Shown here: one piece after another, positions 1 through 64,000 of the stretch | Layout of the letters: each line of letters opens with the position of its first letter | Position numbering within the stretch: the stretch's first letter is position 1 | Source of the DNA: a virus | Virus record (IMG/VR): IMGVR_UViG_3300027708_000012 | Location: 281,370-345,369 of that record | DNA length: 64,000 nt | Reading direction: 5' to 3' (one strand) | Program-made: the position numbers and the translations under genes | Notes under the pieces: generated by a model | The model's database searches: none | What the model saw: only the letters and a program-made list of their open reading frames with translations | Told to the model about the DNA's origin: nothing

Positions 1-1621
1 GCTGATAAACAACACTGACAAGACGTTCAGGTGCATAGTCAAATACTAGTACACTTTCCTTCTCACCTTTAGCCCACGGAGTTTTACAACGGAAACAGCC
101 TTGGAAGTAATCGCTAGCACTCTTGTCGTTGTTCATTTGATGCACACTCCACCATTCGGGAATACTAGTTCCTTCAAGGAAACGCCCGCAAGTTAGTGTA
201 ATAGTACCAAGCCCGCCTTCGATAGTGTCACGTTGAATCAAATCTTTAACAGTTTGAATGTCTTTAACACCTTTGCCGCTAGCATTAATAATTCGTCGCT
301 TGCCAAAAAATTGATGTTGTTTCAACATCTTTTCCAATGCGGCAATTGCAGCAACATCGTTTGGCAATACCCAAAGAGTGTGTCGGCTAACTTTGTCTGC
401 AAAACTAATAAAACGTTTTGGTGGTTTCTTGTAAGTTGTCACAGCAAATGACAAAAATTCATTTACAGCCATTGTGTTTTTAAATGTGCCTTGCTCAGTG
501 GCAAATAGTTTAGGAAATGTAAAGCCATCTTCGCCTAAGAGATCTTTAACCTTGTCTGGAACATTAACCATGGCATAGTTAATATCGGCACGATACTTGA
601 ATTGCTTGGCAAGAACTGTATCAGGAGTCAACAATGCTTGTTTACGCAACTGTTGTTCTTCAACATAGTCAAAGTTATAAATTAGATCTTGTTCATAACG
701 TCCACTAAGCACAGTCTTATAAGGTGTACCACTCAATTCAACTTTCTTACTGAATTTTAATTTGTCCCACAATCGTTGTGTGTTGTCAGTAGTGGTTGCA
801 TAATGTTGCTCATCGAATGCTACCAAATCCCAATACACATTAAAGATATCTTTAAGCAGCTTATTAGGATTATCAAAATGTTTGTTAATAAATTGCAAAC
901 TGACAAATACTACATTTACAGGTCGTTCGCACTTTAGCGTTTTAACTCGTTTGTAATCATGATATTGCCAGTCAGCATAGTTAACGTGACTTTCTTCTCC
1001 GTTAGGCAACAACGCACTCCAGCTGTCATTGACACCAACTTTGGCCGTAACTACCAGTACAGTCTTTGCTTTTTGTGCTCGAGCAATTTCATAAGTCATA
1101 AAACATTTGCCAGCCCGCATAATAGCATTGACCAGAATGTCATTTTTAGTTTTAAATTTATCAACAGCCCAGTCAACAATTTTTTGTTGGTAAGGAAATG
1201 CAGGAAAGTCTTCCAAGGCCATAACACCGTGACGAACTTCGTTAATAAGTTGTTTACCAATATTAACTACATTGTCTACACTTTCTTGTTTTGGATCAAA
1301 GAACCATTCAGATGCGGTATTATCGCTAGGTACCCACATACCCATACGTTTTTGTTTTGGGTGTAGCACACTTTGTTCTAGTTGACGGAGTTTACTCAAA
1401 CTTTCGTGCTTGTCGCCCGTTTCACATATATCACTTACATCTTCAACCCAGAGGATTTCGTAAGGATCGGCAGAATTTGCAGCTGTTAGCTGTTCTTTAA
1501 TTCGAATTTCGGCTGCCTCATGAGCACTATTGGCTTTACGTCTAGCAGAGCCATTTTTAACCTGATGCGCTTTTCGATTTAGCTTAGTAGTATACCAATA
1601 CATCACGCTATAATACTGCAT
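1..1621 (-). CDS. SF2 DEAD/DEAH helicase (C-terminus beyond window)
   Basis: The reading frame opens at an ATG at 1621 preceded by a GGAG ribosome site and stays open to the window edge, giving about 540 N-terminal residues. Helicase superfamily 2 motifs are visible: a Q-motif-like PYQQKIVDWA, motif I MRAGKC, motif II DEQH (DExH type) and motif III SGTPY. The order and spacing resemble the ATPase domains of type III restriction and phage recombination helicases. An N-terminal stretch of about 150 residues precedes the ATPase core. It is likely a phage DNA helicase used in replication or repair; a restriction-type translocase cannot be excluded. It has its own sigma70-like promoter just upstream. 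Confidence 0.8.
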   Translation of the reverse strand, partial: MQYYSVMYWYTTKLNRKAHQVKNGSARRKANSAHEAAEIRIKEQLTAANSADPYEILWVEDVSDICETGDKHESLSKLRQLEQSVLHPKQKRMGMWVPSDNTASEWFFDPKQESVDNVVNIGKQLINEVRHGVMALEDFPAFPYQQKIVDWAVDKFKTKNDILVNAIMRAGKCFMTYEIARAQKAKTVLVVTAKVGVNDSWSALLPNGEESHVNYADWQYHDYKRVKTLKCERPVNVVFVSLQFINKHFDNPNKLLKDIFNVYWDLVAFDEQHYATTTDNTQRLWDKLKFSKKVELSGTPYKTVLSGRYEQDLIYNFDYVEEQQLRKQALLTPDTVLAKQFKYRADINYAMVNVPDKVKDLLGEDGFTFPKLFATEQGTFKNTMAVNEFLSFAVTTYKKPPKRFISFADKVSRHTLWVLPNDVAAIAALEKMLKQHQFFGKRRIINASGKGVKDIQTVKDLIQRDTIEGGLGTITLTCGRFLEGTSIPEWWSVHQMNNDKSASDYFQGCFRCKTPWAKGEKESVLVFDYAPERLVSVVYQ

Positions 1622-1650
1622 CTTCACTCCAATTTACTGTTAATGTAATT

Positions 1651-1679
1651 ATTATACACTCAATATTTAAACAAGTCAA
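1651..1679 (-). promoter_or_regulatory. sigma70-like promoter of the helicase gene
   Basis: On the minus strand TTGACT (1674-1679) and TATAAT (1651-1656) are separated by exactly 17 bp. The predicted start lies just before the GGAG-ATG of the helicase gene and just after the tmRNA terminator. Confidence 0.8.
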
Positions 1680-1683
1680 CCAT

Positions 1684-1706
1684 AAAGAAACCCGCCGAAG
1701 CGGGTT
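1684..1706 (-). terminator. Terminator after tmRNA
   Basis: A 7-bp GC-rich stem AACCCGC/GCGGGTT closed by a UUCG tetraloop is followed by TCTTT on the minus strand. It ends the tmRNA precursor and separates it from the helicase promoter. Confidence 0.8.
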
Positions 1707-1923
1707 CTACTATTTTTGGTGACAAAGCATAGTTGCTTCGCGAGGGCAGTTTTTTAGGCTGCTAATGCAAATTCTGCATCATTGGCAGAAGCCAATGTTA
1801 CTGGAACTTGAAAATACTCGAATGTAGATGTTTTAGCATTTACTTTAATTTGCTTGATTTACAGTCATCGCCTACTGAGTTGCCGTCTTCAATATCTAAC
1901 CCCGTCGAAACCATGGCAGGCCC
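1707..1923 (-). ncRNA. ssrA: tmRNA coding piece (5' half of a permuted two-piece tmRNA)
   Basis: The piece begins at 1923 with GGGCCTG, the 5' strand of the acceptor stem, followed by the conserved tmRNA stretch GGTTTCGACGGGG. The tag reading frame lies at 1792-1754 and encodes ASANDAEFALAA then TAA; the last ten residues align one for one with the E. coli tag ANDENYALAA. A further 45-nt segment with pairing potential runs to the terminator. No CCA end or T arm follows the tag; those lie upstream at 2014-2041, so the gene is circularly permuted. It should rescue stalled ribosomes and tag the products for proteolysis during infection. The exact 3' end of the piece and the resume codon are inferred. 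Confidence 0.88.
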
Positions 1924-2013
1924 ATCATAAACACACTCAAATCTGAAAGGTGTCGCCTGTGACGCCTTGTGTTTATAACACCACCACTCGGGACTCAAAC
2001 CCGCATGTGTTTA
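1924..2013 (-). ncRNA. Intervening segment of the permuted pre-tmRNA
   Basis: This segment joins the CCA end of the acceptor piece to the 5' end of the coding piece and should be removed by processing. Its two ends pair with each other and prolong the acceptor stem: CAGGTCCACCATAAACACA pairs with TGTGTTTATGATGGGCCTG over 19 positions with one mismatch and one G-U pair. Inside the loop lies GCGGGTTTGAGTCCCG, close to the real T arm GCGGGTTCGACTCCCG, which looks like a decayed duplicate. A small stem near 1940-1957 is also possible. Confidence 0.75.
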
Positions 2014-2085
2014 TGGTGGACCTGGCGGGAGTCGAACCCGCGTCCGAGATTCCTTCTATCCAAAGGAATTACAACTATTTCATTT
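2014..2085 (-). ncRNA. ssrA: tmRNA acceptor piece (3' half of the permuted tmRNA)
   Basis: The piece ends at 2014 with an encoded ACCA. Before it come the acceptor strand CAGGTCC (2018-2024), which pairs fully with GGGCCTG at 1917-1923 allowing one G-U, and a canonical T arm GCGGG-TTCGACT-CCCGC (2025-2041). Upstream is a hairpin with strands ATTCCTT and AAGGAAT. The 5' boundary near 2085 is not defined by sequence. The piece starts about eight bases after the stop codon of the cold-shock gene, so the two are probably cotranscribed. Confidence 0.85.
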
Positions 2086-2092
2086 AACCCAA

Positions 2093-2296
2093 TTACTTGG
2101 GTTGAATATTTGCTGCCTGCAAGCCTTTTTGACCTTGTACCACATCAAATGTCACTGATTGATTCTCTTGCAGAACTTTGAATCCTGATGTTTGAATCGC
2201 TGAGTAGTGTGCGAAAAGATCCTCGCCGCCGCCGTCTGGAGTAATAAACCCAAAACCTTTGGTTTCATTAAACCATTTTACTTTACCTGTTGCCAT
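2093..2296 (-). CDS. Cold-shock domain protein
   Basis: This 67-residue protein is a single CspA-type OB-fold domain. The RNA-binding motifs RNP1 (KGFGFI) and RNP2 (DLFAHYS) and the N-terminal GKVKWFN are intact, and the length is normal for the family. It should bind single-stranded RNA or DNA and act as an RNA chaperone. It sits directly upstream of the tmRNA on the same strand behind a sigma70-like promoter, so both are likely expressed early and may serve translation together. Confidence 0.95.
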
Positions 2297-2321
2297 TTAC
2301 TTAATTTCCTGTTAAAACACT

Positions 2322-2350
2322 ATTATAGTGTATTTTATTTATCAGAGCAA
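2322..2350 (-). promoter_or_regulatory. sigma70-like promoter of csp-tmRNA
   Basis: TTGCTC (2345-2350) and TATAAT (2322-2327) on the minus strand are 17 bp apart, followed by an AGGA site and the cold-shock start codon. Confidence 0.7.
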
Positions 2351-2404
2351 ACATTTTGGCTAGAAAAACTAAATACTAGTACATTAAACACCGGGAGCGA
2401 ATCG

Positions 2405-2995
2405 ATGGCATTAGTCGACTCAGTATTAAATTTAATTAACAAGCAACCAAAAGATCCCAACGCACCAAAGCCTCTAGTAGGATCACGTAGCGAACGTGAA
2501 GCCAAACTAAAAGACAAAGCAGGTATGGTAATCAGTGTATTTGCACTATTACTTGCTGTCAACAGCTGGTACGGTGGCACACTCAGCAGTAAGGTATTAA
2601 ACAATACCATTGCTTCAAACAATGTATGGGCATTTTATCAAGCTAAAAGTATCAAACAAACTCTAGCAGAACAAAGCCTTGACGATGCTACTTATCGCAA
2701 AGAAACAGAAAAAATGGCTAAATTACAAGCCAAGATCGATCGTTACGAAAGCGATCCTAAAACAGGCGAAGGCAAAAAAGAATTAATGGAAAAGGCACGT
2801 GCGTTAGAAGCAGAGCGTGACGAAGCTAAAAAACGTAGCCCATGGATTGGTTATGCCAGTACAATGTATCAATTGAGTATTGTGGTGTTGTCAGCAAGTA
2901 TTCTTGCTGTTAGCATGAGCATGTTCTGGGGTAGCTTCTTTGTTGCTGGTTTAGGTGTATTGTTGTCAGCACAAGGCGTATACTTATTTTTCTAA
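2405..2995 (+). CDS. DUF4337-like membrane protein
   Basis: The ATG at 2405 is preceded by CGGGAG, so this start is preferred over in-frame upstream codons; the product is 196 residues. A transmembrane helix near residues 40-60 is followed by a charged coiled-coil segment (about 80-140) and two C-terminal helices (about 150-195). The motif NNVWAFYQAKSIKQT and the overall layout match the DUF4337 family, which is found widely in bacteria and has no known function. It is one of few rightward genes in this half of the window and is followed by a terminator. Confidence 0.75.
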   Translation: MALVDSVLNLINKQPKDPNAPKPLVGSRSEREAKLKDKAGMVISVFALLLAVNSWYGGTLSSKVLNNTIASNNVWAFYQAKSIKQTLAEQSLDDATYRKETEKMAKLQAKIDRYESDPKTGEGKKELMEKARALEAERDEAKKRSPWIGYASTMYQLSIVVLSASILAVSMSMFWGSFFVAGLGVLLSAQGVYLFF

Positions 2996-3076
2996 TTTAA
3001 AGAACCCACCTTAGGGCACGTTAGTCGTCACGGTTATAGGCGTCCGAGCAATTGAACTGCACCTCGTTAGTGTGCC

Positions 3077-3103
3077 GGGAGATAAAGTAACTCCCACTTT
3101 TTT
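3077..3103 (+). terminator. Terminator after the DUF4337-like gene
   Basis: A GGGAG/CTCCC stem with a nine-base loop is followed by ACTTTTTT. About 75 bases between the stop codon and this hairpin hold no evident gene. Confidence 0.65.
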
Positions 3104-3116
3104 GGGTAAATATATA

Positions 3117-3821
3117 ATGAATCCAATTATATATACCCTGATAGTAACACATATTACTATCGTCTGTGTTACCCTATTTTTACATAGAGGTCAAGCACAC
3201 AAAGGAATAGAATTCCACCCAATTCTAAGTCATTTTATGCGATTCTGGTTGTGGTTAACAACTGGAATGATTACTCGTCAATGGGTAGCTATACATCGTA
3301 AACATCATGTGTTCAGTGATAAGGAAGGCGATCCGCATAGTCCGCATATATTTGGCATTTGGAATATAGTATTTAAGGGTGTTACATTTTACGCTCGAGA
3401 AGGACGTAACGCTCAAACTATGATGAGTTACGGAAAAGGTACTCCTAATGATTGGATTGAACGTAATTTGTATACCCCATATAATTTCTACGGAATTCTT
3501 TTAATGTTGATTATAGATCTTGTATTATTTGGTCTGTGGGGATTAGTAATATGGGGTATACAAATGGTGTGGATACCTTTTTGGGCAGCAGGAGTTATTA
3601 ACGGAATAGGACATTGGTATGGATATCGTAACGGTACTACAAGGGATGGGAGTCGTAACATTAGTAACATTGGCATACTTATTGGTGGCGAAGAGTTGCA
3701 CAATAATCACCACTTGGATCCAGCGAGTGTTAAACTAAGTCGGCGCTGGTTTGAATTAGATATAGGCTGGATGTGGTTAAGTTTATTTAGATTTTTAAGA
3801 CTAGCTAAACTTACACGTTAA
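3117..3821 (+). CDS. Fatty-acid desaturase (delta-9 type)
   Basis: This 234-residue integral membrane protein has the three histidine clusters of membrane diiron desaturases: HRGQAH near residue 23, HRKHH near 61 and HNNHH near 200, with hydrophobic segments between them as in the acyl-CoA/acyl-lipid desaturase family. It should insert a double bond into membrane fatty acids, which would alter host membrane fluidity. The ATG at 3117 was chosen because the earlier GTG at 3072 lies inside the preceding terminator. No strong ribosome site is seen. The first box HRxxxH is slightly divergent from the usual HRxxTHR form. Confidence 0.88.
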   Translation: MNPIIYTLIVTHITIVCVTLFLHRGQAHKGIEFHPILSHFMRFWLWLTTGMITRQWVAIHRKHHVFSDKEGDPHSPHIFGIWNIVFKGVTFYAREGRNAQTMMSYGKGTPNDWIERNLYTPYNFYGILLMLIIDLVLFGLWGLVIWGIQMVWIPFWAAGVINGIGHWYGYRNGTTRDGSRNISNIGILIGGEELHNNHHLDPASVKLSRRWFELDIGWMWLSLFRFLRLAKLTR

Positions 3822-3822
3822 C

Positions 3823-4581
3823 TTATAGATTACTTGCGTATTTTGTTGCTGTTGGAGCACGTTTAGCGGCTTGTACTTTGGCATTAGCTGGTCTTTCAAA
3901 CTTGTGTGTCCATGCTCTACTGGCGGCATCTGCACTAGGGTACTCTCGTCCTATATATCTTGCACCGTCTGGCTCGGATAATGCAAAATCAATTTGTCCT
4001 TGCCAGTTATCTTTCCAACTTGGACCTAATTTTTGTTTTAATTGCGCAAATCGAGGACCGTTATGTTGAAATAATCCTCCACTAGGTAAGCCGTTAGAAT
4101 CAATAGTTTCAACTCCTGATCTAAAGCCAGACTCGTGTGCTATGTTAGCCATCATGCCTGCAATCTGTGTTATGCTCATATTCCATTTTTGTTTGCAATG
4201 ACGAGCGATATCCCGCCAAGGAACAGAACCTGCAACTTGTTTAATTTCAACTTTAGGTTTAGCTACTGGCGGCGCCTTTGCTGTTTGTACTGGTGGCAAG
4301 GATTTAGGCTTGGCCGCTGGTGTAGCAACTGCTGTTGCTTTGGCTTTTGCAATATCTGCAGGACCAGTCATTCTTGTGTCAACGCCCGGAGGGCCAAATG
4401 GTGCTCTGCTAGGTATAGATTTTGGATCTAGTTTACCTGATCCTATTTTAGCAATATCGTCTTCTGCTTCTAGTGCATCAGCAAACTGTTGAGCTGGCGA
4501 ATTAGTTTTTGGTGCTAGGCCTTTAGCTTGTAACAGATTGTCTAAATCGTCTTCTTTAATAGTAAATTCGTTTGCTCTCAT
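3823..4581 (-). CDS. Phage tail lysozyme-domain protein with N-terminal tag
   Basis: The 252-residue protein starts with MRANEFTIKEDD, one of several related N-terminal tags in this window. A Pro/Ala/Lys-rich linker (about 60-120) leads to a C-terminal domain with SITQIAGMMANIAHESGFRSG, GGLFQHNGPRFAQL and WQGQIDFAL, the pattern of the phage tail lysozyme family. The Glu of HESGF is the likely catalytic acid for peptidoglycan cleavage. It probably degrades cell wall at DNA entry rather than at lysis. A late-promoter octamer ends only four bases before the ATG and there is no ribosome site. Confidence 0.75.
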   Translation of the reverse strand: MRANEFTIKEDDLDNLLQAKGLAPKTNSPAQQFADALEAEDDIAKIGSGKLDPKSIPSRAPFGPPGVDTRMTGPADIAKAKATAVATPAAKPKSLPPVQTAKAPPVAKPKVEIKQVAGSVPWRDIARHCKQKWNMSITQIAGMMANIAHESGFRSGVETIDSNGLPSGGLFQHNGPRFAQLKQKLGPSWKDNWQGQIDFALSEPDGARYIGREYPSADAASRAWTHKFERPANAKVQAAKRAPTATKYASNL

Positions 4582-4585
4582 ACAC

Positions 4586-4593
4586 TATTTATC
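4586..4593 (-). promoter_or_regulatory. T4-type late promoter GATAAATA
   Basis: The octamer on the minus strand ends four bases (GTGT) before the ATG of the tail lysozyme gene at 4581, so the mRNA would be almost leaderless. Confidence 0.7.
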
Positions 4594-5230
4594 GCTTTCT
4601 TAGTTCGTTGACAAAATCTAACAGTAGCGCATGATGTTTTCCATTGTGGTACTTGCCTTTCATCCAACTATAGCTATTGTACCAAAATTGTTCACTTTCT
4701 GGATGAGCGCCAATCAGTCCTATACGTCCTTTTATTATAGCCATAGGGTCGTCGTTAGCATACTTGGCAATAGTATCATAATACCCTGTACCAGTAAAGG
4801 CACAGCCATCGTACCAAAACATGTTCATTGGGGTTCCTAGCCATTCTATTTTTATGTTTTTAGCATGCGGGCGGCGAGTATCTGTATTAGGTTGTTTTAG
4901 ATACTGTACAGCATCTATATCGCCTAGTAAATTAAAATAATGTTTGCCAGCCCAATACGCCCCCATGCATATACCAAGATAATAACCACCATTAGCTATA
5001 AACTGCTTAATACGAGCACCGTTATACTTAAACGCACGATTGAAGCTACTAGCATCACCGAAGCCGCCAGGAACTGCTACAATATCTACGCCATCAAAGA
5101 AGTTGTCTTCTAATTCGTTGATGCCAAAGATTTTAAAATTATAAAAGGCACTAAGTGCCTTTATAATACCATTTCCACTCTGCACTGAACACTTAGGATC
5201 GTACAAGAATAGTGCAATTGTAGGTTTCAT
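4589..5230 (-). CDS. Class I glutamine-amidotransferase-like (BPL_N family) protein
   Basis: The 213-residue protein has the fold signature of the biotin-protein-ligase N-terminal/DJ-1-PfpI amidotransferase group: VAVPGGFGD, the nucleophile elbow GICMGAYWAG with a Cys, and GAHPES near the C-terminus. Substrate and partner are unknown. The ATG at 5230 overlaps the TGA of the 42-residue gene upstream (ATGA), which favours this start over an in-frame ATG at 5281 that would overlap the neighbour extensively. Confidence 0.7.
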   Translation of the reverse strand: MKPTIALFLYDPKCSVQSGNGIIKALSAFYNFKIFGINELEDNFFDGVDIVAVPGGFGDASSFNRAFKYNGARIKQFIANGGYYLGICMGAYWAGKHYFNLLGDIDAVQYLKQPNTDTRRPHAKNIKIEWLGTPMNMFWYDGCAFTGTGYYDTIAKYANDDPMAIIKGRIGLIGAHPESEQFWYNSYSWMKGKYHNGKHHALLLDFVNELRKR

Positions 5231-5355
5231 TTGAATAGTGTATGTTCTGCGTTGATCCACATGATTAACAGTATTAACCATAATACTCTTAATACGTTGT
5301 CAAAAATTCGTTCGTACCAATCTAATAATGTTTTAGTTTCTTTTTGTTGTGTCAT
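5227..5355 (-). CDS. 42-residue predicted membrane protein
   Basis: This small frame starts inside the end of the upstream 46-residue gene and ends in an ATGA overlap with the amidotransferase-like gene. The product has a polar N-terminus (MTQQKETKTLLDWYERIF) and one hydrophobic helix of about 18 residues near the middle. Overlaps on both sides argue that it is real. Its function is unknown; size and topology would fit a holin-like or spanin-like accessory but nothing proves this. Confidence 0.6.
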   Translation of the reverse strand: MTQQKETKTLLDWYERIFDNVLRVLWLILLIMWINAEHTLFK

Positions 5356-5473
5356 TTTTTACTTCTATTTGTTGTACTTCTGGCTCAATATATTTGTCCC
5401 AGACTTTCTGTCCCGAGTTCCAACCAAATACTGTACAAAATCCAATAGCAACATAAGTTAGAATAAATCCCAT
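5333..5473 (-). CDS. 46-residue predicted membrane protein
   Basis: An AAAGGA ribosome site seven bases before the ATG at 5473 supports translation. The first 18 residues (MGFILTYVAIGFCTVFGW) form one membrane helix; the rest is polar. It overlaps the next small gene by 23 bases. No family is recognised. Confidence 0.65.
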   Translation of the reverse strand: MGFILTYVAIGFCTVFGWNSGQKVWDKYIEPEVQQIEVKNDTTKRN

Positions 5474-5499
5474 GTCTGTGTCCTTTCATTAACTACTAC

Positions 5500-5507
5500 T
5501 ATTTAGC
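5500..5507 (-). promoter_or_regulatory. T4-type late promoter GCTAAATA
   Basis: The octamer variant lies 26 bases before the ATG of the 46-residue gene, leaving room for its AAAGGA site. Confidence 0.5.
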
Positions 5508-5582
5508 CGGGCCGTAAAAATAGGAACCAAAGTTCCTACTGTGGATTACGGATTCCCACGACACCTTATCTTGTGCCCGATT

Positions 5583-5612
5583 TAAAAATGCTTCCGAAAA
5601 AATTACGGAAGC
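5583..5612 (-). terminator. Terminator after the Ala/Val-rich gene
   Basis: Minus-strand stem GCTTCCG/CGGAAGC is followed by ATTTTTA, six bases past the stop codon at 5619. Confidence 0.7.
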
Positions 5613-5618
5613 TGCTTA

Positions 5619-6263
5619 TTACTTCCCCAATAGGCTATCAACCTTTGCTTCAGCAATGTCTAAACGAGCTTCGATAGCATCTAATGCTGGATCTGCTGGA
5701 ACTGCAACTGCTTCAACAACTTGTTGAACTACTTCTGGAGCAACTTCTTCACCTGTTGCGGCTGCAATAACTTCAGCAACTGCGTCAGCGGCAGCTTGTG
5801 CTACTTCTGGAGCTGGCGTTGGCATGTCAGCAACTGCGGCGATGATAGCGGCTGTGATTGCCACTGGATCAACTACAACTTCTGGCTCTGCTACAACAAC
5901 TGCCATAACTGCGGCTGAAACAATATCAGCAACTTCTGAGTGCTCAACTGGTTCTGCTTCGTACTGTGCTGTAACAACATCAGCAACTATGTCAGCGGCT
6001 TCTGCATGATCGGCACTTGGAGATAGTGCAACTACTTCTTCAACTTCAAAAGGTGCATCATTTGCTACGGCAGCAATGATAGCATCAATGTGAGCTTCTG
6101 TTTTTTCGGCAATTAAGTGATCAACTTGAACTTCAACTAGAGACAATCGTGCGTCTAGTTCTTCGATGCTTGTGGCATTGTCTGTATTAACTGATGTACC
6201 AGTTAGTGTTGCTAACTTGGCTTCTACGGAAACTAATCTTGCGGCTAAATCTTCTAATCTCAT
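5619..6263 (-). CDS. Acidic Ala/Val-rich coiled-coil protein
   Basis: The 214-residue product is strongly acidic and dominated by Ala, Val, Glu and Asp. A heptad-like segment LDARLSLVEVQVDHL near residue 40 recurs as LDAIEARLDIAEAKVDSLL at the C-terminus, which suggests internal duplication and coiled-coil oligomerisation. An AAGGAG site seven bases before the ATG and a terminator after the stop make it a single-gene late unit. No family is recognised; a virion or scaffold role is possible from its expression signals only. Confidence 0.6.
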   Translation of the reverse strand: MRLEDLAARLVSVEAKLATLTGTSVNTDNATSIEELDARLSLVEVQVDHLIAEKTEAHIDAIIAAVANDAPFEVEEVVALSPSADHAEAADIVADVVTAQYEAEPVEHSEVADIVSAAVMAVVVAEPEVVVDPVAITAAIIAAVADMPTPAPEVAQAAADAVAEVIAAATGEEVAPEVVQQVVEAVAVPADPALDAIEARLDIAEAKVDSLLGK

Positions 6264-6310
6264 GTGATGCTCCTTAAGGGTTATGAGTGTGTACCACTAC
6301 GGCACACATC

Positions 6311-6318
6311 TATTTAAG
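6311..6318 (-). promoter_or_regulatory. T4-type late promoter CTTAAATA
   Basis: It lies 47 bases before the ATG at 6263. The leader can form a hairpin with strands GTGTG and CACAC. Confidence 0.5.
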
Positions 6319-6346
6319 TGATAACCGATTACAGCAGTATTACAAG

Positions 6347-7069
6347 TTAACTCCAATATCGATTATGGTATAAACTATCCCAGTAGGCTTTGTTATTGCG
6401 ATTGATAAAATTCTTAACAAGGTACTTGCCCATGCCAAGGTATCCCATCTTTTTAAATCTACGCGAGTCTTGCCCAAGGTGGTGGCGAACAATCCTAAAC
6501 TTCCTAGGATTGTATTTTTTAGATAAAAAGTAATCTTCACTTGTTAATAAGTTCTCAGGAAACCCGCCGTACTCTTCAAACTTATCTCTGCGTGTGAGCA
6601 TAAACGCACCGACCGCAAATGGACTAAAGAATTTTAGCGTATGGTTAATTAAATTAAATGCTGTGAATCCAATCTTTGCCCTAATATCCTTATCATAGCA
6701 TTTGATATTCAATCCAATAAGGTCTAGTTTTTTACGTTCAATTAATCTAACAGCATCACGAATAACAGTGGGTTTAAAAAATCGTACATCAGCATCAATG
6801 AATAAGATATAAGGTGTAGTGACTAGTCTAGCACCATTGTTTTTAGCAATACTAACAGGGCCGCCATCGATAATTTCTACATTTAAGTTACCCTTCATCA
6901 ATTGAATAACTTCACGTGTATTGTCCGTTGAACAGTCTGCAATGATGATTCTAGTGCTACCTATCATTTGATTGCGTAGGTGTGTTAATAGATAGGGAAT
7001 ATAGTTTTCCTCATTCTTACAAGGAATTACAATAGTAATCTTATCGCTGAATATCATTGTTTCTTGCAT
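6347..7069 (-). CDS. Family 2 glycosyltransferase
   Basis: The 240-residue protein has a GT-A fold: ITIVIPCKNEENYI at the N-terminus, IIADCSTDNT, an N-G-A-R segment and the metal-binding DXD-type FIDADVRFF near residue 95, then GAFMLTRRDKFEEYGGF and EDYFLSKK typical of GT2 enzymes. It should transfer a sugar from a nucleotide donor to a cell-surface glycan or virion component. The neighbouring LpxH-like gene suggests a link to lipopolysaccharide. The acceptor is unknown. Confidence 0.85.
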   Translation of the reverse strand: MQETMIFSDKITIVIPCKNEENYIPYLLTHLRNQMIGSTRIIIADCSTDNTREVIQLMKGNLNVEIIDGGPVSIAKNNGARLVTTPYILFIDADVRFFKPTVIRDAVRLIERKKLDLIGLNIKCYDKDIRAKIGFTAFNLINHTLKFFSPFAVGAFMLTRRDKFEEYGGFPENLLTSEDYFLSKKYNPRKFRIVRHHLGQDSRRFKKMGYLGMGKYLVKNFINRNNKAYWDSLYHNRYWS

Positions 7070-7090
7070 TCGCCTACTACCTTAAAACTT

Positions 7091-7978
7091 TTAAACTTTA
7101 GTTGCCACTTCAATGTGCTTAGGACTTGCTCGCAAGTCTTTTGATCGTGGAATGTTAGTTCTACTTTTCCTGGCTGATCCGTCGGATCGTTTACGTGTAT
7201 CGCTATTAGGATCAATAACCACATTGTCTTTCTCCTGTGTCCATGTAACTATCTCCCAAGTACCGTTATGATGTTCTACTAGGGCTGTACAACTTTCAAC
7301 CCAATCGCCATCATTCATATAAACAACATCATCTATGTTTTTAATTTCAGCATGATGTATGTGCCCGCATATAACACCATCAAAGCCACGCTTTTTACAA
7401 TATCCAGCAAGGTTCTTTTCAAAGTGGAACATAAAGTCCACAGCTTTCTTTACTCGCTTCTTAAGGTACTGACTAAGGCTAAAGTACCCAAAACCAAAGC
7501 GATGGCGTAGCCAATTGAACTTGCTATTAATCGATAAAATGACATCATATGCTTTGTCTCCTAAAAATGCTATCCACGGTGCTAGTCTAGTAATGCCATC
7601 AAACAAGTCACCGTGTGTAACTAAGTAATGATTGCCGTCAGCACCTATGTGTTCTATTTGATTGTGTATCTCAACGAGTCCAAAACTGAATCCATAAGGA
7701 ATCATTGGTCTTAAAAATTCGTCGTGATTTCCTGCAATATAAACGACACGAGTACCACGTTTAGCATGACCGAGAACACGACGCACCACATTAGTGTGGC
7801 TCTGTTTCCATCTCCATTTATTTTGTTGGATTCGCCAGGCATCAATTATATCTCCTACAAGGTATAGGGTATCACAAGAGTTGTGTTTAAGAAAGTTGTT
7901 TAACTTATCTGCTTGACAATCCCTTGTGCCTAAATGCACATCACTAATGAAAATGCTACGATAAGTTTTGGTTTCCAT
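7091..7978 (-). CDS. LpxH-like calcineurin-type metallophosphoesterase
   Basis: The 295-residue protein has the full metallophosphoesterase set in order: DVHLG, GDIIDAW, GNHDE, THGDLFD and GHIHHAE. The arrangement, including the long helical insert between THGD and GHIHH, fits the UDP-2,3-diacylglucosamine diphosphatase (LpxH) group of lipid A biosynthesis. About 45 C-terminal residues are basic, Ser-rich and outside the fold. It may alter host lipid A or dephosphorylate another surface precursor. The late-promoter octamer ends five bases before the ATG and there is no ribosome site. Confidence 0.8.
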   Translation of the reverse strand: METKTYRSIFISDVHLGTRDCQADKLNNFLKHNSCDTLYLVGDIIDAWRIQQNKWRWKQSHTNVVRRVLGHAKRGTRVVYIAGNHDEFLRPMIPYGFSFGLVEIHNQIEHIGADGNHYLVTHGDLFDGITRLAPWIAFLGDKAYDVILSINSKFNWLRHRFGFGYFSLSQYLKKRVKKAVDFMFHFEKNLAGYCKKRGFDGVICGHIHHAEIKNIDDVVYMNDGDWVESCTALVEHHNGTWEIVTWTQEKDNVVIDPNSDTRKRSDGSARKSRTNIPRSKDLRASPKHIEVATKV

Positions 7979-7983
7979 ACCAT

Positions 7984-7991
7984 TATTTATC
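7984..7991 (-). promoter_or_regulatory. T4-type late promoter GATAAATA
   Basis: Five bases separate the octamer from the ATG at 7978, predicting a leaderless mRNA for the LpxH-like gene. Confidence 0.7.
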
Positions 7992-8022
7992 GTAGCATTA
8001 TGTATGCAATATTACAAGAGCG

Positions 8023-8181
8023 TTACACTTGTACTACTGTCCACTTGTGTGTGAATGGTTTGCCTTCGGCCTTGTGTTTCAAGATTTTGGCGAACTCTTT
8101 CAAGCGAAGTTCGTATTGTTTCTCGGCATCGTGGTCGACGCAAGCCTTGTACAGTTTAGCTATTAGCTTTTTCTGTTTCAT
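8023..8181 (-). CDS. 52-residue basic protein
   Basis: AAGGAGGA seven bases before the ATG at 8181 is a near-perfect ribosome site. The product is Lys-rich and predicted helical ([20 protein letters not shown] at the start, ending HKWTVVQV). It follows a late-promoter octamer. No family is recognised. Confidence 0.7.
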
Positions 8182-8201
8182 GGTTGTGTCCTCCTTGATA
8201 G

Positions 8202-8801
8202 TTATTTATTCGCTAACGGATTATCAACCGCTTGTTTAATCTTGTTATCAACTTCTGCTCTTAACGCACGAATCTCAGCTTGTTGTTCTTTTTGATTCTT
8301 AACCAACTCGCGATTGATATCTTTTAGTGTAGCATCAACATCACGCTTGATTTCTTTCACAGTGCCATCGACATCGCGCTTAATTTCCTTCATTCCTGAA
8401 TCTGTTAGTCGTTGATCTGTTTTACTTGAACGCTCAACATTTTCAACAACAGCTTCTAGTCTGCGAACATCGCCTTTAAGATCGTTCTTGATGTTGTTGG
8501 TATACTCGGTCATCTTGCTAGTATTGGCATCCAACACTTCCATCTTTTTATAGATTTCAGCAAGATCAGGTGTAACATATTCCGCAATCTTTTTCTTCAT
8601 CCCCATGTAGTCTTTATACACCTCAAAGCACCCATAAAGCCCGCCCAATAATGATGACGCTAGGGTGAATGCTACCATAAGTTTGGCTGGTGTGAATTCA
8701 TAACCACCAATACTGATAACAGTATCTTTGCTGGCATACTTTTTTACAGCCGCTTCAGCTTCGTCTATTTTTGCATTGACGTCTTTAATTTCTTCTGTCA
8801 T
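8202..8801 (-). CDS. Membrane-anchored coiled-coil protein
   Basis: The 199-residue protein has a soluble N-terminus, one hydrophobic helix near residues 38-58 ([20 protein letters not shown]) and a long charged coiled coil. Within it [22 protein letters not shown] repeats back to back. The GGAGAG ribosome site lies inside the end of the upstream gene, so the two are cotranscribed. No family is recognised; it may organise a membrane complex. Confidence 0.6.
8203..8210 (-). promoter_or_regulatory. T4-type late promoter AATAAATA
   Basis: It lies 21 bases before the ATG of the 52-residue gene, overlapping the end of the upstream gene. Confidence 0.55.
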
Positions 8802-8802
8802 T

Positions 8803-10893
8803 TTACTCTCCTTGCTTATATTGCATGTCTACCATTCTTTTATGTAGGCTATCGCTACTCATTTGTCGCAGTACTTGTACGTTGTCTATGACTTTTTGGC
8901 CTTTATAAACTTCTTTAGGTTCATAAAAAGCCGTATCTCTTAATACAAACGAATATGCTTCAAATCCTCTTGGTTGTGTAGCCATTGATGCAAGATCAAC
9001 ACCTGCGGCTAGATCGTTTGGTTGTACATTTCTATTAACTGTACTTGTCTGTGACTGTATATTTTCTTGCATTAACTCAAAACGCTGTTGCATCATCATT
9101 TCTGACAATGGATTGCCAGCCTTACCCATGCCGCCAAAACTAGCAACTTGCATTGGTGGTGTTTCTACTTCCATAATACGTTCTTGTAATCGTGGCTGAT
9201 ATACAGGTGCGGTTTGTGTAGGTGCTGGACTTATACTAGATAAATTTAATGACCCTAGTGGATTGTAGGCAAACGGATTTCGACTAACTGTTAATCCTGT
9301 ACCACTACTGGCTTGTTGTTGGGATTCTGTTGCTGCAGGTGCTGTAGGTTTTAACATAGCTACTGATGTTGACTGTGTTTCTTGTTGTGCTTGTTGCGGT
9401 GGTGTATATGCAGCTTGTTGAATCTGTACAACACTTCCATTAGATTGTTGTTGTACTTCTTGTTGTACTTCTTGTTGTACTTGTTGTACTACACGACTAG
9501 TCTGTTGCTGTTGCGTAGTAGTCTGTTGCTGTTGTTGCGTATTTTGACTTGTTTGAATTGCGGTCTGCTGGCTAGCTTGTGTATTTTGACTGGAGAACTG
9601 TGCGGCTGCTGTGGCACTGTTAGCACTCATATCTTGATTCATACTGATTGCAAGATTACTAGCGGCTTGTGAACTTTGTTGGGTATTTTCAAATGCTTTG
9701 GCAGCATTTTGTACGGCTGATTGTTGTATTGCTTGTTCTTTGGCCTGTGCTGATTTGACCACACTCATTGCTAATTTGCTAGGGCCACCTCCGCTGGTTG
9801 CAGAGCCTGCTTGTTGTGGGCCTGCCTGACTTGGTCCAGCACTTGGTGGAGGTGCAGATTGTGCTACTTGAGGAGGACCGCCGGCTGGTTGAGGTTGTGT
9901 TGGTGCAGGCCCAGCTTGTTGCGGGCTAGGCTGTGCCGGATTATCTTGTGCTACCGCAGGATTTTGATTTGGATCTTGCCCCGGTTGCTGAGTTGGTAGT
10001 CCTTGTTGTGCAGGTGCTTGCTGTGCAGGTTGTTGTGCTTGCTGTTGTGGACTTGCTTGAGCTAATGCAGGTGCCGCATCGGCTACAGCAGGGGGTGCCG
10101 CCGCTGGTGCAGGTGATGTATAGTTCATTGCAGGTACAAATGAAGTAGCACTTGCATTTGAAACTGTAGATCCTAGTATAGAATTTTTAACAGTAGCTAA
10201 AGCGTATCCTGGGCAAGTAGGACTTGATAATGGGTCGTTTATACACGGATCGGGCTTTACTGTATATTTCAAGCTAAAATTAACATTAATAATTTCTGGA
10301 CCATAATTGCCAGCCCAATAATTATTGTCTCGGCCTACAAAGCCTACCTGTGCATTACTAAAGCTAGTTGCTGGTACAGGACTAGAAAAAGTTTCACTGA
10401 AGTTAAAGTTAGTCCAGTTATATTTCCTATTTGTTTGACTAGTATAATCATAGTTTGCTGCTAGTCCTCCACCGCTATTATAGAACTTAACATACGCACC
10501 TAAATAATCTTGACGTCCATCATCCCAGCCGTTGCCGTTCTTAGCAGTAAACCCGAAATTAAATCCTCCAAGTTGTACACCACTTCCGCCTATAGACAAT
10601 GCCTTGTTTATACTGACAATTTGATTTAAGTCTGTAGTGCCGTATGAATAGTTAATAACACCATCTGGTCTTATACTTGGTTTAGGACCACAGTTACCAG
10701 CCTGACCGGCCTGGAAGCACAGTGTATTAACATAGACACCGTTGTTCCAAATGCTAGTCGTATCTGTAGGCGCAGTACCGTTATTAATTAAATTACCGGT
10801 AGTAGCGTCTACTTGAGCATTAGTGGAAGCCGAATATACGATAAGCAATAACGCCCAGTATACTACCGATACCAACTTTCTTATAAGTGTCAT
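8803..10893 (-). CDS. Exported Gln/Pro-rich protein
   Basis: The product is about 696 residues. It has a signal peptide (LIRKLVSVVYWALLLIVYSA, then ASTNAQ), a globular N-terminal region to about residue 230 with paired Cys, a disordered Pro/Ala/Gln-rich middle (about 260-380), poly-Gln tracts to about 510, and an ordered C-terminus. The ATG at 10893 fits the AGAGG site better than the GTG at 10899. It overlaps the upstream Asn/Thr-rich gene by 74 bases in another frame. No family is recognised. Its export signal and coupling to another exported protein suggest a paired envelope or surface structure. Confidence 0.6.
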   Translation of the reverse strand: MTLIRKLVSVVYWALLLIVYSASTNAQVDATTGNLINNGTAPTDTTSIWNNGVYVNTLCFQAGQAGNCGPKPSIRPDGVINYSYGTTDLNQIVSINKALSIGGSGVQLGGFNFGFTAKNGNGWDDGRQDYLGAYVKFYNSGGGLAANYDYTSQTNRKYNWTNFNFSETFSSPVPATSFSNAQVGFVGRDNNYWAGNYGPEIINVNFSLKYTVKPDPCINDPLSSPTCPGYALATVKNSILGSTVSNASATSFVPAMNYTSPAPAAAPPAVADAAPALAQASPQQQAQQPAQQAPAQQGLPTQQPGQDPNQNPAVAQDNPAQPSPQQAGPAPTQPQPAGGPPQVAQSAPPPSAGPSQAGPQQAGSATSGGGPSKLAMSVVKSAQAKEQAIQQSAVQNAAKAFENTQQSSQAASNLAISMNQDMSANSATAAAQFSSQNTQASQQTAIQTSQNTQQQQQTTTQQQQTSRVVQQVQQEVQQEVQQQSNGSVVQIQQAAYTPPQQAQQETQSTSVAMLKPTAPAATESQQQASSGTGLTVSRNPFAYNPLGSLNLSSISPAPTQTAPVYQPRLQERIMEVETPPMQVASFGGMGKAGNPLSEMMMQQRFELMQENIQSQTSTVNRNVQPNDLAAGVDLASMATQPRGFEAYSFVLRDTAFYEPKEVYKGQKVIDNVQVLRQMSSDSLHKRMVDMQYKQGE

Positions 10894-12187
10894 CTTCACT
10901 CACCTCTGTTTCTTTTGGTAATTTTTCTGGATTTGATTCCCACTCTACTTTAGCTTGGGCTCCAATCTTACCTTCGTACGGGCATGGTGTGCCTGCTGCC
11001 ATCATAGCATCAAATACACGACGATCTTGACACATAGTAGCAACTGCGGCAACTTTCATCCCCATGTCGTATAATGTCTTGCTTAATTTTAATCGTTCAC
11101 AATTCATATCACGAACTGTGCCGCCTGAACTAACACCAAAGATTTGTGTTTGTACTGAACCGCTTGTGCCTGTTGTACATAGGTCAGCATTACCACCTGA
11201 CATCATTGCTGGTGCAACGGCTGTTGGTGGAGGTTGAATAACACGCTGAGTAATATCACTTGTATTAACATTGTTATTTGTCATTGAACCACTGTTAATA
11301 TTCTGATTAACGTTATTATTTGCATTAGTACTTGTACTAGCATTAGTATTATTATTGTTATTGGTCATTGTACCGTTATTGGTATTCTGATTAATATTAG
11401 TCATCGTTCCTGTGTTAATATTGTTATTAGTATTGCTAGTAGTAGCTGTTGTAGTGTTGATATTACGATTGGTCATATCACCTGTATTAACATTATTATT
11501 TGTGTTAACACTGGTACTCGTATTAACATTGTTGTTATTGTTAGTCATTGTACCATACTGGTAGTTAGTATTGGTGCTTGTACTAGTGTTAACATTGTTG
11601 TTATTGTTAGTATTAACACTAGTGCTAGAACTAACATTATTATTGTTATAAGTCATTGTACCTGAATTAATGTTATTATTGGTGTTGACATTATTGCTAG
11701 TACTTGCGCTGACATTGTTGTTATTGTACGTCATTGTACCAGTATTAATATTGTTATTGGTGTTAACATTATTGCTAGTACTGGTACTTGTATTGACATT
11801 GTTGTTATTGTTAGTCATTGTACCTGTATTAACATTATTATTATTAAATGTCTGAGTACCGCTATTAACGTTATTGTTGTTATTAGTGTAGGTTACTGCG
11901 CCACTCATAACGTTGTTATTGTTATTATTGTTGGTCATAGTACCACTATTAACGTTATTGTTGTTATTAGTGTTAGTTGTACCGCCACTTAGCACAGTAT
12001 TATTATTTGTAGTTGTAGTACCGCTATTAACATTATTTGTGTTAATTGTACTTGTGCTAACGCTTGTACTATTAGTATCTACGAGACTTTTAGAATCGTA
12101 GCCGCCTTGGTTAATCACAGTTTGAGGTAGCACGGTGGTGCTTGATAGTACCAACATTAATGCTGGCATTATATTTTTAATACGCAT
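10820..12187 (-). CDS. Exported Asn/Thr-rich repeat protein
   Basis: The 455-residue protein starts with a signal peptide. Residues about 40-330 consist of more than 20 degenerate repeats around NNNVNTGTMTNNNN with a period of roughly 11-14 residues. The conserved C-terminal 125 residues contain several Cys (ADLCTT, DMNCERLKL, MCQDRRVFDAMMAAGTPCP) and end in a hydrophobic segment. The repeats look suited to a beta-solenoid or amyloid-like stack. It is expressed from a late-type octamer with a TTGGAG ribosome site. Function unknown. Confidence 0.65.
   Translation of the reverse strand: MRIKNIMPALMLVLSSTTVLPQTVINQGGYDSKSLVDTNSTSVSTSTINTNNVNSGTTTTNNNTVLSGGTTNTNNNNNVNSGTMTNNNNNNNVMSGAVTYTNNNNNVNSGTQTFNNNNVNTGTMTNNNNNVNTSTSTSNNVNTNNNINTGTMTYNNNNVSASTSNNVNTNNNINSGTMTYNNNNVSSSTSVNTNNNNNVNTSTSTNTNYQYGTMTNNNNNVNTSTSVNTNNNVNTGDMTNRNINTTTATTSNTNNNINTGTMTNINQNTNNGTMTNNNNNTNASTSTNANNNVNQNINSGSMTNNNVNTSDITQRVIQPPPTAVAPAMMSGGNADLCTTGTSGSVQTQIFGVSSGGTVRDMNCERLKLSKTLYDMGMKVAAVATMCQDRRVFDAMMAAGTPCPYEGKIGAQAKVEWESNPEKLPKETEVSEDDTYKKVGIGSILGVIAYRIFGFH
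11240..12080 (-). repeat. Degenerate Asn-codon repeat block
   Basis: AAC/AAT-rich 33-42 bp units encode NNNVNTGTMT-type repeats in the exported Asn/Thr-rich gene. Codon choice varies between copies, which keeps the protein pattern while avoiding exact DNA repeats. Confidence 0.75.
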
Positions 12188-12210
12188 GGCTTCGCTCCAA
12201 ATTGCATTAG

Positions 12211-12218
12211 TATTTAAG
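12211..12218 (-). promoter_or_regulatory. T4-type late promoter CTTAAATA
   Basis: It lies 23 bases before the ATG at 12187, leaving room for the TTGGAG site. Confidence 0.5.
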
Positions 12219-12247
12219 TGAGCAATTGTACGAGTAATACTACTGTA

Positions 12248-12934
12248 TTATTTTTTGAATTCTATTATTGCGGATTTTACCAAGCTATCAATACTGTTTA
12301 TTAATGGGATTTCTTGATATTGTTTTTCTCTGACAACTAATGGTATTTCTGTACAGCCTAAAACCACAGCTTGCGCACCTTTTTCAATTAACGATTTAAC
12401 CACAGTCATCAGCATGCCATGTGCTAATATAGGCTTGTTTGCTTTGATCAAATCTATTCCAGGCTGAACATAGTCTTCCATTTCTTTGCTAGTTGGTGTT
12501 ATGCAAGTCCATCCTAATTTGGACAAATGATTGTTATATAAGCCTAGTTGCATTGTAGCCCTAGTTCCCATTACACCAATAGTACCAGTTATGTTTTGAG
12601 CTCGTAATTCATCTGCTACACTATCTACAATATGCGTAATTGGCACACCTAGTGCTGTTAATCTGTCATACCAAAAATGTGCTGTATTGCAAGGAATTAC
12701 AATGTGATCGCAATCTGCATTTTTTAAACCTTGTATCCCACGTTTAAGTTTTTCCCAAGGCAAATCGTCTTTGTTGAGTAAACTTGTACTACGATCTGGA
12801 ACTGTAGGATCACTCCATAGTATTACTGGAATATGTTCTTGATCGCAGGTTGCTGGAGTTTGTTCAGTTAGGCGTACTAGGAATTCTGCACTGGCCGCTG
12901 GCCCCATTCCACCAAGTACACCTAGGCGTTTCAT
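12248..12934 (-). CDS. Aspartate/glutamate racemase family enzyme
   Basis: The 228-residue protein has the cofactor-independent Asp/Glu/hydantoin racemase pattern: GVLGGMGPAAS at the N-terminus, first catalytic Cys in IPCNTAHFWY near residue 83, and second in LGCTEIPLV near 190. Both Cys are present, so it should be active in interconverting L and D forms of an acidic amino acid. Its ATG overlaps the stop of the upstream gene (ATGA) and it is the last gene of the four-gene uptake operon. Confidence 0.9.
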   Translation of the reverse strand: MKRLGVLGGMGPAASAEFLVRLTEQTPATCDQEHIPVILWSDPTVPDRSTSLLNKDDLPWEKLKRGIQGLKNADCDHIVIPCNTAHFWYDRLTALGVPITHIVDSVADELRAQNITGTIGVMGTRATMQLGLYNNHLSKLGWTCITPTSKEMEDYVQPGIDLIKANKPILAHGMLMTVVKSLIEKGAQAVVLGCTEIPLVVREKQYQEIPLINSIDSLVKSAIIEFKK

Positions 12935-13536
12935 TTTTTATTGTATAGTAAACTGGATGCCACTATCATAACAGTCTGTGCCATCTCAATATCTGAAGGT
13001 TTTTCCTTCCATCCGACACTAATTTGCCCGATAAACAAACCTGGTTCTGCTGGAACACTTATGCGACACATGTAGTTTACACCAGATGCTTTATAAGTAA
13101 ATCCAATATAGCTTTGAGGTCTGTTATAGTCTGCACAGGGAATTTTGCCTGACATTAGACCAATAACATCTTCATTGTTATTTAGATTTTTCGTTAACAG
13201 GCCAACATCTGCACCGTCGTGAGTTTTATCATGGCCGCCACTACGACTGGTTAAGTAAGTTAATTTTCTAGTGTTAAGCACAGTATTAACTTCAAACAAT
13301 GCTACTAGTTCTGCATCTGTATTTTTCAGTATAAAGTTTGCGGCTTCTTCATACTTGCCATTCATTTTGGGTAGTGCTTGTTGAGCACGATAACTGGCCA
13401 TAAAGTTATCTTTTTCGCTGTATACGATCCAGCCTCCAAAAGTAAGGAGGCATAGAAACACAACCGTAAATAGGCGAAAAGGACTTTCGCCTATGAACTT
13501 CAATAGTTCAAGCAGGAACTCTTTCAGCTTGTCCAT
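12931..13536 (-). CDS. Membrane-anchored extracytoplasmic protein of the uptake operon
   Basis: The 201-residue protein has one membrane helix near residues 21-41 (LFTVVFLCLLTFGGWIVY) followed by a probable periplasmic alpha/beta domain with two Cys (IPCADYNR and NYMCRISV). The domain could be a small ligand-binding (GAF/Cache-like) module but no signature is decisive. It overlaps the symporter by 29 bases and the racemase by 4, so the three are translated as one unit. A sensor or accessory role in acidic amino-acid uptake is inferred only from context. Confidence 0.55.
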   Translation of the reverse strand: MDKLKEFLLELLKFIGESPFRLFTVVFLCLLTFGGWIVYSEKDNFMASYRAQQALPKMNGKYEEAANFILKNTDAELVALFEVNTVLNTRKLTYLTSRSGGHDKTHDGADVGLLTKNLNNNEDVIGLMSGKIPCADYNRPQSYIGFTYKASGVNYMCRISVPAEPGLFIGQISVGWKEKPSDIEMAQTVMIVASSLLYNKK

Positions 13537-14788
13537 GGTCCACGTCTGCTACAAATGCTGTTACACCCATATTACCAATAACATGGCTGGCTGTGCGAAT
13601 CATATCCATTAGAGGATCAACAGCAATAAACAAGACCAATACTGCTTCGCTTGGTAGTTTTAACAAGTCACAAACAACTGCCACTGTAGCCACTGTTAGA
13701 ATACCTGTAGTACCTGCACTTGCTAGTCCTGCTAAAATGCTACCAAGCAATATAACAATCAATCCACTGGCACCTAATGATAAATCATAAATGCCAGCAA
13801 TAAACGCTGTGGCAATGGCATAGTAAACAATACTTCCAATACGGTTAACAGTAAAGCTCAAGGGAGTAGTTAGTTCTACGGCATCTTTATTATAGCCTAG
13901 TTTAACTAAAGCTTCTTGGCTGTAAGGAATACAAGCTAGGCTTGAACGACTACTAACAGCAATCATAAATGTTTCTTGTATGCCATGCATTGTGTCTATA
14001 ATACTCTTGCGAGATTTCCAGGCAATATATGCTGTAGCAATAGCAACAATAATAAATCCGCCCACAGTCTGCTGAATAATAAAATCAACCATAGTACCAA
14101 AAATGCCTACGCCTACCTTGGCTACTTGTGTTGATATCATGGCAAATAGTGCAATTGGTAAGAAGTAGTTTAAGAACTTGAAAATACTAATACTGGCCTG
14201 TTGGACACTTTTGAAGATATCAATCATAACTTCTTGTCCCACAGACTTTATGTTGCCCAGGGCAATACCGAAGATTAAACAGAAAATAACAATCTTAAGA
14301 CTTTCACCAGATTCTAAACTTTGAAAGATATTTTCTGGAATAAACTTCTGTATCATTGCACCAGCACTTGGCTTAGGTACAACTAGCATTGGCTCTTTTA
14401 GTGTAATTGACATTTCGGTCCCTTGGTCTTTGTTGTTGACCAATGCACCAAGTTGTACTTTCTTTTCGGGAGTCATTTCGCTGCCAGTTAATACTGTCGA
14501 ACCAACGCCAACGACAGAAGCCATGAACATACTAACAACAAAGCCAATGACAATCTTTTTAATCATCGACTGGCTACCTTCTTTCTGTAGCAGTCCAACT
14601 ACACCAACTAGAATAGTGGCAAATAAGAAAGGTAATACAACAACCTTTAATAAACTGATGTAGATACTACCAATAGATTCTAATGCCATAACTTCGTGAG
14701 GCAAATATACCCCGCCAGCTACAGCCAACAGAATACTGCCTAAAATAGTCCAAGGACTAGCTAAAAATTTCTTTATATCGATTTTCAT
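13508..14788 (-). CDS. Dicarboxylate/amino-acid:cation symporter (DAACS/SDF family)
   Basis: The 426-residue polytopic protein is full length for the family (about 400-440). The hairpin-1 serine cluster appears as SSRSSLACIP (279-288), the TM7 motif as NRIGS (315-319, usually NMDGT) and the TM8 motif as DPLMDMIRTASHVIGN (about 391-406). The Arg that binds the substrate side-chain carboxylate and the following Thr are kept, pointing to aspartate, glutamate or a C4 dicarboxylate. Cation-site positions (NMD, and the N and final D of NVxGD) are changed, so coupling may differ. Its ATG overlaps the stop of the binding-protein gene. Confidence 0.88.
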   Translation of the reverse strand: MKIDIKKFLASPWTILGSILLAVAGGVYLPHEVMALESIGSIYISLLKVVVLPFLFATILVGVVGLLQKEGSQSMIKKIVIGFVVSMFMASVVGVGSTVLTGSEMTPEKKVQLGALVNNKDQGTEMSITLKEPMLVVPKPSAGAMIQKFIPENIFQSLESGESLKIVIFCLIFGIALGNIKSVGQEVMIDIFKSVQQASISIFKFLNYFLPIALFAMISTQVAKVGVGIFGTMVDFIIQQTVGGFIIVAIATAYIAWKSRKSIIDTMHGIQETFMIAVSSRSSLACIPYSQEALVKLGYNKDAVELTTPLSFTVNRIGSIVYYAIATAFIAGIYDLSLGASGLIVILLGSILAGLASAGTTGILTVATVAVVCDLLKLPSEAVLVLFIAVDPLMDMIRTASHVIGNMGVTAFVADVDHGQAERVPA

Positions 14789-15606
14789 TTGTTTTCCTTG
14801 TATCTATTCATTAATTTTTTAACATCGATGTCACGGTATTCACTGGAAATGACAAAGTTAGCAATGCCTAATAATTGTAAGCAATTGGGTCTAACAGCCA
14901 CGCCAATTTGATCTACGCTGTCACTAATTGTGATTGTTTTTGTAGTCAAGGCCGCTTCAGGTTTTTCAAAACTAATTTTCTTAATTTCAAACTCGTCACG
15001 ATAAGCGGCATTAATTTTACCACTTGTAACATTTGCTATGACCACGCCCCAGTCATCTTCTGGTAAGAATGTAGCTTTGGGAAAGTTGATACGAGCATAA
15101 GTGTCGTAGCTGGAGTTACGTATAAAACTAATCTTACCATTGAAGTCTCGAATAACTTCATAAGGTTCACGTCCTTTAGTATTCTGACTTAACCAAAGAC
15201 GATTGATAATTATGCTTTGTTTTAGTGTTACATAAGGAGCACTGAATCTCAATGCTTGTAGTCGAGGTCCGGTAATACTTAATTTGCTAATAGCAATGTC
15301 AGCACGACCATCGCGAACTTGTTCTGCCACTTCAGCAAAGCTGGCAGCATCTCTACGGAATTCTACTGGCACGCCTAGTTGTTTGCCAATGCTACGAGCA
15401 ATGTCAACATCTAGTCCGTGTAGGTTATCGTCCTTACCACTAAAGAATGGAGGACTGTCTTTGCCGTTCATGGCCACCACTAATTTGCCTGCTTTTTTAA
15501 TAGCGGCAATGTCAGTGGGCAAAGGAACTTTAGAGTCGGGCATTTGTGCATAGCTAGGAAGTATAGCTAACACGCTGAATGTTAAGGATATTAGTAAGTT
15601 TTTCAT
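14785..15606 (-). CDS. Periplasmic solute-binding protein family 3
   Basis: The 273-residue protein has a signal peptide (about 20 residues, ending SYAQ) and a SBP_bac_3 domain: AGKLVVAMNGKDSPPF, HGLDVDIARSIGKQLGVPVEF, DGRADIAIS and RFSAPYV. These are the landmarks of polar/acidic amino-acid receptors such as GltI and the His/Lys/Arg proteins. It would capture substrate in the periplasm. No ABC permease or ATPase is nearby; instead it is paired with a secondary symporter. It is the first gene of the operon and the late octamer ends five bases before the ATG. Confidence 0.88.
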   Translation of the reverse strand: MKNLLISLTFSVLAILPSYAQMPDSKVPLPTDIAAIKKAGKLVVAMNGKDSPPFFSGKDDNLHGLDVDIARSIGKQLGVPVEFRRDAASFAEVAEQVRDGRADIAISKLSITGPRLQALRFSAPYVTLKQSIIINRLWLSQNTKGREPYEVIRDFNGKISFIRNSSYDTYARINFPKATFLPEDDWGVVIANVTSGKINAAYRDEFEIKKISFEKPEAALTTKTITISDSVDQIGVAVRPNCLQLLGIANFVISSEYRDIDVKKLMNRYKENK

Positions 15607-15611
15607 AGCAG

Positions 15612-15619
15612 TATTTATA
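15612..15619 (-). promoter_or_regulatory. T4-type late promoter TATAAATA
   Basis: A perfect match to the T4 late octamer, five bases before the ATG of the binding-protein gene. It would drive the whole uptake operon and give a leaderless first cistron. Confidence 0.75.
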
Positions 15620-15701
15620 CTATGAAAATAAATTAAACTATCGTATTATTACAGTGATATTACTATAGTTTAAGGGTGTTGGAAAATTGACACCTTAGAA
15701 A

Positions 15702-17573
15702 TTAACGTGCTTTTTCAATTTTAGGAGATTTTGCCACAGCAAGGTATGCAGGAGTTGCACTTTGCTGATCATCGTTAAAGTGGAATCCGCCAGAAACTCT
15801 AACAGATGCTTCGCCTTTGCCCATCATTTTGTCAGCCAAGTCGTCACCGTTTTGAATAATGCTGTAATCTAGCGTTTCTGTATTCAAGAACATGATAGCT
15901 TCTACACCGTCTGCACGGTTATAACTAGCATAGGCCAATTTGGTGTATGCTTCCATCATGGCAGGTACTATAATTGTGCCGTCTTCCATAATTGCATTGC
16001 CTATCAGTTCTTCTGCGTCTACGCCAGGAAAAGCAATTTTTCCATCTGGTGTTAATTTTGGAGACTGTTTACCCTTGCCGGCATTTATCATAACTGGTTC
16101 AGCAACGTCGTCCAAATTGGTTATAAGTTTTGATATGGTACTATAAAACAAATCATATGTTTTGTTATAATCGCTATAGATCAAAACTTCATCATTTAAA
16201 CGTCCTAACATTTTATAAGACCAATTGTAATTACAAGCCTCTTTAAATCTGCCATTGGTCTTGTTGTACGTATTAGGTGAGTAATTTTCTTTGGTCATTA
16301 CTTCTTGTTCGCCGTCTTTTCTTGTTCTAATACCTAATTCTGTTCCAGAAGGGAGTTTTTTGGCTGGTGCAGTTCTGATAATCTTTGTGATTTTTTCAGT
16401 CCAGGTGGGCCATGCAGCTGGTCCTTTGAGAATCTTCTTGCTGTTCAGTCTACCGCCGGACGTTGCACCTGCTTTGATTTCCAAGTTGGTGCCAGCTACA
16501 ATCAAATCGCCACCGTGCTGTGCTTTTTGTGCAGGACTACCCATCATACTCAATGCCATTTCGCCCGGCCCGATAGCACCACTAGATTTACCAGGGCTCC
16601 ATGAGAACACTCCGTAGCTGGAGAACAAGTCCAGCATGTCTTCAAAGTTGGTATTAACATGCTGTTTTACATTTCCCACATCTTGCGATATCAACGACTC
16701 CATGTCAATAACTTGGCCGTTATAACAGGCATCTAAAAATTCCACAATACGTGCTCTGTTAAGTTCTTTATTTTGACTCAACATACGCATAATCATGCCA
16801 AAGAAGGCTTGTTTGAATACTGCGGCAAAGTTCTTTGCGTTATCATGTACTTTCTTTTCTGCTTTGGTCAGCGACTTGTATGTGCCCTCATCGATAGCAG
16901 TATAGCCTTGTACTTTATTTGCTAGGGCTTCGAGTTTGTCAAATATACTATTAGTAATCTCTTCAGCTTTTTGTTGCCATACACCTTCTAGTTTGTTAAA
17001 TTCATTACTAACTTTTTTCTTTTTAGCCACTGCCACTGCCAGTTGAGCCACATCTAAGGTTTGATCTAATTTAATCAATCCTTGCACTTCTAACTCTCTA
17101 ATTGCCGCTAAAATAACAGCTTCTCTACTAGGCGATACAATTTTAGTCGCAGCTTCAGTTAATTCAATGTCAGGCTCTAAATTGTTAATAAGTTTGATAA
17201 CTAATTCTTTAGTAGGTTCCCAGTCAGGCAAAGCATTGGCATCTGCTATTAATCTTTTTAATTTGCTAGTAACAACATTTGCAATAATTGGAACATTTTT
17301 AATTGTTGCCGGTTGCTGTTGTCTAGGTGCAGGCTGTGCTATTGGCTGCTGTTGTGCTGGTTGAATAGGTGCCGGAACTGGCTGTTGTGCAGGTTCAGCT
17401 GGTTGTTGTTCTGGAGCAGGTTCAGCTGGTTGTTGTTCTGGAGCAGGTTCGACAGGCGGCTGTTCTGGAGCAGGTTCGACAGGCGGCTGTTGCCCGGGAA
17501 AAGCGGAAAGACGTTTTTCGTCCTCTTCTGGAGTTGTAGGGGCAAATTCTTTTAAAATATCTAGTACACGCAT
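15702..17573 (-). CDS. Tagged nuclease-like candidate virion protein
   Basis: The 623-residue protein begins MRVLDILKEF, one of the window's N-terminal tags, followed by a Pro/Glu/Gln linker with tandem VEPAPEQ-type repeats (about 28-85). The large remainder contains GPGEMALSMMG (about 345) and GGDLIVAGTNLEIKAG (about 365-380), in which Asp and E-I-K are placed as in a PD-(D/E)XK nuclease core. A capsid-packaged nuclease delivered with the DNA is a working guess; the nuclease reading is by motif only. It has a late octamer eight bases before the ATG and no ribosome site. Confidence 0.5.
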   Translation of the reverse strand: MRVLDILKEFAPTTPEEDEKRLSAFPGQQPPVEPAPEQPPVEPAPEQQPAEPAPEQQPAEPAQQPVPAPIQPAQQQPIAQPAPRQQQPATIKNVPIIANVVTSKLKRLIADANALPDWEPTKELVIKLINNLEPDIELTEAATKIVSPSREAVILAAIRELEVQGLIKLDQTLDVAQLAVAVAKKKKVSNEFNKLEGVWQQKAEEITNSIFDKLEALANKVQGYTAIDEGTYKSLTKAEKKVHDNAKNFAAVFKQAFFGMIMRMLSQNKELNRARIVEFLDACYNGQVIDMESLISQDVGNVKQHVNTNFEDMLDLFSSYGVFSWSPGKSSGAIGPGEMALSMMGSPAQKAQHGGDLIVAGTNLEIKAGATSGGRLNSKKILKGPAAWPTWTEKITKIIRTAPAKKLPSGTELGIRTRKDGEQEVMTKENYSPNTYNKTNGRFKEACNYNWSYKMLGRLNDEVLIYSDYNKTYDLFYSTISKLITNLDDVAEPVMINAGKGKQSPKLTPDGKIAFPGVDAEELIGNAIMEDGTIIVPAMMEAYTKLAYASYNRADGVEAIMFLNTETLDYSIIQNGDDLADKMMGKGEASVRVSGGFHFNDDQQSATPAYLAVAKSPKIEKAR

Positions 17574-17581
17574 AGTACTAA

Positions 17582-17589
17582 TATTTATG
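17582..17589 (-). promoter_or_regulatory. T4-type late promoter CATAAATA
   Basis: Eight bases separate the octamer from the ATG at 17573. Confidence 0.65.
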
Positions 17590-18265
17590 CTATTTCAGGG
17601 AACAAGCAATCCTGTATGAAAACCTGTACATCCTCTTCACTAAGCCCTAAGCTAACCATAACTTTAGGAGTATGTGGGTTTTTCTTCTGATTCTCACAAT
17701 AGTAATTCTGAGCGTCAGTAGTATTAGGATGTGTACGTTCGGTTTCTTTTACTGTGGCCAAATAGTGTGTTAGATTCTTACGGGCCATGGCAAGTATTTG
17801 CTCTAGTTCTGCTTCATCGCTGACATTTCCCGCGGCCACCATAGAACCTGTAAAAATACGCTCTGCCCAATCTGGTAACTTGCGAGTTTTATTCCACTCT
17901 AGACGACGAGCTTCTTCAGCAAACCAATCAATCATCGGATGTTCGCTGTCGCCTGCAGGACTAAAATCATGGAAACAGCCTGTGATTTTATTTTTACCAG
18001 CTACAACATCAAATCCAAAGATAGGTGCAGGGTTATCTGTATGCGGGAAAATACAGCAATGCATCATCCATAGACCTTTAGTCTCGCGGGCATCAACTAC
18101 ATCAATATGAGCCCTACGATAAGCACTACTTGTCCAAACTTTGTTTACCCAACCTGGTTGATTAAAACGTTCCATACCAGGCTCTTGAATAATACTACCA
18201 GTTGCATACAACTGACTTTCAAAGTATTCTTCAATTTTAATTAGTGTGTCCCAGACATTACTCAT
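17585..18265 (-). CDS. Ferredoxin-dependent bilin reductase (PcyA/PcyX-like)
   Basis: The 226-residue protein carries the FDBR signature PAPIFGFDVVAGKNKITG followed by FHDFSP, where the Asp of GFD corresponds to the catalytic Asp of PcyA-type enzymes. It should reduce biliverdin IXalpha to a phytobilin using ferredoxin. It follows the heme oxygenase that would supply biliverdin, overlapping it by eight bases. The ATG at 18265 is preferred over an upstream TTG. Which bilin is made cannot be read from the sequence; the compact size fits the viral PcyX/PebS group. Confidence 0.85.
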   Translation of the reverse strand: MSNVWDTLIKIEEYFESQLYATGSIIQEPGMERFNQPGWVNKVWTSSAYRRAHIDVVDARETKGLWMMHCCIFPHTDNPAPIFGFDVVAGKNKITGCFHDFSPAGDSEHPMIDWFAEEARRLEWNKTRKLPDWAERIFTGSMVAAGNVSDEAELEQILAMARKNLTHYLATVKETERTHPNTTDAQNYYCENQKKNPHTPKVMVSLGLSEEDVQVFIQDCLFPEIA

Positions 18266-18806
18266 CTTTATACTCGACAATTTCCATCATTTGTTGGAAG
18301 AACCTTGTGGCGAAATCAAAACATACTTTAGCTTCGTCTGCCATGTCGTCGCTTATACGTTCTCTAATAGCTGCCTTAAGTGCTTCAGGATCTTCAAATT
18401 GGTACATGGTGCCCGACCCAGGAACACGTTTGGCAATCATCTGTCCACCAGCTAGATCACCCATGTGTCGCACATATAAGTGCGCCATTAGTTTTTTTGG
18501 ATTATCTCTGATACTCATGATATAATCCATATATTCTTGGACTATAGGAAGTAGTTCTGCATCGTCCTCATCTGTCCATAGTTCTTTATAGTCCGCATTA
18601 ATTTTTGGTGCTCTGCGAATATCAGGCATGCCGGCCAGCATACCGGTTGCCATAGCACACACTTCTAGTATCTCATATTGCGGATGTTGATTTTTTAAAT
18701 AAGTTGCATACAGTTTAGGATTTATTGTGCCTGAAAACAAAATTTTTACAAATTCCTGTCTTTCAGCATTGGTATGCGCTTCTTTAGTTAAATCTCGTAA
18801 GCTCAT
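18258..18806 (-). CDS. Heme oxygenase
   Basis: The 182-residue helical protein has the proximal heme-ligand His in KEAHTNAE (His11) and the distal-helix signature HLYVRHMGDLAGGQMIAKRV. These mark a biliverdin-forming heme oxygenase that opens heme with O2 and reductant to biliverdin, CO and iron. Its ATG overlaps the clpS stop (ATGA) and its end overlaps the bilin reductase start, so the three are one translational unit. Confidence 0.93.
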   Translation of the reverse strand: MSLRDLTKEAHTNAERQEFVKILFSGTINPKLYATYLKNQHPQYEILEVCAMATGMLAGMPDIRRAPKINADYKELWTDEDDAELLPIVQEYMDYIMSIRDNPKKLMAHLYVRHMGDLAGGQMIAKRVPGSGTMYQFEDPEALKAAIRERISDDMADEAKVCFDFATRFFQQMMEIVEYKDE

Positions 18807-19105
18807 TCTTCCTCCAATTTAATTTGGAGAGGAAAATTATTTTCTCTAGCTGTAGATGTTGTTTCTACGGCCTTAGCCTCGGCAATTTCAAAACTATAAA
18901 TTCCCGCTACTCCACTTCCAGTCTCGTGAATTTGAAGCATAATGTCTCTGGCCGAATCAGTTGAATGCCTAAAGATATTGGATAAAATTGATATCACAAA
19001 CTCCATCGGGGTTACATCGTCATTAAGTATAATGACCTTCCAACGTTTTGGTTCACTGATTACTACTTTAATTTTCTCGTCAATTGCGATATCTGTACTT
19101 GACAT
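18803..19105 (-). CDS. clpS: ClpS adaptor
   Basis: The 100-residue protein matches the ClpS core: WKVIILNDDVTPMEFVISIL, the ligand-pocket DDxTxM segment, the helix IFRHSTDSARDIMLQIHETG and YSFEIAEAKA. ClpS delivers N-degron substrates to ClpAP and blocks SsrA-tagged substrates from ClpA. A phage copy could retune host proteolysis, which is notable because the same phage encodes its own tmRNA. It is the first gene of the ClpS-heme oxygenase-bilin reductase unit. Confidence 0.93.
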   Translation of the reverse strand: MSSTDIAIDEKIKVVISEPKRWKVIILNDDVTPMEFVISILSNIFRHSTDSARDIMLQIHETGSGVAGIYSFEIAEAKAVETTSTARENNFPLQIKLEEE

Positions 19106-19116
19106 TGTGTTCTCTT

Positions 19117-19141
19117 TAAAAAAGGGGGAGTTGCCTCCCCC
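19117..19141 (-). terminator. Terminator after hsp20
   Basis: Minus-strand GGGGGAG-GCAA-CTCCCCC stem is followed by TTTTTTAAA, just after the Hsp20 stop. Confidence 0.85.
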
Positions 19142-19147
19142 GGTTGA

Positions 19148-19579
19148 TTATTTAACTGTAATGATACGTGGCTTCAGTGATTCTGGTACAATACGTTCAA
19201 TCCTAATGATTAACATACCGTCCTTTACTTCAGCGTCTTTGATTTCCATGTACTCAGCAAGAGTCCATGTCTGTTCAAAGTTACGGCTAGCAAGACCTCG
19301 ATGTAAATACTCTTTGTCTTCTGCTGAAATATCAGTTTGCATACCGCGAACAACTAATTGATCTTGGTCTACTTCAACTGTAATTTGATCTTTGCTGAAA
19401 CCTGCTACAGCTACTTCAATTGCATAATCTGTGTCACTATATTTTACAATATTATGTGGCGGATAATTATTTGATTGTTGCTGTAATCTTTGATTAAAGA
19501 TTTGATCAAATCCAACTAAAGCTCTACTTAGTTGTGCAAAGTCCGCTGGACTCACTGTTTTTAATTGCATTGTTGCCAT
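19148..19579 (-). CDS. Small heat-shock protein Hsp20
   Basis: The 143-residue protein is an IbpA-like alpha-crystallin protein. The crystallin domain spans about 40-130 with YAIEVAVAGFSKDQI, LVVRG and a C-terminal beta-strand GMLIIRIERIVP. Hsp20 genes are common in T4-like phages of aquatic bacteria, where a role in virion assembly or stress is assumed. AAGGAG precedes the ATG. It lies between dnaK and clpS and may work with DnaK on unfolded protein. Confidence 0.95.
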   Translation of the reverse strand: MATMQLKTVSPADFAQLSRALVGFDQIFNQRLQQQSNNYPPHNIVKYSDTDYAIEVAVAGFSKDQITVEVDQDQLVVRGMQTDISAEDKEYLHRGLASRNFEQTWTLAEYMEIKDAEVKDGMLIIRIERIVPESLKPRIITVK

Positions 19580-19647
19580 TTTTTATCTCCTTATATTAAG
19601 CAAGAATGTATGGGGCCCCATAATGGGCACCCCATGTTTGTATTATA

Positions 19648-21555
19648 TTACTTTTTGTCAGTAGGGTCAACCTCTGTGAAAGCCGCATTAACTGACTGGC
19701 CTTCTTCAGGTTGTACTGGTGCTGATTGCGCTGCACTTTCTGCAGCTTGCTTCTTGGCCATAACTGGACCTGCTGCCTCAAAAAATGTTTCAACTGATTT
19801 TTGAATAACATCTTTGTCGTCCCCTGCGCAAGCAGTTTCTACTGCTTTAACAGCATCGTCAAACTTAGTCTTTTCTTCTTCAGTCAATTGATCTTTGTAT
19901 GTATCATAGTCTTTCTTGATACTGTGTGTAGTACCTTCAGCATTGTTACGTGCTGTGATTAATTCTGCTTGTTTCTTATCTGCTTCGGCATTTTCCTCAG
20001 CTTCTTGAACCATGCGTTTGATCTCAGCTTCTGTCAATCCGCTATCTGACTTGATAGTGATTTTGTTTTCTTTGCCGGTCTTTTTATCCCTGGCACTTAC
20101 ATTTAAAATACCGTTTGCATCGATATCTAATGTAACTTCAATCTGTGGCATGCCACGTGGTGCAGGATCAATACCTTCCAAGTTAAACTCGCCAAGCGAT
20201 TTATTGTACTTGAATAAGTCACGTTCGCCCTGAGCAACCTTAATAGTTACTGCTGGCTGATTGTCATCTGCTGTACTAAATGTTTGGCTATGTTTGGTCG
20301 GGATAGTTGTGTTTTTAGCAATCAGCTTGGTAAACACACCGCCCATTGTTTCAATACCTAGTGTCAATGGAGTAACGTCCAACAACAATACGTCTGTCTT
20401 GTCGCCAGCTAGAACAGCGCCTTGTACTGCGGCACCAGCGGCAACTGCTTCGTCTGGGTTAACGTCTTTACGTGGAGCCTTACCAAACAGTTTCTCAACT
20501 GCTTCTTGTACTTTAGGCATACGTGTTTGACCACCAACTAGAATAACTTCGTCGATGTCTGCGGCGCTAACTTTAGCATCTGCCATAGCAACTTTACATG
20601 GCTCAATTGAACGCTGGATCAGTCCGTCTACCATTGCTTCAAACTTAGCACGGCTGATAGTTACATTCATGTGCTTAGGACCGTTTGCATCTGCTGTAAT
20701 GTAAGGCAAGTTAACACTTGTACTTGCGGCTGTAGATAATTCAATCTTGGCTTTTTCAGCAGACTCTTTCAAACGTTGTAATGCAAGAACGTCTTGCTTC
20801 AAATCAACTCCGTTGTCTTTCTTGAACTCGTCTACCAAATAGTCCATGATAGCTTGGTCAAAGTCTTCACCGCCTAGGAATGTATCGCCGTTTGTTGACA
20901 ATACTTCAATTTGCTTGTCGCCATCAATGTTAGCGATTTCAATGATTGAAATATCAAATGTACCACCACCCAAGTCATAGACTGCAATCTTGCGATCTTT
21001 CTTGTCTGCTTTGTCAACACCATAAGCCAATGCGGCCGCTGTCGGCTCGTTGATAATACGTAGAACTTCTAAGCCTGCAATACGTCCGGCATCTTTAGTA
21101 GCTTGACGCTGGCTATCGTTGAAGTAAGCTGGAACTGTAATAACAGCTTGGGTCACTGTTGTACCTAAATAGTCTTCAGCAGTTTTTTTCATTTTGCGAA
21201 GTACTTCAGCTGATACTTGCTGTGGTGCAAGTTTTTCGCCGTTTGCTTCGATCCAAGCATCACCGTTGTCTGCTTTAATAATGCTGTAGGGCATCAAGTC
21301 AATATCTTTTTGCACAGCAGCTTCGTCAAACTTGCGACCAATAAGGCGCTTGCTGGCGTAAATTGTATTTTTTGGGTTTGTGACTGCTTGTCGTTTTGCT
21401 GTTGCACCAACTAGGATTTCGTCCTTTGTATATGCAATGATTGATGGTGTTGTTCTTGCGCCTTCGCTATTTTCAATAACTTTTGCTACTCCATTTTCTA
21501 GGATAGCTACGCAACTGTTTGTTGTACCTAAATCGATACCGATGATTTTACTCAT
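19648..21555 (-). CDS. dnaK: DnaK (Hsp70) chaperone
   Basis: The 635-residue protein is full length: ATPase phosphate motif [50 protein letters not shown], the linker [19 protein letters not shown], and a complete substrate-binding domain and lid ending DPTDKK. Neither DnaJ nor GrpE is present, so it must use host co-chaperones. AAAGGAG precedes the ATG. A complete dnaK is unusual in a phage; with Hsp20 and ClpS it forms a protein-quality block. Confidence 0.97.
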
Positions 21556-21633
21556 AATTTTCTCCTTTAATTAAGCGAGTAATGCGGGCACCATGCCCTT
21601 GTACTAAACCCTTACGGCGTTTCAGCACGTAAT

Positions 21634-21641
21634 TATTTATG
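21634..21641 (-). promoter_or_regulatory. T4-type late promoter CATAAATA before dnaK
   Basis: The octamer lies 78 bases before the dnaK ATG. The leader contains a GGGCA-TGG-TGCCC hairpin and ends in AAAGGAG. Confidence 0.5.
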
Positions 21642-21645
21642 TCTG

Positions 21646-21927
21646 TCAAACAGTTTCTTTGAAAATATTTGACCAGATTTTTAGTTTTTCTCGCTTGGCT
21701 TCTGCCGCTTGTTCAATGTTGGTCCAGCTAACTACATCTAGTTCTTGCAGGATTTCAATCATAGCATACAAGTCGCCCAATTCTTCTTCCAAGTGTTCCC
21801 TATTAGTTTTGGGTTTACCTGGCTTAAGATTGTCTAGGCCAAAGCGACTAATCTTACTTACCGCTTGAATAACTTCTGCACATTCTTCTTGGAGAATGTC
21901 CATTACTTCTTTAGTTTGTGAATCCAT
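21646..21927 (-). CDS. MazG-like nucleotide pyrophosphohydrolase
   Basis: The 93-residue all-helical protein has the EECAEVIQA (ExxE) and EELGDLYAM (ExxD) metal-binding motifs of the MazG/dUTPase-type NTP-PPase superfamily. It probably hydrolyses a nucleotide, either to clean the pool or to affect signalling nucleotides, as proposed for phage MazG proteins. It is separated from the exonuclease gene upstream by two bases. Confidence 0.8.
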   Translation of the reverse strand: MDSQTKEVMDILQEECAEVIQAVSKISRFGLDNLKPGKPKTNREHLEEELGDLYAMIEILQELDVVSWTNIEQAAEAKREKLKIWSNIFKETV

Positions 21928-21929
21928 AA

Positions 21930-22514
21930 TTACCTCTGATTTGCAAACGGAGCAATATAAGTACCTCCGCTAGTTGTACTTGTTCTTAGTGTGTTATAGA
22001 CATTTTGAATGCCTACCGCCTGGTTCCACGCATCCTCTAAAGCATGGTGGGCCGTTACCGGTGGACGTTGTGGGTTGATTCCTAAATCAAACGCTGTACG
22101 CACATCACGCACTTCCCAAAATTTCCAAGGAATAGCTCTATTGATTTTACGGAATACATGTTCACAAATGATAATATCAAAACAACTGCCATTTGACCAT
22201 ACACGTTTAGCACCCCAGCAAAATTTATAAAGACGAGCAAATGCTTCTTCAATATCAATTCTATCTTCGGGGTCAAAGGCAGCTTCCTGTGCCTCTTTGC
22301 TTTGATTAGCCCACCAAGCGATTGTGTCATCGTTAGTGGTCAATCCAATCCTATCACAACTATCTAAATCTACTTTACAGTAAAAACTATCCATATCTGG
22401 TTCTTTTAATTCGGAACCAAACGGATCAAATTTTACTGCTCCTATTGTTAAAATTGAAGCATCTGGAGTAGTATTAAGTGTCTCCAAATCTATCATTATA
22501 TCTGTTTTAGCCAT
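21930..22514 (-). CDS. DEDDh 3'-5' exonuclease (Rv2179c-like)
   Basis: The 194-residue protein has MIDLETLNTTPDASILTIGAV (Exo I, D-x-E), NGSCFDIII (Exo II, Asp) and HHALEDAWNQA (Exo III, His plus Asp), the catalytic set of the DnaQ-like DEDDh fold. WSNGSxFD and the length match the exoribonuclease VIII/Rv2179c-like group, which includes T4 DexA relatives. Substrate, RNA or DNA, is not decided by sequence. A consensus sigma70 promoter sits upstream. Confidence 0.85.
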   Translation of the reverse strand: MAKTDIMIDLETLNTTPDASILTIGAVKFDPFGSELKEPDMDSFYCKVDLDSCDRIGLTTNDDTIAWWANQSKEAQEAAFDPEDRIDIEEAFARLYKFCWGAKRVWSNGSCFDIIICEHVFRKINRAIPWKFWEVRDVRTAFDLGINPQRPPVTAHHALEDAWNQAVGIQNVYNTLRTSTTSGGTYIAPFANQR

Positions 22515-22541
22515 TAAGTTCTTTCTTTATTGTGAACTTAT

Positions 22542-22570
22542 ATTATAACAGATTTACTATATAATGTCAA
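22542..22570 (-). promoter_or_regulatory. Consensus sigma70 promoter
   Basis: TTGACA (22565-22570), 17 bp, TATAAT (22542-22547): a perfect consensus, driving the exonuclease-MazG unit. Confidence 0.85.
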
Positions 22571-22800
22571 TAGAGTTTTGGTGGAAGTTGTTGATCACGT
22601 AGTTTTTTATTCCAACGACTTTTGGCTGCACCCTTTTTACGTTTGCGTTCAGTCGTTGGTTTTTCGTAAAACTCTTTGGCACGTAAAGCATCTAGTGTAC
22701 CTGCTTCTTCAACCTTACGTTTAAATCTTCGAAGAGAAACGTTGATATTTTCCCCGTCTTTGACAGTAATACCAGTTCCCTTACTCTTCTTGTGAATCAT
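22567..22800 (-). CDS. Ribosomal protein bS21
   Basis: The 77-residue very basic protein has the bS21 pattern [38 protein letters not shown]. The ATG at 22800 follows GAGG and overlaps the upstream gene by 20 bases. bS21 sits near the anti-Shine-Dalgarno end of 16S rRNA and affects initiation; phage copies are known and thought to bias initiation. Many genes here that lack a ribosome site make this relevant. It may replace host bS21 on ribosomes. Confidence 0.92.
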
Positions 22801-23203
22801 TATCGTTTTCCTCGTCTTCGTCTTGGTTCTCCAATTGTTCAACAATCAAATCAAGATTATAAATTCGATTTTTACTAATTAGACCGTATGGAGTTATTTC
22901 GTCGCTAGTTATGTAGCTTGCATTAGGTTGGGCAATAATAAAAGTAACAAATTTTTGTGTAATGCTGTCACAGTTATCCACATCTACTATTACACAATCT
23001 GCTTGTTGGCATATACTTAAAAGCCAACCAATATCATTATCATCAGTGTCATAGATAAAAACATTTAAATCATCGATGCTTTTACTTAAAATTGTTTGAA
23101 ATTGTTCTTTAACTGATGTACTAGGTTTAATTAGTAGATAACTCAAGTTCATATTAAACAGTTTATCAGGAGGCGTTATTAATGTTATTTTTCCTAAGTT
23201 CAT
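22781..23203 (-). CDS. Conserved T4-like phage protein of unknown function
   Basis: The 140-residue protein starts [16 protein letters not shown], a pattern I associate with conserved uncharacterised proteins of T4-like cyanophages, and continues with [30 protein letters not shown]. The C-terminus is very acidic ([14 protein letters not shown]). The ATG at 23203 overlaps the upstream frame. No catalytic motif is seen. Confidence 0.65.
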
Positions 23204-23510
23204 ATATCTTTTCTGCAAAATAGTCTAGTTCTTCCGTGGGGTAATCGTTAAATTTCGTAGTACCAGTTTTTATATCATTTATAAACTTAACTAACTCGGG
23301 TTCTGTTTTAGAATCAAATATTAAATTGTTAAATTTATTTTCACTATATTCTATATACAATCTGTCTATTGTTTTAAATGGATCTGTGCGACTAGTATTT
23401 TTTATACGTTGCCAAAAACTTTTTGGATCTTTTTGCTCTTCGTTCTGAACATATGTTATTCTTTGTTCTTCACTTGGATTTTCCCCGTTTGATCCTTGAT
23501 CATATATGTC
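23166..23510 (-). CDS. -1 frame extension of the 24604 membrane protein
   Basis: This frame is open from the slippery site at 23510 to a stop at 23166 (114 residues) but has no ATG with a ribosome site: the only candidate near its middle is a TTG at 23360 without one. It is polar and predicted helical ([35 protein letters not shown]). It joins the upstream membrane-protein frame by a -1 shift at A AAA AAG. Read through, the fusion would be about 479 residues. A homopolymer error in the assembly would give the same picture. Confidence 0.6.
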   Translation of the reverse strand, partial: DIYDQGSNGENPSEEQRITYVQNEEQKDPKSFWQRIKNTSRTDPFKTIDRLYIEYSENKFNNLIFDSKTEPELVKFINDIKTGTTKFNDYPTEELDYFAEKIYELRKNNINNAS

Positions 23511-24604
23511 TTTTTTTTTGATTCTTCTTCGACTTTTGTTTCTTCGCCGTTACTATTAATATATGTTTCACCAACAGCTAAACGTTCTTCAATTGTAGAC
23601 TCTTCTAGTTTAACTTCTTCAACTACGATTGGTGTTTGATCTAATTCACTAATTACAACTGTTGAATCTGCCGTTGTAGTATTATTTGGTACTTCAAATT
23701 CTGGACCAGTTTGTATCCACTCACCACCAGGTTCTCGGACACCTTCAAAGTCTGTTTTAGTTTCTTTAGATTCCTCTACTACAATTGGAGCATTGAAAGC
23801 TTCAGTTAATTCATCTGCTTGATCATCAATCCATGTTTTTTCTTTTTGTTCTCTAGCCCAACCAAATGTCATTTGTGCGGCCAATAGCATGATAACTGCC
23901 AGCGGATCAAAGACAACAACAATTAAAATGATGATCCAAGTTACAGCACGTTCGAGCATCGACTCGTCTGGTGCTCGATCGTAGATAAATGCCGCGATAT
24001 ACTTAATTGGGCCAACTTCGGCTTCGACCTTGCGTACTTCTGCACGTATTGGGGCCGCTTCGTCGTTAAGACTTGCAATAAGTTTCTGTTGGGCTTCAAT
24101 ATCTTTGGCAAGCGCAATGCGGTCTTTCTGTTGACTCTTACGTACAGCGTTGGCTTTGTCCGCACCTTTTTCATCTGTTGAGCGACCCATAATTTGGTCC
24201 ACCGCTTCATCCATCTGTTTAAGTTGCTTCCTGTCAGCTTCGATATTCTCTTTGGCTGTTTTGATTTTCTCATCATATATCGCTATCTTACTTCCAACAT
24301 CACCACTTACTAGTGTTTGATCATTGTGTGCTTTAGAGAGGAATCCGAAGATACCCATTGATGTAATTAACATTAACACAACTACAGCAATGGTCATGTA
24401 ATACTTCATGAAACGTGGAACACGTTCCCAATTTGCTTTTAACCAAGAGGCACAAACAAGTTTACCTACTTCCAGGGCAGAGCCCATGATAATAATCGGA
24501 ATAGCGGCAGCAGAAAAAATAGCGGTGAGACCTACTACGGAATAGTAAATCGCCACCGCTGAGATTGTTAATCCTGTAAGCAGAAGCAAATAAGCTAATA
24601 TCAT
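23456..24604 (-). CDS. Multi-pass membrane protein with coiled coil
   Basis: The 382-residue zero-frame product has three N-terminal membrane helices (about 1-25, 28-50, 65-90), a long charged coiled coil (about 105-200), a further helix near 225-245 (IIILIVVVFDPLAVIMLLAA) and an acidic disordered tail. The pattern resembles uncharacterised membrane proteins of T4-like phages. After codon 365 the frame continues for 17 residues to TAA, but the -1 frame continues much longer. Function unknown; possibly an inner-membrane component. Confidence 0.7.
   Translation of the reverse strand: MILAYLLLLTGLTISAVAIYYSVVGLTAIFSAAAIPIIIMGSALEVGKLVCASWLKANWERVPRFMKYYMTIAVVVLMLITSMGIFGFLSKAHNDQTLVSGDVGSKIAIYDEKIKTAKENIEADRKQLKQMDEAVDQIMGRSTDEKGADKANAVRKSQQKDRIALAKDIEAQQKLIASLNDEAAPIRAEVRKVEAEVGPIKYIAAFIYDRAPDESMLERAVTWIIILIVVVFDPLAVIMLLAAQMTFGWAREQKEKTWIDDQADELTEAFNAPIVVEESKETKTDFEGVREPGGEWIQTGPEFEVPNNTTTADSTVVISELDQTPIVVEEVKLEESTIEERLAVGETYINSNGEETKVEEESKKKTYMIKDQTGKIQVKNKE
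23510..23521 (-). promoter_or_regulatory. Candidate programmed -1 frameshift site
   Basis: The minus strand reads TCA AAA AAA AAG in the zero frame, containing the strong slippery heptamer A AAA AAG. Seven bases later is a small hairpin TGATC-AAG-GATCA. The same 12 bases recur in frame at 38258-38269. Confidence 0.6.
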
Positions 24605-24607
24605 TGA

Positions 24608-25216
24608 TTATGCATTAATAACTGTAGTTGTATCAATTAATGTTACAGTAACTTTACCAAGTAAAGTGGATTGTGTAACATTGGCGTTTGCTGTAACAGC
24701 TTGGTCCGTACCTTCACCAGTAGTTGGATTATAAACACGACCCATTTCTGTAGTACCGTTATACAAGCCAAATGCAACTGCGTTTCTAATCACTTTAGCA
24801 GTTGTGTCCATAGCAACATTGGCGGCATCGTTGCCCACTGTTTCAGCACCAATTTTAGCACCAGTCAATGGGATAAATGAATCTCTATCATACTTAACTG
24901 TAAAAGTTAATGAAGTTGCTTGTGCATCTGCATTAGCTTCAGTAATAGTAACATCTAAAACTTGGCAATCTGCTAGTCCAGACAATTGATTGATTACTTG
25001 TTTAAAACGCAAATTACCACGAGCACGACTCATTGCATGAGCTGTTGTGCTAGGTAAGCTACCTGCAGGGAAAAAGTCCCATGCATTTGGTGTGCATCCG
25101 CCATCTGCATGATTAATATCTGTAGTTGGGAACGCTGTTGAATTAGTCATATCAATTGCAACACGGTAAAAGTTTGGCTGTAATTGGTTTGTATCTTGTT
25201 GAAATCCTGATGGCAT
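24608..25216 (-). CDS. Putative virion protein
   Basis: The 202-residue protein (start MPSGFQQDTNQLQPNFYRV) is rich in Thr, Ala and Asn, has no membrane segment and ends in predicted beta strands. AAGGAG precedes the ATG and both a late octamer and a sigma70-like promoter lie upstream. The sequence character and late promoter suggest a virion component, but no domain is recognised. Confidence 0.55.
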   Translation of the reverse strand: MPSGFQQDTNQLQPNFYRVAIDMTNSTAFPTTDINHADGGCTPNAWDFFPAGSLPSTTAHAMSRARGNLRFKQVINQLSGLADCQVLDVTITEANADAQATSLTFTVKYDRDSFIPLTGAKIGAETVGNDAANVAMDTTAKVIRNAVAFGLYNGTTEMGRVYNPTTGEGTDQAVTANANVTQSTLLGKVTVTLIDTTTVINA

Positions 25217-25239
25217 TATTATGCTCCTTAATTATCTAG

Positions 25240-25247
25240 TATTTATC
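25240..25247 (-). promoter_or_regulatory. T4-type late promoter GATAAATA
   Basis: It lies 23 bases before the ATG at 25216, downstream of a sigma70-like promoter for the same gene. Confidence 0.65.
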
Positions 25248-25266
25248 GCAGTAAGCCTAATGTATT

Positions 25267-25295
25267 ATTCTACACTAGACTATGCGCTAAATCAA
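25267..25295 (-). promoter_or_regulatory. sigma70-like promoter
   Basis: TTGATT (25290-25295), 17 bp, TAGAAT (25267-25272) on the minus strand, upstream of the gene starting at 25216. Confidence 0.6.
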
Positions 25296-25296
25296 G

Positions 25297-25638
25297 TTAT
25301 TTGAATACAATTAATGCTAACATTGCAGCTTGTACAAAGAACCCTAATCCGATGGTTACAATGTTTAACAAGTCCTTTTGTATAGTAGCTTTTAGAAAAA
25401 AGCAGAACAATCCAGCCCAGCTAAAAAGCACCATGTCCACAGGGGGCATTTTTTCAGTTAGCCCTGTTAGAACAGCTAGTTCTGTAGGGATTGTTGCCAA
25501 ATGCAACAAAATTACAGCAACCCAGCCCATTGTTTCTGCACTTACATGGGGGGCATGTGTTTTGACATTTTCTACCCACAAGTTCAAATCAAAAAAGTTT
25601 TGTACACCTGTTTTAATTTTTTCTACAATTGCGTTCAT
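25297..25638 (-). CDS. Three-helix membrane protein, candidate holin
   Basis: The 113-residue protein has predicted membrane helices near residues 37-58, 68-88 and 90-112, with a short charged N-terminus. AAGGAT precedes the ATG. It lies immediately downstream of the SleB-type hydrolase with nine bases between. Size, topology and position next to a lytic enzyme are those of a class I holin, but there is no sequence signature to prove it. Confidence 0.5.
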   Translation of the reverse strand: MNAIVEKIKTGVQNFFDLNLWVENVKTHAPHVSAETMGWVAVILLHLATIPTELAVLTGLTEKMPPVDMVLFSWAGLFCFFLKATIQKDLLNIVTIGLGFFVQAAMLALIVFK

Positions 25639-25647
25639 TTTTAATCC

Positions 25648-26343
25648 TTAATTATAAAATATATGTCGACCAATTTTTGCCACGGGTTTTTTATTCCAAC
25701 CTGGATTTATATAATCTCCGTGAAAGTAAAGTGCTTTCTTTAAATCGGGAAGTCTAAATCCTTCTAACAACACCTTTTTGGCTACTTCCATACTTTCTGT
25801 ATAAATTGGACCGTTCATAGGTTTTTTGGCGCTTGGGCCTTCGCAATACCAACTGAACTGGCAAAGTACTTTTTCATATACTATATTTTTTTGGTAAACT
25901 ACCTTGCAGATATCTCCGGGAAATTGTCCGCTTTCTGCACGGTTAATTGTTACTTGAGCCACTGCTACTTTACCTTCAAAAGGTTCGTACCCGGCTTCAT
26001 GATAGATATTACGAGCTAGACAATCTAATTGAGCTTGTCTCATTTGTGCTGTAATTGGACTCGCTGTTTCTCGAGCTTCTTCTAAATGCTGAAATTTCAG
26101 CAAAACTACGTGTTGGACTGTAAGTCCGATTGCTAGTATAACTAGTAAGTTTACTGCTAATTTGATAATCCGTATCATTTTTTTCTCCTTTACGGTGGAT
26201 GAGGTATCGCTACTACCATCATTGATTATTGCTTGGCTGTGTTTGTTTCTCCTTTTAGTAGCCTTGCCCTCTAAATCTTTAGTGGACAATATATAGTTAT
26301 CCTCTGCTGACAACGGTAAACAACTATTATTATTGTCGACCAT
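25648..26343 (-). CDS. SleB-type cell-wall hydrolase (candidate endolysin)
   Basis: The 231-residue frame has a C-terminal SleB (Hydrolase_2) domain: LARNIYHEAGYEPFEGKVAVAQVTINR with the catalytic Glu in HEAGYEP, then CQFSWYC and LYFHGDYINPGW. A membrane helix lies at about 59-78. There are two plausible starts: ATG at 26343 (GAGG nine bases before) and an internal ATG at 26178 with a much stronger AAAGGAG, giving 176 residues that begin at the membrane helix. The short form would be a signal-anchor endolysin. Confidence 0.82.
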   Translation of the reverse strand: MVDNNNSCLPLSAEDNYILSTKDLEGKATKRRNKHSQAIINDGSSDTSSTVKEKKMIRIIKLAVNLLVILAIGLTVQHVVLLKFQHLEEARETASPITAQMRQAQLDCLARNIYHEAGYEPFEGKVAVAQVTINRAESGQFPGDICKVVYQKNIVYEKVLCQFSWYCEGPSAKKPMNGPIYTESMEVAKKVLLEGFRLPDLKKALYFHGDYINPGWNKKPVAKIGRHIFYN

Positions 26344-26346
26344 GCT

Positions 26347-26736
26347 TTAACGCCTCATACGAGCGATATCAACTGCTTCCTCATCGCTAAAAATTGGCAC
26401 GGCATTGCTTTTGTGCATGGTTGCAATACCTTTTACCTTGGTTCCTGTATAAACTTTTGGTGCAGACAAAGTAGCATTACCGCCGGTGTCTACACTTTTG
26501 AGATGAGATGTAGTATCACGACCTTCGGGAATTTTCAAACTATAATGCCCACTCAAACTGGGTGCTTTCAAAGCACGAGTACGTTTCTTTTCTTCTGCCT
26601 CGATGCCCCATTTCTTTTGGAGCTCTTTCCAAGATTCGTCCAATTCTCTAGCCTTTCGTGCGTGTTCTGCCGATGCGAATTTCTGTTTGCCCTTCTTCTT
26701 GCCATTAAGGCTAAGACTAGGGTGATGCAAATGCAT
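26347..26736 (-). CDS. Basic phage protein of unknown function
   Basis: The 129-residue protein is Lys-rich with a helical central part (FASAEHARKARELDESWKEL) and a C-terminus ending FSDEEAVDIARMRR. The ATG at 26736 is used because the TTG at 26754 lies inside the ribosome-site region. It is driven by a perfect sigma70 promoter 38 bases upstream, so expression is probably early. No family is recognised. Confidence 0.6.
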   Translation of the reverse strand: MHLHHPSLSLNGKKKGKQKFASAEHARKARELDESWKELQKKWGIEAEEKKRTRALKAPSLSGHYSLKIPEGRDTTSHLKSVDTGGNATLSAPKVYTGTKVKGIATMHKSNAVPIFSDEEAVDIARMRR

Positions 26737-26773
26737 ACTCAAAATATTCTCCAAAAGTTATAACAATACTAGT

Positions 26774-26802
26774 ATTATACTAGATTATACTATTACTGTC
26801 AA
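26774..26802 (-). promoter_or_regulatory. Consensus sigma70 promoter
   Basis: TTGACA (26797-26802), 17 bp, TATAAT (26774-26779). A second TATAAT-like hexamer lies within the spacer. Confidence 0.85.
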
Positions 26803-26808
26803 ACAGGT

Positions 26809-27135
26809 TTATACTCGAAAACTTTCACCGCAACCGCAACGGTCACGTTCATTTGGATTGATAAAATCAAATCCTTCATTGAGTCCATTGCGGACCCAGT
26901 CCATTGTTAGTCCGTTTAAGTAGACAAATGACTTTTCATCTACTAATACTACAAAATCATTTTGAGCAAAGTTGATTACTCCAACTTCATGTTCGTAGCT
27001 GTCTACATATTCTAGAACATATGCTAATCCGCTACATCCAGTGGTTCTAACACCTATGCGTATTCCAACGCCTTTACCACGACGTTCTAAAGTTTGTTTA
27101 ATTTTTTTACTTGCCGTGTTGGTTATATTAATCAT
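26809..27135 (-). CDS. A-type iron-sulfur carrier (IscA-like)
   Basis: The 108-residue protein has the HesB/IscA pattern with all three ligand Cys: TTGCSG (Cys34) and RCGCGES (Cys100, Cys102). It carries or transfers Fe-S clusters. It overlaps the end of the halogenase gene by eight bases and is the last gene of the carbamoyltransferase-IscU-halogenase-IscA operon. Confidence 0.92.
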   Translation of the reverse strand: MINITNTASKKIKQTLERRGKGVGIRIGVRTTGCSGLAYVLEYVDSYEHEVGVINFAQNDFVVLVDEKSFVYLNGLTMDWVRNGLNEGFDFINPNERDRCGCGESFRV

Positions 27136-28273
27136 TTATTAAATTATTTAATCTTGGATATAAATCTAAGTTTCCTAAATTTAATTTTAAATTCCAATAT
27201 TCCCACATTGCATATTGAATTTCAAATGCAGGGACACTTGGATCAATAATTTTTAATAACTCTCTAAACTTAGGATCTTCTGCTTTTGATAATATATGAT
27301 TGTATGCCGATAGTCTAGCATGTTTCCAAAATGCAGTATTATATTTGTTTGAACTAAAATAATGCAATAAAATTATTGTTTCAATTTCTGAAACTAGTTG
27401 GAGGAAATAATTATTAACCGCCTCAACCGGGACATTATTATTCCATTGATCATAGGCAAGTTGCTGAACTTTAGTAGAAAGCCATAATGGAGTAGTTTCC
27501 ATAGGTTCTAAAAACATACTTGCACTACCATTGTATACTATTCGTTTAGTAAAATTTTCTTTACGAAAGTAATTTTTCCAAGAAAATGTGCCAGTGTTCT
27601 CGCTAGGTATTAATTGGTATTCTTCAAAGACATTAACAACATCGTCTTTGATGTCATCGACATTATTAATATCTGTATTATATACATACCCAACAGCACA
27701 CCTGTTTTGCAACGGTACACAAAACACCCACCCGTATGGTCTAGCAATAGTCAGTGTTTCATTAAACTTAGGGTAATCCCAGTAACACTGAGTTATATAA
27801 GCGCCGTTTACTGGGATTGAACTAGTAGTCGAATAATCATCAAAATTTGTTGGCCTGCCTGAACAATCAATTACAAAGTCAGAATCTATATCTTCATTTG
27901 CAATATTTTTATCAATAAGTTTTATTCTTGGATTAGTCGATGCATAGTTAACTATATATTCTTGTAGTTTAACAGCATTAAAATGATATCCTACAGCAGG
28001 TGGTGCAAAATAATTTAAAATAGGTTTTTCTGAAAACCCAATTTTTTTAACACCTGTTTTAAAAGTACCATCTATTAAATGCAAATCACTATGTGTAAAT
28101 CCAAATAAATCGTGAAGCTGTTGTGTAAATCCAACAAAGCCGCCTTCACCTACTGGTTGCGGCTTTATATTGCTGTCAAAGTACCAGTCTATTTCCCAAT
28201 CGGTGTATTTTAGAAAATGTCCCACATTCATGCAACCTGCGGTGCCTTTTCCAACTATGGCTAATTTTTTCAT
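27128..28273 (-). CDS. Flavin-dependent tryptophan halogenase-like protein
   Basis: The 381-residue protein starts with a dinucleotide-binding VGKGTAGCMNVGHFL and contains GWVFCVPLQNRCAVGYVY, corresponding to the GWxWxIPL-R-x-GYVY segment of the Trp_halogenase family, and a C-terminal helical region. The catalytic Lys and the second flavin-halogenase motif are not clear by eye, so it may be a related flavin monooxygenase. Its ATG overlaps the iscU stop. Similar genes occur in some T4-like phages; the substrate is unknown. Confidence 0.72.
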   Translation of the reverse strand: MKKLAIVGKGTAGCMNVGHFLKYTDWEIDWYFDSNIKPQPVGEGGFVGFTQQLHDLFGFTHSDLHLIDGTFKTGVKKIGFSEKPILNYFAPPAVGYHFNAVKLQEYIVNYASTNPRIKLIDKNIANEDIDSDFVIDCSGRPTNFDDYSTTSSIPVNGAYITQCYWDYPKFNETLTIARPYGWVFCVPLQNRCAVGYVYNTDINNVDDIKDDVVNVFEEYQLIPSENTGTFSWKNYFRKENFTKRIVYNGSASMFLEPMETTPLWLSTKVQQLAYDQWNNNVPVEAVNNYFLQLVSEIETIILLHYFSSNKYNTAFWKHARLSAYNHILSKAEDPKFRELLKIIDPSVPAFEIQYAMWEYWNLKLNLGNLDLYPRLNNLIND

Positions 28274-28650
28274 TTGTGTTTTTCTTTATAGTCTGCTATT
28301 GCAGCTTTGATAGCATCTTCTGCTAGAATTGAACAATGTATCTTTACAGGCGGGAGTGCAAGCTCTTCTGCGATCTGGGAGTTTTTAAGGTTAACAGCAT
28401 CATTAATATGCATACCCTTAACCCACTCTGTAACCAACGACGAACTGGCGATTGCTGAACCGCATCCATATGTCTTGAAACGAGCATCTCTAATAATACC
28501 ATCTTTGTCTACCTTTATTTGTAGTTTCATTACATCACCGCAGGCTGGTGCTCCAACCATTCCAGTTCCTATACCATCTTCATCTTTGGCAAAAGAACCT
28601 ACATTTCGGGGATTTTCGTAATGATCTATTACCTTGTCTGAATATGCCAT
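28270..28650 (-). CDS. IscU-like iron-sulfur scaffold
   Basis: The 126-residue protein keeps all three scaffold Cys at the E. coli positions (Cys37 in PACGDV, Cys63 in YGCGSA, Cys106 in IHCSIL) and the LPPVK motif that HscA recognises. It should be a working Fe-S scaffold that uses host IscS and HscA/HscB. AAAAGG precedes the ATG. With IscA it gives the phage part of an Fe-S assembly line, perhaps for NrdAB support or the ferredoxin-dependent steps encoded nearby. Confidence 0.94.
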   Translation of the reverse strand: MAYSDKVIDHYENPRNVGSFAKDEDGIGTGMVGAPACGDVMKLQIKVDKDGIIRDARFKTYGCGSAIASSSLVTEWVKGMHINDAVNLKNSQIAEELALPPVKIHCSILAEDAIKAAIADYKEKHK

Positions 28651-28655
28651 TGTAA

Positions 28656-30290
28656 TTAACCTTTTGTTATTAATTTATTTACCTCGGGGAGATAAAGGTA
28701 TTTAATTCCTGATCTCCTCAAAGTGCTTAATGCATCATCAATTGTTTCTACTAAGGGTTCTCCTCCTAAATTAAAACTAGTATTAAATAAAATTGGAACA
28801 CCAGTTTGATTATTAAACTCAGTTATCAAATTATAAAAATGAAAATTTTGTTCAATATTAATTGTTTGTACTCGACACGTATTATCCACATGTACAATGC
28901 TTGGTATTTGATTTTTCTTATTTTCTAAAACATTCACAGCATACATCATAAATGGACTGTTAGACGTGTTACGCATATCAAACCATTCGTGTACATGCTC
29001 TTCTAATACAGTTCCGGCAAACGGCCTGTACCATTCTCTTCCTTTTACACGATTAACAATGTCTTTACCTTGTTGTACTCTAGGGTCGAACAAAATACTA
29101 CGATTGCCTAATGCACGAGGTCCAGCTTCTGAACCTCCTTGAAATATAGCTACTATATTTTCAGAAACTAATAGATTAACAATGTCCGAGTAACTAACTG
29201 TTTGCTCAGTTTCATTTGATTCTAATTTATAATTGTAACTAGGAGTTGGACCTAGACAAAAAGATAATTGTTTATTTGGAGTCGTATTATTAGTAGTACT
29301 ATAATAAGCCAGTTTAGCTATACCTATACTTTGCCCCCCATCGTGCGCAGGAGGGTCTATGAATACATTAACGTCTTTAGGAATGTGTTTTAAATATTCA
29401 TAATTAGCTACACAATTTAATGCATAGCCGCCTGATATTACTAAATTTTTAGAATTGGATAATTTAAGTGCGGTTAAAATTAAATCAGTGGCTACTGATT
29501 GAGTAGATTGCTGTACAGCATAACAAAGATTGGCCGCATCATATTGTTCTACTTCGTCAAGGAATGGCGCAGCATACATTGCTGTATTAGGCCTAAACAA
29601 CTGTTTGTTAGGTGTTTTTTTACCGTTAACAGTTACATATATTTGTGGAATAGTTTCATCGTTCTTTCCGTACGAACTTAATCCCATTGCCTTGCCGCAC
29701 TCTAAATTTGTATGCCCTAAAGCAATACTTAGTGCAGAGTATATACTGGCAATACCTTGCTCATTAGCAAAGACTTTTTCTTCGTGAAACTTAGTAAGTT
29801 GATTATAGTTATTTCCAAACTTTTTATATATAGATGTAAATGTTTTTGGAAATTTTGCTAGATATATGCTTTCAACTTCGTATCCGGCTTTGCCAGCTTG
29901 GTCTAATTCGATATATTTTCCAGCAGCATCTATAACTACACATACCGCTTGGTCAAAACCAGAACTATAAAATCCACTGGTTGCATGATATAGATGATGC
30001 TCACCATTATTAAACACTTGCCTGTGATTGTCAATTAATCCAAGTTTTAAGGCAAATTTAATAAACGGGCCTGCTTCATTTGTAGTATCTGATGACCCTA
30101 CAGATATGGCTAGACAATCTACTTTATTCGTGTATTCAAGAACTTTAAGTAGTCCTAAGAATGGACTATCGTCGTATTTTTTTCGACTTAGTCTTTCTTC
30201 TTCTACATAAAAAACAATATTACCATTTTTAAGTAAACAAGTAGATGCGTTATGCCCTGTACTTATACCTACAATCCAGTTGTCACGCAT
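28656..30290 (-). CDS. Carbamoyltransferase (NodU/TobZ/HypF family)
   Basis: The 544-residue protein has both domains: an N-terminal Kae1-like ATPase-fold part (GISTGHNASTCLL, EEERLSRKKYD, HHLYHATSGFYSSGF) and a C-terminal YrdC-like extension (PRALGNRSILFDPR, KGREWYRPFAGTV, FNTSFNLGGEPLV). It should transfer a carbamoyl group from carbamoyl phosphate to a hydroxyl of a sugar or small molecule. It heads the operon containing IscU, halogenase-like and IscA genes, suggesting tailoring of one compound or surface group. Confidence 0.92.
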   Translation of the reverse strand: MRDNWIVGISTGHNASTCLLKNGNIVFYVEEERLSRKKYDDSPFLGLLKVLEYTNKVDCLAISVGSSDTTNEAGPFIKFALKLGLIDNHRQVFNNGEHHLYHATSGFYSSGFDQAVCVVIDAAGKYIELDQAGKAGYEVESIYLAKFPKTFTSIYKKFGNNYNQLTKFHEEKVFANEQGIASIYSALSIALGHTNLECGKAMGLSSYGKNDETIPQIYVTVNGKKTPNKQLFRPNTAMYAAPFLDEVEQYDAANLCYAVQQSTQSVATDLILTALKLSNSKNLVISGGYALNCVANYEYLKHIPKDVNVFIDPPAHDGGQSIGIAKLAYYSTTNNTTPNKQLSFCLGPTPSYNYKLESNETEQTVSYSDIVNLLVSENIVAIFQGGSEAGPRALGNRSILFDPRVQQGKDIVNRVKGREWYRPFAGTVLEEHVHEWFDMRNTSNSPFMMYAVNVLENKKNQIPSIVHVDNTCRVQTINIEQNFHFYNLITEFNNQTGVPILFNTSFNLGGEPLVETIDDALSTLRRSGIKYLYLPEVNKLITKG

Positions 30291-30303
30291 TTACTCGCTC
30301 ATA

Positions 30304-30615
30304 TTAATTTGGTACTGCTACGATTTTTCTAGTATTAGTTTGTGGATCGATCATTTCTTCCCAATGATATCCTAATGGCGGTGTTTGCACATAGGGTTGA
30401 GGTTGTTGTATAATTACAGGCGGTTGTTGAACAACAACTTGCTGATTGGCACGATTAATTTCGTAACCAATTACTCCACCAATAATTAACGGTGCAACCC
30501 AATTACCGCCACTGTAATAACCACCACCACGATAGTAACCACCATGATGGTGCCATTGTGCGTTAGCCGACCCTACTACTGCCAATAATGACAAAGCTAA
30601 AATTAACTTTTTCAT
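30304..30615 (-). CDS. Small exported Gly/Gln-rich protein
   Basis: The 103-residue protein has a clear signal peptide (MKKLILALSLLAVVGSANA, then QWHHHGG), a Gly/Tyr-rich stretch, a short hydrophobic glycine-zipper-like segment (APLIIGGVIGYEI) and a Gln/Pro-rich tail with a conserved-looking GYHWEEMIDPQTNTRK end. It is likely periplasmic or outer-membrane associated. No known role. A late-type octamer and AAAGGAG precede it. Confidence 0.65.
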   Translation of the reverse strand: MKKLILALSLLAVVGSANAQWHHHGGYYRGGGYYSGGNWVAPLIIGGVIGYEINRANQQVVVQQPPVIIQQPQPYVQTPPLGYHWEEMIDPQTNTRKIVAVPN

Positions 30616-30659
30616 AATATACTCCTTTAAGCGTATACTAATATAACGCCTTAGGCTAA

Positions 30660-30667
30660 TATTTAGT
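30660..30667 (-). promoter_or_regulatory. T4-type late promoter AACTAAATA-like
   Basis: ACTAAATA on the minus strand, 44 bases before the exported Gly-rich gene. Confidence 0.45.
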
Positions 30668-30671
30668 TGAC

Positions 30672-30866
30672 TTACTTTGGTTCTTTACGTGCGTTTTTAA
30701 CTGCGGTAACATCGTTACGAGTTTCTTTACACAATTTTGCCAAATCTTGGCAAGCCTTACGAACACGAGTGCCAGCTGCGCCGACTTCTTTATCATAAAA
30801 CTTTTCGAAGTCTGCTTCCATTGCTTCTACGATTGCTGTAAATTCTGCGTATTTGTTTTGAGCCAT
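30672..30866 (-). CDS. Histone H1-like (Hc1-type) DNA-binding protein
   Basis: The 64-residue protein has the Hc1 pattern: EFTAIVEAMEADFEKFYDKEVGAAGTRVRKACQDLAKL followed by a Lys/Arg tail. FEKFYxKxxxAAGTRxRK matches small histone-H1-like proteins of bacteria that condense DNA. In a phage it may compact phage or host DNA, or be packaged. It has its own sigma70-like promoter, suggesting early expression. Confidence 0.75.
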   Translation of the reverse strand: MAQNKYAEFTAIVEAMEADFEKFYDKEVGAAGTRVRKACQDLAKLCKETRNDVTAVKNARKEPK

Positions 30867-30906
30867 TTTAATAATCCTTTATATTAAGTACGAATACTTA
30901 TGCTGT

Positions 30907-30935
30907 AGTATACAGCAAATTAAAATAAATGTCTA
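30907..30935 (-). promoter_or_regulatory. sigma70-like promoter of the Hc1-like gene
   Basis: TAGACA (30930-30935), 17 bp, TATACT (30907-30912) on the minus strand. It overlaps the end of the PAAR gene. Confidence 0.65.
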
Positions 30936-30936
30936 G

Positions 30937-31242
30937 TTAATTGGCAAACACGTTGCCGGATCCGGATGTTATTGCGCCGCCGTCTGTTGAGTCGCCTACT
31001 CTGGCAACACCAACTCCTCCCACAAACACAGTTCCGGATCCGGCGTTAATTGCAGCCGCATGTTGCGCTGAACAATTACGGCCACCATATCTATGGGTAA
31101 CTGTAGGATTCCCTACACATTCAATAGGAATTCCATTTGCAAAAACTTTGGCGCCTGCACCGGTTGGTCCTGTGATAGTCGTGGTACCATCACAACCATG
31201 TCCGGTTGTTGTTGGGTCACCTTGTCTTGCTATAGCTGGCAT
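30937..31242 (-). CDS. PAAR-repeat tail-spike tip protein
   Basis: The 101-residue protein has PAAR-type motifs: MPAIARQGDPTTTGHGC, KVFANGIPIECVGNP and VFVGGVGVARVGDSTDGGA, with paired His/Cys able to hold the metal ion. It should cap the central spike of the contractile tail, like T4 gp5.4. This is strong evidence for a myovirus. The late octamer ends five bases before the ATG with no ribosome site. Confidence 0.93.
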   Translation of the reverse strand: MPAIARQGDPTTTGHGCDGTTTITGPTGAGAKVFANGIPIECVGNPTVTHRYGGRNCSAQHAAAINAGSGTVFVGGVGVARVGDSTDGGAITSGSGNVFAN

Positions 31243-31247
31243 ACAAA

Positions 31248-31255
31248 TATTTATG
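31248..31255 (-). promoter_or_regulatory. T4-type late promoter CATAAATA
   Basis: Five bases before the PAAR ATG at 31242, predicting a leaderless mRNA. Confidence 0.7.
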
Positions 31256-31541
31256 CTAGGGCAATTCCCGTAGTGGACTCAATAAATTGATCAGCAAATT
31301 GTTTGTCAGTTGGCTCTGCTACTGTTACTGTTGATTTTTGTAATTTAATTTCTTTATCAGGACTTACCGTAAACAAGTATGGCATTAGTCCTGGTCCTTT
31401 TGGGCCCATTCCGATAACCTGTGGATTTTTTAATTTATAATGTAACGGACCGTCTTCTACTAACTTGGCAACCAGCTCTTCGCCACTTGTTAGTTTGAGT
31501 GTAACTACTTCGCCTTCTGCGAAACCTTTTGAAATAAACAT
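31251..31541 (-). CDS. Small beta-barrel (Sm/SH3-like) phage protein
   Basis: The 96-residue protein contains GEVVTLKLTSGEELVAKLVEDGPLHYKLKNPQVI, which looks like the strand-turn-strand core of an Sm-like or SH3-like barrel and resembles conserved small proteins of T4-like cyanophages. An RNA-binding (Hfq-like) role would be speculation. The ATG at 31541 follows AAAAGG and two bases separate it from the glutaredoxin stop. Confidence 0.55.
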   Translation of the reverse strand: MFISKGFAEGEVVTLKLTSGEELVAKLVEDGPLHYKLKNPQVIGMGPKGPGLMPYLFTVSPDKEIKLQKSTVTVAEPTDKQFADQFIESTTGIALA

Positions 31542-31542
31542 A

Positions 31543-31770
31543 TTATACCTTTTCGAAATGTTTTTTGAGTTCTGTAAACCCGCCAATGTAATTATCGTCT
31601 AAAAATATTTGTGGCACAGTCCTGGCATCAGGTACAGCTTCTAATAATTCTTCTTTAGTATAACCGTCGCCAATTTTACGTTCGTCAATTTGATAACCCT
31701 TAGCTTGCAATAGCTTATATGCTTGATCGCAGTAAGGGCAATGATATTTAGACCACATTGTTGCTTTCAT
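31543..31770 (-). CDS. Glutaredoxin
   Basis: The 75-residue protein has the redox motif CPYC near the N-terminus, TVPQIFLDD (cis-Pro) and GGFTELKKHF. It should reduce the phage ribonucleotide reductase encoded immediately upstream (nrdAB-grx order), using glutathione. Confidence 0.94.
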   Translation of the reverse strand: MKATMWSKYHCPYCDQAYKLLQAKGYQIDERKIGDGYTKEELLEAVPDARTVPQIFLDDNYIGGFTELKKHFEKV

Positions 31771-31779
31771 TCTATTTCC

Positions 31780-32880
31780 TTATAGTGCCGGTAATGCATC
31801 ATAATCCAACGTTTCGCTCATAATGCCAATAACATAATTAGTTGATTCGTTTTCTTGTAATGCTGTTTGTTTTTTACTTGTATCAGTATGTTTATTAAAC
31901 CATGGGATTGGAGTTGACTTTGGTGCAATTTGTTGATATTTAATACCAATGTCCTTTAATGCACCCACTGCTGTATAGTCTACAAAGTCTTTTAAGATAT
32001 TGGCATTTAAACCAATAACAGGACCTTTCTTAAACAAATAGTCTGCCCATTCTTTTTCTTCACGAATAACGTCCATATACATAGAATAGACTTCTTGTTC
32101 GCACTCTTGTTTGGCTTCAGCAAATCTACTATCTTCCTTGACCACTTGATTAATCAAATAGGCGGTCCAACCTTTGTGTAATAGTTCGTCTTGCAAGATC
32201 AAACTAATAATATTGCCGTTACCCATAAAGATTTTATTCTCTACCATTGCTAGACTTGTAGCAAAGCTAACCATAAAACGGAAGGCTTCTAGTGCGTAAC
32301 TGGCATTTAGTGCTAACCAGATAGCTCTAATATGTAATTTTTCACCAACATCTTCACCAAGCTCTTTATGACAATTAATTACGTGCAATTGGTCATAATA
32401 ATTGCCTACACTTGAGGCCATACTGATAATCTCTTGTGTGTCGTGGATAGTGTTGAATACATCCTTAGGAACATTGTAGATATTACGAATGATATGGCTA
32501 TAACTCTTTGAGTGAATGTTTGTTTCAAAGAATCCCCAGTTGTACATTAGTGCTTCTACTTCTGGCAAACTACAGACTGGAGTAAACACTTGTGTAGGGC
32601 CGCGACCTTGCAAACTGTCCAGTGCTGTTTGTCGTAGCAAGTTACTGGTAAAGATATGTTTGACAGCATCGCTGGCATCTTTAAAATCGTTAGCATCTTT
32701 GGTCAAACTAATTTCTTCTGGTTGCCAAAAGAAACCACGTGCTGTAGCTTCAAAGTCTGCAATCTTTTTATACTTGACTTCCTCAAATCTTTGAATGGTA
32801 ACAGGACCTGCTGGGTCTAAGAACATCTTGCGATTAAGATAGTCTGTCTTTGTTTTTAAATTATATTGTTCTTTACTCAT
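31780..32880 (-). CDS. nrdB: Ribonucleotide reductase class Ia beta subunit
   Basis: The 366-residue protein is full length. It has the diiron/tyrosyl-radical helix ETNIHSKSYSHIIRNIY with the candidate radical Tyr, the later LHIRAIWLALNASYALEAFRF and QDELLHKGWTAYLI metal-ligand helices, and a C-terminal tail for binding the alpha subunit. With NrdA it makes dNTPs for phage DNA synthesis. Its ATG overlaps the nrdA stop (ATGA). Confidence 0.96.
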   Translation of the reverse strand: MSKEQYNLKTKTDYLNRKMFLDPAGPVTIQRFEEVKYKKIADFEATARGFFWQPEEISLTKDANDFKDASDAVKHIFTSNLLRQTALDSLQGRGPTQVFTPVCSLPEVEALMYNWGFFETNIHSKSYSHIIRNIYNVPKDVFNTIHDTQEIISMASSVGNYYDQLHVINCHKELGEDVGEKLHIRAIWLALNASYALEAFRFMVSFATSLAMVENKIFMGNGNIISLILQDELLHKGWTAYLINQVVKEDSRFAEAKQECEQEVYSMYMDVIREEKEWADYLFKKGPVIGLNANILKDFVDYTAVGALKDIGIKYQQIAPKSTPIPWFNKHTDTSKKQTALQENESTNYVIGIMSETLDYDALPAL

Positions 32881-35198
32881 AGCTTACATGCCTCGCAATC
32901 TTCTTCGTTGTCAAAATCAATAGCTTCTAACATGGTAGGTGCTTCTTCGGCATCTGCTTTACTACCTTGTTTGTTAATCAAACTATAGTAGAATGTTTTC
33001 AATCCCCACACCTGTGCCTGCATTAAATTTTTAGCAATCAATGTAGTTGGCACTTTACGACCTTCAAAGTGCGCTGGGTTATAGAATGTATTAGTACTAA
33101 TTGATTGATCAACATAGGCGGCGAGAACAGAAGCTGTTTTCAAATACCCGTCGCAATCTTTCTGATCCCACATCAACTGATACTTATTTTTAAGTTTATG
33201 GTATTCAGGAACAACTTGTATAAATGATCCTGCTTTTGATTCTTTAACACTGATCAAACTCATGGGCAACTCAATTCCATTAGTGCTGTTTATAACAACA
33301 CTACTGCTTTCGACTGGGGCGATGGCCATTAGTGTAGCATTGCGTACTCCGTACTGTTTCATATTAGTACGTAGCGTTTCCCAATCAAGTTCTGGGGCAA
33401 AGTTTGCTAGTTCATTAACACCTTCTGCTCGTAATTCCCAAGGGAATATGCCTTGACCGTATCGTGTGTGTGAGCTATGCTGACAAGGACCACGCTCTCG
33501 GGCCAAATCAACTGTTGCTTCTGTCAAGTAATAGGCTTGATGCTCCATCCAACTCTTAACATCCTGTAGTGCATCTTTCTCACCATACTTAAATCCACGT
33601 TTGGCGTGCCAGTAGGCTAGATTAGTAACACCAATACCCAGTGGACTAATTTCGTCGTTACTTAATTTGCTCTGGATTGAAAGAAAATCTTGATAATCTA
33701 AAATATTGCACAGGCTACGCTGTAAGATACGGCAAGCTCGGCGCATGTCTTCTGGATTACGGAAGGCTCCCCAGTTGATTGATCCTAGTGTACATAACGC
33801 TATGCGGCCTTCAGCGTCATCCAGACGTTTGAAAGATTTTGTAGGTAATAGGATTTCACAACACAAATTGCTTTGGTAGATAGTGTGATACTCTGGGTCA
33901 AACGGACCCTGGTTCATTACATTGTCAATGAACACTAGATAGATACGTCCTGTATCAGTACGCTCTTTCAATATGCCCGACTTGAATACTTCTTCAGCGG
34001 ACATAGTTTTTGTACGCAGGTCTTTGCGTTTTTCATATTTTACATATAGCTCTTCAAATAGTGCTGTGTTACTATAAAAAGCTTCGTACAAGTCAGGTAC
34101 TTCGTTAGGATCAAAGAATGTTATAGTCTCTTTGTTCTTAAATCGTCTCCAGAAAAATTTAGATAACACAACTCCGTAGTCCATGTGTCTAACTCGAGTT
34201 TCCTCTGTGCCTTGGTTGTTTTTAAGAACAATAAGGTCATCAAACTGATGATGCCAGATTGGATAGAACACAGTAGCACTAGCATTACGAATACCACCTT
34301 GACTACAACTACGCAAGTCACCGAACCATTTCTTTAAGAAAGGGATCATACCAGTATGCATGATTTCGCCACCGCGAATTGGGGAGCCCAATGGGCGAAG
34401 TCGACCGATTTCCAATCCAATCCCCGCACGTTTACTGGCATACTTTGCCATCATTTCACCACTAGCAAATATACTATCGAGGTCATCATCGCTACGTATG
34501 AGAACACAAGAACTAAACTGCTTAGTAGGAGTGCCAAGTCCGGCCAGCACAGGAGTAGCAAGAGTAAACAAACCATCAGAAGCCGCATTGTAATACTCCT
34601 TTATATAACGCATCCTTGCGCTGTTTGGTTCTTCACGATGAAAGACAGTAGCGGCCGCAACCATATATCTAATCTGTGGAGTTTCATAAGTTTCTTTTGT
34701 AGCACGATTACGTACTAGATATTTTTCAATTAGTTGTTCAATAGCTGCGTAACTGTATTGCTCGTCCTTTTCGTGATCGAGCATTGCATCCATTTTGTTC
34801 CAGTCTTCTTCGCTATACCACTCTAGCAGTTCTTTAGAGTACAGACCAATTTTAACATTTTTTTGTACAATAGAAAAAAGGCTTGGAGGTTTGTATGAAC
34901 CGTAAACATCTTTACGCAACATTGACAAACGCTGTTTACCTGCAACATATTGATAGTTTGTATGTCCAATATCAGGATTTGATTCTACGTCTATCAAATC
35001 AACAACAGCACGTAATGTAATCTCGTCAATTTCTTTTGTTGTGATACCATCGTAAAAGTGCGGCTGACTTTTGATCTCAATCATACTCTGACTGACGTCA
35101 GCTATTCCCTTGCATACTTTGGCAATTTGAGCTTGCCATTTTTCTACAGCTAGCAACTCTGTAGTTCCATTTCTTTTTATTACCGTTATGTTGTTCAT
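32877..35198 (-). CDS. nrdA: Ribonucleotide reductase class Ia alpha subunit
   Basis: The 773-residue protein has an N-terminal ATP-cone (ITVIKRNGTTELLAVEKWQ), the active-site Cys in TKQFSSCVLI, the N-x-C-x-E region SNLCCEILLP, LCTLGSINWG, and a C-terminal thiol pair CEACKL used for re-reduction by glutaredoxin. Complete and apparently functional, with allosteric cone retained. It is preceded by a leader of about 200 bases with both promoter types. Confidence 0.97.
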   Translation of the reverse strand: MNNITVIKRNGTTELLAVEKWQAQIAKVCKGIADVSQSMIEIKSQPHFYDGITTKEIDEITLRAVVDLIDVESNPDIGHTNYQYVAGKQRLSMLRKDVYGSYKPPSLFSIVQKNVKIGLYSKELLEWYSEEDWNKMDAMLDHEKDEQYSYAAIEQLIEKYLVRNRATKETYETPQIRYMVAAATVFHREEPNSARMRYIKEYYNAASDGLFTLATPVLAGLGTPTKQFSSCVLIRSDDDLDSIFASGEMMAKYASKRAGIGLEIGRLRPLGSPIRGGEIMHTGMIPFLKKWFGDLRSCSQGGIRNASATVFYPIWHHQFDDLIVLKNNQGTEETRVRHMDYGVVLSKFFWRRFKNKETITFFDPNEVPDLYEAFYSNTALFEELYVKYEKRKDLRTKTMSAEEVFKSGILKERTDTGRIYLVFIDNVMNQGPFDPEYHTIYQSNLCCEILLPTKSFKRLDDAEGRIALCTLGSINWGAFRNPEDMRRACRILQRSLCNILDYQDFLSIQSKLSNDEISPLGIGVTNLAYWHAKRGFKYGEKDALQDVKSWMEHQAYYLTEATVDLARERGPCQHSSHTRYGQGIFPWELRAEGVNELANFAPELDWETLRTNMKQYGVRNATLMAIAPVESSSVVINSTNGIELPMSLISVKESKAGSFIQVVPEYHKLKNKYQLMWDQKDCDGYLKTASVLAAYVDQSISTNTFYNPAHFEGRKVPTTLIAKNLMQAQVWGLKTFYYSLINKQGSKADAEEAPTMLEAIDFDNEEDCEACKL

Positions 35199-35253
35199 TT
35201 CTTCGCTTTAAATTTGGTTATGCTTTATTATATACTTAATATTGATTAGGAAG

Positions 35254-35261
35254 TATTTAGT
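35254..35261 (-). promoter_or_regulatory. T4-type late promoter ACTAAATA before nrdA
   Basis: It lies 55 bases before the nrdA ATG. Its use is uncertain because nrd genes are usually early or middle. Confidence 0.35.
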
Positions 35262-35360
35262 GATGTGAAACACTCGAAGAAATCTATTCGCAGTCAACGA
35301 TTTAAGCGTGATTTTTAATAAATTGTTTTATTAAATATTATTATCACAGGCATGAACTAA

Positions 35361-35389
35361 ATTATATACGCATTTATTAGCGTTGTCTA
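35361..35389 (-). promoter_or_regulatory. sigma70-like promoter of the nrdAB operon
   Basis: TAGACA (35384-35389), 17 bp, TATAAT (35361-35366) on the minus strand, giving a leader of about 155 bases. The rest of the 35199-35407 gap is AT-rich and holds no gene. Confidence 0.7.
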
Positions 35390-35407
35390 TATAATTTGAA
35401 AGTTAAC

Positions 35408-37129
35408 TTAATTGGTATATACCGTTGCCGAATATGAGTAGTTAAGTTTGCCTTGGTCATTTTGTAACGTATTGGTGTAATAGATTGCAACACTGGCAAT
35501 TACTTGACCTACAGCGCCAGTGTACACGTTGCCGCGAGCATCCAAAAATTTTCCATAAAATGCTAATTTTGTAGATACACCAAGCGCAGTATCAACTCCT
35601 GCAAAATCATATTCATCACTTAGTTGCAAATACTTTTGATTAATATCTGTTGATAAGTGTATAGAACCTGTTCTGGTAAAGTTTCCTGTTGTTATACTCT
35701 TATACACATAATTAATTTTATACGATGCGCTACCAGTTACAATTCCATATGCATCAGTAGAGATTGGTAATCTAAATGCTAATACATTGTTTTGCTGTCC
35801 GAGATCTAGTTGTTCTACACCAAATGAACTATAAGAAACATTACCCGAGACAACAGGAATATATCGAGTGGTTAAATTGAAATTTGATAAATTGGCGCTA
35901 CGGTCACTTTGATTGTTTTCAACGCTATTATTTGTATTTTTAAAATAAATTTGTGGGTATATTGCAAATGCGTTTCCTGCATTGTTATTTCCAACATCGT
36001 ATAATTTACAATTAATAACAGTATTGTATGTACCTCTTTCTATGTATACAGCTTGTTGTTTTACTTTATAAAATTTTACACTAGAAATTGTTGTTTGTCT
36101 TGGACCAAATTGTTCTCCAGTGCTACTACCGTCTGATCCTACGCCAAATGCAAATCCTTGCAATGCGTCATTAACTAAACAATCTTCAAAAGTATTGTTA
36201 AGTATATCTTGTTTGGCTAGTACCGCTGTAGTAACATTTAAAAATTGAATATTTTTAAATATATTATTAAGACATGTAACCACATTGCTCAATGCATTCA
36301 TTGACATGCCAATGTTTGTACTGTTATATGTTGTATAGTTTGATGTATTACCGGATATTTTTATATTTTCAAAACTACTATCTCTTACAGCATCTAGTTG
36401 CATTCCTGAATTTACACCAGAAGGTAAACTTATTGTGATATCGTTAAGTTTAATATTTCTAGGTTGATTTGTAGATTGAGAACTGGAAATTACACTTGCT
36501 ACAGATATTGTAGTAGTATCATTTACAAATCGAAACGCTGATAAAGTATTTCCTGTCGCTGGGAGAAATTTAATAATTGTTTTATCGATTCCCGACCCAA
36601 CAATTGTTGCAAAACTTGGAATGTATACAGGTCTAGTAATTAAATAAGTTCCCGGTAGGATCATTAAAGTTAATCTTGACAAGATTCCGCTACTAGTAGT
36701 AGAATGAGCTAAATTGCTTGGATTTAAAAATAACTGATAGATAGCATTTTGTAACGCATCTGTATCGTCAGTTATGCCATCGCCTATCATTCCAAAATCA
36801 GCACTTGTAATCTGATCGTCTAGCCTTGTTTGAACTGATCTAAATATTGGGCTACTTGCGTCAGCACCAGTGATTATTGTAGAATCACCTTGTTTATAAG
36901 AATATTGTGTTAACGCTAATAAGTTACCCTCTGCCTTTAAATCATTTAAAGTTAAGAGGCGAGTATTTCCAACAGCTGGCGCACCTTCTGCAACACTACC
37001 GTTGCCAATGTATAATTCTTGAGTGTCTACAGCCCATGCCATTTCTCCGCTGGCTAGCTGTGGAATTCCAGTACCCTGTTTGGCCTGGCCGCGTCGTATT
37101 TGAATTCTTGCAATTTGAAAAACAGCCAT
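35408..37129 (-). CDS. Tail spike with pectate-lyase-type beta-helix
   Basis: The 573-residue protein starts with a fibre-attachment module (RIQIRRGQAKQG, LASGEMAWAVDTQELYIGNG) shared in form with two other fibre genes here. From about residue 105 it has DFGMIGDGITDDTDALQNAI, the start of the pectate lyase superfamily beta-helix used by tail spikes, then Asn-rich coils (ENIKISGN, NTFEDCLVND, NTVINCKLYD). It probably binds or cleaves a surface polysaccharide. AGAGGAT precedes the ATG. Confidence 0.85.
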   Translation of the reverse strand: MAVFQIARIQIRRGQAKQGTGIPQLASGEMAWAVDTQELYIGNGSVAEGAPAVGNTRLLTLNDLKAEGNLLALTQYSYKQGDSTIITGADASSPIFRSVQTRLDDQITSADFGMIGDGITDDTDALQNAIYQLFLNPSNLAHSTTSSGILSRLTLMILPGTYLITRPVYIPSFATIVGSGIDKTIIKFLPATGNTLSAFRFVNDTTTISVASVISSSQSTNQPRNIKLNDITISLPSGVNSGMQLDAVRDSSFENIKISGNTSNYTTYNSTNIGMSMNALSNVVTCLNNIFKNIQFLNVTTAVLAKQDILNNTFEDCLVNDALQGFAFGVGSDGSSTGEQFGPRQTTISSVKFYKVKQQAVYIERGTYNTVINCKLYDVGNNNAGNAFAIYPQIYFKNTNNSVENNQSDRSANLSNFNLTTRYIPVVSGNVSYSSFGVEQLDLGQQNNVLAFRLPISTDAYGIVTGSASYKINYVYKSITTGNFTRTGSIHLSTDINQKYLQLSDEYDFAGVDTALGVSTKLAFYGKFLDARGNVYTGAVGQVIASVAIYYTNTLQNDQGKLNYSYSATVYTN

Positions 37130-37149
37130 GAAAATATCCTCTTATCGAA

Positions 37150-37157
37150 TATTTATC
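37150..37157 (-). promoter_or_regulatory. T4-type late promoter GATAAATA
   Basis: Twenty bases before the tail-spike ATG, overlapping the stop of the nuclease gene. Confidence 0.65.
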
Positions 37158-37872
37158 AGTTCTGTTTGTAGTACTGCTCCACACGTTGCCACCATTGATC
37201 TTCCCAGTAGCTAAAATCCTCAGGTTTTAGGATAAATTCCTGGTAAGCAGGTTCTCCCCATACCATAGGCGTAATTTCTGGCGGTTTTACACACATTAAT
37301 ACAACACCTTTACGTATGTTTGTACCATATATTTTATTATGTGCCAGTGCATAAGCTGTTAGCTGTAAGTAGTACCCAGTAATCCACTCTAGTTTTTTAG
37401 GTTTATTAGTTTGCTTGTAATCTAGAATAGACTCTTCATTCATGTGTAGACCGCAACCGTCAGAAGTTCCTGCATATAAACCCGGATAGTATAAGGGTAC
37501 TTCAACACCCCATACTTCGTTTACATTTACCAACCCTTGTTCAATAACATGTTTAGCCATTTTGTGACTTTGTACACTATAAGGGTTTGAGCCAGGATCT
37601 CTTAATATGCCGTCTTTAACATAGTCCTCAAGATACTTGTGCATTCGTGTTCCACGATTAGCAGCTTCTGTAGTAATCTCTTGTGCTTTCTTTTCACCCA
37701 CAGCACGTCTCCATGCTTGGAGTGCGGCTTTTTCTTCTTCGGGTTTAGTTTTGTCTAGGATGGTAGTAACGCTAGGAACTTTACTACCATCTGGTGTCGC
37801 ATATAAGCGTTTGCCTTCTACACTTTCTCTACTAATAGAGGTGTAGGAATATCGTTCGTTGAGTAAAGTCAT
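37156..37872 (-). CDS. PD-(D/E)XK exonuclease (Cas4/RecB-like)
   Basis: The 238-residue protein has PSVTTIL at the N-terminus, a helical region ending RGTRMHKYLEDY, then AGTSDGCG and ILDYKQTNKP, the D-x(n)-D/E-x-K core of RecB/Cas4-type nucleases, followed by YYLQLTAYALAHN (QhxxY motif). Such nucleases are common in T4-like cyanophages and act in DNA recombination or repair. A strong sigma70 promoter indicates early expression. Confidence 0.85.
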   Translation of the reverse strand: MTLLNERYSYTSISRESVEGKRLYATPDGSKVPSVTTILDKTKPEEEKAALQAWRRAVGEKKAQEITTEAANRGTRMHKYLEDYVKDGILRDPGSNPYSVQSHKMAKHVIEQGLVNVNEVWGVEVPLYYPGLYAGTSDGCGLHMNEESILDYKQTNKPKKLEWITGYYLQLTAYALAHNKIYGTNIRKGVVLMCVKPPEITPMVWGEPAYQEFILKPEDFSYWEDQWWQRVEQYYKQN

Positions 37873-37877
37873 TCGTC

Positions 37878-37906
37878 ATTATACAACAACACAAGACTCG
37901 AGTCAA
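37878..37906 (-). promoter_or_regulatory. sigma70-like promoter of the exonuclease gene
   Basis: TTGACT (37901-37906), 17 bp, TATAAT (37878-37883). The -10 ends six bases before the start codon region. Confidence 0.8.
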
Positions 37907-37907
37907 A

Positions 37908-38258
37908 TTATTTGAGTTTATCAGAAACAGCGTTCATTGCTGACTGATGAATTTTATTTGGTTTAGGTTTGCCTTGCTCGGGTTCGAGTTCTTCGCCTTT
38001 GGTGTTAATAACAACACCCTGGCCGTCAAAACGAGCAACTAGTTTTTTAATAACAGGATCACTTTCCCAACGTGCGGCAAATCTATCATAATCGATATCT
38101 GGTGCGCCGTAGTTTTGTCCTGCTTGATTAAGTGCGTCCCAAGTCATAGGAGCGTCGATATGAGAATCACTGTCTGCACCTTGGTTGTTGGCGCTAGATT
38201 GTAGAGCCCTTAATGTTAAAATTAAGGGGTCTACGCTTTCTCTAATAGATTGAATTAC
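37908..38258 (-). CDS. -1 frame extension of the 39235 virion protein
   Basis: The frame is open from the slippery site at 38258 to its stop at 37908 (116 residues). Its first in-frame ATG (38147) lacks a ribosome site. The part before that ATG reads like protein (SIRESVDPLILTLRALQSS) and the part after it is MTWDALNQAGQNYGAPDIDYDRFAARWESDP. A -1 shift on A AAA AAG joins it to the upstream gene to make about 442 residues. A homopolymer miscount in the assembly is the alternative. Confidence 0.6.
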   Translation of the reverse strand, partial: VIQSIRESVDPLILTLRALQSSANNQGADSDSHIDAPMTWDALNQAGQNYGAPDIDYDRFAARWESDPVIKKLVARFDGQGVVINTKGEELEPEQGKPKPNKIHQSAMNAVSDKLK

Positions 38259-39235
38259 TTTTTTTTTGAGTTGAGTAGCATGCCTAGTCGACGACTGTAG
38301 TCAACACTTTCACGCTTTTCGCGGCCTGATACGCCTTCAGGGCCTGCGCCCATGTCAGCTTCGGGAGGCACTTCTGGACCTGCACCCATTGGTGCACCGC
38401 CTGCTGGAGATGCGCCAGGTAATGCTGGACCTGCACCCATTGCAGGTGCTTCTCCGCCTGAAATTAATGCCAATGCGCCTGATAAACCACCGCGGCTTGT
38501 TTCTAATGCCGCATAGATTGCTTCAAGAGCTGGCTTTACTTGTTCGGTATATTGTTGAGCAACATCGCTGCCCATTGCTTCTCTTATAGAGTCTGTTAAT
38601 TCTAAAAGCTGTTCTGCTTTCATGGCCGCTACATCTTCTAGCCAACCAGTAACACGGTCAACCATATCTTTAGTTGCCATGATAACTTCAGCTTTGTCTT
38701 CTTCGCCTTCTGCTAGATATACAATATAATTTGCTGCGTTTTCTGATAAATCATAACGTAATGTTAATTCAGCTGATAATTCTTCTTCGTCGCTTTCGCC
38801 TAATTCTACTCGCTTGATTGCGCTGTTGATCCAACTTTCTGGAACGCTGTGTTCCATGGCCTTTTCTTTTATTTTTTCAGCCTTTAGCTTTTTACGCATT
38901 TCAGCTTTTTGCTCTGCCTTTTCGTCAACGCTTTCTTCCATGCATTCGCAAGGATCTTTGTGGCAATCGCTGCACTTGCCTTCTTCACGTTCCATGATTT
39001 CTGTATTGATACAGTCTAGCATTACGCGAGTCTTTTGATAGTCAGGGCTTTCATTGATGCTATCATAGCTTTCGCTAACTTCAAACTGGCTTAACTTTGT
39101 GCGAAGTTTGTTACGTGCATCTTCTAATTGCACATCGCTAAATTGTTCTAGATTAAGTTTGTAGCCAAATTGCTTTGCTAAACTTTCGTTTAGTTTTTTA
39201 GCTGTCACTGGCTTTGATAATTCTCTTAGTTGCAT
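38255..39235 (-). CDS. T4-like virion protein with N-terminal tag
   Basis: The zero-frame product is 326 residues. It starts MQLRELSKPVTAKKLNESL, a tag-like sequence, then a Cys cluster (CSDCHKDPCECMEE), a coiled-coil and a helical domain (EVIMATKDMVDRVTGWLEDVAAMKAEQLLELTDSIRE) that resembles structural proteins of T4-like cyanophages, then a Gly/Ala/Pro repeat region. It ends SKKK with TAA directly after the slippery AAG. A late octamer precedes it. Confidence 0.7.
   Translation of the reverse strand: MQLRELSKPVTAKKLNESLAKQFGYKLNLEQFSDVQLEDARNKLRTKLSQFEVSESYDSINESPDYQKTRVMLDCINTEIMEREEGKCSDCHKDPCECMEESVDEKAEQKAEMRKKLKAEKIKEKAMEHSVPESWINSAIKRVELGESDEEELSAELTLRYDLSENAANYIVYLAEGEEDKAEVIMATKDMVDRVTGWLEDVAAMKAEQLLELTDSIREAMGSDVAQQYTEQVKPALEAIYAALETSRGGLSGALALISGGEAPAMGAGPALPGASPAGGAPMGAGPEVPPEADMGAGPEGVSGREKRESVDYSRRLGMLLNSKKK
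38258..38269 (-). promoter_or_regulatory. Candidate programmed -1 frameshift site
   Basis: Zero frame TCA AAA AAA AAG is followed at once by TAA. About 23 bases downstream is a stable hairpin, GTAGACCCCTTAAT pairing with ATTAAGGGCTCTAC (13 of 14 pairs, loop TTTAAC). Its distance is longer than usual for a stimulator. Confidence 0.65.
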
Positions 39236-39263
39236 GGTGGTATCCCTAAACTGTTCTTACTAC

Positions 39264-39271
39264 TATTTATA
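39264..39271 (-). promoter_or_regulatory. T4-type late promoter TATAAATA
   Basis: Perfect octamer 28 bases before the ATG at 39235, with an AGGGA site between. Confidence 0.7.
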
Positions 39272-39722
39272 CAAAACTGTACTTAAACATCTTGGAAATA
39301 GCGGCTTGATAATAGTTACTCTTATCTTCGCTATACTCTAACTTGTTTAATAAAATACAAAATCTTTCAAAATCTTTAGTTGTTTTTATGTTCTTTTTGT
39401 AAACTTGTAAATCGCTGTAACTAGCCCAATATTTGTTATCTAAATGTTTGATTTCAAAGAATTTAGTTAAATTTACATTTGAATATGCTTTAGCGGCCAT
39501 TAGCGCACATGTCTTTAGATAATAATCTTCTAACAAATAATTGCTACCTAAATTGTACAATCCCCAACCATTGTCAGTTTTTCTTATTACATACTTAGAT
39601 AGTACTACACTACCGTCTGGTTGAATAGCTATAGGTAATGTTTTTTTAAAGTCTTCCTCAAAGTGAGCTGCAAGTTCTTTAATTGCCTTTGATTGCGGTT
39701 TAAATTTCTTTGTTTTCTTCAT
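39267..39722 (-). CDS. Phage protein of unknown function
   Basis: The 151-residue basic protein begins MKKTKKFKPQSKAIKELAAH and contains YVIRKTDNGWGLYNLGSNYLLEDYYLKTCALMAAKAY, a pattern like small uncharacterised proteins of T4-like cyanophages. It overlaps the upstream gene by 23 bases and sits in a late operon of tagged proteins. The ATG at 39722 is preferred to an upstream TTG. Confidence 0.6.
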   Translation of the reverse strand: MKKTKKFKPQSKAIKELAAHFEEDFKKTLPIAIQPDGSVVLSKYVIRKTDNGWGLYNLGSNYLLEDYYLKTCALMAAKAYSNVNLTKFFEIKHLDNKYWASYSDLQVYKKNIKTTKDFERFCILLNKLEYSEDKSNYYQAAISKMFKYSFV

Positions 39723-39912
39723 TTGCAACTACCGTAGGATCCTTATGGCCAATTTTAGTTATCAAAGATTTTCTAATCATGGCCTGAACTCTGACTTGCT
39801 CATGTTCGGTAAGGCTACTAATTTTGACTGGATTTTTAAGTTTCTTAAGAAGCTCAATTTCTTCGTTAGTTACCCAGATTTCAAAACTAGATATTAATTC
39901 GTTAATTTTCAT
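39700..39912 (-). CDS. Small tagged phage protein
   Basis: The 70-residue protein starts MKINELISSFEIWVTNEEIELL, matching the tag pattern of its neighbours, and is otherwise helical and charged. Its ATG overlaps the TGA of the gene before it (ATGA), which fixes the start. Function unknown. Confidence 0.65.
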   Translation of the reverse strand: MKINELISSFEIWVTNEEIELLKKLKNPVKISSLTEHEQVRVQAMIRKSLITKIGHKDPTVVANEENKEI

Positions 39913-40517
39913 TTTAAACCGGCAATAGTTAGCCACTTGTATAATTCATCGTTTTCACTTAGAGGGCTCATTGTGCCTTTATGTGTGCGTTGTGAACGCT
40001 CATAACCTTTATCACGTACTTGGTTTATAAATCGATCAGTTGCATCTCCACCAACAGGATGATTTCCACTTGCAATAGTATCGTGGTGTGTTTCATCCAT
40101 ATCGTTCTCGCCGTGGAATTCACGACTTAACCTATCTGCATGACTATCTAAATCATGTGGGTGAACTTTGCCATGTAGGAAATTACGTGCTTTATGGTGT
40201 ACCGTTTTATAGTCACCACTATCATCGTCAAACGGTGCATACTCACTGTTCATCCAGCTGTCTAGGCTAATATCATGCTGTCCTTCCGCTTCATATTCTT
40301 CGCTGGTAGTTTGAATGTTAACTTGTTCGCCGGATGTTACTTTAGGTATTTCAACTGTTGGTTTGCCATCTGCACCAGTTTTAATTTGATCTGCATCGAC
40401 ATTTACAGGGTTTCCGTCCGCACCTTTGATAGTTACATTACCACCTGGTTCAACTTTGTCAACAGTGCCAGTTTGAATTGGGCCGTCTTCTTTCATTAAA
40501 ATGTCTTTAATCTTCAT
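39909..40517 (-). CDS. Tagged phage protein of unknown function
   Basis: The 202-residue protein starts MKIKDILMKEDG, then has a small beta-rich part (DKVEPGGNVTIKGADGNPVNVDADQIKTG) and an acidic, His-rich middle and C-terminus. The ATG at 40517 follows GGAG and is preferred over a TTG upstream. It lies in a row of overlapping tagged genes, which suggests a shared destination such as the capsid interior. Confidence 0.6.
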   Translation of the reverse strand: MKIKDILMKEDGPIQTGTVDKVEPGGNVTIKGADGNPVNVDADQIKTGADGKPTVEIPKVTSGEQVNIQTTSEEYEAEGQHDISLDSWMNSEYAPFDDDSGDYKTVHHKARNFLHGKVHPHDLDSHADRLSREFHGENDMDETHHDTIASGNHPVGGDATDRFINQVRDKGYERSQRTHKGTMSPLSENDELYKWLTIAGLK

Positions 40518-41202
40518 TATTTTCTCCAAGGCTTAGTTTAGCACTTTCTAGTTTAGTTATGTATTTACGCAATTTGTCAATAGATCCTCTAGCTCTGAGT
40601 AGCTTAAAAGCTAGGTTTTCTACACTCTGTTCGCCACCTGTTTCAAGACCTGCTTTGCGTAGACGTTTTAGTTCGTCCATTACACTACGACATTGTTCAA
40701 TATTGTTGCTACGCATAGCAAAGTTAATCTTGCCAGCATAGTTTCGCGCCTTGGCTCGTATATCTTTAGGATCAGTAGTAGGTTCAGTATGCTCGGGCTC
40801 GGTTAACCACTTGTCATCTAGCACACTGTATATTCCTGCACTATGATGCGGCTGGTCAGCAAGTTGTACGTATAGTTCAACTGGAATATTTGAGATTGCC
40901 AAGTTATGTTCGTTATTATATAGATTCTTTTTGGCTGTAAACAATTCATCATTACCGTTAGTTTTACTTACTACTAAATGTAAGTCTATATCACTGTAGT
41001 CGCTATAATTGTAACCAGCACTTGATCCGCTAAGAGTTACGTCTTTTAAATGTAGTATCGGAACATTGAGGTACAGGGCAAAATGACGAGCTATTTTTAA
41101 TAGCTGTAAACGTACATCTTTGCGTAGTTGATTATTATCCCACAGCTTTGGGTTAAGCTCGTGATGATGTGGATTTGGATCAATGAATTCTTGAAAGTTC
41201 AT
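40507..41202 (-). CDS. Nucleotidyltransferase-fold protein with N-terminal tag
   Basis: The 231-residue protein starts MNFQEFIDPN (tag-like). It has LSGSSAGYNYSDYSDIDLHLVV, the G-S-x-x-x-x-x-S-D-x-D-hhh motif of the polymerase-beta-type nucleotidyltransferase superfamily, followed by a helical C-terminal half. It may add a nucleotide to a protein or RNA; T4-like phages carry similar uncharacterised proteins. A weak late octamer (GTTAAATA) ends four bases before the ATG. Confidence 0.7.
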   Translation of the reverse strand: MNFQEFIDPNPHHHELNPKLWDNNQLRKDVRLQLLKIARHFALYLNVPILHLKDVTLSGSSAGYNYSDYSDIDLHLVVSKTNGNDELFTAKKNLYNNEHNLAISNIPVELYVQLADQPHHSAGIYSVLDDKWLTEPEHTEPTTDPKDIRAKARNYAGKINFAMRSNNIEQCRSVMDELKRLRKAGLETGGEQSVENLAFKLLRARGSIDKLRKYITKLESAKLSLGENNED

Positions 41203-41206
41203 TCTG

Positions 41207-41214
41207 TATTTAAC
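41207..41214 (-). promoter_or_regulatory. Late-promoter-like GTTAAATA
   Basis: Four bases before the ATG at 41202 with no ribosome site; weaker match than the others. Confidence 0.4.
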
Positions 41215-41218
41215 AGAA

Positions 41219-41620
41219 TTACAAGCCTAAGAACTTTAATATGTGTGGAAAGTTAACAGCGTTGATCCAGCCAGTGCCTGCGGCAAATGCTAGTCCTACC
41301 ATGGCATACATTGTATACTTGTTTTTAACTTTCTCTAATTCGCCAATTTTGCCAGCTAGTTCGTTGTGCTGTGCAGACTGTTGCTCATTTAGGTGATTGG
41401 CATGCTCATAGTATCTTTCAGCATTGCTACGATACTCATCAGTCATTTTGTTTAACTGTGCTAGTACTGTATCGCGAGTCTGATCTAGACATTCGTGCAT
41501 GTCTTTGACATCGCCCTTGAGATCGTCAATTTTTTCTTCAATTGCATGAATTTTTGTTTCAACTACAGCTACCCGCTCGGGTAACATAGCTATTTGTGCT
41601 ACAGCTTCTTTTGTGGCCAT
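41219..41620 (-). CDS. Coiled-coil protein with C-terminal membrane helix
   Basis: The 133-residue protein is an extended coiled coil (VAVVETKIHAIEEKIDDLKG) with one membrane helix near its C-terminus (YTMYAMVGLAFAAGTGWI). The layout resembles small phage membrane proteins of the DUF1515/hemolysin XhlA kind but no signature is decisive. The leader contains a GCTCG-GAG-CGAGC hairpin. Confidence 0.6.
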   Translation of the reverse strand: MATKEAVAQIAMLPERVAVVETKIHAIEEKIDDLKGDVKDMHECLDQTRDTVLAQLNKMTDEYRSNAERYYEHANHLNEQQSAQHNELAGKIGELEKVKNKYTMYAMVGLAFAAGTGWINAVNFPHILKFLGL

Positions 41621-41727
41621 CTCCGGGCTCTCCAATGTTATAAGTCTTGCGCTCGCTCCGAGCTGGGCCTATTCTATAATTGGTTGTGATTTAAAGTGCC
41701 TAGATAATGATATTTTGCCTACAACTT

Positions 41728-41735
41728 TATTTAGT
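41728..41735 (-). promoter_or_regulatory. T4-type late promoter ACTAAATA
   Basis: It lies 107 bases before the coiled-coil gene in the 41621-41740 gap; weak candidate. Confidence 0.35.
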
Positions 41736-41740
41736 TCAGA

Positions 41741-42130
41741 TTACTTTTTAAAAAACACTATGTTTTTACCAGGATCTTGAGTATTGAACACAGCATACCT
41801 CTGATCCATTAGCTCATCCAATCCGCTGATGTAGGGTACTAGATGAAAATCTTGTTTTAAACAGCCCACGGCATCTCCATCTGATTCGTATAAACTGTCT
41901 CTGTCTGTGGTAAAGTCAAACCGCCAAAGACGGATAAGTTCATCTGTGTCAAATCCTGCCAAGTTACCTTTGGTTTCTACAACTACAGGAGTTTGAGTGT
42001 AAGTAACATTAGCACGAATACCCAGGGTCTGTAAAACAGTTTGAAAGTTTTGTTCTTTCCAACGCTCAATGTCAGTTGTGGGTCTTTTAGTGTGTGTGAT
42101 ATCCACCAGTGTGTACAGTTTATAGTTCAT
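41741..42130 (-). CDS. Conserved phage protein of unknown function
   Basis: The 129-residue protein starts NYKLYTLVDITHTKRPTTDIERWKEQNFQTVLQTLGIRANVTY, which I recall as typical of conserved uncharacterised proteins of T4-like cyanophages. No catalytic motif is visible. Its ATG overlaps the acyl carrier protein stop (ATGA). Confidence 0.6.
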   Translation of the reverse strand: MNYKLYTLVDITHTKRPTTDIERWKEQNFQTVLQTLGIRANVTYTQTPVVVETKGNLAGFDTDELIRLWRFDFTTDRDSLYESDGDAVGCLKQDFHLVPYISGLDELMDQRYAVFNTQDPGKNIVFFKK

Positions 42131-42366
42131 TGCTTCAACAACTTTCGAGTTAAATCAATAACATCCTGTACTGTAGTAATATGTTCGTGACTGTCAGCTG
42201 GATAAACAACATTAAACCTATCTTCCAATACAATCAGCAATTCCAGTGCATCCAGACTTTCAACTCCTAGGTCGTCCTTGAGATGTTTATCTACAGTAAC
42301 TGATTCAGATTTCAATCTTAGCTCGTCGGCTAATATATTGATGACTTGTTGTGTAATATCTTTCAT
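42127..42366 (-). CDS. Acyl carrier protein
   Basis: The 79-residue helical protein has DDLGVESLDALELLIVLEDRFNV, in which the Ser of ESLD is the phosphopantetheine attachment site of the ACP family. It would carry an acyl chain as thioester, after modification by a host AcpS. It overlaps the diiron-type gene upstream (ATGA), so its acyl group may be the substrate of that enzyme. ACPs are unusual in phages. Confidence 0.9.
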   Translation of the reverse strand: MKDITQQVINILADELRLKSESVTVDKHLKDDLGVESLDALELLIVLEDRFNVVYPADSHEHITTVQDVIDLTRKLLKQ

Positions 42367-43142
42367 GTTTTTCTATAATTTAGTAAAAGTGAATCGTCGT
42401 GGTCGTTGGGGTGAAAATCTTTTTTATAATAATCAAAATATCGGTTGGTATTTTCTCTAATCATGCCATTTTTAGCAAACAAAAATTGCCAAGCATCCTT
42501 TACAGTGGACCATTTGAAAAGTTGTCGATCTGCATGTAAAAATTGAATTGTTGTTTTACCAACTGACCACCAATATAATATTGTAGCAAATACCATGACC
42601 CATTGTCTAGTAGTTTCTTTACCACTTATGCTACGCCATAGGTCAAAACACACAGATTTGTGTTCTACTTCTTCTACACTGTGCCAGCGCCATATGTGTT
42701 CAAAATGTGGATGCATGCGTTTCATAAAAGTGCGTTTGCGTAAATTATAACCACCTGTCAATGCTGTAATGTGTTCCAAGCCAACAGTAATTGCTAAATT
42801 AGTTTCTGGGCTAAACTTTTTTTGTAACCAGTTCATTCTGTTGAGGTGTTCCTGTGCAGCCTGTTTGGCTGGTAAGCCTTGTTGTTGTAACCATTCATTA
42901 TATTGTTTATGAGCGTAGCCGTGCCAATTTTCTTGTTTGATAAATTCATTTAGTTGAGATGTTAATTCAGAACTGGTCACAGAATCCCTAAACGGTCTAG
43001 TACTATCAATAAAGTATTTTTCACCTTCAGGGAAGATAGCACTCATGGCATTGAGGAAATGAGTGCGAAATGGGTTATTATCGCACCAGTAGCGTGGCAG
43101 GTCTTGTGACCAATCTTGTTTTAATTGATAGCTTTGGAACAT
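42363..43142 (-). CDS. Predicted metal-dependent hydrolase/diiron protein (COG3687-like)
   Basis: The 259-residue helical protein has RWHSVEEVEHKSVCFDLW, EHITALTGGY and an early PFRTHFLNAMSAIFPEGEKYF, the features of the Metal_hydrol (PF10118, COG3687) family, whose EEVEHK motif suggests a ferritin-like diiron site. Some family members act near lipid metabolism. Its pairing with an ACP suggests an acyl-ACP substrate. The late octamer ends four bases before the ATG. Confidence 0.78.
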   Translation of the reverse strand: MFQSYQLKQDWSQDLPRYWCDNNPFRTHFLNAMSAIFPEGEKYFIDSTRPFRDSVTSSELTSQLNEFIKQENWHGYAHKQYNEWLQQQGLPAKQAAQEHLNRMNWLQKKFSPETNLAITVGLEHITALTGGYNLRKRTFMKRMHPHFEHIWRWHSVEEVEHKSVCFDLWRSISGKETTRQWVMVFATILYWWSVGKTTIQFLHADRQLFKWSTVKDAWQFLFAKNGMIRENTNRYFDYYKKDFHPNDHDDSLLLNYRKT

Positions 43143-43146
43143 ACAA

Positions 43147-43154
43147 TATTTATA
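43147..43154 (-). promoter_or_regulatory. T4-type late promoter TATAAATA
   Basis: Perfect octamer four bases before the ATG at 43142, predicting a leaderless mRNA. Confidence 0.72.
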
Positions 43155-43157
43155 GAT

Positions 43158-43183
43158 AAAAAAAGGACCTTGCGGTCCTTTTT
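43158..43183. terminator. Bidirectional terminator
   Basis: Stem AAAAAGGACC/GGTCCTTTTT with a TTGC loop follows the S8 protease gene on the minus strand and lies just upstream of the late promoter of the next gene. Confidence 0.85.
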
Positions 43184-43197
43184 ATTTATGGAACTGT

Positions 43198-44742
43198 TTA
43201 AGCCCCTGAGTATCCGCCGTGGTATGGATTGTACAAATACTTGTTAGGCGCACCTAATAGTGCTGTACTATTGCTCCATGCATTAGTACTATTATTTGGA
43301 TTATACACTTGACTAGTTTTAGCCTGTGTTGTAATCCAAGTTTTAACTTGTGTAGGTGTTGCTGTGGGGTTGCCTTGCAAGTATAAAGCAGCTACGCCAG
43401 TAACTTGCGGAGTTGCCATACTAGTACCGGCAATTTTGCAAGCCTTGAATGTTGTTTGTTGTTGTGTGCCAAACACATACTGGAATGGACTAAAACTACT
43501 TTGATTGCTAGTACTACTTGTAATGTCAGTGCCTGGACTGATAATATTGCAACCTGGACCGCGCTCGCTGTAGTAGGCCAGTTGCTCTAAGTAACTACTT
43601 CCATTTTTAACAGTTGCACTATCGCTAGCACTTACACGGATTGTACCACTAGGACTTCCGCCTCTATGATAATATATAGGAGTGTTGGCTGGAGCAATAG
43701 CACCTGAAAAACTATGTGTATAATAGTTGTTGTAATCTGCGCCACCACTCACATCAATTTTATGACCATAGTTGCCAGCTGCTGCTATGTAGACAATACC
43801 AGCTGTTTGACCTTGAGCAATGCGTGTTTCAGTTGCTGGATCGCTAATGCAATGTTCAAACCCTACCATTCCTTTGCTGGGCAAATACTGTGTACCGCTA
43901 GCGTAATTGGTAGTTGTGCCTTCATAAACAATCTTATTGATAGTTTTTTGATTTGGACGATTTGCATTATCGCTGTAATACCAAACATATCCCCAACTCA
44001 TGTTAACAATAGTTGGACGATGATTGCCTGTGGCTATTTTTCTTAAATGCCAAGCACGGAGAATATCAAATGCTGCATAAGTATCAAAACTCTTAGTACC
44101 ACCTGGTGAATTGTCAAATATGCGCAGACTATAGATGTAAGCACCTTTTGCGGCACCGTAGGTTGTGCCAGCGGCTATGCCAGCCACATGTGTACCATGT
44201 TCGCCTTCACCGTAATTGCTGTAATCATAGTAACCAACTGGCATAGTGCCCGATAGTCCAGCTTCTGTGTACCAATTGATTTCTTTTAGTCTTGAACCAA
44301 ACTCTGGATGTCCTGATTGCACACCATCATCCATGATAACAATGTCAACACCAGTACCGTCACGAGAGGCTGCATAAGTTGTGCCCACTGTGCTTTCAGT
44401 AGTGTTAAGTGTTGCTCGGCGCAAGCCCCAATTTACATTATACAAGTCTGGATTAGTAGCACGACGGGAAAAATTGCCAGCTGTGTTATTATAAGCACGG
44501 GGAGTTTCTGTTACATCTGATACAGTATGTGGACGAGCAGCACTGGCAGGTAATTTATAGTGTATGTGTGCCACACGAGGATCAGTTGCTAGTTTGGCAG
44601 CTTCCTCGTCGGTCAACATGTAATGGTAAGTAAGTTCGTTTAAAGGAACTAGATCTGCAATTTCAGTGCCATTGGCCACTAGTTCAGCATGCAAACTATC
44701 TATATCTGCTTCGCTATGTGCGACAATGACACATTCTTTCAT
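43198..44742 (-). CDS. Subtilisin-like (S8) serine protease
   Basis: The 514-residue protein has the full catalytic set: Asp in IVIMDDGVQSGHPEF, His in GEHGTHVAGI, the oxyanion Asn in YIAAAGNYGH and Ser in AGTSMATPQVTG. An N-terminal inhibitor-like region (about 1-75) precedes the catalytic domain. No signal peptide is seen. S8-type proteins occur among virion proteins of some T4-like phages, where they may process tail proteins or act on the cell surface. Its ATG overlaps the stop of the small gene upstream. Confidence 0.93.
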   Translation of the reverse strand: MKECVIVAHSEADIDSLHAELVANGTEIADLVPLNELTYHYMLTDEEAAKLATDPRVAHIHYKLPASAARPHTVSDVTETPRAYNNTAGNFSRRATNPDLYNVNWGLRRATLNTTESTVGTTYAASRDGTGVDIVIMDDGVQSGHPEFGSRLKEINWYTEAGLSGTMPVGYYDYSNYGEGEHGTHVAGIAAGTTYGAAKGAYIYSLRIFDNSPGGTKSFDTYAAFDILRAWHLRKIATGNHRPTIVNMSWGYVWYYSDNANRPNQKTINKIVYEGTTTNYASGTQYLPSKGMVGFEHCISDPATETRIAQGQTAGIVYIAAAGNYGHKIDVSGGADYNNYYTHSFSGAIAPANTPIYYHRGGSPSGTIRVSASDSATVKNGSSYLEQLAYYSERGPGCNIISPGTDITSSTSNQSSFSPFQYVFGTQQQTTFKACKIAGTSMATPQVTGVAALYLQGNPTATPTQVKTWITTQAKTSQVYNPNNSTNAWSNSTALLGAPNKYLYNPYHGGYSGA

Positions 44743-44936
44743 TATTTTTTTCCGTGGCGTGCTTCTACTTTAGCCTGTGTTTCTGCACTCATGGGTTTTA
44801 CTTTGACAAGCTGTTTGCCTTCCAAACCCATTTCTGATCGGATAGCTGCAGATTTTTCTTTCATTGAGTCTATTTTGGCCTGAGCGTTAGCACGGACCAG
44901 TGTAACTTTGCTTGGTGAAAATTGTGTGTTAGCCAT
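44742..44936 (-). CDS. Small basic protein
   Basis: The 64-residue Lys/Ala-rich protein starts MANTQFSPSKVTLVRANAQAK and is helical. AAGGA precedes the ATG at 44936. It links the paralogue array to the protease gene (TAATG junction). Function unknown. Confidence 0.65.
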   Translation of the reverse strand: MANTQFSPSKVTLVRANAQAKIDSMKEKSAAIRSEMGLEGKQLVKVKPMSAETQAKVEARHGKK

Positions 44937-44946
44937 TATTTTTCCT

Positions 44947-45735
44947 TTATAAGCTATTTGGATTAGCAAGACTCCAACCTGGGTCTCCTGCTAGTGGGCC
45001 TGGAAGGAATCCCCAACCTAAGTCTTGGCATTCCGCTATACTCCAGCCGTCGCCGTTGCCGCCCCAACCGCCTAGAGCTTCCATAGCATCGTATAATGCA
45101 CTGGCCAAGTCTGTTGGAATAGAATTCTCGTCAGCATCGTGTCCTTGTTCTGGCTCATCATAACCTTGCTCGTCATAGTCGCTAGTAGTGAGTTCATCGC
45201 TGATGGCAAATACAAAGTTACCAAAGTTATTTGTATAAGCCTCATGATCATAGTATGTTGGTGCTCCAAGATAGTACACTTCAGCTACTTTTTGTATAGC
45301 ACGAACTATGTATGAATAAAAACTATCTGCATCGTTGAATCCAGCACGGATAATATTTCCGCCAGTCACAGGCTCGCCGTCTTGAAACCAATCAACAGTT
45401 ACGCTGCTTGTTGTAGCGGCCACAACAGTAAACTCACCGTTGTATCGATAATAGTCCATGTCGTAAACATAGATAGTATCGCCAACTGCATAAGGAGCTT
45501 GAGCTTGTTCAGCAAACTCATAAGTTACTTGTCGACCATCAGCTGTACCGCCTGTGACTGCAATATTATCTTGATCGAAATAATAGTTATTAGAATATAA
45601 ATTATAATAGATACTAAAAGTAAAAAACTTTAATTTTCTAGTACCAAACAAACTGCTTGGTGCGGCTCGTTGTGTGTTAACAGCAACTTCTCTTGCGTTG
45701 CTGGGATTGTATAAATTACCTGCGTATTGTGGCAT
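44947..45735 (-). CDS. Paralogue array member 5 (virion-type protein)
   Basis: The 262-residue protein starts MPQYAGNLYNPSNAREVAVNTQRAAPS and has SLFGTRKLKFFTFSIYY, the family motif (Y-x-G-N/D-x-I ... R-R-x-x-x-x-S-x-F-G-T-R-K). A beta-rich insert (about 60-150) and an acidic Tyr/Gly-rich C-terminal half are specific to it. No known domain. It is the most divergent of the five and lacks its own terminator, running on to the small basic gene. Confidence 0.6.
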   Translation of the reverse strand: MPQYAGNLYNPSNAREVAVNTQRAAPSSLFGTRKLKFFTFSIYYNLYSNNYYFDQDNIAVTGGTADGRQVTYEFAEQAQAPYAVGDTIYVYDMDYYRYNGEFTVVAATTSSVTVDWFQDGEPVTGGNIIRAGFNDADSFYSYIVRAIQKVAEVYYLGAPTYYDHEAYTNNFGNFVFAISDELTTSDYDEQGYDEPEQGHDADENSIPTDLASALYDAMEALGGWGGNGDGWSIAECQDLGWGFLPGPLAGDPGWSLANPNSL

Positions 45736-45744
45736 GATTGATCC

Positions 45745-46629
45745 TTAAAAAGTTAAACCAAAACTAGGGTTTAGTCGCCATATGTATAGGCTGCTAGTAG
45801 AAAGTTCATTGTCTGTTAATACTTTTGCCACAGCTTGTACAAAGTTATACGGATAGTTACAGCTTTGAATTCTGCCGTCGCCGCAATAGCATAATGAATC
45901 TCCAGCTACACCCGAAAAGTCAACATCACCAAAGAATCCGTTACCTTCTGGAAGGAATGGTTCAGCATCATCTGCTACGGCAAATGTAAAACAGTCATAA
46001 CCAAGATCAACATACACATAACCGATTGAGGTACCGCCATCATACACTGTGGTAGTAGCTGTGCTGTTAAACTTCACATAAGTTGTTGTACATTCTGTAA
46101 CAAAGTGTTGGTCATAAAGATTGCAATTGTAACCATTTCCAACATCGGCCACACGCACTGGATCACCAACATTGAATGGCGGCGTTGGTTGTTCTACAAA
46201 TTCTAGTTTGGCAATGGTGCCGTCGCCTGTAGCTCTAGAAACATATATATTCTCACTAAAATATGTTGGCTTAAAAGCATACCAAGGACTTGCTTGATTC
46301 AATGGGCTGGTTGCTGAGTTTTGTGGTTCGCCCACATAGAACAATTCTGCTCCTCCGCCACCGCCTCCGCGGATATCGCCGTTGCCTTCTGTAGGAGCAT
46401 CAATACCCCCTATCATACCACCTTGCTGAATAGCACGAACCATTTGATAGTACAAACTGTTGCTGTCTTGCCAGTTAGCGGCAAGGCCGTAGTCTTGTTC
46501 TATATGTAAACTGTAAAATGCTAGTTTTCTTGTACCGAAGTTTGAACTTGCGGCTGTTCTGCGGTAGTTAAGGGCGGTTATGTTGTTACTGCTACCTTGT
46601 GTGATTTGATCACCTGCATATTTTGGCAT
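45745..46629 (-). CDS. Paralogue array member 4 (virion-type protein)
   Basis: The 294-residue protein starts MPKYAGDQITQGSSNNITALNYRRTAASSNFGTRKLAFYSL. It shares the N-terminal half with members 1-3, including a Y-x-M-V-R-A-I-Q segment, and carries a beta-rich insert with GDPVRVADVGNGYNCNLYDQHFVTE, parallel to the insert of member 5. The ATG at 46629 follows GGGAG. A late octamer lies 25 bases upstream. Confidence 0.6.
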   Translation of the reverse strand: MPKYAGDQITQGSSNNITALNYRRTAASSNFGTRKLAFYSLHIEQDYGLAANWQDSNSLYYQMVRAIQQGGMIGGIDAPTEGNGDIRGGGGGGAELFYVGEPQNSATSPLNQASPWYAFKPTYFSENIYVSRATGDGTIAKLEFVEQPTPPFNVGDPVRVADVGNGYNCNLYDQHFVTECTTTYVKFNSTATTTVYDGGTSIGYVYVDLGYDCFTFAVADDAEPFLPEGNGFFGDVDFSGVAGDSLCYCGDGRIQSCNYPYNFVQAVAKVLTDNELSTSSLYIWRLNPSFGLTF

Positions 46630-46654
46630 TAATTTCTCCCGAATGCGTTTCAAG

Positions 46655-46662
46655 TATTTATG
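46655..46662 (-). promoter_or_regulatory. T4-type late promoter CATAAATA
   Basis: Located between the terminator of member 3 and the start of member 4. Confidence 0.68.
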
Positions 46663-46674
46663 TGTTCCAGTCAA

Positions 46675-46698
46675 CAAAAAAGGATCCTCAGATCCTTT
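46675..46698 (-). terminator. Terminator of array member 3
   Basis: Minus-strand AAAGGATC-TGA-GGATCC stem then TTTTTTGTTG. Confidence 0.8.
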
Positions 46699-46718
46699 AG
46701 TGTTCAGTCCCGTAAGGA

Positions 46719-47276
46719 TTAAGAATTGTAAAATGCTTTCAAGTTTGGATCTGGGTTGATGGGTGAATTCTCAACATATTCAAACTTGGTGTAGTACTCT
46801 TGGTAGTCAGAATCAGTAGTCCAACCATAGTCGCCGCTGACTGCTGGATTTTCTCCCAAGCCGCCCAGCAAGTACACTTCTTGCACACTAATGTCATCAC
46901 CATCCACACCAGCTAGAGCTTCTCTTAGAGCATCTTGTAGTGTGGTGGCTTTGGCATTGTAGCCGCTGCCTGGATTGCTTTCGTCCAACGCAAGATTGTT
47001 GCCGTCGTTGAATGTGTCTTCAAACACGCCCACTGTGATACGACCATGATTGTAACCCACATGTGGAGCACCAATGATGGCAATTTCAGCACGAGTTTGA
47101 ATGGTGTCGATCACTGTGTTCAGTGTTGACATAACAATATCGCTAGAGTTTGACTGGGCACTGAAGCGAATTTGTCCAATGTTGAACCATACTACTTTGC
47201 GTGAGCCAAAACGGCTGTATGGCACTTGTTGTGTGCGGTAATTGGCCGCTACACTTGTTCCGATTAATGATGGCAT
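46719..47276 (-). CDS. Paralogue array member 3 (virion-type protein)
   Basis: The 185-residue protein starts MPSLIGTSVAANYRTQQVPYSRFGSRKVVWFNI and continues with EIAIIGAPHVGYNHGRITVGVFEDTFNDGNN, which aligns with EVVIIGSPSDGAFMIGVYADTMNDGN of member 2. It is a single-gene unit with its own late promoter and terminator. No known domain; presumed virion component from promoter class and neighbours. Confidence 0.62.
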   Translation of the reverse strand: MPSLIGTSVAANYRTQQVPYSRFGSRKVVWFNIGQIRFSAQSNSSDIVMSTLNTVIDTIQTRAEIAIIGAPHVGYNHGRITVGVFEDTFNDGNNLALDESNPGSGYNAKATTLQDALREALAGVDGDDISVQEVYLLGGLGENPAVSGDYGWTTDSDYQEYYTKFEYVENSPINPDPNLKAFYNS

Positions 47277-47306
47277 AATAATCTCCTGTATATGCTGTTT
47301 ATATAG

Positions 47307-47314
47307 TATTTAGT
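47307..47314 (-). promoter_or_regulatory. T4-type late promoter ACTAAATA
   Basis: Thirty bases before member 3, directly after the terminator of member 2. Confidence 0.6.
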
Positions 47315-47323
47315 TCAGCCAAC

Positions 47324-47348
47324 AAAAAAGGATCCTAAGATCCTTTTT
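47324..47348 (-). terminator. Terminator of array member 2
   Basis: AAAAAGGATC-TTA-GGATCC stem then TTTTTTGTTGGCTG, nearly identical to the terminator of member 3. Confidence 0.85.
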
Positions 47349-47364
47349 GTAGAAGCTATACTGA

Positions 47365-47889
47365 TTAATCAGTGAATAGTTCGTTTTCGTATGAGCTTTC
47401 GCCTTGATAGCTATAAGAACCATCAATTTGAATACTTTGTGGGTTAACATAGTTGATAGCACGGTTCCACTCAGCAAATCCGTTGCCGTATAATACAGCA
47501 AGATCTACGTCAGCATTGTCAACACCTAAACTGGCGTTTACTGATTGACCTAATGTACGAGCAAACGCATTTGCATATGCATAATCTTCGTCACGATTTG
47601 GATCGCTGATGTTACCGTCATTCATTGTGTCAGCATAAACACCAATCATAAATGCGCCATCACTTGGGCTACCAATAATTACTACTTCTGCTTGAGCTTG
47701 GATACCACGAACTGCCTTGGCAAAATTGCTGTTTGGCGCATTAGCGTTGAGTGCAAGATCAACACCGTTAACGTGTACTTTCAAGAATTGGATTTGTCTT
47801 GTAGCTAGGCGTGTTGTTGGTGCAACACGTAGATAGTTAGCTACCACTGTTGGATTGTTTGCGATTTGATCGCCGTTGTATTGTCCCAT
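47365..47889 (-). CDS. Paralogue array member 2 (virion-type protein)
   Basis: The 174-residue protein starts MGQYNGDQIANNPTVVANYLRVAPTTRLATRQIQFLKV and is the shortest and cleanest copy of the family core (N-terminal motif, a Val/Ile-rich beta region EVVIIGSPSDG, YADTMNDGN, and a C-terminal helix/strand segment). TAGGAGAA precedes the ATG. It has its own late promoter, a leader hairpin and a terminator. Confidence 0.65.
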   Translation of the reverse strand: MGQYNGDQIANNPTVVANYLRVAPTTRLATRQIQFLKVHVNGVDLALNANAPNSNFAKAVRGIQAQAEVVIIGSPSDGAFMIGVYADTMNDGNISDPNRDEDYAYANAFARTLGQSVNASLGVDNADVDLAVLYGNGFAEWNRAINYVNPQSIQIDGSYSYQGESSYENELFTD

Positions 47890-47903
47890 ATTGTTCTCCT
47901 AAT

Positions 47904-47920
47904 AGGTAATCACGCTCTGT
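47904..47920 (-). promoter_or_regulatory. Leader hairpin with AGAGC loop, member 2
   Basis: AATCAC-AGAGC-GTGATT in the 5' leader between late promoter and ribosome site. Member 1 has the same loop on a stem with different outer pairs. Confidence 0.6.
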
Positions 47921-47933
47921 GATTGTTGTATTG

Positions 47934-47941
47934 TATTTATA
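47934..47941 (-). promoter_or_regulatory. T4-type late promoter TATAAATA
   Basis: Perfect octamer at the far end of the member 2 leader, next to the terminator of member 1. Confidence 0.75.
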
Positions 47942-47950
47942 CCAGCCAAC

Positions 47951-47972
47951 AAAAAAGGGCTACAAGAGCCCT
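47951..47972 (-). terminator. Terminator of array member 1
   Basis: AGGGCT/AGCCCT stem then TTTTTTGTTGGCTGG. Confidence 0.85.
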
Positions 47973-47997
47973 AGTTTGCTTCCCATCCCTTTGAGAA

Positions 47998-48576
47998 TTA
48001 ATACTCGTAACCTGGTTGTACAAGTGCTGTACCAATTGGGAATGTTGGCTGTACTGTAACACCGCTATCACCAGTTGCATCGATAACTGCCTGTTGAATT
48101 GTACGGGCATTGCCATTGGCCATGCTAGCGTGTTGCTCATCAGCGTTCATGCTGCCTGCTGTGTCAACATAGATACCTACGATAAACTTGGCTTTTTGGT
48201 TGGTACCAGCTGAGCCTGTAAAAGCAACTTTACCAACAAAGCAAACTTCAGCTGCCAATTGAACGCCGCTTACTGCTTTGTAAATTGCACTGTTTGTTTT
48301 GAAGATTTCACTTTCTGGAATTACAACATTGCCAGAAGCATCCATGATTTCGTATGTTTCACCAGTTCCGCCTGTATTGTTGTTATCGCTAACATCAACA
48401 TAGCCTTCTGCGGTGTTTGTATTTGTTGATAGGTTCTCAACAGCTAAGAAAGCAATTTGGCGTGTGCCAAAATTGCTGAATGGGCTCATTGCACGACGAT
48501 AGTTGGCTGCAACACCTGTAGCTGCTGTGCCGCCGTCTCCGGCTTGTCCGATTAAATTACCTGAATACTGTGCCAT
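47998..48576 (-). CDS. Paralogue array member 1 (virion-type protein)
   Basis: The 192-residue protein starts MAQYSGNLIGQAGDGGTAATGVAANYRRAMSPFSNFGTRQIAFLAVENL, the fullest form of the family motif, then SAIYKAVSGVQLAAEVCFVGK and FIVGIYVDTAGSMNADEQ. GAGGAG precedes the ATG. It is a monocistronic late unit. No function is recognised; abundance-type signals (strong ribosome site, own promoter and terminator) suggest a structural protein. Confidence 0.65.
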   Translation of the reverse strand: MAQYSGNLIGQAGDGGTAATGVAANYRRAMSPFSNFGTRQIAFLAVENLSTNTNTAEGYVDVSDNNNTGGTGETYEIMDASGNVVIPESEIFKTNSAIYKAVSGVQLAAEVCFVGKVAFTGSAGTNQKAKFIVGIYVDTAGSMNADEQHASMANGNARTIQQAVIDATGDSGVTVQPTFPIGTALVQPGYEY

Positions 48577-48600
48577 AATTGTTCTCCTCTATATGGTATC

Positions 48601-48617
48601 AACCACGCTCTGTGGTC
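48601..48617 (-). promoter_or_regulatory. Leader hairpin with AGAGC loop, member 1
   Basis: ACCAC-AGAGC-GTGGT in the 5' leader; compare AATCAC-AGAGC-GTGATT in member 2. Outer pairs differ yet pairing is kept. Confidence 0.6.
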
Positions 48618-48626
48618 TTGGTAATG

Positions 48627-48634
48627 TATTTAGC
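48627..48634 (-). promoter_or_regulatory. T4-type late promoter GCTAAATA
   Basis: Late octamer variant 50 bases before member 1. Confidence 0.55.
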
Positions 48635-48663
48635 TCGAAGGCCAAAATGTCCAGAGTATAGCG

Positions 48664-48921
48664 TTATATTTGATTCTTAGATTCTTGAATACGTTTGATT
48701 CCACGTTTAAACTTATTGATATCATTGGCTTTAATACTGTTGATAAAACGGCGTTCAAGTTCTGCGGCTGTTTCAATATCGTAGTTTTCACGTATCATGT
48801 CTAATAAGTTAATAGCACTTTGTATAATATTGGAACCACGGCTTTCGATGACAAGTTCAGTGTCCCGACTAAGTCCAATATCGTTTAATTCTTGTAATAT
48901 ACTACGGGTGCTTTTACGCAT
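48664..48921 (-). CDS. Small conserved T4-like phage protein
   Basis: The 85-residue basic helical protein starts MRKSTRSILQELNDIGLSRDTELVIESRGSNIIQSAINLL, a pattern I associate with small uncharacterised proteins of T4-like cyanophages. It has a sigma70-like promoter and a late octamer upstream. Function unknown. Confidence 0.68.
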   Translation of the reverse strand: MRKSTRSILQELNDIGLSRDTELVIESRGSNIIQSAINLLDMIRENYDIETAAELERRFINSIKANDINKFKRGIKRIQESKNQI

Positions 48922-48940
48922 TATTGTTCTCTTTATACGT

Positions 48941-48948
48941 TATTTATT
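48941..48948 (-). promoter_or_regulatory. T4-type late promoter AATAAATA
   Basis: Nineteen bases before the ATG at 48921. Confidence 0.55.
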
Positions 48949-48950
48949 TG

Positions 48951-48979
48951 ATTATACAGTCTAATTATCATTAGATCAA
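48951..48979 (-). promoter_or_regulatory. sigma70-like promoter (leftward of a divergent pair)
   Basis: TTGATC (48974-48979), 17 bp, TATAAT (48951-48956), back to back with the rightward promoter at 48985-49013. Confidence 0.7.
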
Positions 48980-48984
48980 TAAGG

Positions 48985-49013
48985 TTGATAAATGTTGCGG
49001 TGCAATGTATAAT
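48985..49013 (+). promoter_or_regulatory. sigma70-like promoter (rightward of a divergent pair)
   Basis: TTGATA (48985-48990), 17 bp, TATAAT (49008-49013). A late octamer CATAAATA follows three bases later, so one start region may serve both programmes. Confidence 0.75.
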
Positions 49014-49015
49014 GA

Positions 49016-49023
49016 CATAAATA
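49016..49023 (+). promoter_or_regulatory. T4-type late promoter CATAAATA
   Basis: Immediately downstream of the sigma70-like -10 that drives the microprotein operon. Confidence 0.6.
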
Positions 49024-49083
49024 CTCAGTAGAAACACTGATAACGTTTTTACTGATTTACACACACCAAAGGAAAAACACAAA

Positions 49084-49239
49084 ATGTTAAAATCTATCAA
49101 AACGCTCTTACAAAGAGTATTACATCAACCAACAGGCATCGAAGCCTTTATCGCAAGTAAAAATCCTCAAAATTGTGCAGATGTTGAGCATTGGATGCGA
49201 GTATACACTCAACGCAATGGAGGTCAATATGGCTTCTAA
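49084..49239 (+). CDS. Microprotein 1 (51 residues)
   Basis: First gene of the coupled microprotein chain. The product starts MLKSIKTLLQRVLHQPTGIE and has AFIASKNPQNCADVEHWMR, a short amphipathic pattern loosely like DUF3563 proteins of proteobacteria (a helix followed by an acidic E-x-x-M-R motif). AAAGGAAAAACACAAA precedes the ATG. Its end overlaps the start of the next frame by 11 bases. Confidence 0.65.
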   Translation: MLKSIKTLLQRVLHQPTGIEAFIASKNPQNCADVEHWMRVYTQRNGGQYGF

Positions 49240-49330
49240 ATTCAAACAATTTTTAAACAATATGATTGATGCTTGGATTGAAGCACGTCGTATGCAAGCC
49301 GATGCTTATATTAAAAGCAGGGGGCTATAA
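49229..49330 (+). CDS. Microprotein 2 (33 residues)
   Basis: Starts MASKFKQFLNNMIDAWIEAR and ends AYIKSRGL; basic and helical, with a size and Arg/Trp pattern reminiscent of YjiS/DUF1127 proteins, though the match is loose. A strong GGAGG lies five bases before the ATG. The TAA shares one base with the next ATG (TAATG). Confidence 0.65.
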   Translation: MASKFKQFLNNMIDAWIEARRMQADAYIKSRGL

Positions 49331-49431
49331 TGAAAGAGTTTGCTAAAAAATGGGAAGAACGCGAGTACGGCCCTAAACTGGCAATGGCTGCTATTACAGC
49401 TATGATCGTTTATTTGGTAGTAGCACAATGA
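49330..49431 (+). CDS. Microprotein 3 (33 residues, one membrane helix)
   Basis: Starts MKEFAKKWEEREYGPKLAMA and ends in the hydrophobic AAITAMIVYLVVAQ, a single tail-type membrane helix. AGGGGG precedes the ATG. Its TGA overlaps the next ATG (ATGA). Confidence 0.65.
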   Translation: MKEFAKKWEEREYGPKLAMAAITAMIVYLVVAQ

Positions 49432-49505
49432 CCTACTGGTGGCCCGTAAGTGACGAGGAATGGGAACGTCTAAATTTTCCAGAAAAATTCCAGGAAAACA
49501 AATGA
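49428..49505 (+). CDS. Microprotein 4 (25 residues)
   Basis: A 25-residue acidic product starting MTYWWPVSDEEWERLNFPEK with three Trp. It is bounded on both sides by ATGA overlaps, which is the main support that it is translated. Function unknown. Confidence 0.55.
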   Translation: MTYWWPVSDEEWERLNFPEKFQENK

Positions 49506-49603
49506 ACTTCATTGACACACTATTAATGTTGCTGCGTTGGAAACAAGATGGCTGGGATGTACATCCTATAAATCTTGACTCTGAGTTTAGCGGCTGGTTC
49601 TAA
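49502..49603 (+). CDS. Microprotein 5 (33 residues)
   Basis: Starts MNFIDTLLMLLRWKQDGWDV and ends SEFSGWF; amphipathic N-terminal helix and four Trp in 33 residues. It begins in an ATGA overlap with microprotein 4 and ends 15 bases before the hydrolase ATG. Confidence 0.6.
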   Translation: MNFIDTLLMLLRWKQDGWDVHPINLDSEFSGWF

Positions 49604-49605
49604 CC

Positions 49606-49613
49606 AATAAATA
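49606..49613 (+). promoter_or_regulatory. T4-type late promoter AATAAATA
   Basis: Five bases (CTGGC) before the hydrolase ATG at 49619, predicting a leaderless late mRNA. Confidence 0.68.
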
Positions 49614-49618
49614 CTGGC

Positions 49619-50194
49619 ATGAAACTAGTGTATATACACGGCGCCAATGCCACCAGCGAAAGCTTCAACTATATCAAGAGTAAACTTGGTACGGGAATAG
49701 ACATTGACTACGACAGCCGCAATGGGTTTGAAAACAACCTAAAAGACATGCAGGCTGTGTTGCAAGATCATAAAGATCTAGTATTCGTTGCACACAGTTT
49801 GGGCGGTATATACGCATTGCATTTGGCCAATACTATGCCAGCCGCAATTAAGGGTGCTGTAACATTAAGCACTCCGTATGGTGGCGCTGAAGTAGCAGAT
49901 TATGCTCAATACTTTTTGCCATTCAGCAGACTGATGCGTGACATTGGTCCTAGCTCGTGGGTAATGAAGCAGGCGAGCCGTATCAAGATACAGCATCCGT
50001 GGACTAACATTGTTACTGTGAAAGGGCAAAGTCCTTTTATGCATGAGCCCAACGATGGTGTGGTGACCATTGCCAGTCAAAAGCATCATGCAGATATGGA
50101 ATTAGTAGAAGTGGATTGTAATCACTATGAAGTTGTGCTCAGTGACGTGGTTGTTAAACTTATTAAAGAAAGAGTAAACAAGTTTAAGAAATAA
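49619..50194 (+). CDS. Alpha/beta hydrolase (lipase/esterase-like)
   Basis: The 191-residue protein has YIHGANAT (oxyanion region), the nucleophile elbow VAHSLGGIYALHLA with Ser, VTLSTPYGG, a candidate acid in EPNDGVVTIAS and the His in CNHYEVVLSD. This is the PGAP1-like/serine esterase fold. Substrate is unknown; the phasin-like genes next door raise the possibility of a polyhydroxyalkanoate or lipid ester. No signal peptide. Confidence 0.88.
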   Translation: MKLVYIHGANATSESFNYIKSKLGTGIDIDYDSRNGFENNLKDMQAVLQDHKDLVFVAHSLGGIYALHLANTMPAAIKGAVTLSTPYGGAEVADYAQYFLPFSRLMRDIGPSSWVMKQASRIKIQHPWTNIVTVKGQSPFMHEPNDGVVTIASQKHHADMELVEVDCNHYEVVLSDVVVKLIKERVNKFKK

Positions 50195-50204
50195 GTCATT
50201 CAGC

Positions 50205-50233
50205 TTTACACACAGTTTTGTATACTGTATAAT
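50205..50233 (+). promoter_or_regulatory. sigma70-like promoter with overlapping late element
   Basis: TTTACA (50205-50210), 17 bp, TATAAT (50228-50233); the late octamer AATAAATA occupies 50231-50238, overlapping the -10. Confidence 0.72.
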
Positions 50234-50290
50234 AAATACATAGACAGCAATAATGCTGTTATACACAAACATACACACAAGGAGAAAAAT

Positions 50291-50506
50291 ATGTTTACAT
50301 TTGAATCAATCATCGACACCGTTACAGGTGCTCAAACTAGGTTTGTAGAAACTTATGTTACAGACAAGAAAGTTAAAGCTGAAGTTACTAAGCTAATTGA
50401 AGCACAAGCCGCTTTCACAAAAACCACCTATACTAACACATTGGAACTTGCTCAATCAGCAGTTAAGAATTTCAACGAATTAGTTTACTCTAAGAAAGGT
50501 GCTTAA
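50291..50506 (+). CDS. Phasin-like small helical protein
   Basis: The 71-residue amphipathic helical protein (SIIDTVTGAQTRFVETYVTD, then LIEAQAAFTKTTYTNTLELAQSAVKNFNEL) resembles the phasin family that coats polyhydroxyalkanoate granules, based on composition and the AQ-x-A-F/LELAQSAV pattern; this is not certain. AAGGAG precedes the ATG. It is coupled to the next gene. Confidence 0.5.
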   Translation: MFTFESIIDTVTGAQTRFVETYVTDKKVKAEVTKLIEAQAAFTKTTYTNTLELAQSAVKNFNELVYSKKGA

Positions 50507-50507
50507 T

Positions 50508-50774
50508 ATGTCATTCGAAACACCAAAACTACCAGAAGTTAAATTCAGCAAGAACGGCTACGAAATCCGCACAGACGTGTTGTCCATGGCTAAAGATGCT
50601 GTTATGGAAGAATACCATAGCAAGTTCAAGGGCTGGGAAATGTCAGTTGCTCGTGATGAGAAGACTGGACAAGTTGTAACCCGAGTAGATATGCCAGAGT
50701 TTCCAGGTCTAGACAAGATCATGGAAGCCGCTGAAAAGTTCTATGGTTTCGTCAATACCGGAACCAAGAAATAA
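50508..50774 (+). CDS. Small protein paired with the phasin-like gene
   Basis: The 88-residue protein starts MSFETPKLPEVKFSKNGYEIRTDVLSMAKD and has a helical C-terminus (GLDKIMEAAEKFYGFV). AAAGG lies in the end of the previous gene, so both are cotranslated. Function unknown; a granule- or membrane-associated partner is possible. Confidence 0.65.
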   Translation: MSFETPKLPEVKFSKNGYEIRTDVLSMAKDAVMEEYHSKFKGWEMSVARDEKTGQVVTRVDMPEFPGLDKIMEAAEKFYGFVNTGTKK

Positions 50775-50811
50775 GCATAGCTTGTTCGCAAGGTAAGCGT
50801 TACTTCCAAGC

Positions 50812-50836
50812 AAAAAGGACCTTAAAGGTCCTTTTT
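50812..50836. terminator. Bidirectional terminator
   Basis: AAAAAGGACC-TTAAA-GGTCCTTTTT, between the convergent small-protein gene and the adhesin gene. Confidence 0.88.
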
Positions 50837-50852
50837 CTTTGAGCACACTATT

Positions 50853-53204
50853 TTAAGGAGCAGGCCCGTTAGTGAACGTGTAAGTTCCAGATCCTTGTAA
50901 GATAGTTTGATCAATTGAAACAGTGAATTGGCTGTCGTTTACAATGTTTGTGATACTGGTCACTGTGGCCACATCTGATATGCCAGGTCCCGACACATAC
51001 CAACCTGCCATTTGATCTGGAGGAACAGTCGGACCCATGCCACCAAATCCTATACTAATATAGATATTGGAAGATGCTTGTCCAGCTGTAAAGTTACTGA
51101 CAAACGAGTAAGTTGTTGCCGGTGTTGGATTGAACAGTCCGGCTTGTTGTGCTGTATATAACTGTGTAACTTCACTGTTACTTAAAGCTCTACTGTAGTA
51201 GATAAAGTTGTACCAAGTACTTTCTAGAAAAGCACCTGTGCCTAACTCTCCCTCGACCAATGCACCCAAGATCATGTTAGTACCTGCATCAGTTGCAGGA
51301 AACCCGTTAGCTCCTCTTGGTGCTCCCACGTTGGCCCATGCAGTTCCGTTCACAAATATATCAATGCTACCCGTGTTTGCAATGTTGTCCAGTTTCATTC
51401 TAATGGTAAAGAAAGATGGACCATATGTGTGCCAGCCAGATCCAGTCATGTCTATGGCGGCTGTTCCAGTTCCTGGAGAAGTAATCTCAATGTGTGTGGC
51501 ATCAGTCCAATAGGCTCTCAACCCTGCATAAGCACCACTTTGACTACAGTCAAAGATACCTTGTGGGAATGTGCCTGTGGGATTCAATCTGGCTGTAAAG
51601 GCCAAGGTAAAATCGCCAGGCGTCATGTGTATTGGAGTTTGAATATAGCTGGTAGATCCGTCACCTGAATAACCAATTGTACCATTACCGCCAAGAGAAT
51701 AAGTGGCTAGATGATAAAATTTGGCCCATGAGTAACCGCTGGCTTCTGGCCATATGATCGGGTCACCACCAAACTGTCCGGCACCTGGCGCATTCCATCT
51801 TCCCACGATGTTGCCTGTTGGCACACTGGCTGGAGGTGGTGGAGGTGGTGGAGGTGGAACATGTGCAGATATTGTTGTTGTTCCTGTAACTCCATCTTGG
51901 TACGCTGAGACTGTGCCCGATTCCACAGCATTGGCAGGAATAGTTACTAAACCAGTAGAGTCGATGCTGAGGTATTCAGTATCAATGCTCCAACTTGCTG
52001 AATAAGTAAGATCTTGGTTTGAACTGTCATCATAGTAACCTGTGGCCGACATCTGTACACTGTTAGTGATGCTGGAATCAATGTCTTGATTGGCAGGACT
52101 GACATCTATACTCATTAGGGTAGGATTGAACGGAGGTGGAGGTGGTGGTGGCGGAGGAGGTGGTGTTTGGCTGGTGTCGTTTACAGTAACCGTAAATGAG
52201 GTCACCTGCGTACCCCCATATTGGCCGTAATTGCCAGTATACAAATACACACCATACTGTTGCGGATTTGCTATAGCAGTTGTGTTATCTGCTGATATAG
52301 TGATCTCAAACGATGCTGCGTTGGAGTTGATTGTAACTGTGCCAGAGCCGCCAGTAAATCTTCCACTAGTGCCTGCGTTGAAGTTGTCCGCAGTTTGCCA
52401 ATACAATGTGGTGCCATCTGCAACACTTGTTGTAGAGACATTGAATGTTAATGGTACACCTTCGTCTACACTGCTAACTGAGCCTGCTGTATCTAGAGAG
52501 TAAGTTGGAGCTGGAGGCAGAGCATATAAACTGGCTTGACTGTTGTACTGACTAACAATTTGTGATAGATTCAAAGCTGACTCTTGGTACCGTATTTGGA
52601 AAATAGTACCGTGCAACTTGTCGCCCGTGCTGCCGTATCGTGCTCCAATCCACAAGGGATTGGACCAACCTGTGTTGGCAAATGCTAGTGTACCTGATGC
52701 CGCCTGTGCACCATTGCGATAAATCACTAGGCTGGGGCCGTGATAGACAAAGTCCCACCACGCACGGCCAGCAACAGTGCCTGTATAGCTGATGCTGCCA
52801 TAGTCTAGGAATATGCCAGCTGATAGGCCTGAGCCATCGGGTGCCACGTAGCTAAAGATGCTGGTGTTGACACCGCCACTGTATAGGCTGTTCCAGCTGG
52901 GCGTTACAGGCTCAAAGTCTGCGGCAAAGCTCAGAGTAAATGTAGCGTTGGTATTTGTTATATCTTGTATTTCAATATAGCCGTCACCCGTCAGTTGCAC
53001 CCCACCGCCATAGCTGGCATCATAGTACCAAGTGCCCACTATGGCCGCAACAACACCAGAGTTGGAGTCTGCCCAGCTGCCGTAGCCATTGTTGGGCGGG
53101 TTGATCAAGGTGAACACAGTGGGTGGTGGAGGAGGTGGGGGTGGGGGCGGTGGACTGCCCGCAGAATAAGTAGTGGCCGTTATGGCAAATAGTGCGCCCG
53201 ACAT
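50853..53204 (-). CDS. Multidomain LamG/Ig-like adhesin with polyproline linkers
   Basis: The 783-residue protein has, in order: a short N-terminus, 11 prolines, a concanavalin/LamG-like domain (about 35-215, ending with WIGARYGSTGDKLHGTIFQIRYQESAL), a beta-sandwich (about 230-345), 11 prolines, a BIG2-like domain with SIDSTGLVTIPANA, 9 prolines, a second LamG-like domain (about 455-680) and a C-terminal beta domain. It is probably a distal tail fibre or receptor-binding protein. The region looks more G+C-rich than most of the window. Confidence 0.75.
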   Translation of the reverse strand: MSGALFAITATTYSAGSPPPPPPPPPPPTVFTLINPPNNGYGSWADSNSGVVAAIVGTWYYDASYGGGVQLTGDGYIEIQDITNTNATFTLSFAADFEPVTPSWNSLYSGGVNTSIFSYVAPDGSGLSAGIFLDYGSISYTGTVAGRAWWDFVYHGPSLVIYRNGAQAASGTLAFANTGWSNPLWIGARYGSTGDKLHGTIFQIRYQESALNLSQIVSQYNSQASLYALPPAPTYSLDTAGSVSSVDEGVPLTFNVSTTSVADGTTLYWQTADNFNAGTSGRFTGGSGTVTINSNAASFEITISADNTTAIANPQQYGVYLYTGNYGQYGGTQVTSFTVTVNDTSQTPPPPPPPPPPPFNPTLMSIDVSPANQDIDSSITNSVQMSATGYYDDSSNQDLTYSASWSIDTEYLSIDSTGLVTIPANAVESGTVSAYQDGVTGTTTISAHVPPPPPPPPPASVPTGNIVGRWNAPGAGQFGGDPIIWPEASGYSWAKFYHLATYSLGGNGTIGYSGDGSTSYIQTPIHMTPGDFTLAFTARLNPTGTFPQGIFDCSQSGAYAGLRAYWTDATHIEITSPGTGTAAIDMTGSGWHTYGPSFFTIRMKLDNIANTGSIDIFVNGTAWANVGAPRGANGFPATDAGTNMILGALVEGELGTGAFLESTWYNFIYYSRALSNSEVTQLYTAQQAGLFNPTPATTYSFVSNFTAGQASSNIYISIGFGGMGPTVPPDQMAGWYVSGPGISDVATVTSITNIVNDSQFTVSIDQTILQGSGTYTFTNGPAP

Positions 53205-53205
53205 A

Positions 53206-54330
53206 TTATGCTAGCCCCACGCCTGAAAGCATCCAAGTGGTTGGAGCGATTTTGAGCAGGGTAACCATGCCACGAGGGTTGAGCGCAAATGAGTTTCCAC
53301 CACTGAAGATTGTGGTGCCAGTGCCTGCCTGTATCACTGAGTCACTGTCAACGTCTTCAATGCTAATAGTGGCTGTTGTGGCACCGTCTGTAACCAACAT
53401 GATGGTGGCACCTATGGGAAAAGCCACTGTGGAGTTGGCAGGAATCACAACATCTTGATCGCCACCTGTGATGTACACGTGATGTCCTTGATCTGCATAG
53501 CCCAAGGTGCAGGGCTCAGTGCTCATGACCACTTGCGGCAGGCCTAGATAACCCATGGTGTCACTCTGTGTGAGTTCATTGGGATCGGGCATTGTGACAT
53601 TGCTGTCAGTACTGAATGTCCAGCTGACTGGAGGATTAACTCCCACACCCGCATGAGTATTTTCATTGAATCCAATGTACAAGCCTTCATCGTTGTTCAA
53701 GTACATGGTGTGTCTAAGCACAGTGTTGCTGTGGAAATTGGCGGTGGTCAAGGTACGGTTGGCCCAATCCAACTCAACTCCACCGTGCGTACCCCCAATT
53801 CCGCCCACGCCGTCAGCTATGATTGTGGGATAAGTGTCAGTGGCCCTAATCCAAGGATGAACCTGGTAGCCACTGGGCAAGGTCAAAGTTTGATGTGTGT
53901 CAAACTCCCAACTGCTGCTGCCATTGTTGCCCCCGTGATTGCCATTGGGATAGTTGCTGATGTGTGTGCCATATTCATCTGTGTACACCCAGTTGAATGC
54001 GGTATTGTCCAAGCCCGTGTCCATGGCCTCAGCGGTTATGTCACTCACACTGTCAGTCCAAAACAACTGACTGAAGTAGTTGCTGCCAAATGAGGCGCCC
54101 ACATGGTCGTTGCCCGTAATGGCCACAATGTTACTGGCATCTATGGTGCCACCGTGCGTGAGTCCCAGGCTACCTCCGCCCACTACAAGTCCGCCTGCTG
54201 TTGATCCGTCTGATACTCTTAAACTGCCGCTAGCAGTGTCCCAAAATATAGTGCCTGGTAAGCCCACATATGTGTCTGCGTTGCCCAGGTCTGTTGTAGC
54301 AATGATTCTGCTTAATTGATTAGTTGGCAT
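53206..54330 (-). CDS. Tail-fibre protein
   Basis: The 374-residue protein starts MPTNQLSRIIATTDLGN and has a particle-attachment-type module (LPGTIFWDTASGSLRVSDGSTAGG) that recurs in the gene at 55514. The end (GLPQVVMSTEPCTLGYADQGHHVYITGG, then VIPANSTVAFPIGATIMLV) matches a common phage tail-fibre C-terminal domain. GAGGACA supports the ATG at 54330 over an upstream in-frame ATG. Confidence 0.78.
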   Translation of the reverse strand: MPTNQLSRIIATTDLGNADTYVGLPGTIFWDTASGSLRVSDGSTAGGLVVGGGSLGLTHGGTIDASNIVAITGNDHVGASFGSNYFSQLFWTDSVSDITAEAMDTGLDNTAFNWVYTDEYGTHISNYPNGNHGGNNGSSSWEFDTHQTLTLPSGYQVHPWIRATDTYPTIIADGVGGIGGTHGGVELDWANRTLTTANFHSNTVLRHTMYLNNDEGLYIGFNENTHAGVGVNPPVSWTFSTDSNVTMPDPNELTQSDTMGYLGLPQVVMSTEPCTLGYADQGHHVYITGGDQDVVIPANSTVAFPIGATIMLVTDGATTATISIEDVDSDSVIQAGTGTTIFSGGNSFALNPRGMVTLLKIAPTTWMLSGVGLA

Positions 54331-54359
54331 TGAAATGTCCTCAAAATGTTTATTATCAG

Positions 54360-54367
54360 TATTTAGC
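54360..54367 (-). promoter_or_regulatory. T4-type late promoter GCTAAATA
   Basis: Twenty-nine bases before the fibre ATG at 54330. Confidence 0.55.
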
Positions 54368-54454
54368 TCAAAATATGTCAACTAATGTCTGGGCTATGGC
54401 GTTATATATATGTAGGGATAGAAATTCTTACATAACCTAAAAGGAAACTTTAAA

Positions 54455-54682
54455 ATGAAAACTATCGCAACTCTAATCGCAACTTTGTTCGCCGCAACAG
54501 CTTTTGCCGCTGATGCACCTAAGACAGCTGAAACTAAGCCAGCTACAGCTCCTGCTGTTACAGCTTCACCTGCTCCAAACAAGACTGAGCACAAGAAAGC
54601 CGAGGCTACTAAAAGCGAAGCAGCCAAGCCTGCTGCGAAAGTCGAGCCAAAAGCTGAAGTTAAAGCCCCAGCAGCTAAGTAA
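54455..54682 (+). CDS. Small exported Ala/Lys/Pro-rich protein
   Basis: The 75-residue protein has a signal peptide (MKTIATLIATLFAATAFA, then ADAPK) and a low-complexity Lys/Ala/Pro/Glu tail, similar in style to acid-shock-type periplasmic proteins. AAAGGAAACTTTAAA precedes the ATG. It is one of few rightward genes in this arm and may be host-derived. Confidence 0.7.
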   Translation: MKTIATLIATLFAATAFAADAPKTAETKPATAPAVTASPAPNKTEHKKAEATKSEAAKPAAKVEPKAEVKAPAAK

Positions 54683-54872
54683 TGTTGAAATAGACGACAA
54701 TGATGACCTCATAATAGACGATGAGGTCTCATTTGGTCGTAATAGACGAGCTGATGAATTTGGTAAGGTAGTTCACGAAGATGACGATGTTCCTCTAAGT
54801 GACTATGTTATGAATAGATTAGCTCAAGCTAGAGAATTAGCAATGGCTGCATATAGAAAAGCCCAGGCATAA
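54683..54872 (+). other. Orphan open frame without a start codon
   Basis: After the exported-protein stop, the +1 frame reads VEIDDNDDLIIDDEVSFGRNRRADEFGKV and on to LAQARELAMAAYRKAQA before its stop at 54870-54872, with protein-like composition. No ATG, GTG or TTG with a ribosome site is found at its head; the frame is open further back only as a shadow of the exported gene. Either it is made by a +1 shift or re-initiation, or it is a remnant. Its stop lies in the terminator stem. Confidence 0.4.
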
Positions 54873-54885
54873 GCTGGGCTTTTTT
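54857..54885 (+). terminator. Terminator overlapping the orphan frame stop
   Basis: AAAAGCCCAG/CTGGGCTTTTTT stem with the TAA in the loop, then GTTGG as in the array terminators. Confidence 0.85.
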
Positions 54886-54893
54886 GTTGGCGA

Positions 54894-55514
54894 TTATGCG
54901 TTGTAGTCTTGGAATGGATGGTCTGAACCGTTAGGAGTTTGTCCTGTATCGCCTACACAAGTACCTTGGAACATCCAAACACCTACGCCATCAAAATCAA
55001 TGGCTTTAACTTTAACATAACTTCCGGTCTTGGCATGATGTTGTCCAAGAAAAAGATCGCAAGCTGTGCTAGTTTGTGATGTAGCTGTGTGCAGTTTGCC
55101 TGTGGTGGCATTATCTACACCCACAAAAATCGATCCACGGAACACATCTGTGGTGCCGGTAACACCAGTGTAATAACTCTGTATATGCACTTGTCCGGCG
55201 TCCACTACAAAATAGAACTCAAACTCAACGCCAAGCATATTCTCTGTCATTTGTGGTAATCTCAAAACTAATACGCCGCCAGTAATACGCAACAACTTGT
55301 TGGCATCATTGGCCACGGTCAGCTGATTGATACCAGTTGAGAATGCATCTCCAATGCCGCTTGTGCCACCGCTGACCGTTTTGCCGCCGGCCGTGCCTGA
55401 ATAAGTTCTAAGTGCAGTTGCTGCCGGATCAAACCAAACATCTCCAGGATGGCCAATATGTGTTGATGCAACTGAAGCGATGTCTTTGAAGTGTAGTTTA
55501 CGAGTGTTTGACAT
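54894..55514 (-). CDS. Tail-fibre or neck-whisker-type protein
   Basis: The 206-residue protein shares its N-terminal module (HIGHPGDVWFDPAATALRTYSGTAGGKTV) with the 54330 fibre gene. The remainder is a beta-rich domain (LRLPQMTENMLGVEFEFYFVVDAGQVHIQSYY) that may bind ligand or trimerise. A late octamer lies 17 bases upstream. Confidence 0.65.
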   Translation of the reverse strand: MSNTRKLHFKDIASVASTHIGHPGDVWFDPAATALRTYSGTAGGKTVSGGTSGIGDAFSTGINQLTVANDANKLLRITGGVLVLRLPQMTENMLGVEFEFYFVVDAGQVHIQSYYTGVTGTTDVFRGSIFVGVDNATTGKLHTATSQTSTACDLFLGQHHAKTGSYVKVKAIDFDGVGVWMFQGTCVGDTGQTPNGSDHPFQDYNA

Positions 55515-55531
55515 GATATTTCCTGTTTTTT

Positions 55532-55539
55532 TATTTATT
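55532..55539 (-). promoter_or_regulatory. T4-type late promoter AATAAATA
   Basis: Seventeen bases before the ATG at 55514. Confidence 0.6.
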
Positions 55540-55945
55540 CTATTGAGTCTTTATCAAAGTAAGTAGGATTACGCTTGCCCCAATTACGCATGATCACAGC
55601 CGCACGGGCATTGGCTTCATTTTCCTGCGGTGATCCGGTGGAGCCAGCATCGTCGTCTTCTAGCTCGTTCTTCAAGTCTTGACTATAATGTACAAGTTCG
55701 TGTGCCAGTGTACGGCATACATCCATAATGTGACGATTCTTTACTGTGATAGTGATATGCTCGCCGCCTGGTTGATAACCGCCAAAACTCTTGTGCTGTA
55801 AGCTACGAGCATTGTCAAAACGAAAATCAAACTTTGGCAAAGTCTTTAATCCCAAGTCTTCTGCGGCAAAGCGCACAAAATCATGTAGGATATCAAAAGT
55901 ATCTCGTTTGTTTAGGCTTTCTGTGAGTAGTTCTTTAATCTTCAT
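55535..55945 (-). CDS. Tagged zinc-metallopeptidase-like protein
   Basis: The 136-residue protein starts MKIKELLTESLNKRDTFDIL, the clearest of the N-terminal tags. It contains the HExxH zinc motif in CRTLAHELVHYSQDLKN and a downstream ENEANARAAVIM that could supply the third ligand Glu. A small SprT/WLM-like protease is likely. The ATG at 55945 is chosen because it begins the tag; an earlier codon would add six residues. Confidence 0.72.
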   Translation of the reverse strand: MKIKELLTESLNKRDTFDILHDFVRFAAEDLGLKTLPKFDFRFDNARSLQHKSFGGYQPGGEHITITVKNRHIMDVCRTLAHELVHYSQDLKNELEDDDAGSTGSPQENEANARAAVIMRNWGKRNPTYFDKDSIE

Positions 55946-55963
55946 ACTATACTTATCTCGCAA

Positions 55964-58273
55964 TCAAGATCCCATAATGAGTATACTGGCCCAGAGATCA
56001 AAACTGGCACTTGTTGGACTAGTACCGCCTGCACCACCTGTACTACTGATAGTGCCATCTGCGGCAATAGTAACTCCAGTACCTGCTTTGACACCGCCCA
56101 ATCGTGATGAAGTAGCTATGGGCAAAGAGTATGGAGTAAATGTGAATACGCCTGCACTGTAACTTAGACTTTCCGTACCCGGACTATTGGTTGAAATGCT
56201 TAGACTGCCAGTTGTGATATAAGCTGCATCGTTGGTAAATGTGCTCACATTGGTAGGTGCACCAGTTAATTTGCTGTATGCCAGACTGGTTAGCCAAGTG
56301 GGATTGGCGTAACTTCCAGTGGTATAAACTCCGTTGGTAACTGTGCCAGCATTGCCTGTGGTATCTTGATTGAGTGTTGGAATGTCTGATGCCACTAGCA
56401 GTCGGAAAGTAGGAGCACCAGATGTACTGTTTGGAGCTGCTAGAACATACTTGGCTGTTTTGCTAGCATATGGATTCTGTGTGTCACCATAACCAGTTGC
56501 TAGTGCAATAGTAACAGCACTGGATCCATCAAAACTTGATCCACTTAATCCAGTACCAATTGTAAGTGAATTAGTAGTACTGGCCTTGATAGTTTTCCCA
56601 GTGTCACCCAATGTCAGTGTCACACCATTAAGTTGAATAGTAGTGTTGACTAGATATGAATTAGCAATAGCTGTTCCATTCCAAGTGCCACTGGTAATTG
56701 TACCCACGCTGGTTAAACTTGAACCAGTTACAGCACTTCCCAATGCTGTTGAACTTAATACATCTGTGCCGTTTATCTTATATGTCTTGCCACTTGCTAG
56801 GTCAACGTTTTCACTTGATGTCCAAGCAGTTGTACTCAACACCCAGTTTAATGTCTTGTCAGTTGTGCCATGTAAGGTAATGCCGCCGCCGTTGGCACTG
56901 GCATCGCTGGCTGTGGCTGGACTTACAGGTTTGGCTAATTCAATATTCTTATCGGCAAATGTGCTTGTGGTAGCATTAATAGTTTCTGTAGTGCCGTTTA
57001 CAGTCAAGTTACCACTGACTATCAAATTTCCGTTAGTTGTAGTATCTACCCCAGTTGCACCAATACTGGTCAAACTGGTCAACGCGGTAACACTGGCTGT
57101 AATATAACTGCTTAGGTCAGGCGGAGTATACTTGAACTTGCCTGTTGTATTACTATATGCTACACTACCACTACCGCTTGCGGAACCCGGAGTATCCATA
57201 CTCAAACTTGTGAGTGTTATATAATTATAACCACTCAGCGTTGAACTTGTTACATAGCTGCTCAATGTGCTTGATAAACTAGTACTAGTTACATAACTAC
57301 TTAGTGTACTAGTTAGGCTGGTACTTGTTACATAACTACTCAATGTGCTTGATAAACTTGAACTTGTTACATAGCTACTCAGTGTGCTAGTTAGACTAGT
57401 GCTAGTTACATATGAACTTAGATCTGGCGGAGTGTAGGTAAACACACCAGTTGTATTGTTATAACTTATTGCACCTGTACCACTTGCGGAATTTGGAGTA
57501 CCAGTGCTTAATGATCCATATACTAGATAATCAGTACCAGCAGTTGCTGTTGATATGACACCACTGGTACCTTTTAATAATCCTGTTAGCGTGCCAATAG
57601 CTACTGTACCGTCACTTGCAATGCTTAATGCTGTTGCTGGAGAACTTGCGCCGGCTTTAAATGTTATTGAACTTGCACTTACTGTATAAGGAACATATCC
57701 TGAGATAGTGTTATTAAGAGCATCATTAGCAATTCCATACGCATTGCTACCAGTACCAAAGCCAAATACAGCACCAGTTGTTCCATTCGCAATCTTTAAT
57801 GTATAGTTAGTGCCGCCAGATGTATCTGTAATTGTCTGACCAGTTGTACTTGGTGAAATATAATCAGTACCAGCAGTGGCCTCTGATATAGCTGTACCGT
57901 TGCCTTTTAACAAACCAGTTACTGTAGTCTGTATTGTGATAGCTGGTGTAGTGGTACTGGTTGCTACTGTTCCAGCAAACCCGTTGGTGCTTACAACACT
58001 TACGCTGGTAACTGTGCCGCTACTAGTTACACCACTTGTAACCCATATCAAGTTGCCGTATGAATCTAAAGATAGTATTTGTCCAGTAGTTCCGCCAGAA
58101 GGAAACGGTTGAAGAGCTACAACGCTTTCTGTTGATGCTACGGATTTTTTAAGATATATTCGCCCGTCATAGGTGTTTAAGGCTATTTCACCTAGTGCTA
58201 AGTCTGTAGTCGCTGGTACTTTACCTGCAACCGCACTTCGTTTAAACTTAACGACGTTTGCCGCTGTGGCCAT
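55964..58273 (-). CDS. Long tail-fibre protein with 13-residue repeats
   Basis: The 769-residue protein starts MATAANVVKFKRSAVAGKVP with LALGEIALNTYDGRIYLKK, an attachment module shared with the 61506 gene. Residues about 290-355 hold five 13-residue repeats of the type TSTSLTSTLSSYV. The rest is Thr/Ser/Gly-rich beta structure. AAAGGAT precedes the ATG and the leader carries a strong hairpin. Probable side or distal tail fibre. Confidence 0.8.
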   Translation of the reverse strand: MATAANVVKFKRSAVAGKVPATTDLALGEIALNTYDGRIYLKKSVASTESVVALQPFPSGGTTGQILSLDSYGNLIWVTSGVTSSGTVTSVSVVSTNGFAGTVATSTTTPAITIQTTVTGLLKGNGTAISEATAGTDYISPSTTGQTITDTSGGTNYTLKIANGTTGAVFGFGTGSNAYGIANDALNNTISGYVPYTVSASSITFKAGASSPATALSIASDGTVAIGTLTGLLKGTSGVISTATAGTDYLVYGSLSTGTPNSASGTGAISYNNTTGVFTYTPPDLSSYVTSTSLTSTLSSYVTSSSLSSTLSSYVTSTSLTSTLSSYVTSTSLSSTLSSYVTSSTLSGYNYITLTSLSMDTPGSASGSGSVAYSNTTGKFKYTPPDLSSYITASVTALTSLTSIGATGVDTTTNGNLIVSGNLTVNGTTETINATTSTFADKNIELAKPVSPATASDASANGGGITLHGTTDKTLNWVLSTTAWTSSENVDLASGKTYKINGTDVLSSTALGSAVTGSSLTSVGTITSGTWNGTAIANSYLVNTTIQLNGVTLTLGDTGKTIKASTTNSLTIGTGLSGSSFDGSSAVTIALATGYGDTQNPYASKTAKYVLAAPNSTSGAPTFRLLVASDIPTLNQDTTGNAGTVTNGVYTTGSYANPTWLTSLAYSKLTGAPTNVSTFTNDAAYITTGSLSISTNSPGTESLSYSAGVFTFTPYSLPIATSSRLGGVKAGTGVTIAADGTISSTGGAGGTSPTSASFDLWASILIMGS
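57230..57420 (-). repeat. 39-bp tandem repeats in a fibre gene
   Basis: Five copies encode SSYVTSTSLTSTL-type 13-residue units; synonymous differences show they are older than the 84-bp repeats. Confidence 0.8.
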
Positions 58274-58309
58274 GTGGCATCCTTTTTAATCCGCTATCAA
58301 GCGAGGAAA

Positions 58310-58336
58310 ACTGAGTGAGTATATACCCACTCAGTA
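58310..58336 (-). promoter_or_regulatory. Leader hairpin of the long fibre gene
   Basis: ACTGAGTG and CACTCAGT pair around GGTATATACT, located right after the late octamer, so the mRNA 5' end would be folded. Confidence 0.6.
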
Positions 58337-58342
58337 TTTATA
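58335..58342 (-). promoter_or_regulatory. T4-type late promoter TATAAATA
   Basis: Perfect octamer 61 bases before the fibre ATG at 58273. Confidence 0.75.
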
Positions 58343-58344
58343 TG

Positions 58345-61300
58345 TTAATAGGATCCACCGTCCAAGTCCGCCCAAACAGGAACACCGTTTTGTAACTGCA
58401 ACGTTTGTCCGTTAGTACCGGCTGCTAGTACGGTCAGTGCTGACAATGAAGAACCAGTGCTTCCAGCATACAACAAATCGCCTTTGCTGTAGCCGCCAAC
58501 TCCAGTGCCGCCGTATTGTGCGGTAATTACTGTAGCATTCCAAGTACCCAATGTAACTGTGCCAAGCCCTGTAATTCCCGTGTCAGTTAATGCAGCCCAA
58601 GTAGGTGCACCTGCGCTGTTCATGGTCAACAATGAAGTTGCTGACGGTTTTGTTAGTTTTGATAGTGTATCGCTAGCACTGGAATATAACAAATCACCAG
58701 TGGCATAAGAAGTTAACCCAGTACCACCTCGAGTGGTTGCAATAGTACTAGCACTCCAAGTACCAGTAGTAACAGTTCCAAGTGTGGTGATTGTGTTTTG
58801 TCCAACATAGCTTGCACTGATATCAATGCTGTCAGCATTTACTGTAATTCTGTTGCTGGTTCCAACAATGTCAAGTACACCACTAGTGTATGTTAAACCA
58901 GCACCTGCTACTGTGCTGGCCAGTTGTACATTATCTCCAGATATTTCAATACCGTTGGCAACATTTACATCTAGTGTGTTGCCAGTCTTACTTAATCCTG
59001 CGCCTGCGGTAATCTGTCCAGCACCGCTGAACTGCACAAACGATAAGCTCGTTGTACCTAATGTAATAGTACCGTCTGTAGTTAATACCCATCCGCTGTC
59101 AGCGTTAGTTGTACCTTCTTCAACAAAGGTAAACATTCCGCTAGTAACTTCTACTCCTGGAGCATTATCGCAATCTTCTGCACGGGTCCACGGGCCGCTG
59201 GCAACAACATAAATGCCGTTGTTTTCACCGGTTGATTGATTCTTAACTAAAACACGATTGCCAACTGCTAGAGCAACATCGTCAATTGTTTGTGTGTTAG
59301 TCAGTGTAATGTTGGCAGTTGTTGCCGCACGTACAGATGCCTTAACATCTAATCCTGAACGAGTAGCATCAACATATGCTTTAGTGGCCGCATCTTGTGC
59401 GCCGGTTGGATCAGATAAGTTAGTAATTCTAGAACTGCTTGCATTAATGGTACCAGTGCCGTTTGGGTCAAATACAATGTCCCCGTTTGTGTCAGTACTG
59501 CTAACTGTATTACCAGTTATGCGAATGTTGTTGACATCAATTTGAGTCAGACCAGCTAGTGTAGTACTAGTTGAACCTAAACTAATATCAGTTGTACCAA
59601 CTGTTACTTTACTGTTTACTAACTGTGTGTTGGTAACGCCACCAGATTTGATAGTTACATCGCCACTGCTTACTGAGAAGCTGGCTGTGTTAAATGTAGC
59701 AACACCTTTTTGTGATGATGTTGCATTACTTGCTGTGACTGTTACAGTACTGCCTGTAGCACTTGTTACAATACCCTGTGCGCTTGTACCAGCAATGGTA
59801 AATGCATTAGTAGCTGGAGTTGCTGAACCAGTATCACCGCTGATAGATTGTGCAACGTCGGTTTTTAACGCAACGTCGCCGCCAGTTACAACAAATCCGC
59901 TAGTATTAAATGTAGAAACACCTTTTATGCTTGATGTAGCTGTGGCCACACTGATTGCTATTTGATTGTCTGTTACTGCTGTGCTGATTGCACCGCTACC
60001 TGCAAATGTTAGTGTATCACTACCTAGCGCAACACCATCAGTTCCTGTGTCGCCTGCAATGTTAAGTGTAGTGCTTATAGATGCAGTTGTTACTGCTGTA
60101 ACCAAACCTTTGCCATTTACTGTGACTACTGGAATTAATGTTGTGGAACCAAATGTTCCAACATCGGTGTTTACAGTGTCTAAGGTAACTGTAATGGTTG
60201 TGTCACCCAAGTTGGTCATCGTAGAGTAACCGTCTACATCACCAGCGATAGTAATAACAGGGTCGTTTACATTAAAATCTAGTACGCCGTTTCCCGCGCC
60301 ATTATCTGTGTAGGTTACGCTAATACCACTTTCGGTATTAGAACTAACCATTGCTCCAACAATGTCTTCAATACGTTCCACATTGACTGTAACAGCACCA
60401 GTAGTTACTGTAAAGTCTGTTGAGTCAAAACTAGCAACACCTTTTACACTTGATGTGGCTGTTGCTACGCTGATGGCCACTTGATTATCTGTTACTGCTG
60501 TGCTGATTGCACCATTACCTGCAAATGTTAATGTATCACTACCCAAAGAAACTGAGTCTGTTCCTGTGCCGCCAGCAATACTAAGACTAGTGCTTATTGA
60601 CGCAGTTGTTACTGATGTAACTAGACCTTTGCCATTTACTGTGACTACTGGTATTGCTGTGGTACTACCAAATGTTCCAACTGTGGTATTAACTGTTTTT
60701 AAAGTAAAATCTAATGTGCCTGCGGGATCGTCGTATGTTGCTAATAGGTCAGTTTCTGTTCCAGAAACCATTGCACCAACAATGTCTTGTATTCTTTCTT
60801 CTTTGACTGTAACAGCGCCGCTTGCAACCGTAAAGTCAGTTGAGTCAAAACTTGCCAAACCTTTGGTGCTTGCTGTAGCGTCTGCAACAGCAACGGTCAC
60901 TGTGTTATCTGTAACAGCAACAGTGATTGGTGATGTGGCACCCGCAAATGTTAAGGTGTCACCTACTAAAGTAACAGTGTCAGTACCTGTGCTACCTGCA
61001 ATAGATAAAGTTGGAGATAACCAACTTGTTGTGCCATCTGTGTTGGCTGTAAGTACATGTCCAGTTGTTGCTGTTCTTACAGCAGGCAATGTAAAACTAT
61101 TACTGCTTGTATTGATCTGTACTTTACCAGTACCGTTGGCAGATAATATTACATTTAAGTCGCCACTAGTGGTGCTTAGAGTATTACCATTTAACGATAG
61201 ATCATCAACTAATAGTTCGTCTAGTTTTTTATTAGCATCGACGATTAAAGCTGAGCTGGCTGTTAGTACACCACGCTCGTGGTCCAGCATGTCCGTAAAA

Positions 61301-61506
61301 TACTTACCACCAATAACAATAACATCATTAGCATTGCCGGTAACACCAACACCGTTTGCACCAATGAATAATCTGTCGCCACCGTTGCTAGTAGGGTTCC
61401 CGCTAGCAGTTAAATAGCTATAGGCTAACTCGCCCAGTTTTAACGATGCTGGTGCACCACTCGTGCCCGATCGTTTAATCTTTATAATATTTGCATCATT
61501 AGCCAT
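58345..61506 (-). CDS. Giant repetitive tail-fibre protein
   Basis: The 1053-residue protein starts MANDANIIKIKRSGTSGAP (attachment module). The middle holds about three imperfect repeats of 100-130 residues built on VGTFGSTTxIPVVTVNGKGLV, SLGSDTLTFAG, AISTAVTDNQVAISVATAT and KGVASFDSTDFTV. A later segment (PTGAQDAATKAYVDATRSGLD to GENNGIYVV) is a common phage fibre module. Likely the long tail fibre shaft. CGGAG precedes the ATG. Confidence 0.82.
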   Translation of the reverse strand: MANDANIIKIKRSGTSGAPASLKLGELAYSYLTASGNPTSNGGDRLFIGANGVGVTGNANDVIVIGGKYFTDMLDHERGVLTASSALIVDANKKLDELLVDDLSLNGNTLSTTSGDLNVILSANGTGKVQINTSSNSFTLPAVRTATTGHVLTANTDGTTSWLSPTLSIAGSTGTDTVTLVGDTLTFAGATSPITVAVTDNTVTVAVADATASTKGLASFDSTDFTVASGAVTVKEERIQDIVGAMVSGTETDLLATYDDPAGTLDFTLKTVNTTVGTFGSTTAIPVVTVNGKGLVTSVTTASISTSLSIAGGTGTDSVSLGSDTLTFAGNGAISTAVTDNQVAISVATATSSVKGVASFDSTDFTVTTGAVTVNVERIEDIVGAMVSSNTESGISVTYTDNGAGNGVLDFNVNDPVITIAGDVDGYSTMTNLGDTTITVTLDTVNTDVGTFGSTTLIPVVTVNGKGLVTAVTTASISTTLNIAGDTGTDGVALGSDTLTFAGSGAISTAVTDNQIAISVATATSSIKGVSTFNTSGFVVTGGDVALKTDVAQSISGDTGSATPATNAFTIAGTSAQGIVTSATGSTVTVTASNATSSQKGVATFNTASFSVSSGDVTIKSGGVTNTQLVNSKVTVGTTDISLGSTSTTLAGLTQIDVNNIRITGNTVSSTDTNGDIVFDPNGTGTINASSSRITNLSDPTGAQDAATKAYVDATRSGLDVKASVRAATTANITLTNTQTIDDVALAVGNRVLVKNQSTGENNGIYVVASGPWTRAEDCDNAPGVEVTSGMFTFVEEGTTNADSGWVLTTDGTITLGTTSLSFVQFSGAGQITAGAGLSKTGNTLDVNVANGIEISGDNVQLASTVAGAGLTYTSGVLDIVGTSNRITVNADSIDISASYVGQNTITTLGTVTTGTWSASTIATTRGGTGLTSYATGDLLYSSASDTLSKLTKPSATSLLTMNSAGAPTWAALTDTGITGLGTVTLGTWNATVITAQYGGTGVGGYSKGDLLYAGSTGSSLSALTVLAAGTNGQTLQLQNGVPVWADLDGGSY

Positions 61507-61523
61507 TTAAACCGCTCCGTTTT

Positions 61524-62435
61524 TTAAAAAAATCCGCCATCCATTTCGTCGGATCTTAAGTTGTTTACTGTATCCCATCTTTCACTGCTGGCATTATAAA
61601 TTAGCAATGCGCCGTCATTTAATGCCGCTCCGCCAGCTGTTGAATTCACATTAGAAATATCTGTTACTGTATTTATTCCAGCACCTTTTGGAACGCTGAT
61701 TGTACCATCTACAGCAACATTCACATGGGTCACAGCTGGATCGCCAGTTTTTACCACACCAAGTCTATCTGACTTAGCTTTAAGTCCTGGATCGCCTGGA
61801 TCGCCTTTAGGTCCAGTATTTCCTGGCTCACCTTGATCGCCCTTTTGTCCTGGAACACCTTGGTCACCTTGAGCAGCAAAAAGCGCCCAGAAACTTGTTT
61901 CTGTTGTTGGTACTTTGTTGGCACTTGATTGTAAGGCTGCATATGAGTTTCCTCGATAAAAAACCACATCGTTAGTGCGATAAAATGCATTGGCACTCCA
62001 TGTTCCCTTTTCAACAAATCCTGGTCCAGAAGGGCCTGGCGGGCCTGGCGGGCCTGCATCGCCTTTTGCGCCTGCTACTGTAGTAACAGCACTAACCCAT
62101 GCTCCGCCGTATCTTACGTATAAATTACCATCATTTGTATCGTACCACAGGTCGCCATCTTGTAAATTTGTAGTAGGCGGAGTTGGGCCAGCTTGACTGT
62201 AATCTGGAACACTAATAGTACCATCTGGGCCAATTGTTACGCCTGCTCCGGCTTTAACGCCGCCAATTTGGCCGGTGCTGGGTGGAGTCAACACATATGT
62301 ACTAGTTCCAGACATCGGAGGATTACCAATAAATCCTTTACCCAGCCATTTTACTCCATCCCATTTATAGGTAATATTGTTGTCGCCTATATAGGTTTGT
62401 CCTATGTAAGGACTTGGAGGAAAATTAAGTATCAT
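61524..62435 (-). CDS. Fibre protein with collagen-like repeats
   Basis: The 303-residue protein has a short N-terminal domain (YIGDNNITYKWDGVKWLGKGF), a GGVKAGAGVTIGPDGTISVP repeat type shared with other fibres, then Gly-X-Y collagen-like stretches (GPPGPPGPSGPG near 130; GDQGVPGQKGDQGEPGNTGP near 195). Such stretches form triple helices in phage fibres and fit a trimeric fibre. Confidence 0.8.
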   Translation of the reverse strand: MILNFPPSPYIGQTYIGDNNITYKWDGVKWLGKGFIGNPPMSGTSTYVLTPPSTGQIGGVKAGAGVTIGPDGTISVPDYSQAGPTPPTTNLQDGDLWYDTNDGNLYVRYGGAWVSAVTTVAGAKGDAGPPGPPGPSGPGFVEKGTWSANAFYRTNDVVFYRGNSYAALQSSANKVPTTETSFWALFAAQGDQGVPGQKGDQGEPGNTGPKGDPGDPGLKAKSDRLGVVKTGDPAVTHVNVAVDGTISVPKGAGINTVTDISNVNSTAGGAALNDGALLIYNASSERWDTVNNLRSDEMDGGFF

Positions 62436-62450
62436 TCAAGTTCCTTTTAA

Positions 62451-62957
62451 TTAGAATCCCGGGCCAGCTGGGTTATAGTACAACAATCCTGTGAAGTCAT
62501 CTGTCTTGGCGGTTGAGCTGTTGCTCCAGTAAAATGTATATTCACCGCCAGCCACTCTATTACCCCATTGTATGCGTAAGGGATAAGACTGTCCACCAGT
62601 TAGTGATATAGGCGCACTGGTTTTTGGGGTTTCTCCCTCAAACTCGCGTATATCGTAATTACTGTTAGTATATGTTGAAATAGCTTTGTTACCTATCCAG
62701 AAGTAACATGCATCGTCGACATTTGAGTAAAATGTATAGCTGTCTGTAACTTTTGGTCTGAAATACCCTATGATTTGTCTGCTAAGTGGATATACGCCTG
62801 TGCCAAAACTAGTTAAATTATATCTACCAGTTGACGACGTTGGTGTTCGACTAGTAAACCAAGTACTATCGCCATTAAAATATCCACTATAGGTTGAAAG
62901 ATATAATCCAGTACCAGATGTGGCTAGATGTGTTCTATGAAAATTTGCTCTAGGCAT
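62451..62957 (-). CDS. GLEYA/PA14-like adhesin domain protein
   Basis: The 168-residue protein is a single beta-rich domain with IIGYFRPKVTDSYTFYSNVDDACYFWIGNKA, the G-x-F-x-P-x-x-T-x-x-Y-T-F then D-D-x-x-x-x-W-I-G layout of GLEYA/PA14 lectin-like domains known from fungal and bacterial adhesins. It probably binds a surface glycan at a fibre tip. It overlaps the upstream fibre gene by one base. Confidence 0.68.
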   Translation of the reverse strand: MPRANFHRTHLATSGTGLYLSTYSGYFNGDSTWFTSRTPTSSTGRYNLTSFGTGVYPLSRQIIGYFRPKVTDSYTFYSNVDDACYFWIGNKAISTYTNSNYDIREFEGETPKTSAPISLTGGQSYPLRIQWGNRVAGGEYTFYWSNSSTAKTDDFTGLLYYNPAGPGF

Positions 62958-64000
62958 TAGACAAATCCTGTTACCAAACTTGCGTAGTACACACTACCAG
63001 TGTAGGTAATGGTCAACATGTCAATGGAATCAACTGCGGTGCTTAGAGTTTTAAGTCCACCAGCAAACTTCATAGTACTAGTTAATGTGTAACTGCCACT
63101 GCCGCCTTGTGTAAGAATTAGCGTTACAGTTTGTCCAGTTTGTGGACTAGCAAATTCATTTATTGTAATGCTTCCAGTTAGTGTGACGTTTTGTATAGCA
63201 CCATTGGCCGCGTCTGGAGTAAATGTACTAGCAAACGTAGCATCATAAACTGTATCGCGAACATCTTTAACTAGTAAAGTAGGAGTAGAAATCACACCAT
63301 CAACGTTTAAACTCCTAGTAATACCAACACCACCCGCGATTATTAAGGCGCCCGTTGTACTAGAAGTTGATTGGGTATTGTTCGATACTGTTACAGCACC
63401 ACTGAATGTAGGAGCATCGTCAAATACAAGTTTACCAGTACCTGTAGCACCTGTTGAAGTAACACCTTCTACTGTGATGTGTCCGCTAAATGTTGGCGCA
63501 TTATCAAATACAAGTTTACCAGTACCTGTAGCACCTGTAGTGGTTACTCCTTCTATTGTTGGGTGTCCGCTAAATGTTGGCGCATTATCAAATACAAGTT
63601 TACCAGTACCTGTAGCACCTGTAGTGGTTACTCCTTCTATTGTTGGATGCCCACTAATAGTTAAGTTACCACTTGCAATCTCGGCAACTTTAACAGTGTT
63701 AGAATAAAACTGTATCTGTCCGTCACCTGCACTAAACATACCAGTATCAAGTCCGCCATCGCCTGTAAAGCTGTAGCCAGTAGTTCCATAGCTTCCTGCA
63801 CTGGCTAAGAACATCTTAGACGATAGCGTACCATCAGTGCCATTAAACAACCATTGCTTTGCGCTGCCTGCAGAAGTTGTCCCTGCTAATAGTTTAATGT
63901 TTCCACCTGTACTTTGAGCAAACAATACCAATGCTGTAGCAGAAAGTTCTTTAATGACAGCTTCAGTATAACTGTTTGTGGGTAATGATAATTCGCCATC
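62957..64000 (-). CDS. Tail-fibre protein with 28-residue repeats (N-terminus beyond window)
   Basis: The frame is open to the window edge, giving at least 347 C-terminal residues. It has four tandem 28-residue repeats around SGHPTIEGVTTTGATGTGKLVF, encoded by 84-bp DNA repeats at about 63390-63665, two of them nearly identical. Downstream is a beta-rich domain (TGALIIAGGVGITRSLNVDG and TVTLILTQGGSGSYTLTS) found in many phage fibres. Confidence 0.78.
   Translation of the reverse strand, partial: DGELSLPTNSYTEAVIKELSATALVLFAQSTGGNIKLLAGTTSAGSAKQWLFNGTDGTLSSKMFLASAGSYGTTGYSFTGDGGLDTGMFSAGDGQIQFYSNTVKVAEIASGNLTISGHPTIEGVTTTGATGTGKLVFDNAPTFSGHPTIEGVTTTGATGTGKLVFDNAPTFSGHITVEGVTSTGATGTGKLVFDDAPTFSGAVTVSNNTQSTSSTTGALIIAGGVGITRSLNVDGVISTPTLLVKDVRDTVYDATFASTFTPDAANGAIQNVTLTGSITINEFASPQTGQTVTLILTQGGSGSYTLTSTMKFAGGLKTLSTAVDSIDMLTITYTGSVYYASLVTGFV
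63400..63665 (-). repeat. 84-bp tandem repeats in a fibre gene
   Basis: Three to four direct copies, with the start of the shared block at 63487 recurring at 63571. The near identity at DNA level indicates recent duplication or gene conversion. Confidence 0.85.

Follow-up and report, generated by a model that had tools for sequence, protein, structure and literature searches.

A circularly permuted tmRNA gene with a 27-residue tag frame in a 345-kb phage record

In this study, we describe a circularly permuted tmRNA gene at about 1686-2083, minus strand, of a 64,000-nt stretch of viral DNA (here referred to as the window) that forms the end of a 345,369-base IMG/VR virus record. A tmRNA frees stalled ribosomes and tags the incomplete proteins on them for degradation. 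We consider it likely, with a probability of about 0.86, that the gene specifies a functional phage-encoded two-piece tmRNA of the beta type, which lies behind a cold-shock (csp) gene, depends on host SmpB, and adds a 27-amino-acid tag starting at UAAAU|GCU.

Results

A preliminary description of this DNA, made from the sequence alone, had proposed a permuted two-piece tmRNA, to be checked with covariance models and ARAGORN. The permuted and beta covariance models and ARAGORN all matched. Rfam model RF04321 (tmRNA_permuted) aligned at 2076-1754 over its full length (model positions 1-213) and in the permuted order, with 125.9 bits (E 3.4e-24) against a gathering score of 47 bits; RF01850 (beta_tmRNA) gave 106.1 bits at 2128-1686 and was kept over its clan rivals; and ARAGORN called a permuted tmRNA at 1663-2106. 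Among the older permuted subtype models RF01850 scored best, and judged by these model scores, not by a tree with bacterial beta sequences, the window RNA is of the betaproteobacterial structural type. A second Rfam match (G000:273900-274072, 28.8 bits) fell below the cut-off and lies inside a dense tRNA cluster (L002, around G000:273900), about 10 kb from the tmRNA, in which several tRNAs look degenerate.

All parts of the gene are on the minus strand. The 5' part is the acceptor piece (2014-2083, delimited by the RF04321 and RF01850 alignments and the sequence, with an approximate 5' limit), which contains a helix strand, the T arm (2025-2041), the acceptor 3' strand CAGGTCC (2018-2024), and an encoded ACCA (2014-2017, with the CCA end at 2014-2016). 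It is followed by an intervening sequence (1924-2013) that is predicted, from the fold and from pairing in 67 relatives, to be removed in maturation. The 5' part of the mRNA piece (1740-1923 in the RF04321 alignment) starts with the acceptor 5' strand GGGCCTG (1923-1917) and holds the GGTTTCGACGGGG core, the tag frame, and its stop; inspection of the sequence likewise located the core, GGUUUCGACGGGG. The tag frame with its stop, AKTSTFEYFQVPVTLASANDAEFALAA (27 aa), occupies 1754-1837, as assigned by ARAGORN, the resume context, and a codon-position test. Located 3' of the tag are an H-type pseudoknot (1709-1738), placed by covariation in relatives, in which AAGCA pairs with UGCUU and the loop ACUA pairs with UAGU, and an intrinsic terminator, GAACCCGCUUCGGCGGGUUU (1688-1707), found by a mechanical scan. 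The CCA end, acceptor strands, T arm, GGGCCTG from 1923, core, and stop at 1754 had all been placed correctly in the preliminary description. The alanine identity pair G3.U70 is present, and the whole gene is predicted to fold more stably than shuffled sequences (z -3.8).

The complete pairing of the acceptor strands across the two pieces, also noticed earlier, was seen again in the relatives. All 7 pairs form in the window and in 67/67 viral relatives parsed by script (67 of 88 sequences, the other 21 being left out of the pairing counts), pair 3 is G.U in every one of the 67, and pairs 4-6 covary through compensatory changes. The acceptor helix is prolonged by the ends of the intervening sequence (2013-2006 and 1935-1928), which also cover the CCA end. 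Over the 67 relatives, 9.4 of the first 10 positions beyond the CCA were paired with the stretch preceding the mature 5' end, compared with 6.0 (maximum, 6.5) for shuffled partners, and this precursor helix is therefore maintained. In 39 of 63 distinct relatives the second stem of the pseudoknot reached 4 bp or more, whereas shuffled partners gave a mean of 21.9 such relatives (maximum, 29). A comparison of the intervening-sequence helix with bacteria yielded three usable genes and was left out of the evidence.

The window intervening sequence contains a T-arm-like hairpin, GCGGGUUUGAGUCCCG, and later AUAAACACA, and looks as if the acceptor piece had been partly repeated in tandem. In two relatives it carries tRNA-like remnants (a T arm in L012 and L028, with a D-arm-like part in the latter), and in two others (L004 and L006) it is filled by small ATG-initiated open frames of about 35-40 codons.

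The tag had been read as ANDAEFALAA (10 aa), starting with GCC at 1786, but this proved to be only the last part of the 27-aa tag. The resume codon GCU at 1837-1835 directly follows UAAAU, so that the true resume motif, UAAAU|GC, lies 51 nt upstream of the earlier start; ARAGORN reads 27 codons from 1837, and the open frame, also 27 codons, ends in ALAA followed by a UAA stop. The alternative, that the tag is indeed 10 aa long and the preceding 51 nt are untranslated RNA, draws on the resemblance of the last ten residues to a complete beta/gammaproteobacterial tag. However, GCC at 1786 is preceded by CUUCU, whereas the viral relatives have UAAAU, or a sequence close to it, ahead of the resume codon, and the upstream codons are open, with length varying by whole codons, in 79 long-tag sequences.

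Substitution patterns also speak against the short reading, which we regard as very improbable. On a tree built from the non-tag part of the 79 long-tag genes, changes over the whole tag fell at codon positions 1/2/3 in the numbers 283/221/377 (p 3e-9, this and the p-value below being indicative, as independence of changes is assumed). In the middle of the extension (alignment columns 14-20) the numbers were 61/46/105, with third positions taking 105 of 212 changes; the first 13 columns alone gave a weaker signal (95/83/112, p 0.03), and the non-tag control columns were flat (395/360/382). This count was used because pairwise dN/dS, which was dropped, was saturated over all pairs (0.67) and, over close pairs, gave a low value biased by selection on amino-acid distance. 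The third-position excess shows, as far as patterns of change in the sequences can, that the extension is translated, and by the same measure it is under purifying selection. The usual tag of the betaproteobacterial permuted group is short and of the ANDERFALAA type; the window tmRNA, for which the model of that group scored best among the older permuted subtypes, has a 27-aa tag instead. Tag calls can fall short both by eye, as here (10 instead of 27 residues), and with ARAGORN (12 instead of 27 in L004).

A scan for the tag start returned more than 100 uncultured viral loci, nearly all of them permuted tmRNAs with 22- to 33-aa tags, and the start, A[NK]xxTF[DE][YF], is kept across many viruses. 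The two main classes read A[NK]xxTFEYFxVPxxxxANDxxFALAA and ANADTFDFSAMSFTGNTVxGxxxFALAA; a third long class, built around VTVSGKNxKFSAR, ends in LAV and lies away from csp (L290 and L291, in the giant phages G002 and G003). Most tags of the relatives end in xAA or VA. In one long-tag relative (L196, 1527-1965) the frame overruns the normal end and lacks LAA, probably through a frameshift. A search for csp relatives, blind to the tag, led to 30 viral loci in which ARAGORN called permuted tmRNAs; tags of at least 22 aa are present in 20 of these, and short-tag two-piece tmRNAs also occur beside the same csp gene.

When the tag-start pattern was applied to 84,980 bacterial and archaeal species genomes, none of the 38 matches was a tmRNA by ARAGORN, a result that excludes only tags with an A[NK]xxTF[DE][YF]-type start and not every long tag. 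A tblastn search of 50,697 phage records found no long tags; ten weak matches (E 9) sit in annotated proteins of mycolicibacterial phages. In a sample of 29 bacterial permuted tmRNAs from one phylum, the tags were 10-13 aa long. The long-tag class is, from these scans, apparently virus-only. The view that the tag records a host lineage is not supported by the absence of the tag start from the tmRNAs of the genomes scanned, nor by Xanthomonas phage XacN1, which has a permuted tmRNA though Xanthomonas, as we place it, falls outside the known two-piece groups. The list of these groups is that of PMC9004378.

Of seven records of isolate or named phages that we examined, four contain a permuted tmRNA. 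That of XacN1 is present twice, owing to terminal repeats (37231-37530 and 356026-356325; L283 and L284), with the tag ANANTFDYALAA; it is unannotated in this region of the record and unmentioned in the genome paper (PMC5852040). In Sinorhizobium phage Phosso (349596-350198; L307) the permuted tmRNA match is about 600 bases long and yields no tag call by ARAGORN, and in Xanthomonas phage X1 (L308) the match has a tag, VAANDADYSVARYA, with an odd end.

As previously stated, the tmRNA gene lies downstream of a cold-shock gene, which encodes a 67-aa cold-shock domain protein (2093-2296, minus strand; Pfam CSD PF00313, 101.9 bits). Of 79 relatives identified solely by their tag, 48 have a csp gene immediately upstream of the tmRNA. 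The promoter of this unit had been described as a phage promoter. A promoter-like site, TTGCTC-17 nt-TATAAT (2322-2350, minus strand), was indeed placed from the sequence and is common to the relatives, but it is host-type and sigma70-like and was not called at 2350-2322 by the mechanical promoter scan. Exact TTGACA occurs in 22% of 52 upstream regions (3% of shuffles) and exact TATAAT in 26% (11% of shuffles), while the T4-type late promoter TATAAATA is not enriched before csp. Enrichment of the sigma70 hexamers and not of the T4 late motif suggests that the csp-tmRNA unit is transcribed early by the host polymerase.

The phage origin of the gene was borne out by the record, which contains a T4-like Gp23 major capsid gene and, within the window, phage tail and virion families, and by related giant-phage records. 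Relatives of similar size include a 356-kb record with a csp-tmRNA unit and a 383-kb record with a tmRNA and no csp match beside it. The window also carries genes for a DUF4337 protein (2405-2995), a fatty acid desaturase (3072-3821), a sodium:dicarboxylate symporter (13508-14788), and a Nol-like carbamoyltransferase (28656-30290), an unusual metabolic cargo for a phage.

No match to SmpB was found in the 345-kb record or in 16 relatives, and none to SspB in the 345-kb record. The phage does encode a 196-aa ClpP, matched at 258 bits, as well as a protein of ClpA type. In the C-terminal half of the latter, a 765-aa open frame, the best match is E. coli ClpA, and the IGF loop, with which ClpA docks ClpP, is retained. 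Both ClpA-type and ClpP matches were obtained in 7 of 10 long-tag records of >200 kb (G000, G001, G002, G003, G006, G008, and G009), and a further, shorter Clp ATPase is present in G002 and in G003, that of G003 being ClpX. A strict need for ClpAP does not fit G007, G010, and G012, which lack ClpA or ClpP matches (these records may be partial), or XacN1, which has a tmRNA and no ClpA match. The jumbo phage Phosso combines ClpA and ClpP with its permuted tmRNA match. Since ClpA/ClpP are also present in the giant phages Atu_ph07, PAC2, and RaK2, which have no permuted tmRNA match, protease and tmRNA are not bound to occur together.

Discussion

In light of these data, we propose that the tmRNA is expressed behind the cold-shock gene from a host-type promoter and that its transcript would fold such that the acceptor helix continues into the intervening sequence. 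Precursor processing, as in bacterial permuted tmRNAs, would then release the acceptor piece and the mRNA piece. The RNA would be charged with alanine via G3.U70 and is assumed to use host SmpB, because the phage has none. During infection it would rescue stalled ribosomes and add the 27-residue tag from the UAAAU|GCU resume codon, placing a normal ALAA degron at the end behind a conserved virus-specific segment, and the tagged proteins would presumably be degraded by ClpXP or ClpAP, the latter possibly encoded by the phage itself. Purifying selection on the tag and the covarying acceptor and precursor helices agree with the earlier suggestion that the gene is maintained for use; the partial T-arm-like repeat in the intervening sequence was counted against a functional tmRNA.

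It is conceivable that this is an ordinary phage tmRNA with a neutral long tag, in which tagged proteins reach host ClpXP by way of the ALAA end, with the extension no more than tolerated. We give this reading somewhat less than an even chance: most relatives retain xAA or VA ends, short-tag two-piece tmRNAs lie beside the same csp gene, and XacN1 has its tmRNA without a ClpA match, but neutral drift would predict neither purifying selection on the extension nor an A[NK]xxTF[DE][YF] start kept across many viruses. At the other extreme, giant phages could run a private quality-control route, in which a virus-only 22- to 33-residue tag leads to phage ClpAP (in some also ClpXP), only SmpB is borrowed, and tag and protease have diverged together from the host system. 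We consider this unlikely as a whole. Adaptation of the tag to the phage-encoded ClpAP is plausible, though not proven, and coupling between the two is put forward as a hypothesis because ClpA/ClpP occur elsewhere without a tmRNA match and the XacN1 tmRNA occurs without ClpA.

A decoy that sequesters SmpB and inhibits host trans-translation, like the RNA of phage DS6A type, which consists of the tRNA-like domain only and inhibits tmRNA (PMC11915505; PMC4131195), would suit a phage without SmpB. However, such a sponge would need neither the tag frame and stop nor the resume context and pseudoknot, all of which are maintained, and we think it highly improbable. Least probable of all is a functionless host ssrA copy, carried along as a passenger or in decay, as might be read from L196 with its missing tag end, given the selection on the tag, the covariation, and a pattern scan that gave no bacterial source with such a tag.

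A conserved, apparently virus-only long tag peptide under selection offers a direct handle on why phages carry a tmRNA. Should tag and protease form a private pair, this would mean that these phages redirect protein breakdown in their host cells; otherwise, the tag extension still needs a function.

Although the preliminary description took known phage tmRNAs to be mostly one-piece, a phage two-piece tmRNA is not novel in itself, since Buchholz 2022 (PMC9004378) reports 53 of them in phage genomes, mostly aquatic, and four of our seven phage records have one. Also published are tmRNAs and SmpB in huge phages (PMC7162821) and ClpP and ClpA in jumbo phages (PMC7824862: RaK2, PA5oct, Atu_ph07, and Phosso). 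Our literature searches brought up no long-tag class of phage tmRNA and no report of such a class being linked to csp or occurring together with ClpAP; single long tags may nevertheless stand in supplementary tables.

Similar to the gene described here, that of the aquatic Methylophilales phage Melnitz is permuted, lies near an early-type promoter, and is probably expressed in infection, according to the passages on it in PMC9004378. In contrast, the Melnitz ssrA groups with alphaproteobacteria and lies beside a glutamine riboswitch, whereas the window RNA, which carries a 27-aa tag, belongs by model score to the beta type. Long tags, linkage to csp, and a phage ClpAP do not figure in those passages. 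With the RF01850/RF04321 tmRNAs (PMC11915505), the window RNA shares a tRNA-like domain, acceptor pairing across the pieces, the core, and a hairpin or pseudoknot after the tag, but its tag has 27 aa, compared with 10 aa as the commonest length over all tmRNAs. The ssrA tag of Mesoplasma florum, reviewed in PMC9382460, is likewise longer than that of E. coli and linked to a protease change; however, it is bacterial, ends in NYAFA, and is read by Lon, while xAA or VA endings prevail among the viral tags and genes for ClpA and ClpP lie in the phage genome. Finally, phage-encoded protease and unfoldase homologues have been described in jumbo phages (PMC7824862) with no mention of SsrA or trans-translation, whereas here ClpA and ClpP share a genome with a long-tag tmRNA.

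Follow-up and report, generated by a model that had tools for sequence, protein, structure and literature searches.

A conserved operon joins clpS and chaperone genes to heme oxygenase and a PcyX-type bilin reductase in a group of jumbo phages

A conserved block of chaperone, ClpS and bilin genes

In a T4-like jumbo myophage, the gene for the N-degron adaptor ClpS is followed directly by genes for a heme oxygenase (HO) and a ferredoxin-dependent bilin reductase (FDBR), and these are the last three genes of a five-gene minus-strand block, dnaK-hsp20-clpS-HO-FDBR. Dozens of related viruses have the same order, as would fit phages that manage host proteins and, simultaneously, host heme or iron. 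The window analysed here, the whole stretch of 64,000 nucleotides, comprises positions 281,370 to 345,369 of a virus record totalling 345,369 bp. Since the record contains T4-like head and tail genes (among them Gp23, a tail-sheath stabiliser and an S77 prohead protease), the virus is a jumbo myophage of 345 kb.

The FDBR gene (17585 to 18280, minus strand; PF05996, 2.5e-17) likely starts with the ATG at 18265, giving 226 aa, with a TTG at 18280 as the alternative start (231 aa). Upstream of it on the same strand lie the gene for a compact HO of 182 aa (18258 to 18806; PF01126, 3.6e-21) and the gene for ClpS, a protein of 100 aa (18803 to 19105; PF02617, 2.9e-29). clpS and HO overlap by 4 bases (18803 to 18806), the ATGA being shared by the clpS stop and the HO start. 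HO and FDBR overlap by 8 bases if the ATG at 18265 is used and by 23 bases if translation starts at the TTG at 18280. Both overlaps, of four and eight bases, had been described in an earlier note on this DNA and were confirmed, the second for the ATG start. The operon of clpS, HO and FDBR described there was correct as far as it went, but it missed the upstream genes, which are also on the minus strand: hsp20 for a small heat-shock protein (19148 to 19579; PF00011, 2e-15; phrog_432, 5.9e-39), dnaK for a full-length DnaK of 635 aa (19648 to 21555; PF00012, 5.1e-255) and, as a neighbour kept in most relatives, a gene for a MazG-like pyrophosphohydrolase (21646 to 21927), assigned by PF03819 (3.1e-06) and synteny. 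Downstream of FDBR, a gene for a 623-aa protein with no Pfam or PHROG match (15702 to 17573, minus strand) lies outside the conserved block.

The HO and FDBR proteins

The HO reached 76.4 bits against PF01126 (cut-off, 23 bits) and matched canonical HOs in phmmer. Its proximal His11 and the Gly and Asp residues of the distal-helix motif GDLAGG (G116, D117 and G120) are invariant in 85/85 relatives. The closest solved chain to the FDBR was PcyX EBK42635 (5owg, E = 2.4e-73), with PcyA far behind (8.7e-14). Asp60, His74 and Asp91 of the FDBR correspond to Asp55, His69 and Asp86 of PcyX and are conserved in 84/85, 85/85 and 85/85 relatives, respectively; the PcyX-specific role of Asp55 is taken from PMC11480375. 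Judged by its sequence, the FDBR is a PcyX-type enzyme with its catalytic residues intact. The reasoning on residues given in PMC11480375 then predicts that it forms the pink pigment phycoerythrobilin from biliverdin. The activities of both enzymes, like this product, are predictions; related phage HO and FDBR proteins were active in vitro (PMC11480375). The profile matches to PF01126 and PF05996 support the viral HO and bilin reductase pair proposed in the earlier note; of the reductase types mentioned there (PebS/PcyX), the best solved relative and the intact residues point to PcyX. In the same operon slot of one relative (L124:5844-6503), PcyX is replaced by a divergent bilin reductase of 46% identity, which has Cys at the position of PcyX Asp55 and whose product may differ.

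A phage-encoded ClpS-ClpA-ClpP set

ClpS reached 101 bits against PF02617, its best solved match was 3dnj (2.5e-21), and the N, D, T and H residues of its N-degron pocket are invariant in 79/79 sequences. The same genome encodes a ClpA-type unfoldase of 758 aa, which has the N domain and an IGF motif and whose gene adjoins that of DnaJ. The best NCBIfam family of this protein was TIGR02639 (7.8e-265), with a score of 880.6 bits that lies under the cut-off of 993; because ClpA is nevertheless the best family, the sequence identifies the protein as a divergent ClpA. A ClpP with the catalytic Ser-His-Asp is encoded as well, and the ClpAPS set of the phage is complete. ClpA and ClpP are also present in the other three cassette records larger than 350 kb (G001, G002 and G009), and a complete phage-run N-degron protease is suggested to be common in this jumbo phage group. 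Leu/Phe-tRNA transferase had no match in the phage genome.

The most likely partners of ClpS are the ClpA and ClpP encoded by the phage itself, alongside the phage DnaK and Hsp20. Action of ClpS with host ClpAP only is weakened by the phage-encoded ClpA and ClpP. The proposal of the earlier note that ClpS could alter protein degradation needs amending to this extent: ClpS more likely acts with these phage partners than alone on host degradation.

Conservation of the clpS linkage

Relatives were collected from IMG/VR with four baits: the reductase, ClpS, DnaK and a second HO type. The reductase bait yielded 435 relatives, and most of the best 80 loci contained dnaK-hsp20-clpS-HO-FDBR; in 16 of these best 80 of 435, which include loci on short contigs, HO and FDBR were present and no ClpS was detected. 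With ClpS as bait, HO came next wherever the locus extended far enough downstream. DnaK, which as a bait does not select for HO, gave ClpS-HO in 72/75 informative loci (the exceptions being L414, L374 and L415), and the second HO type had ClpS upstream in 77/78 loci. In related loci counted without dereplication by contig, so that some share contigs, the gap between clpS and HO was exactly -4 in 120/138 and HO overlapped FDBR in 135/138. This conservation rules out a chance adjacency of clpS with HO-FDBR. One of the exceptions (L414:5001-11071) is a natural HO-less relative, in which dnaK-hsp20-clpS is present and a gene for ClpP lies close by.

Mosig-like pelagiphages had the ClpS link in 0/81 loci, and the clpS link is therefore a trait of one jumbo phage group. 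In the Mosig set, HO-FDBR adjoins neck genes and genes for ferrochelatase and 2OG-Fe(II) oxygenases; thus, HO and FDBR form a pair that is older or mobile, and what marks the jumbo phage group is the coupling of this pair to clpS. Some other phages with HO-FDBR outside the Mosig-like group also have no clpS. The labels marine and freshwater used here are based on likeness to Mosig, not on habitat records. An absence of the clpS association from all relatives, which the earlier note had set against its own proposal, was looked for and did not occur: the association is conserved in the counts given above but is missing from Mosig-like and some other phages. Convergently oriented pairs of cassettes on a single contig were seen in L360 and in contig 3300027679_000366 (L142 and L147); these are either duplications or assembly chimeras.

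Between hsp20 and clpS, immediately before the region where ribosomes would bind for clpS, the window has a hairpin with a GNRA tetraloop, GGGGGAG-GCAA-CTCCCCC (19124 to 19141, minus strand). A GC-rich hairpin was present in 78/79 representatives, 13 to 29 nt before the clpS start, and most copies have a GNRA loop. The 7 inner pairs were paired in 378/378 cells across 54 distinct tetraloop versions, with both sides varying; shuffling gave a mean of 338 and a maximum of 350, although the choice of the best stem per region favours pairing. A U-tract (T5 or longer) followed the hairpin in only 5/78 relatives, and the window copy has one. Since most copies are without a U-tract, an intrinsic terminator was rejected, and the hairpin is more likely a 5' stabiliser or a processing site of the clpS-HO-FDBR message than a terminator.

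Turnover of alleles within a constant arrangement

The conserved block ends at FDBR, because the gene after it falls into at least 9 families among relatives; the family of the 623-aa protein adjoins FDBR in only 7/73 relatives. The variable genes after FDBR often start with a short leader resembling MR(V/I/F)x(D/E)I(L/I)xEA (44/74 by a loose pattern), which we take to be similar to the T4 capsid-targeting leaders of packaged internal proteins.

In trees, HO formed two deep lineages, both of which occupy the clpS-adjacent slot, and the FDBR trees did not follow ClpS context; thus, the alleles turn over and the arrangement stays. These trees were quick and contain several long branches, and where the L124 FDBR belongs in them is uncertain. 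Compared with the proteins encoded in the window, the close relative L072 is 98% identical in ClpS, 92% in HO and 74% in FDBR, and L001 is 91% identical in FDBR and about 70% in ClpS; FDBR alleles are evidently exchanged among relatives. ClpS itself diverges down to about 55% identity within the group, with the order from DnaK to FDBR kept. Median dN/dS was about 0.14 for ClpS, about 0.07 for HO and about 0.10 for FDBR, which shows strong purifying selection on each of the three genes. Turnover with a kept order, together with low dN/dS, argues for selection on function and arrangement and is no proof of a process shared by ClpS and HO.

Host and iron-related genes of the phage

The nearest bacterial relatives of the phage DnaK are mostly from Burkholderiales, with up to 74% identity, and the host is probably Burkholderiales-like. 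For the same reason a cyanobacterial host is unlikely, although dnaK can be transferred; the suggestion of the earlier note that the host is not a cyanobacterium is supported to this degree. No phytochrome (PHY), phycobilisome or phycobiliprotein domain was found in the phage genome, and neither PF00502 nor PF00360 matched it. Phage-encoded phytochrome or phycobiliprotein partners were thus rejected, and the bilin signal considered in the earlier note found no support inside the phage. A pigment-maintenance set of the cyanophage type was rejected because PF00502 and PF00360 are missing from the phage and its DnaK, from which we infer the host, is closest to Burkholderiales.

Genes for iron and redox proteins are numerous: the genome encodes a Dps-like protein, rubrerythrin, IscU, two IscA-like proteins and an Fe/Mn superoxide dismutase, and also a class I ribonucleotide reductase, several 2OG-Fe(II) oxygenases and fatty-acid desaturases. 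Of these, the Fe-S scaffold IscU (28270 to 28650, minus strand; TIGR01999, 2.2e-66, above cut-off) and an IscA-like protein (26809 to 27135, minus strand; TIGR02011, 6e-39; TIGR00049 above cut-off) lie in the window and outside the operon. Dps was not found in G002, another large cassette record. Since no gene for a [2Fe-2S] ferredoxin was found in the 345-kb record, the electron donor of the FDBR must be host-derived. Genome-wide searches were run over overlapping tiles of the record.

Possible function of the operon

Tentatively, we favor a co-expressed host-takeover operon with a proteostasis arm and a heme arm that are linked via heme set free or in surplus. The proteostasis arm would comprise DnaK, Hsp20 and ClpS, the last of which would hand N-degron proteins to the phage ClpA-ClpP encoded elsewhere. 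In the heme arm, HO would open heme to biliverdin, iron and CO, and the PcyX-type FDBR would reduce biliverdin to phycoerythrobilin with host ferredoxin, thereby driving the HO reaction forward by removing a reactive product. It is established enzymology that removal of biliverdin by a reductase with ferredoxin keeps HO turning. Degradation or remodelling of host proteins would free heme or leave a heme surplus; HO and FDBR would dispose of this pro-oxidant heme, and the iron would go to the phage Dps, to IscU/IscA and to iron enzymes. That the substrates of ClpS-ClpAP are the heme source or control heme synthesis is speculative. The two-arm operon is favored by the order and overlaps kept with all four baits and by the HO slot, which is conserved through a change of lineage; against it count the [2Fe-2S] ferredoxin gene not found in the record and the Dps not found in G002. 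Each arm can also exist alone, since L414 keeps dnaK-hsp20-clpS with no HO, and ClpS is missing from other phages that have HO-FDBR. The full chain, in which ClpS-ClpA-ClpP would free heme or stop its synthesis, a translationally coupled HO-PcyX would convert it to iron and phycoerythrobilin, and Dps and IscU/IscA would capture the iron, appears unlikely.

The strongest rival is co-expression without coupling, that is, a general stress-protection operon in which the chaperones and ClpS tend phage proteins while HO-FDBR separately remove heme and make an antioxidant bilin. Genes for Dps, superoxide dismutase and rubrerythrin are indeed present, clpS occurs in other jumbo phages without an HO match, and the Mosig-like phages and L414 each have one half without the other; the exact 4-base overlap of clpS and HO, however, survives replacement of HO and is tighter than shared timing needs, and we consider this possibility somewhat unlikely. 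Improbable, in our view, is synteny by descent, an order inherited within one phage group without selection having tied ClpS to heme breakdown. Nearly all ClpS-linked loci do share the dnaK-hsp20 context, most share mazG, and the link is absent outside the group, but the downstream neighbor varies freely (at least 9 families) while the genes from DnaK to FDBR stay, and their order is kept despite the divergence of ClpS to about 55% identity and the replacement of HO.

Alternatively, ClpS-ClpAP might degrade a host enzyme of heme synthesis, such as GluTR/HemA, and together with HO deplete the cell of heme. The C5 pathway is expected of a Burkholderiales-like host, which counts for this possibility. 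Precedents are given in PMC6597238, which cites a tie of GluTR turnover to the plastid Clp protease and its ClpS1 selector and heme-regulated proteolysis of HemA in Salmonella. Yet the ferrochelatase near HO-FDBR in Mosig-like phages points to synthesis of heme alongside its breakdown in those phages, and we hold degradation of GluTR/HemA to be very improbable. Scarcely to be expected is a role of phycoerythrobilin as chromophore or signal that loads or jams host bacteriophytochromes and shifts light responses. The reductase is PcyX-like, and the PcyA of a related phage could supply a phytochrome chromophore in laboratory co-expression (PMC11480375), but the phage genome has no PHY or phycobilisome domain, and clpS and the chaperones would be left unexplained.

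Relation to known systems

Each of the parts, viral HO-PcyX, the freshwater HO-FDBR cassette and phage Clp genes, has been described before; their joining to clpS appears to be new. In the literature searched, with most subscription journals outside the search, we found no paper that links clpS to a phage bilin reductase, or clpS, dnaK and hsp20 to a phage HO. As in the marine HO-PcyX cassette (PcyX EBK42635; Pelagibacter phage Mosig EXVC030M), HO is followed directly by an overlapping PcyX-type FDBR with the same catalytic Asp/His/Asp, and identity to Mosig EXVC030M is 53.5% for FDBR and 41.6% for HO; the Mosig-like cassette, however, lies beside neck genes together with genes for ferrochelatase and 2OG oxygenases, and includes neither ClpS nor chaperones. 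The freshwater valaS-hemO-pcyA/X cassette (CB_2; PMC11480375) likewise is an HO and FDBR of a freshwater phage with a non-photosynthetic host proposed, but an AlaS gene accompanies the pair there, whereas AlaS (TIGR01821) had no match in the 345-kb record, and membership in that cassette was rejected. Moreover, the PcyA of CB_2 is without the PcyX-specific Asp that the FDBR keeps here, and ClpS, DnaK and Hsp20 are not mentioned for the CB_2 cassette in PMC11480375.

Like our phage, the Rak2-like jumbo Agrobacterium phage Atu_ph07 has genes for ClpA, for a proteolytic subunit of Clp and for ClpS, and its DnaJ bears the number adjacent to that of ClpA (gp293, gp292) (PMC6102473). In contrast, HO is not mentioned for Atu_ph07 in PMC6102473 and none was found by tblastn, and its clpS was not reported in a heme operon. 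All three proteins of the bacterial ClpS-ClpA-ClpP N-degron system are present here with key residues conserved, but they are phage-encoded and come without a Leu/Phe-tRNA transferase found in the phage. Bilin genes in phages of non-photosynthetic bacteria have been called enigmatic (PMC11480375). Their conserved linkage with ClpS and chaperones places them in a definite setting other than pigment synthesis, and a role in heme and iron handling or in proteostasis can now be tested directly.

Further genes of the phage

A tmRNA gene was called by ARAGORN at 1663 to 2106 of the window (minus strand), with a tag ending in ANDAEFALAA. At 13508 to 15606 (minus strand), a family 3 solute-binding protein is followed by a sodium:dicarboxylate symporter; these possible nutrient-uptake genes are conserved in a subset of relatives. 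A search for pmoC (AmoC) gave no match, and its control also matched nowhere. At 26809 to 28650 (minus strand), the IscA and IscU genes form a cluster with a gene between them for a 381-aa protein that had no NCBIfam match. Tryptophan halogenase was matched by five proteins, and carbamoyltransferases were present as well (tiles L161 to L165 and the window), which is unusual for a phage.

Follow-up and report, generated by a model that had tools for sequence, protein, structure and literature searches.

A conserved signal for probable −1 ribosomal frameshifting at the end of a virion protein gene in a giant freshwater phage and its relatives

The 64,000-nucleotide stretch of DNA analysed here, referred to as the window, lies at the end of the 345,369-bp IMG/VR virus record IMGVR_UViG_3300027708_000012. 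It carries two genes that contain the same candidate slip site (Table 1). The protein encoded by gene 1 is laid out as a helical hairpin, a flexible linker and then a C-terminal helix with the slip site at its end. Reading in the −1 frame starts at the G of the AAG codon (GTA ATT CAA and onward) and runs to a stop at position 37908. A preliminary description of this DNA had proposed the gene 1 site, the frame, a 116-codon extension and a junction of SKKK|VIQSIR, and these match the sequence. The lone ATG within the extension is codon 37, and a ribosome-binding site for it is not visible by eye, as had been stated. The hairpin claimed downstream, formed by GTAGACCCCTTAAT and ATTAAGGGCTCTAC, is also present; it spans 14 positions with one mismatch and begins 23 nt past the AAG. 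The 12-mer TCA AAA AAA AAG, said to serve two genes in the same frame register, has two exact copies in the window, where 0.04 would be expected, each of them a predicted frameshift site in that register, and the full record contains no further copy. Two further A9 runs are found in the record, at 244196–244204 and 259128–259136, and in neither case does the run lie where a long open frame stops and the −1 frame carries on.

Table 1. Features of the two slip-site genes and the conserved downstream neighbour of gene 1, in window coordinates
Feature	Position	Strand	Description
Gene 1, zero frame	38255–39235	−	326 aa, predicted virion structural protein; homologue of RaK2 ORF135 and CBB_298
Gene 1 slip site, TCA AAA AAA AAG	38258–38269	−	Zero frame contains A_AAA_AAG; in all relatives, with minor variants
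Gene 1 zero-frame stop, TAA	38255–38257	−	Abuts slip site; TAA in 58 of 58 distinct sequences
Gene 1 −1 extension	37908–38258	−	116 codons plus stop; putative winged-helix-like domain; predicted fused product 442 aa
Gene 1 stem-loop	38201–38234	−	13 pairs plus one mismatch
PD-(D/E)XK exonuclease	37156–37872	−	Conserved downstream neighbour; phrog_298, E 9e-50
Gene 2	23456–24604	−	382 aa, predicted membrane protein
Gene 2 slip site, TCA AAA AAA AAG	23510–23521	−	Conserved; about 50 loci read
Gene 2 −1 extension	23166–23510	−	114 codons plus stop

The conservation of the gene 1 site was determined in relatives from IMG/VR. A search with the 326-aa protein yielded 80 loci, of which the 77 complete ones, representing 58 distinct sequences, were examined; their gene 1 proteins are 58–100% identical in amino acid sequence to that of the window. 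In all 77 complete loci the gene ends with (T/C)CA AAA AAA AA(G/A/C) TAA, and in all 77 the −1 frame is open for 100–122 codons. The run of A residues is A9 or A10, followed by G, A or C, and the frame offset is constant. A slippery heptamer of the form X_XXY_YYZ is found in the zero frame, being A_AAA_AAG in 49 of the 58 distinct sequences and A_AAA_AAA or A_AAA_AAC in the others. Alignment-based searches recovered more gene 1 loci, the sole exception among them being a contig-end fragment with an A8 run. Because the site and the extension are kept in every relative examined, the gene 1 observation is far beyond chance.

We also scanned for exact occurrences of the 15-mer TCAAAAAAAAAGTAA, which gave at least 80 matches; the figures given here refer to the matches listed. 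Most of the 80 matches listed belong to the gene 1 family, based on the C-terminal motif and the extension. Among them are distant gene 1 relatives, whose extensions are mostly 18–50% identical to one reference, and these retain the site together with an extension of 98–128 codons. The other matches listed include some that by eye resemble shifts of the tail-chaperone type in other phages, and some unrelated ones without an extension. Genes ending with TCA AAA AAA AAG TAA and continued in the −1 frame for about 50–120 codons were seen at loci L377, L382, L388, L394, L409, L415 and L443, and some of these (for example L377 and L394) resemble tail assembly chaperones by eye.

Substitution patterns, codon choice and RNA folding were compared across the gene 1 relatives. 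Note that the selection, fold and codon counts ignore shared ancestry, and so the values that follow are strong in kind but not exact in size. The median dN/dS for the gene 1 extension was 0.32, with a value of 0.21 for close pairs, compared to 0.21 and 0.11, respectively, for the zero frame; the extension is under purifying selection. The third lysine codon of the site is AAG in 49 of the 58 sequences, although AAG makes up 32% of lysine codons in these genes, an excess that is the expectation for A_AAA_AAG. The fold 3' of the gene 1 site had a mean z of −3.09 against synonymous-codon shuffles over the 58 sequences, compared to −0.55 and −0.26 for control segments in the same shuffle test. 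Covariation in the stem was seen as 29 double-changed cells, compared to 10.8 in column shuffles (0 of 500 shuffles reached 29), and 77% of stem cells were paired, versus 29–47% when the partner was slid. These data indicate that the gene 1 hairpin is selected and covarying, and that it is present in most relatives. It is absent in one clade (L064, L070 and most of L076–L084), and among more divergent gene 1 families some have a strong fold and others lack one. The hairpin lies approximately 11–23 nt downstream of the slip site in the relatives, a spacing that exceeds that of the better-known classical frameshift cases. No Shine-Dalgarno-like stimulator upstream of the gene 1 site was visible in the relatives' sequences.

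Gene 2 supplies a second instance of the same site. Here the zero frame continues for 17 codons past the site and the −1 frame for 114 codons. Across the gene and its extension (23166–24604, − strand), 16–18 codons after the site are dual coding. Close relatives of gene 2 number in the hundreds in IMG/VR. Among the roughly 50 read, nearly all have TCA, CCA or TCT followed by AAA AAA AAG, the A-run being either A8 (TCT AAA AAA AAG) or A9. The −1 extension is 103–115 codons long in most gene 2 relatives, with a minority stopping at about 38–42 codons, and it constitutes a conserved protein family. Relatives in named phages align to the first 240–295 residues of gene 2 only, and the one Mosig copy that was read is without the slip site. 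A downstream hairpin was looked for at gene 2 and none was found (mean z −0.40); this result, together with the hairpin-less clade of gene 1, indicates that structure is not always needed. In both genes the codon ahead of the three lysine codons is nearly always TCA or CCA, with TCT in a few gene 2 relatives. Seen in two unrelated proteins, the TCA/CCA preference may reflect some constraint on the nucleotides that precede the A-run. The earlier proposal that two genes with the same site and shift direction have extended forms is supported by dozens of orthologues of each gene.

The gene 1 protein had been labelled as virion-type, and we find this label to be well founded, based on a match to a PHROG family annotated as 'virion structural protein' and on detection of the CBB homologue in virions by mass spectrometry (PMC5259590). 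The family, phrog_14154, contains RaK2 ORF135, CBB_298 and Atu_ph07 AUZ94856, and was matched by 46 of 50 gene 1 relatives. Comparison by hhalign of the gene 1 protein with RaK2 ORF135 and CBB_298 gave an E of 1e-6 over 150 columns, extending as far as the ESV motif next to the slip site. The gene 1 product would by homology be part of this phage's virion, such presence being known for CBB_298 (PMC5259590). In that study, 10 unique peptides were recovered for CBB_298 and 2 for CBB_299 (PMC5259590). Sequence searches of solved structures with either the gene 1 protein or the extension returned nothing significant.

Gene order suggests a counterpart for the extension. In RaK2, CBB, Atu_ph07 and SCTP-2 the gene 1 homologue is directly followed by a separate gene for a protein of 111–128 aa, and in RaK2, CBB and SCTP-2 a nuclease gene, which in CBB is restriction-endonuclease-like, follows the small gene. 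The order in the window is the same as in RaK2, CBB and SCTP-2, with the −1 extension replacing the separate small gene. In Salicola phage SCTP-2 (L174, 5680–7032) the two proteins are encoded by separate adjacent genes without an A-run. The extension gave no match to phrog_15050, a family of virion structural proteins that contains RaK2 ORF136 and CBB_299, either with the family model or in single comparisons. A broad alignment of extensions compared with the separate proteins gave a P of 8.7e-5 over 80 columns, and all four separate small proteins scored 2.7–3.8 standard deviations above shuffles against the extension; position and size are the same. We infer, with moderate support from these comparisons, that the extension is homologous to the separate small gene of RaK2-like phages, this support being weaker than that for homology of the upstream protein. 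The extension may also adopt a winged-helix-like fold, in which we have modest confidence: comparison with solved structures gave weak winged-helix matches only, with a best Foldseek E of 0.48 and Z up to 4.9.

The surroundings of gene 1 were also considered. The gene at 35408–37129 (− strand) has an Mtd_N domain and a pectate-lyase-like domain, and is probably a tail spike or fibre. A tmRNA gene is predicted at 1663–2106 (− strand). The gp23-type capsid gene of the record is approximately 115–230 kb from gene 1, depending on the circularity of the genome. This distance does not favour a prohead gene, and an identity as a T4 prohead scaffold is not supported, phrog_14154 having no match in T4, P-SSM2, HTVC008M, S-PM2 or Mosig in a search made without a positive control.

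We consider it likely that gene 1 gives rise to a fused virion protein through a programmed −1 shift of the ribosome on A_AAA_AAG. A ribosome that reaches TCA AAA AAA AAG would either stop at the abutting TAA, yielding the 326-aa virion protein, or slip back by one base on A_AAA_AAG and read on through GTA ATT, yielding a 442-aa protein with the putative winged-helix-like domain. The stem-loop, where present approximately 11–23 nt downstream, probably increases the rate of slipping. Points that weigh against this reading are the lack of a hairpin in one clade and at gene 2, the long hairpin spacing and the lack of a visible Shine-Dalgarno-like element, as well as the A9 run, which would suit polymerase slippage just as well. 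Since the two counterparts are separate virion genes in RaK2-like phages, the frameshift in the window's lineage would make their fusion, joining two adjacent virion proteins in a set ratio. By analogy only, the extended form may be the minor product.

An alternative is programmed transcriptional slippage, in which RNA polymerase adds or drops an A on the A9 run and the altered mRNA is translated into the same extended protein. Such slippage is known at A/T runs in bacteria (PMC6260861). Gene 1 conserves at least 9 A residues, more than the heptamer requires, and a homopolymer is conserved at the frame change in both genes (A9/A10 in gene 1, A8/A9 in gene 2); the conserved A9 and the hairpin-free gene 2 leave room for polymerase slippage. 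Against this, the selected gene 1 hairpin is still untranscribed when the polymerase is at the A-run, AAG is favoured although AAA would extend the run, A8 is tolerated in gene 2 (TCT AAA AAA AAG), and slippage of the E. coli polymerase at poly(A) was below detection in the reporter of one study. Both the bias toward AAG and the selection on the 3' hairpin favour the ribosome. We regard a ribosomal rather than a transcriptional slip as the probable event; transcriptional slippage we consider unlikely.

It is highly improbable that the extension is a separate protein, made through its own initiation or by reinitiation past the TAA like its counterparts in RaK2, CBB and SCTP-2. In other jumbo phages the counterpart stands as a gene of its own, and an early ATG, GTG or TTG occurs in the extension of some relatives, but many relatives lack all of these start codons over the extension's first 20 codons, and the invariant A-run and fixed register would be left unexplained. 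Internal start or reinitiation was rejected on the basis that no start codon is conserved among the relatives. The preliminary description had named a homopolymer error in the A9 run, with both frames really being one continuous gene, as the serious alternative; such runs are error-prone on some sequencing platforms, but the comparative data refute this and leave it almost no probability, since 58 distinct sequences, drawn from many metagenomes, share one offset, A9 and A10 followed by G, A or C with that offset exclude a miscounted homopolymer, the TAA adjoins the run in every case, selection acts on the hairpin downstream, and the gene 2 offset is kept with A8 or A9.

With programmed ribosomal frameshifting at gene 1, a single message could yield two alternative proteins, a short form and a form carrying an additional domain, in this giant freshwater phage and in its many relatives. 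The type of signal and frameshift-extended phage virion proteins are already known; the gene 1 case with its deep conservation appears to be new, no report of it having been found in the literature among open-access papers. Among uncultured jumbo phages, a large group can now be credited with a virion-gene frameshift that is strongly conserved and apparently undescribed. Such genes are broken up by gene-calling programs, which miss the fused product. Two aspects deserve attention, namely that one cassette is used twice and that RaK2-like phages have split what would here be fused. The twin sites, with and without a hairpin, offer a clean test of the requirements of A_AAA_AAG. As a tentative and rather doubtful extension of these ideas, YCA AAA AAA AAG might be a recoding cassette that a large lineage of jumbo phages employs in two genes unrelated to each other, perhaps depending on a lineage- or host-specific factor or on polymerase slippage and not on RNA structure; in gene 1 it might stand in for the pair of separate virion genes of relatives, in which case the winged-helix-like domain would enter the particle only as a fixed-ratio fusion. 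The Moraphages were considered as well; most of them are predicted to infect Bacteroidota (PMC12619734).

Comparison with known systems places gene 1 among several precedents. T7/T3 gene 10, the head protein of Lactobacillus phage A2 and proteins of Listeria phages PSA, A118 and A500 likewise gain a C-terminal extension in some of the virion protein molecules through a frameshift close to the stop codon, and in PSA, A118, A500 and A2 two structural genes per phage are extended in this way (PMC5009743). Gene 1 differs from these cases in belonging to another protein family, in having no Ig-like extension, and in that its extension appears to have a counterpart in a standalone virion gene of related phages. 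The G/GT tail chaperone of lambda likewise has two products, owing to a −1 shift that occurs shortly before the phage gene ends. The genes around gene 1, however, encode an exonuclease, a tail-spike-like protein and ribonucleotide reductase, and tail tube and tape-measure genes are not among them; an identity as a tail assembly chaperone was rejected on this basis. The dnaX-type frameshift, as is generally known, uses A_AAA_AAG in the −1 direction with a 3' stem-loop, and gene 1 shares the heptamer, the direction and the 3' hairpin. Unlike dnaX, the zero-frame stop of gene 1 abuts the site, no upstream Shine-Dalgarno element is seen, and the hairpin is more distant and not universal. The closest comparison is with RaK2 ORF135/ORF136 and CBB_298/CBB_299, where a homologous upstream virion protein is found in the same order with a small protein adjoining. 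In RaK2 and CBB these are two separate genes with their own starts and no intervening A-run, whereas here they would be joined by a frameshift, and this lets two arrangements be compared as they occur in nature, the separate production of two virion proteins in RaK2-like phages and their frameshift fusion in the lineage of the window.
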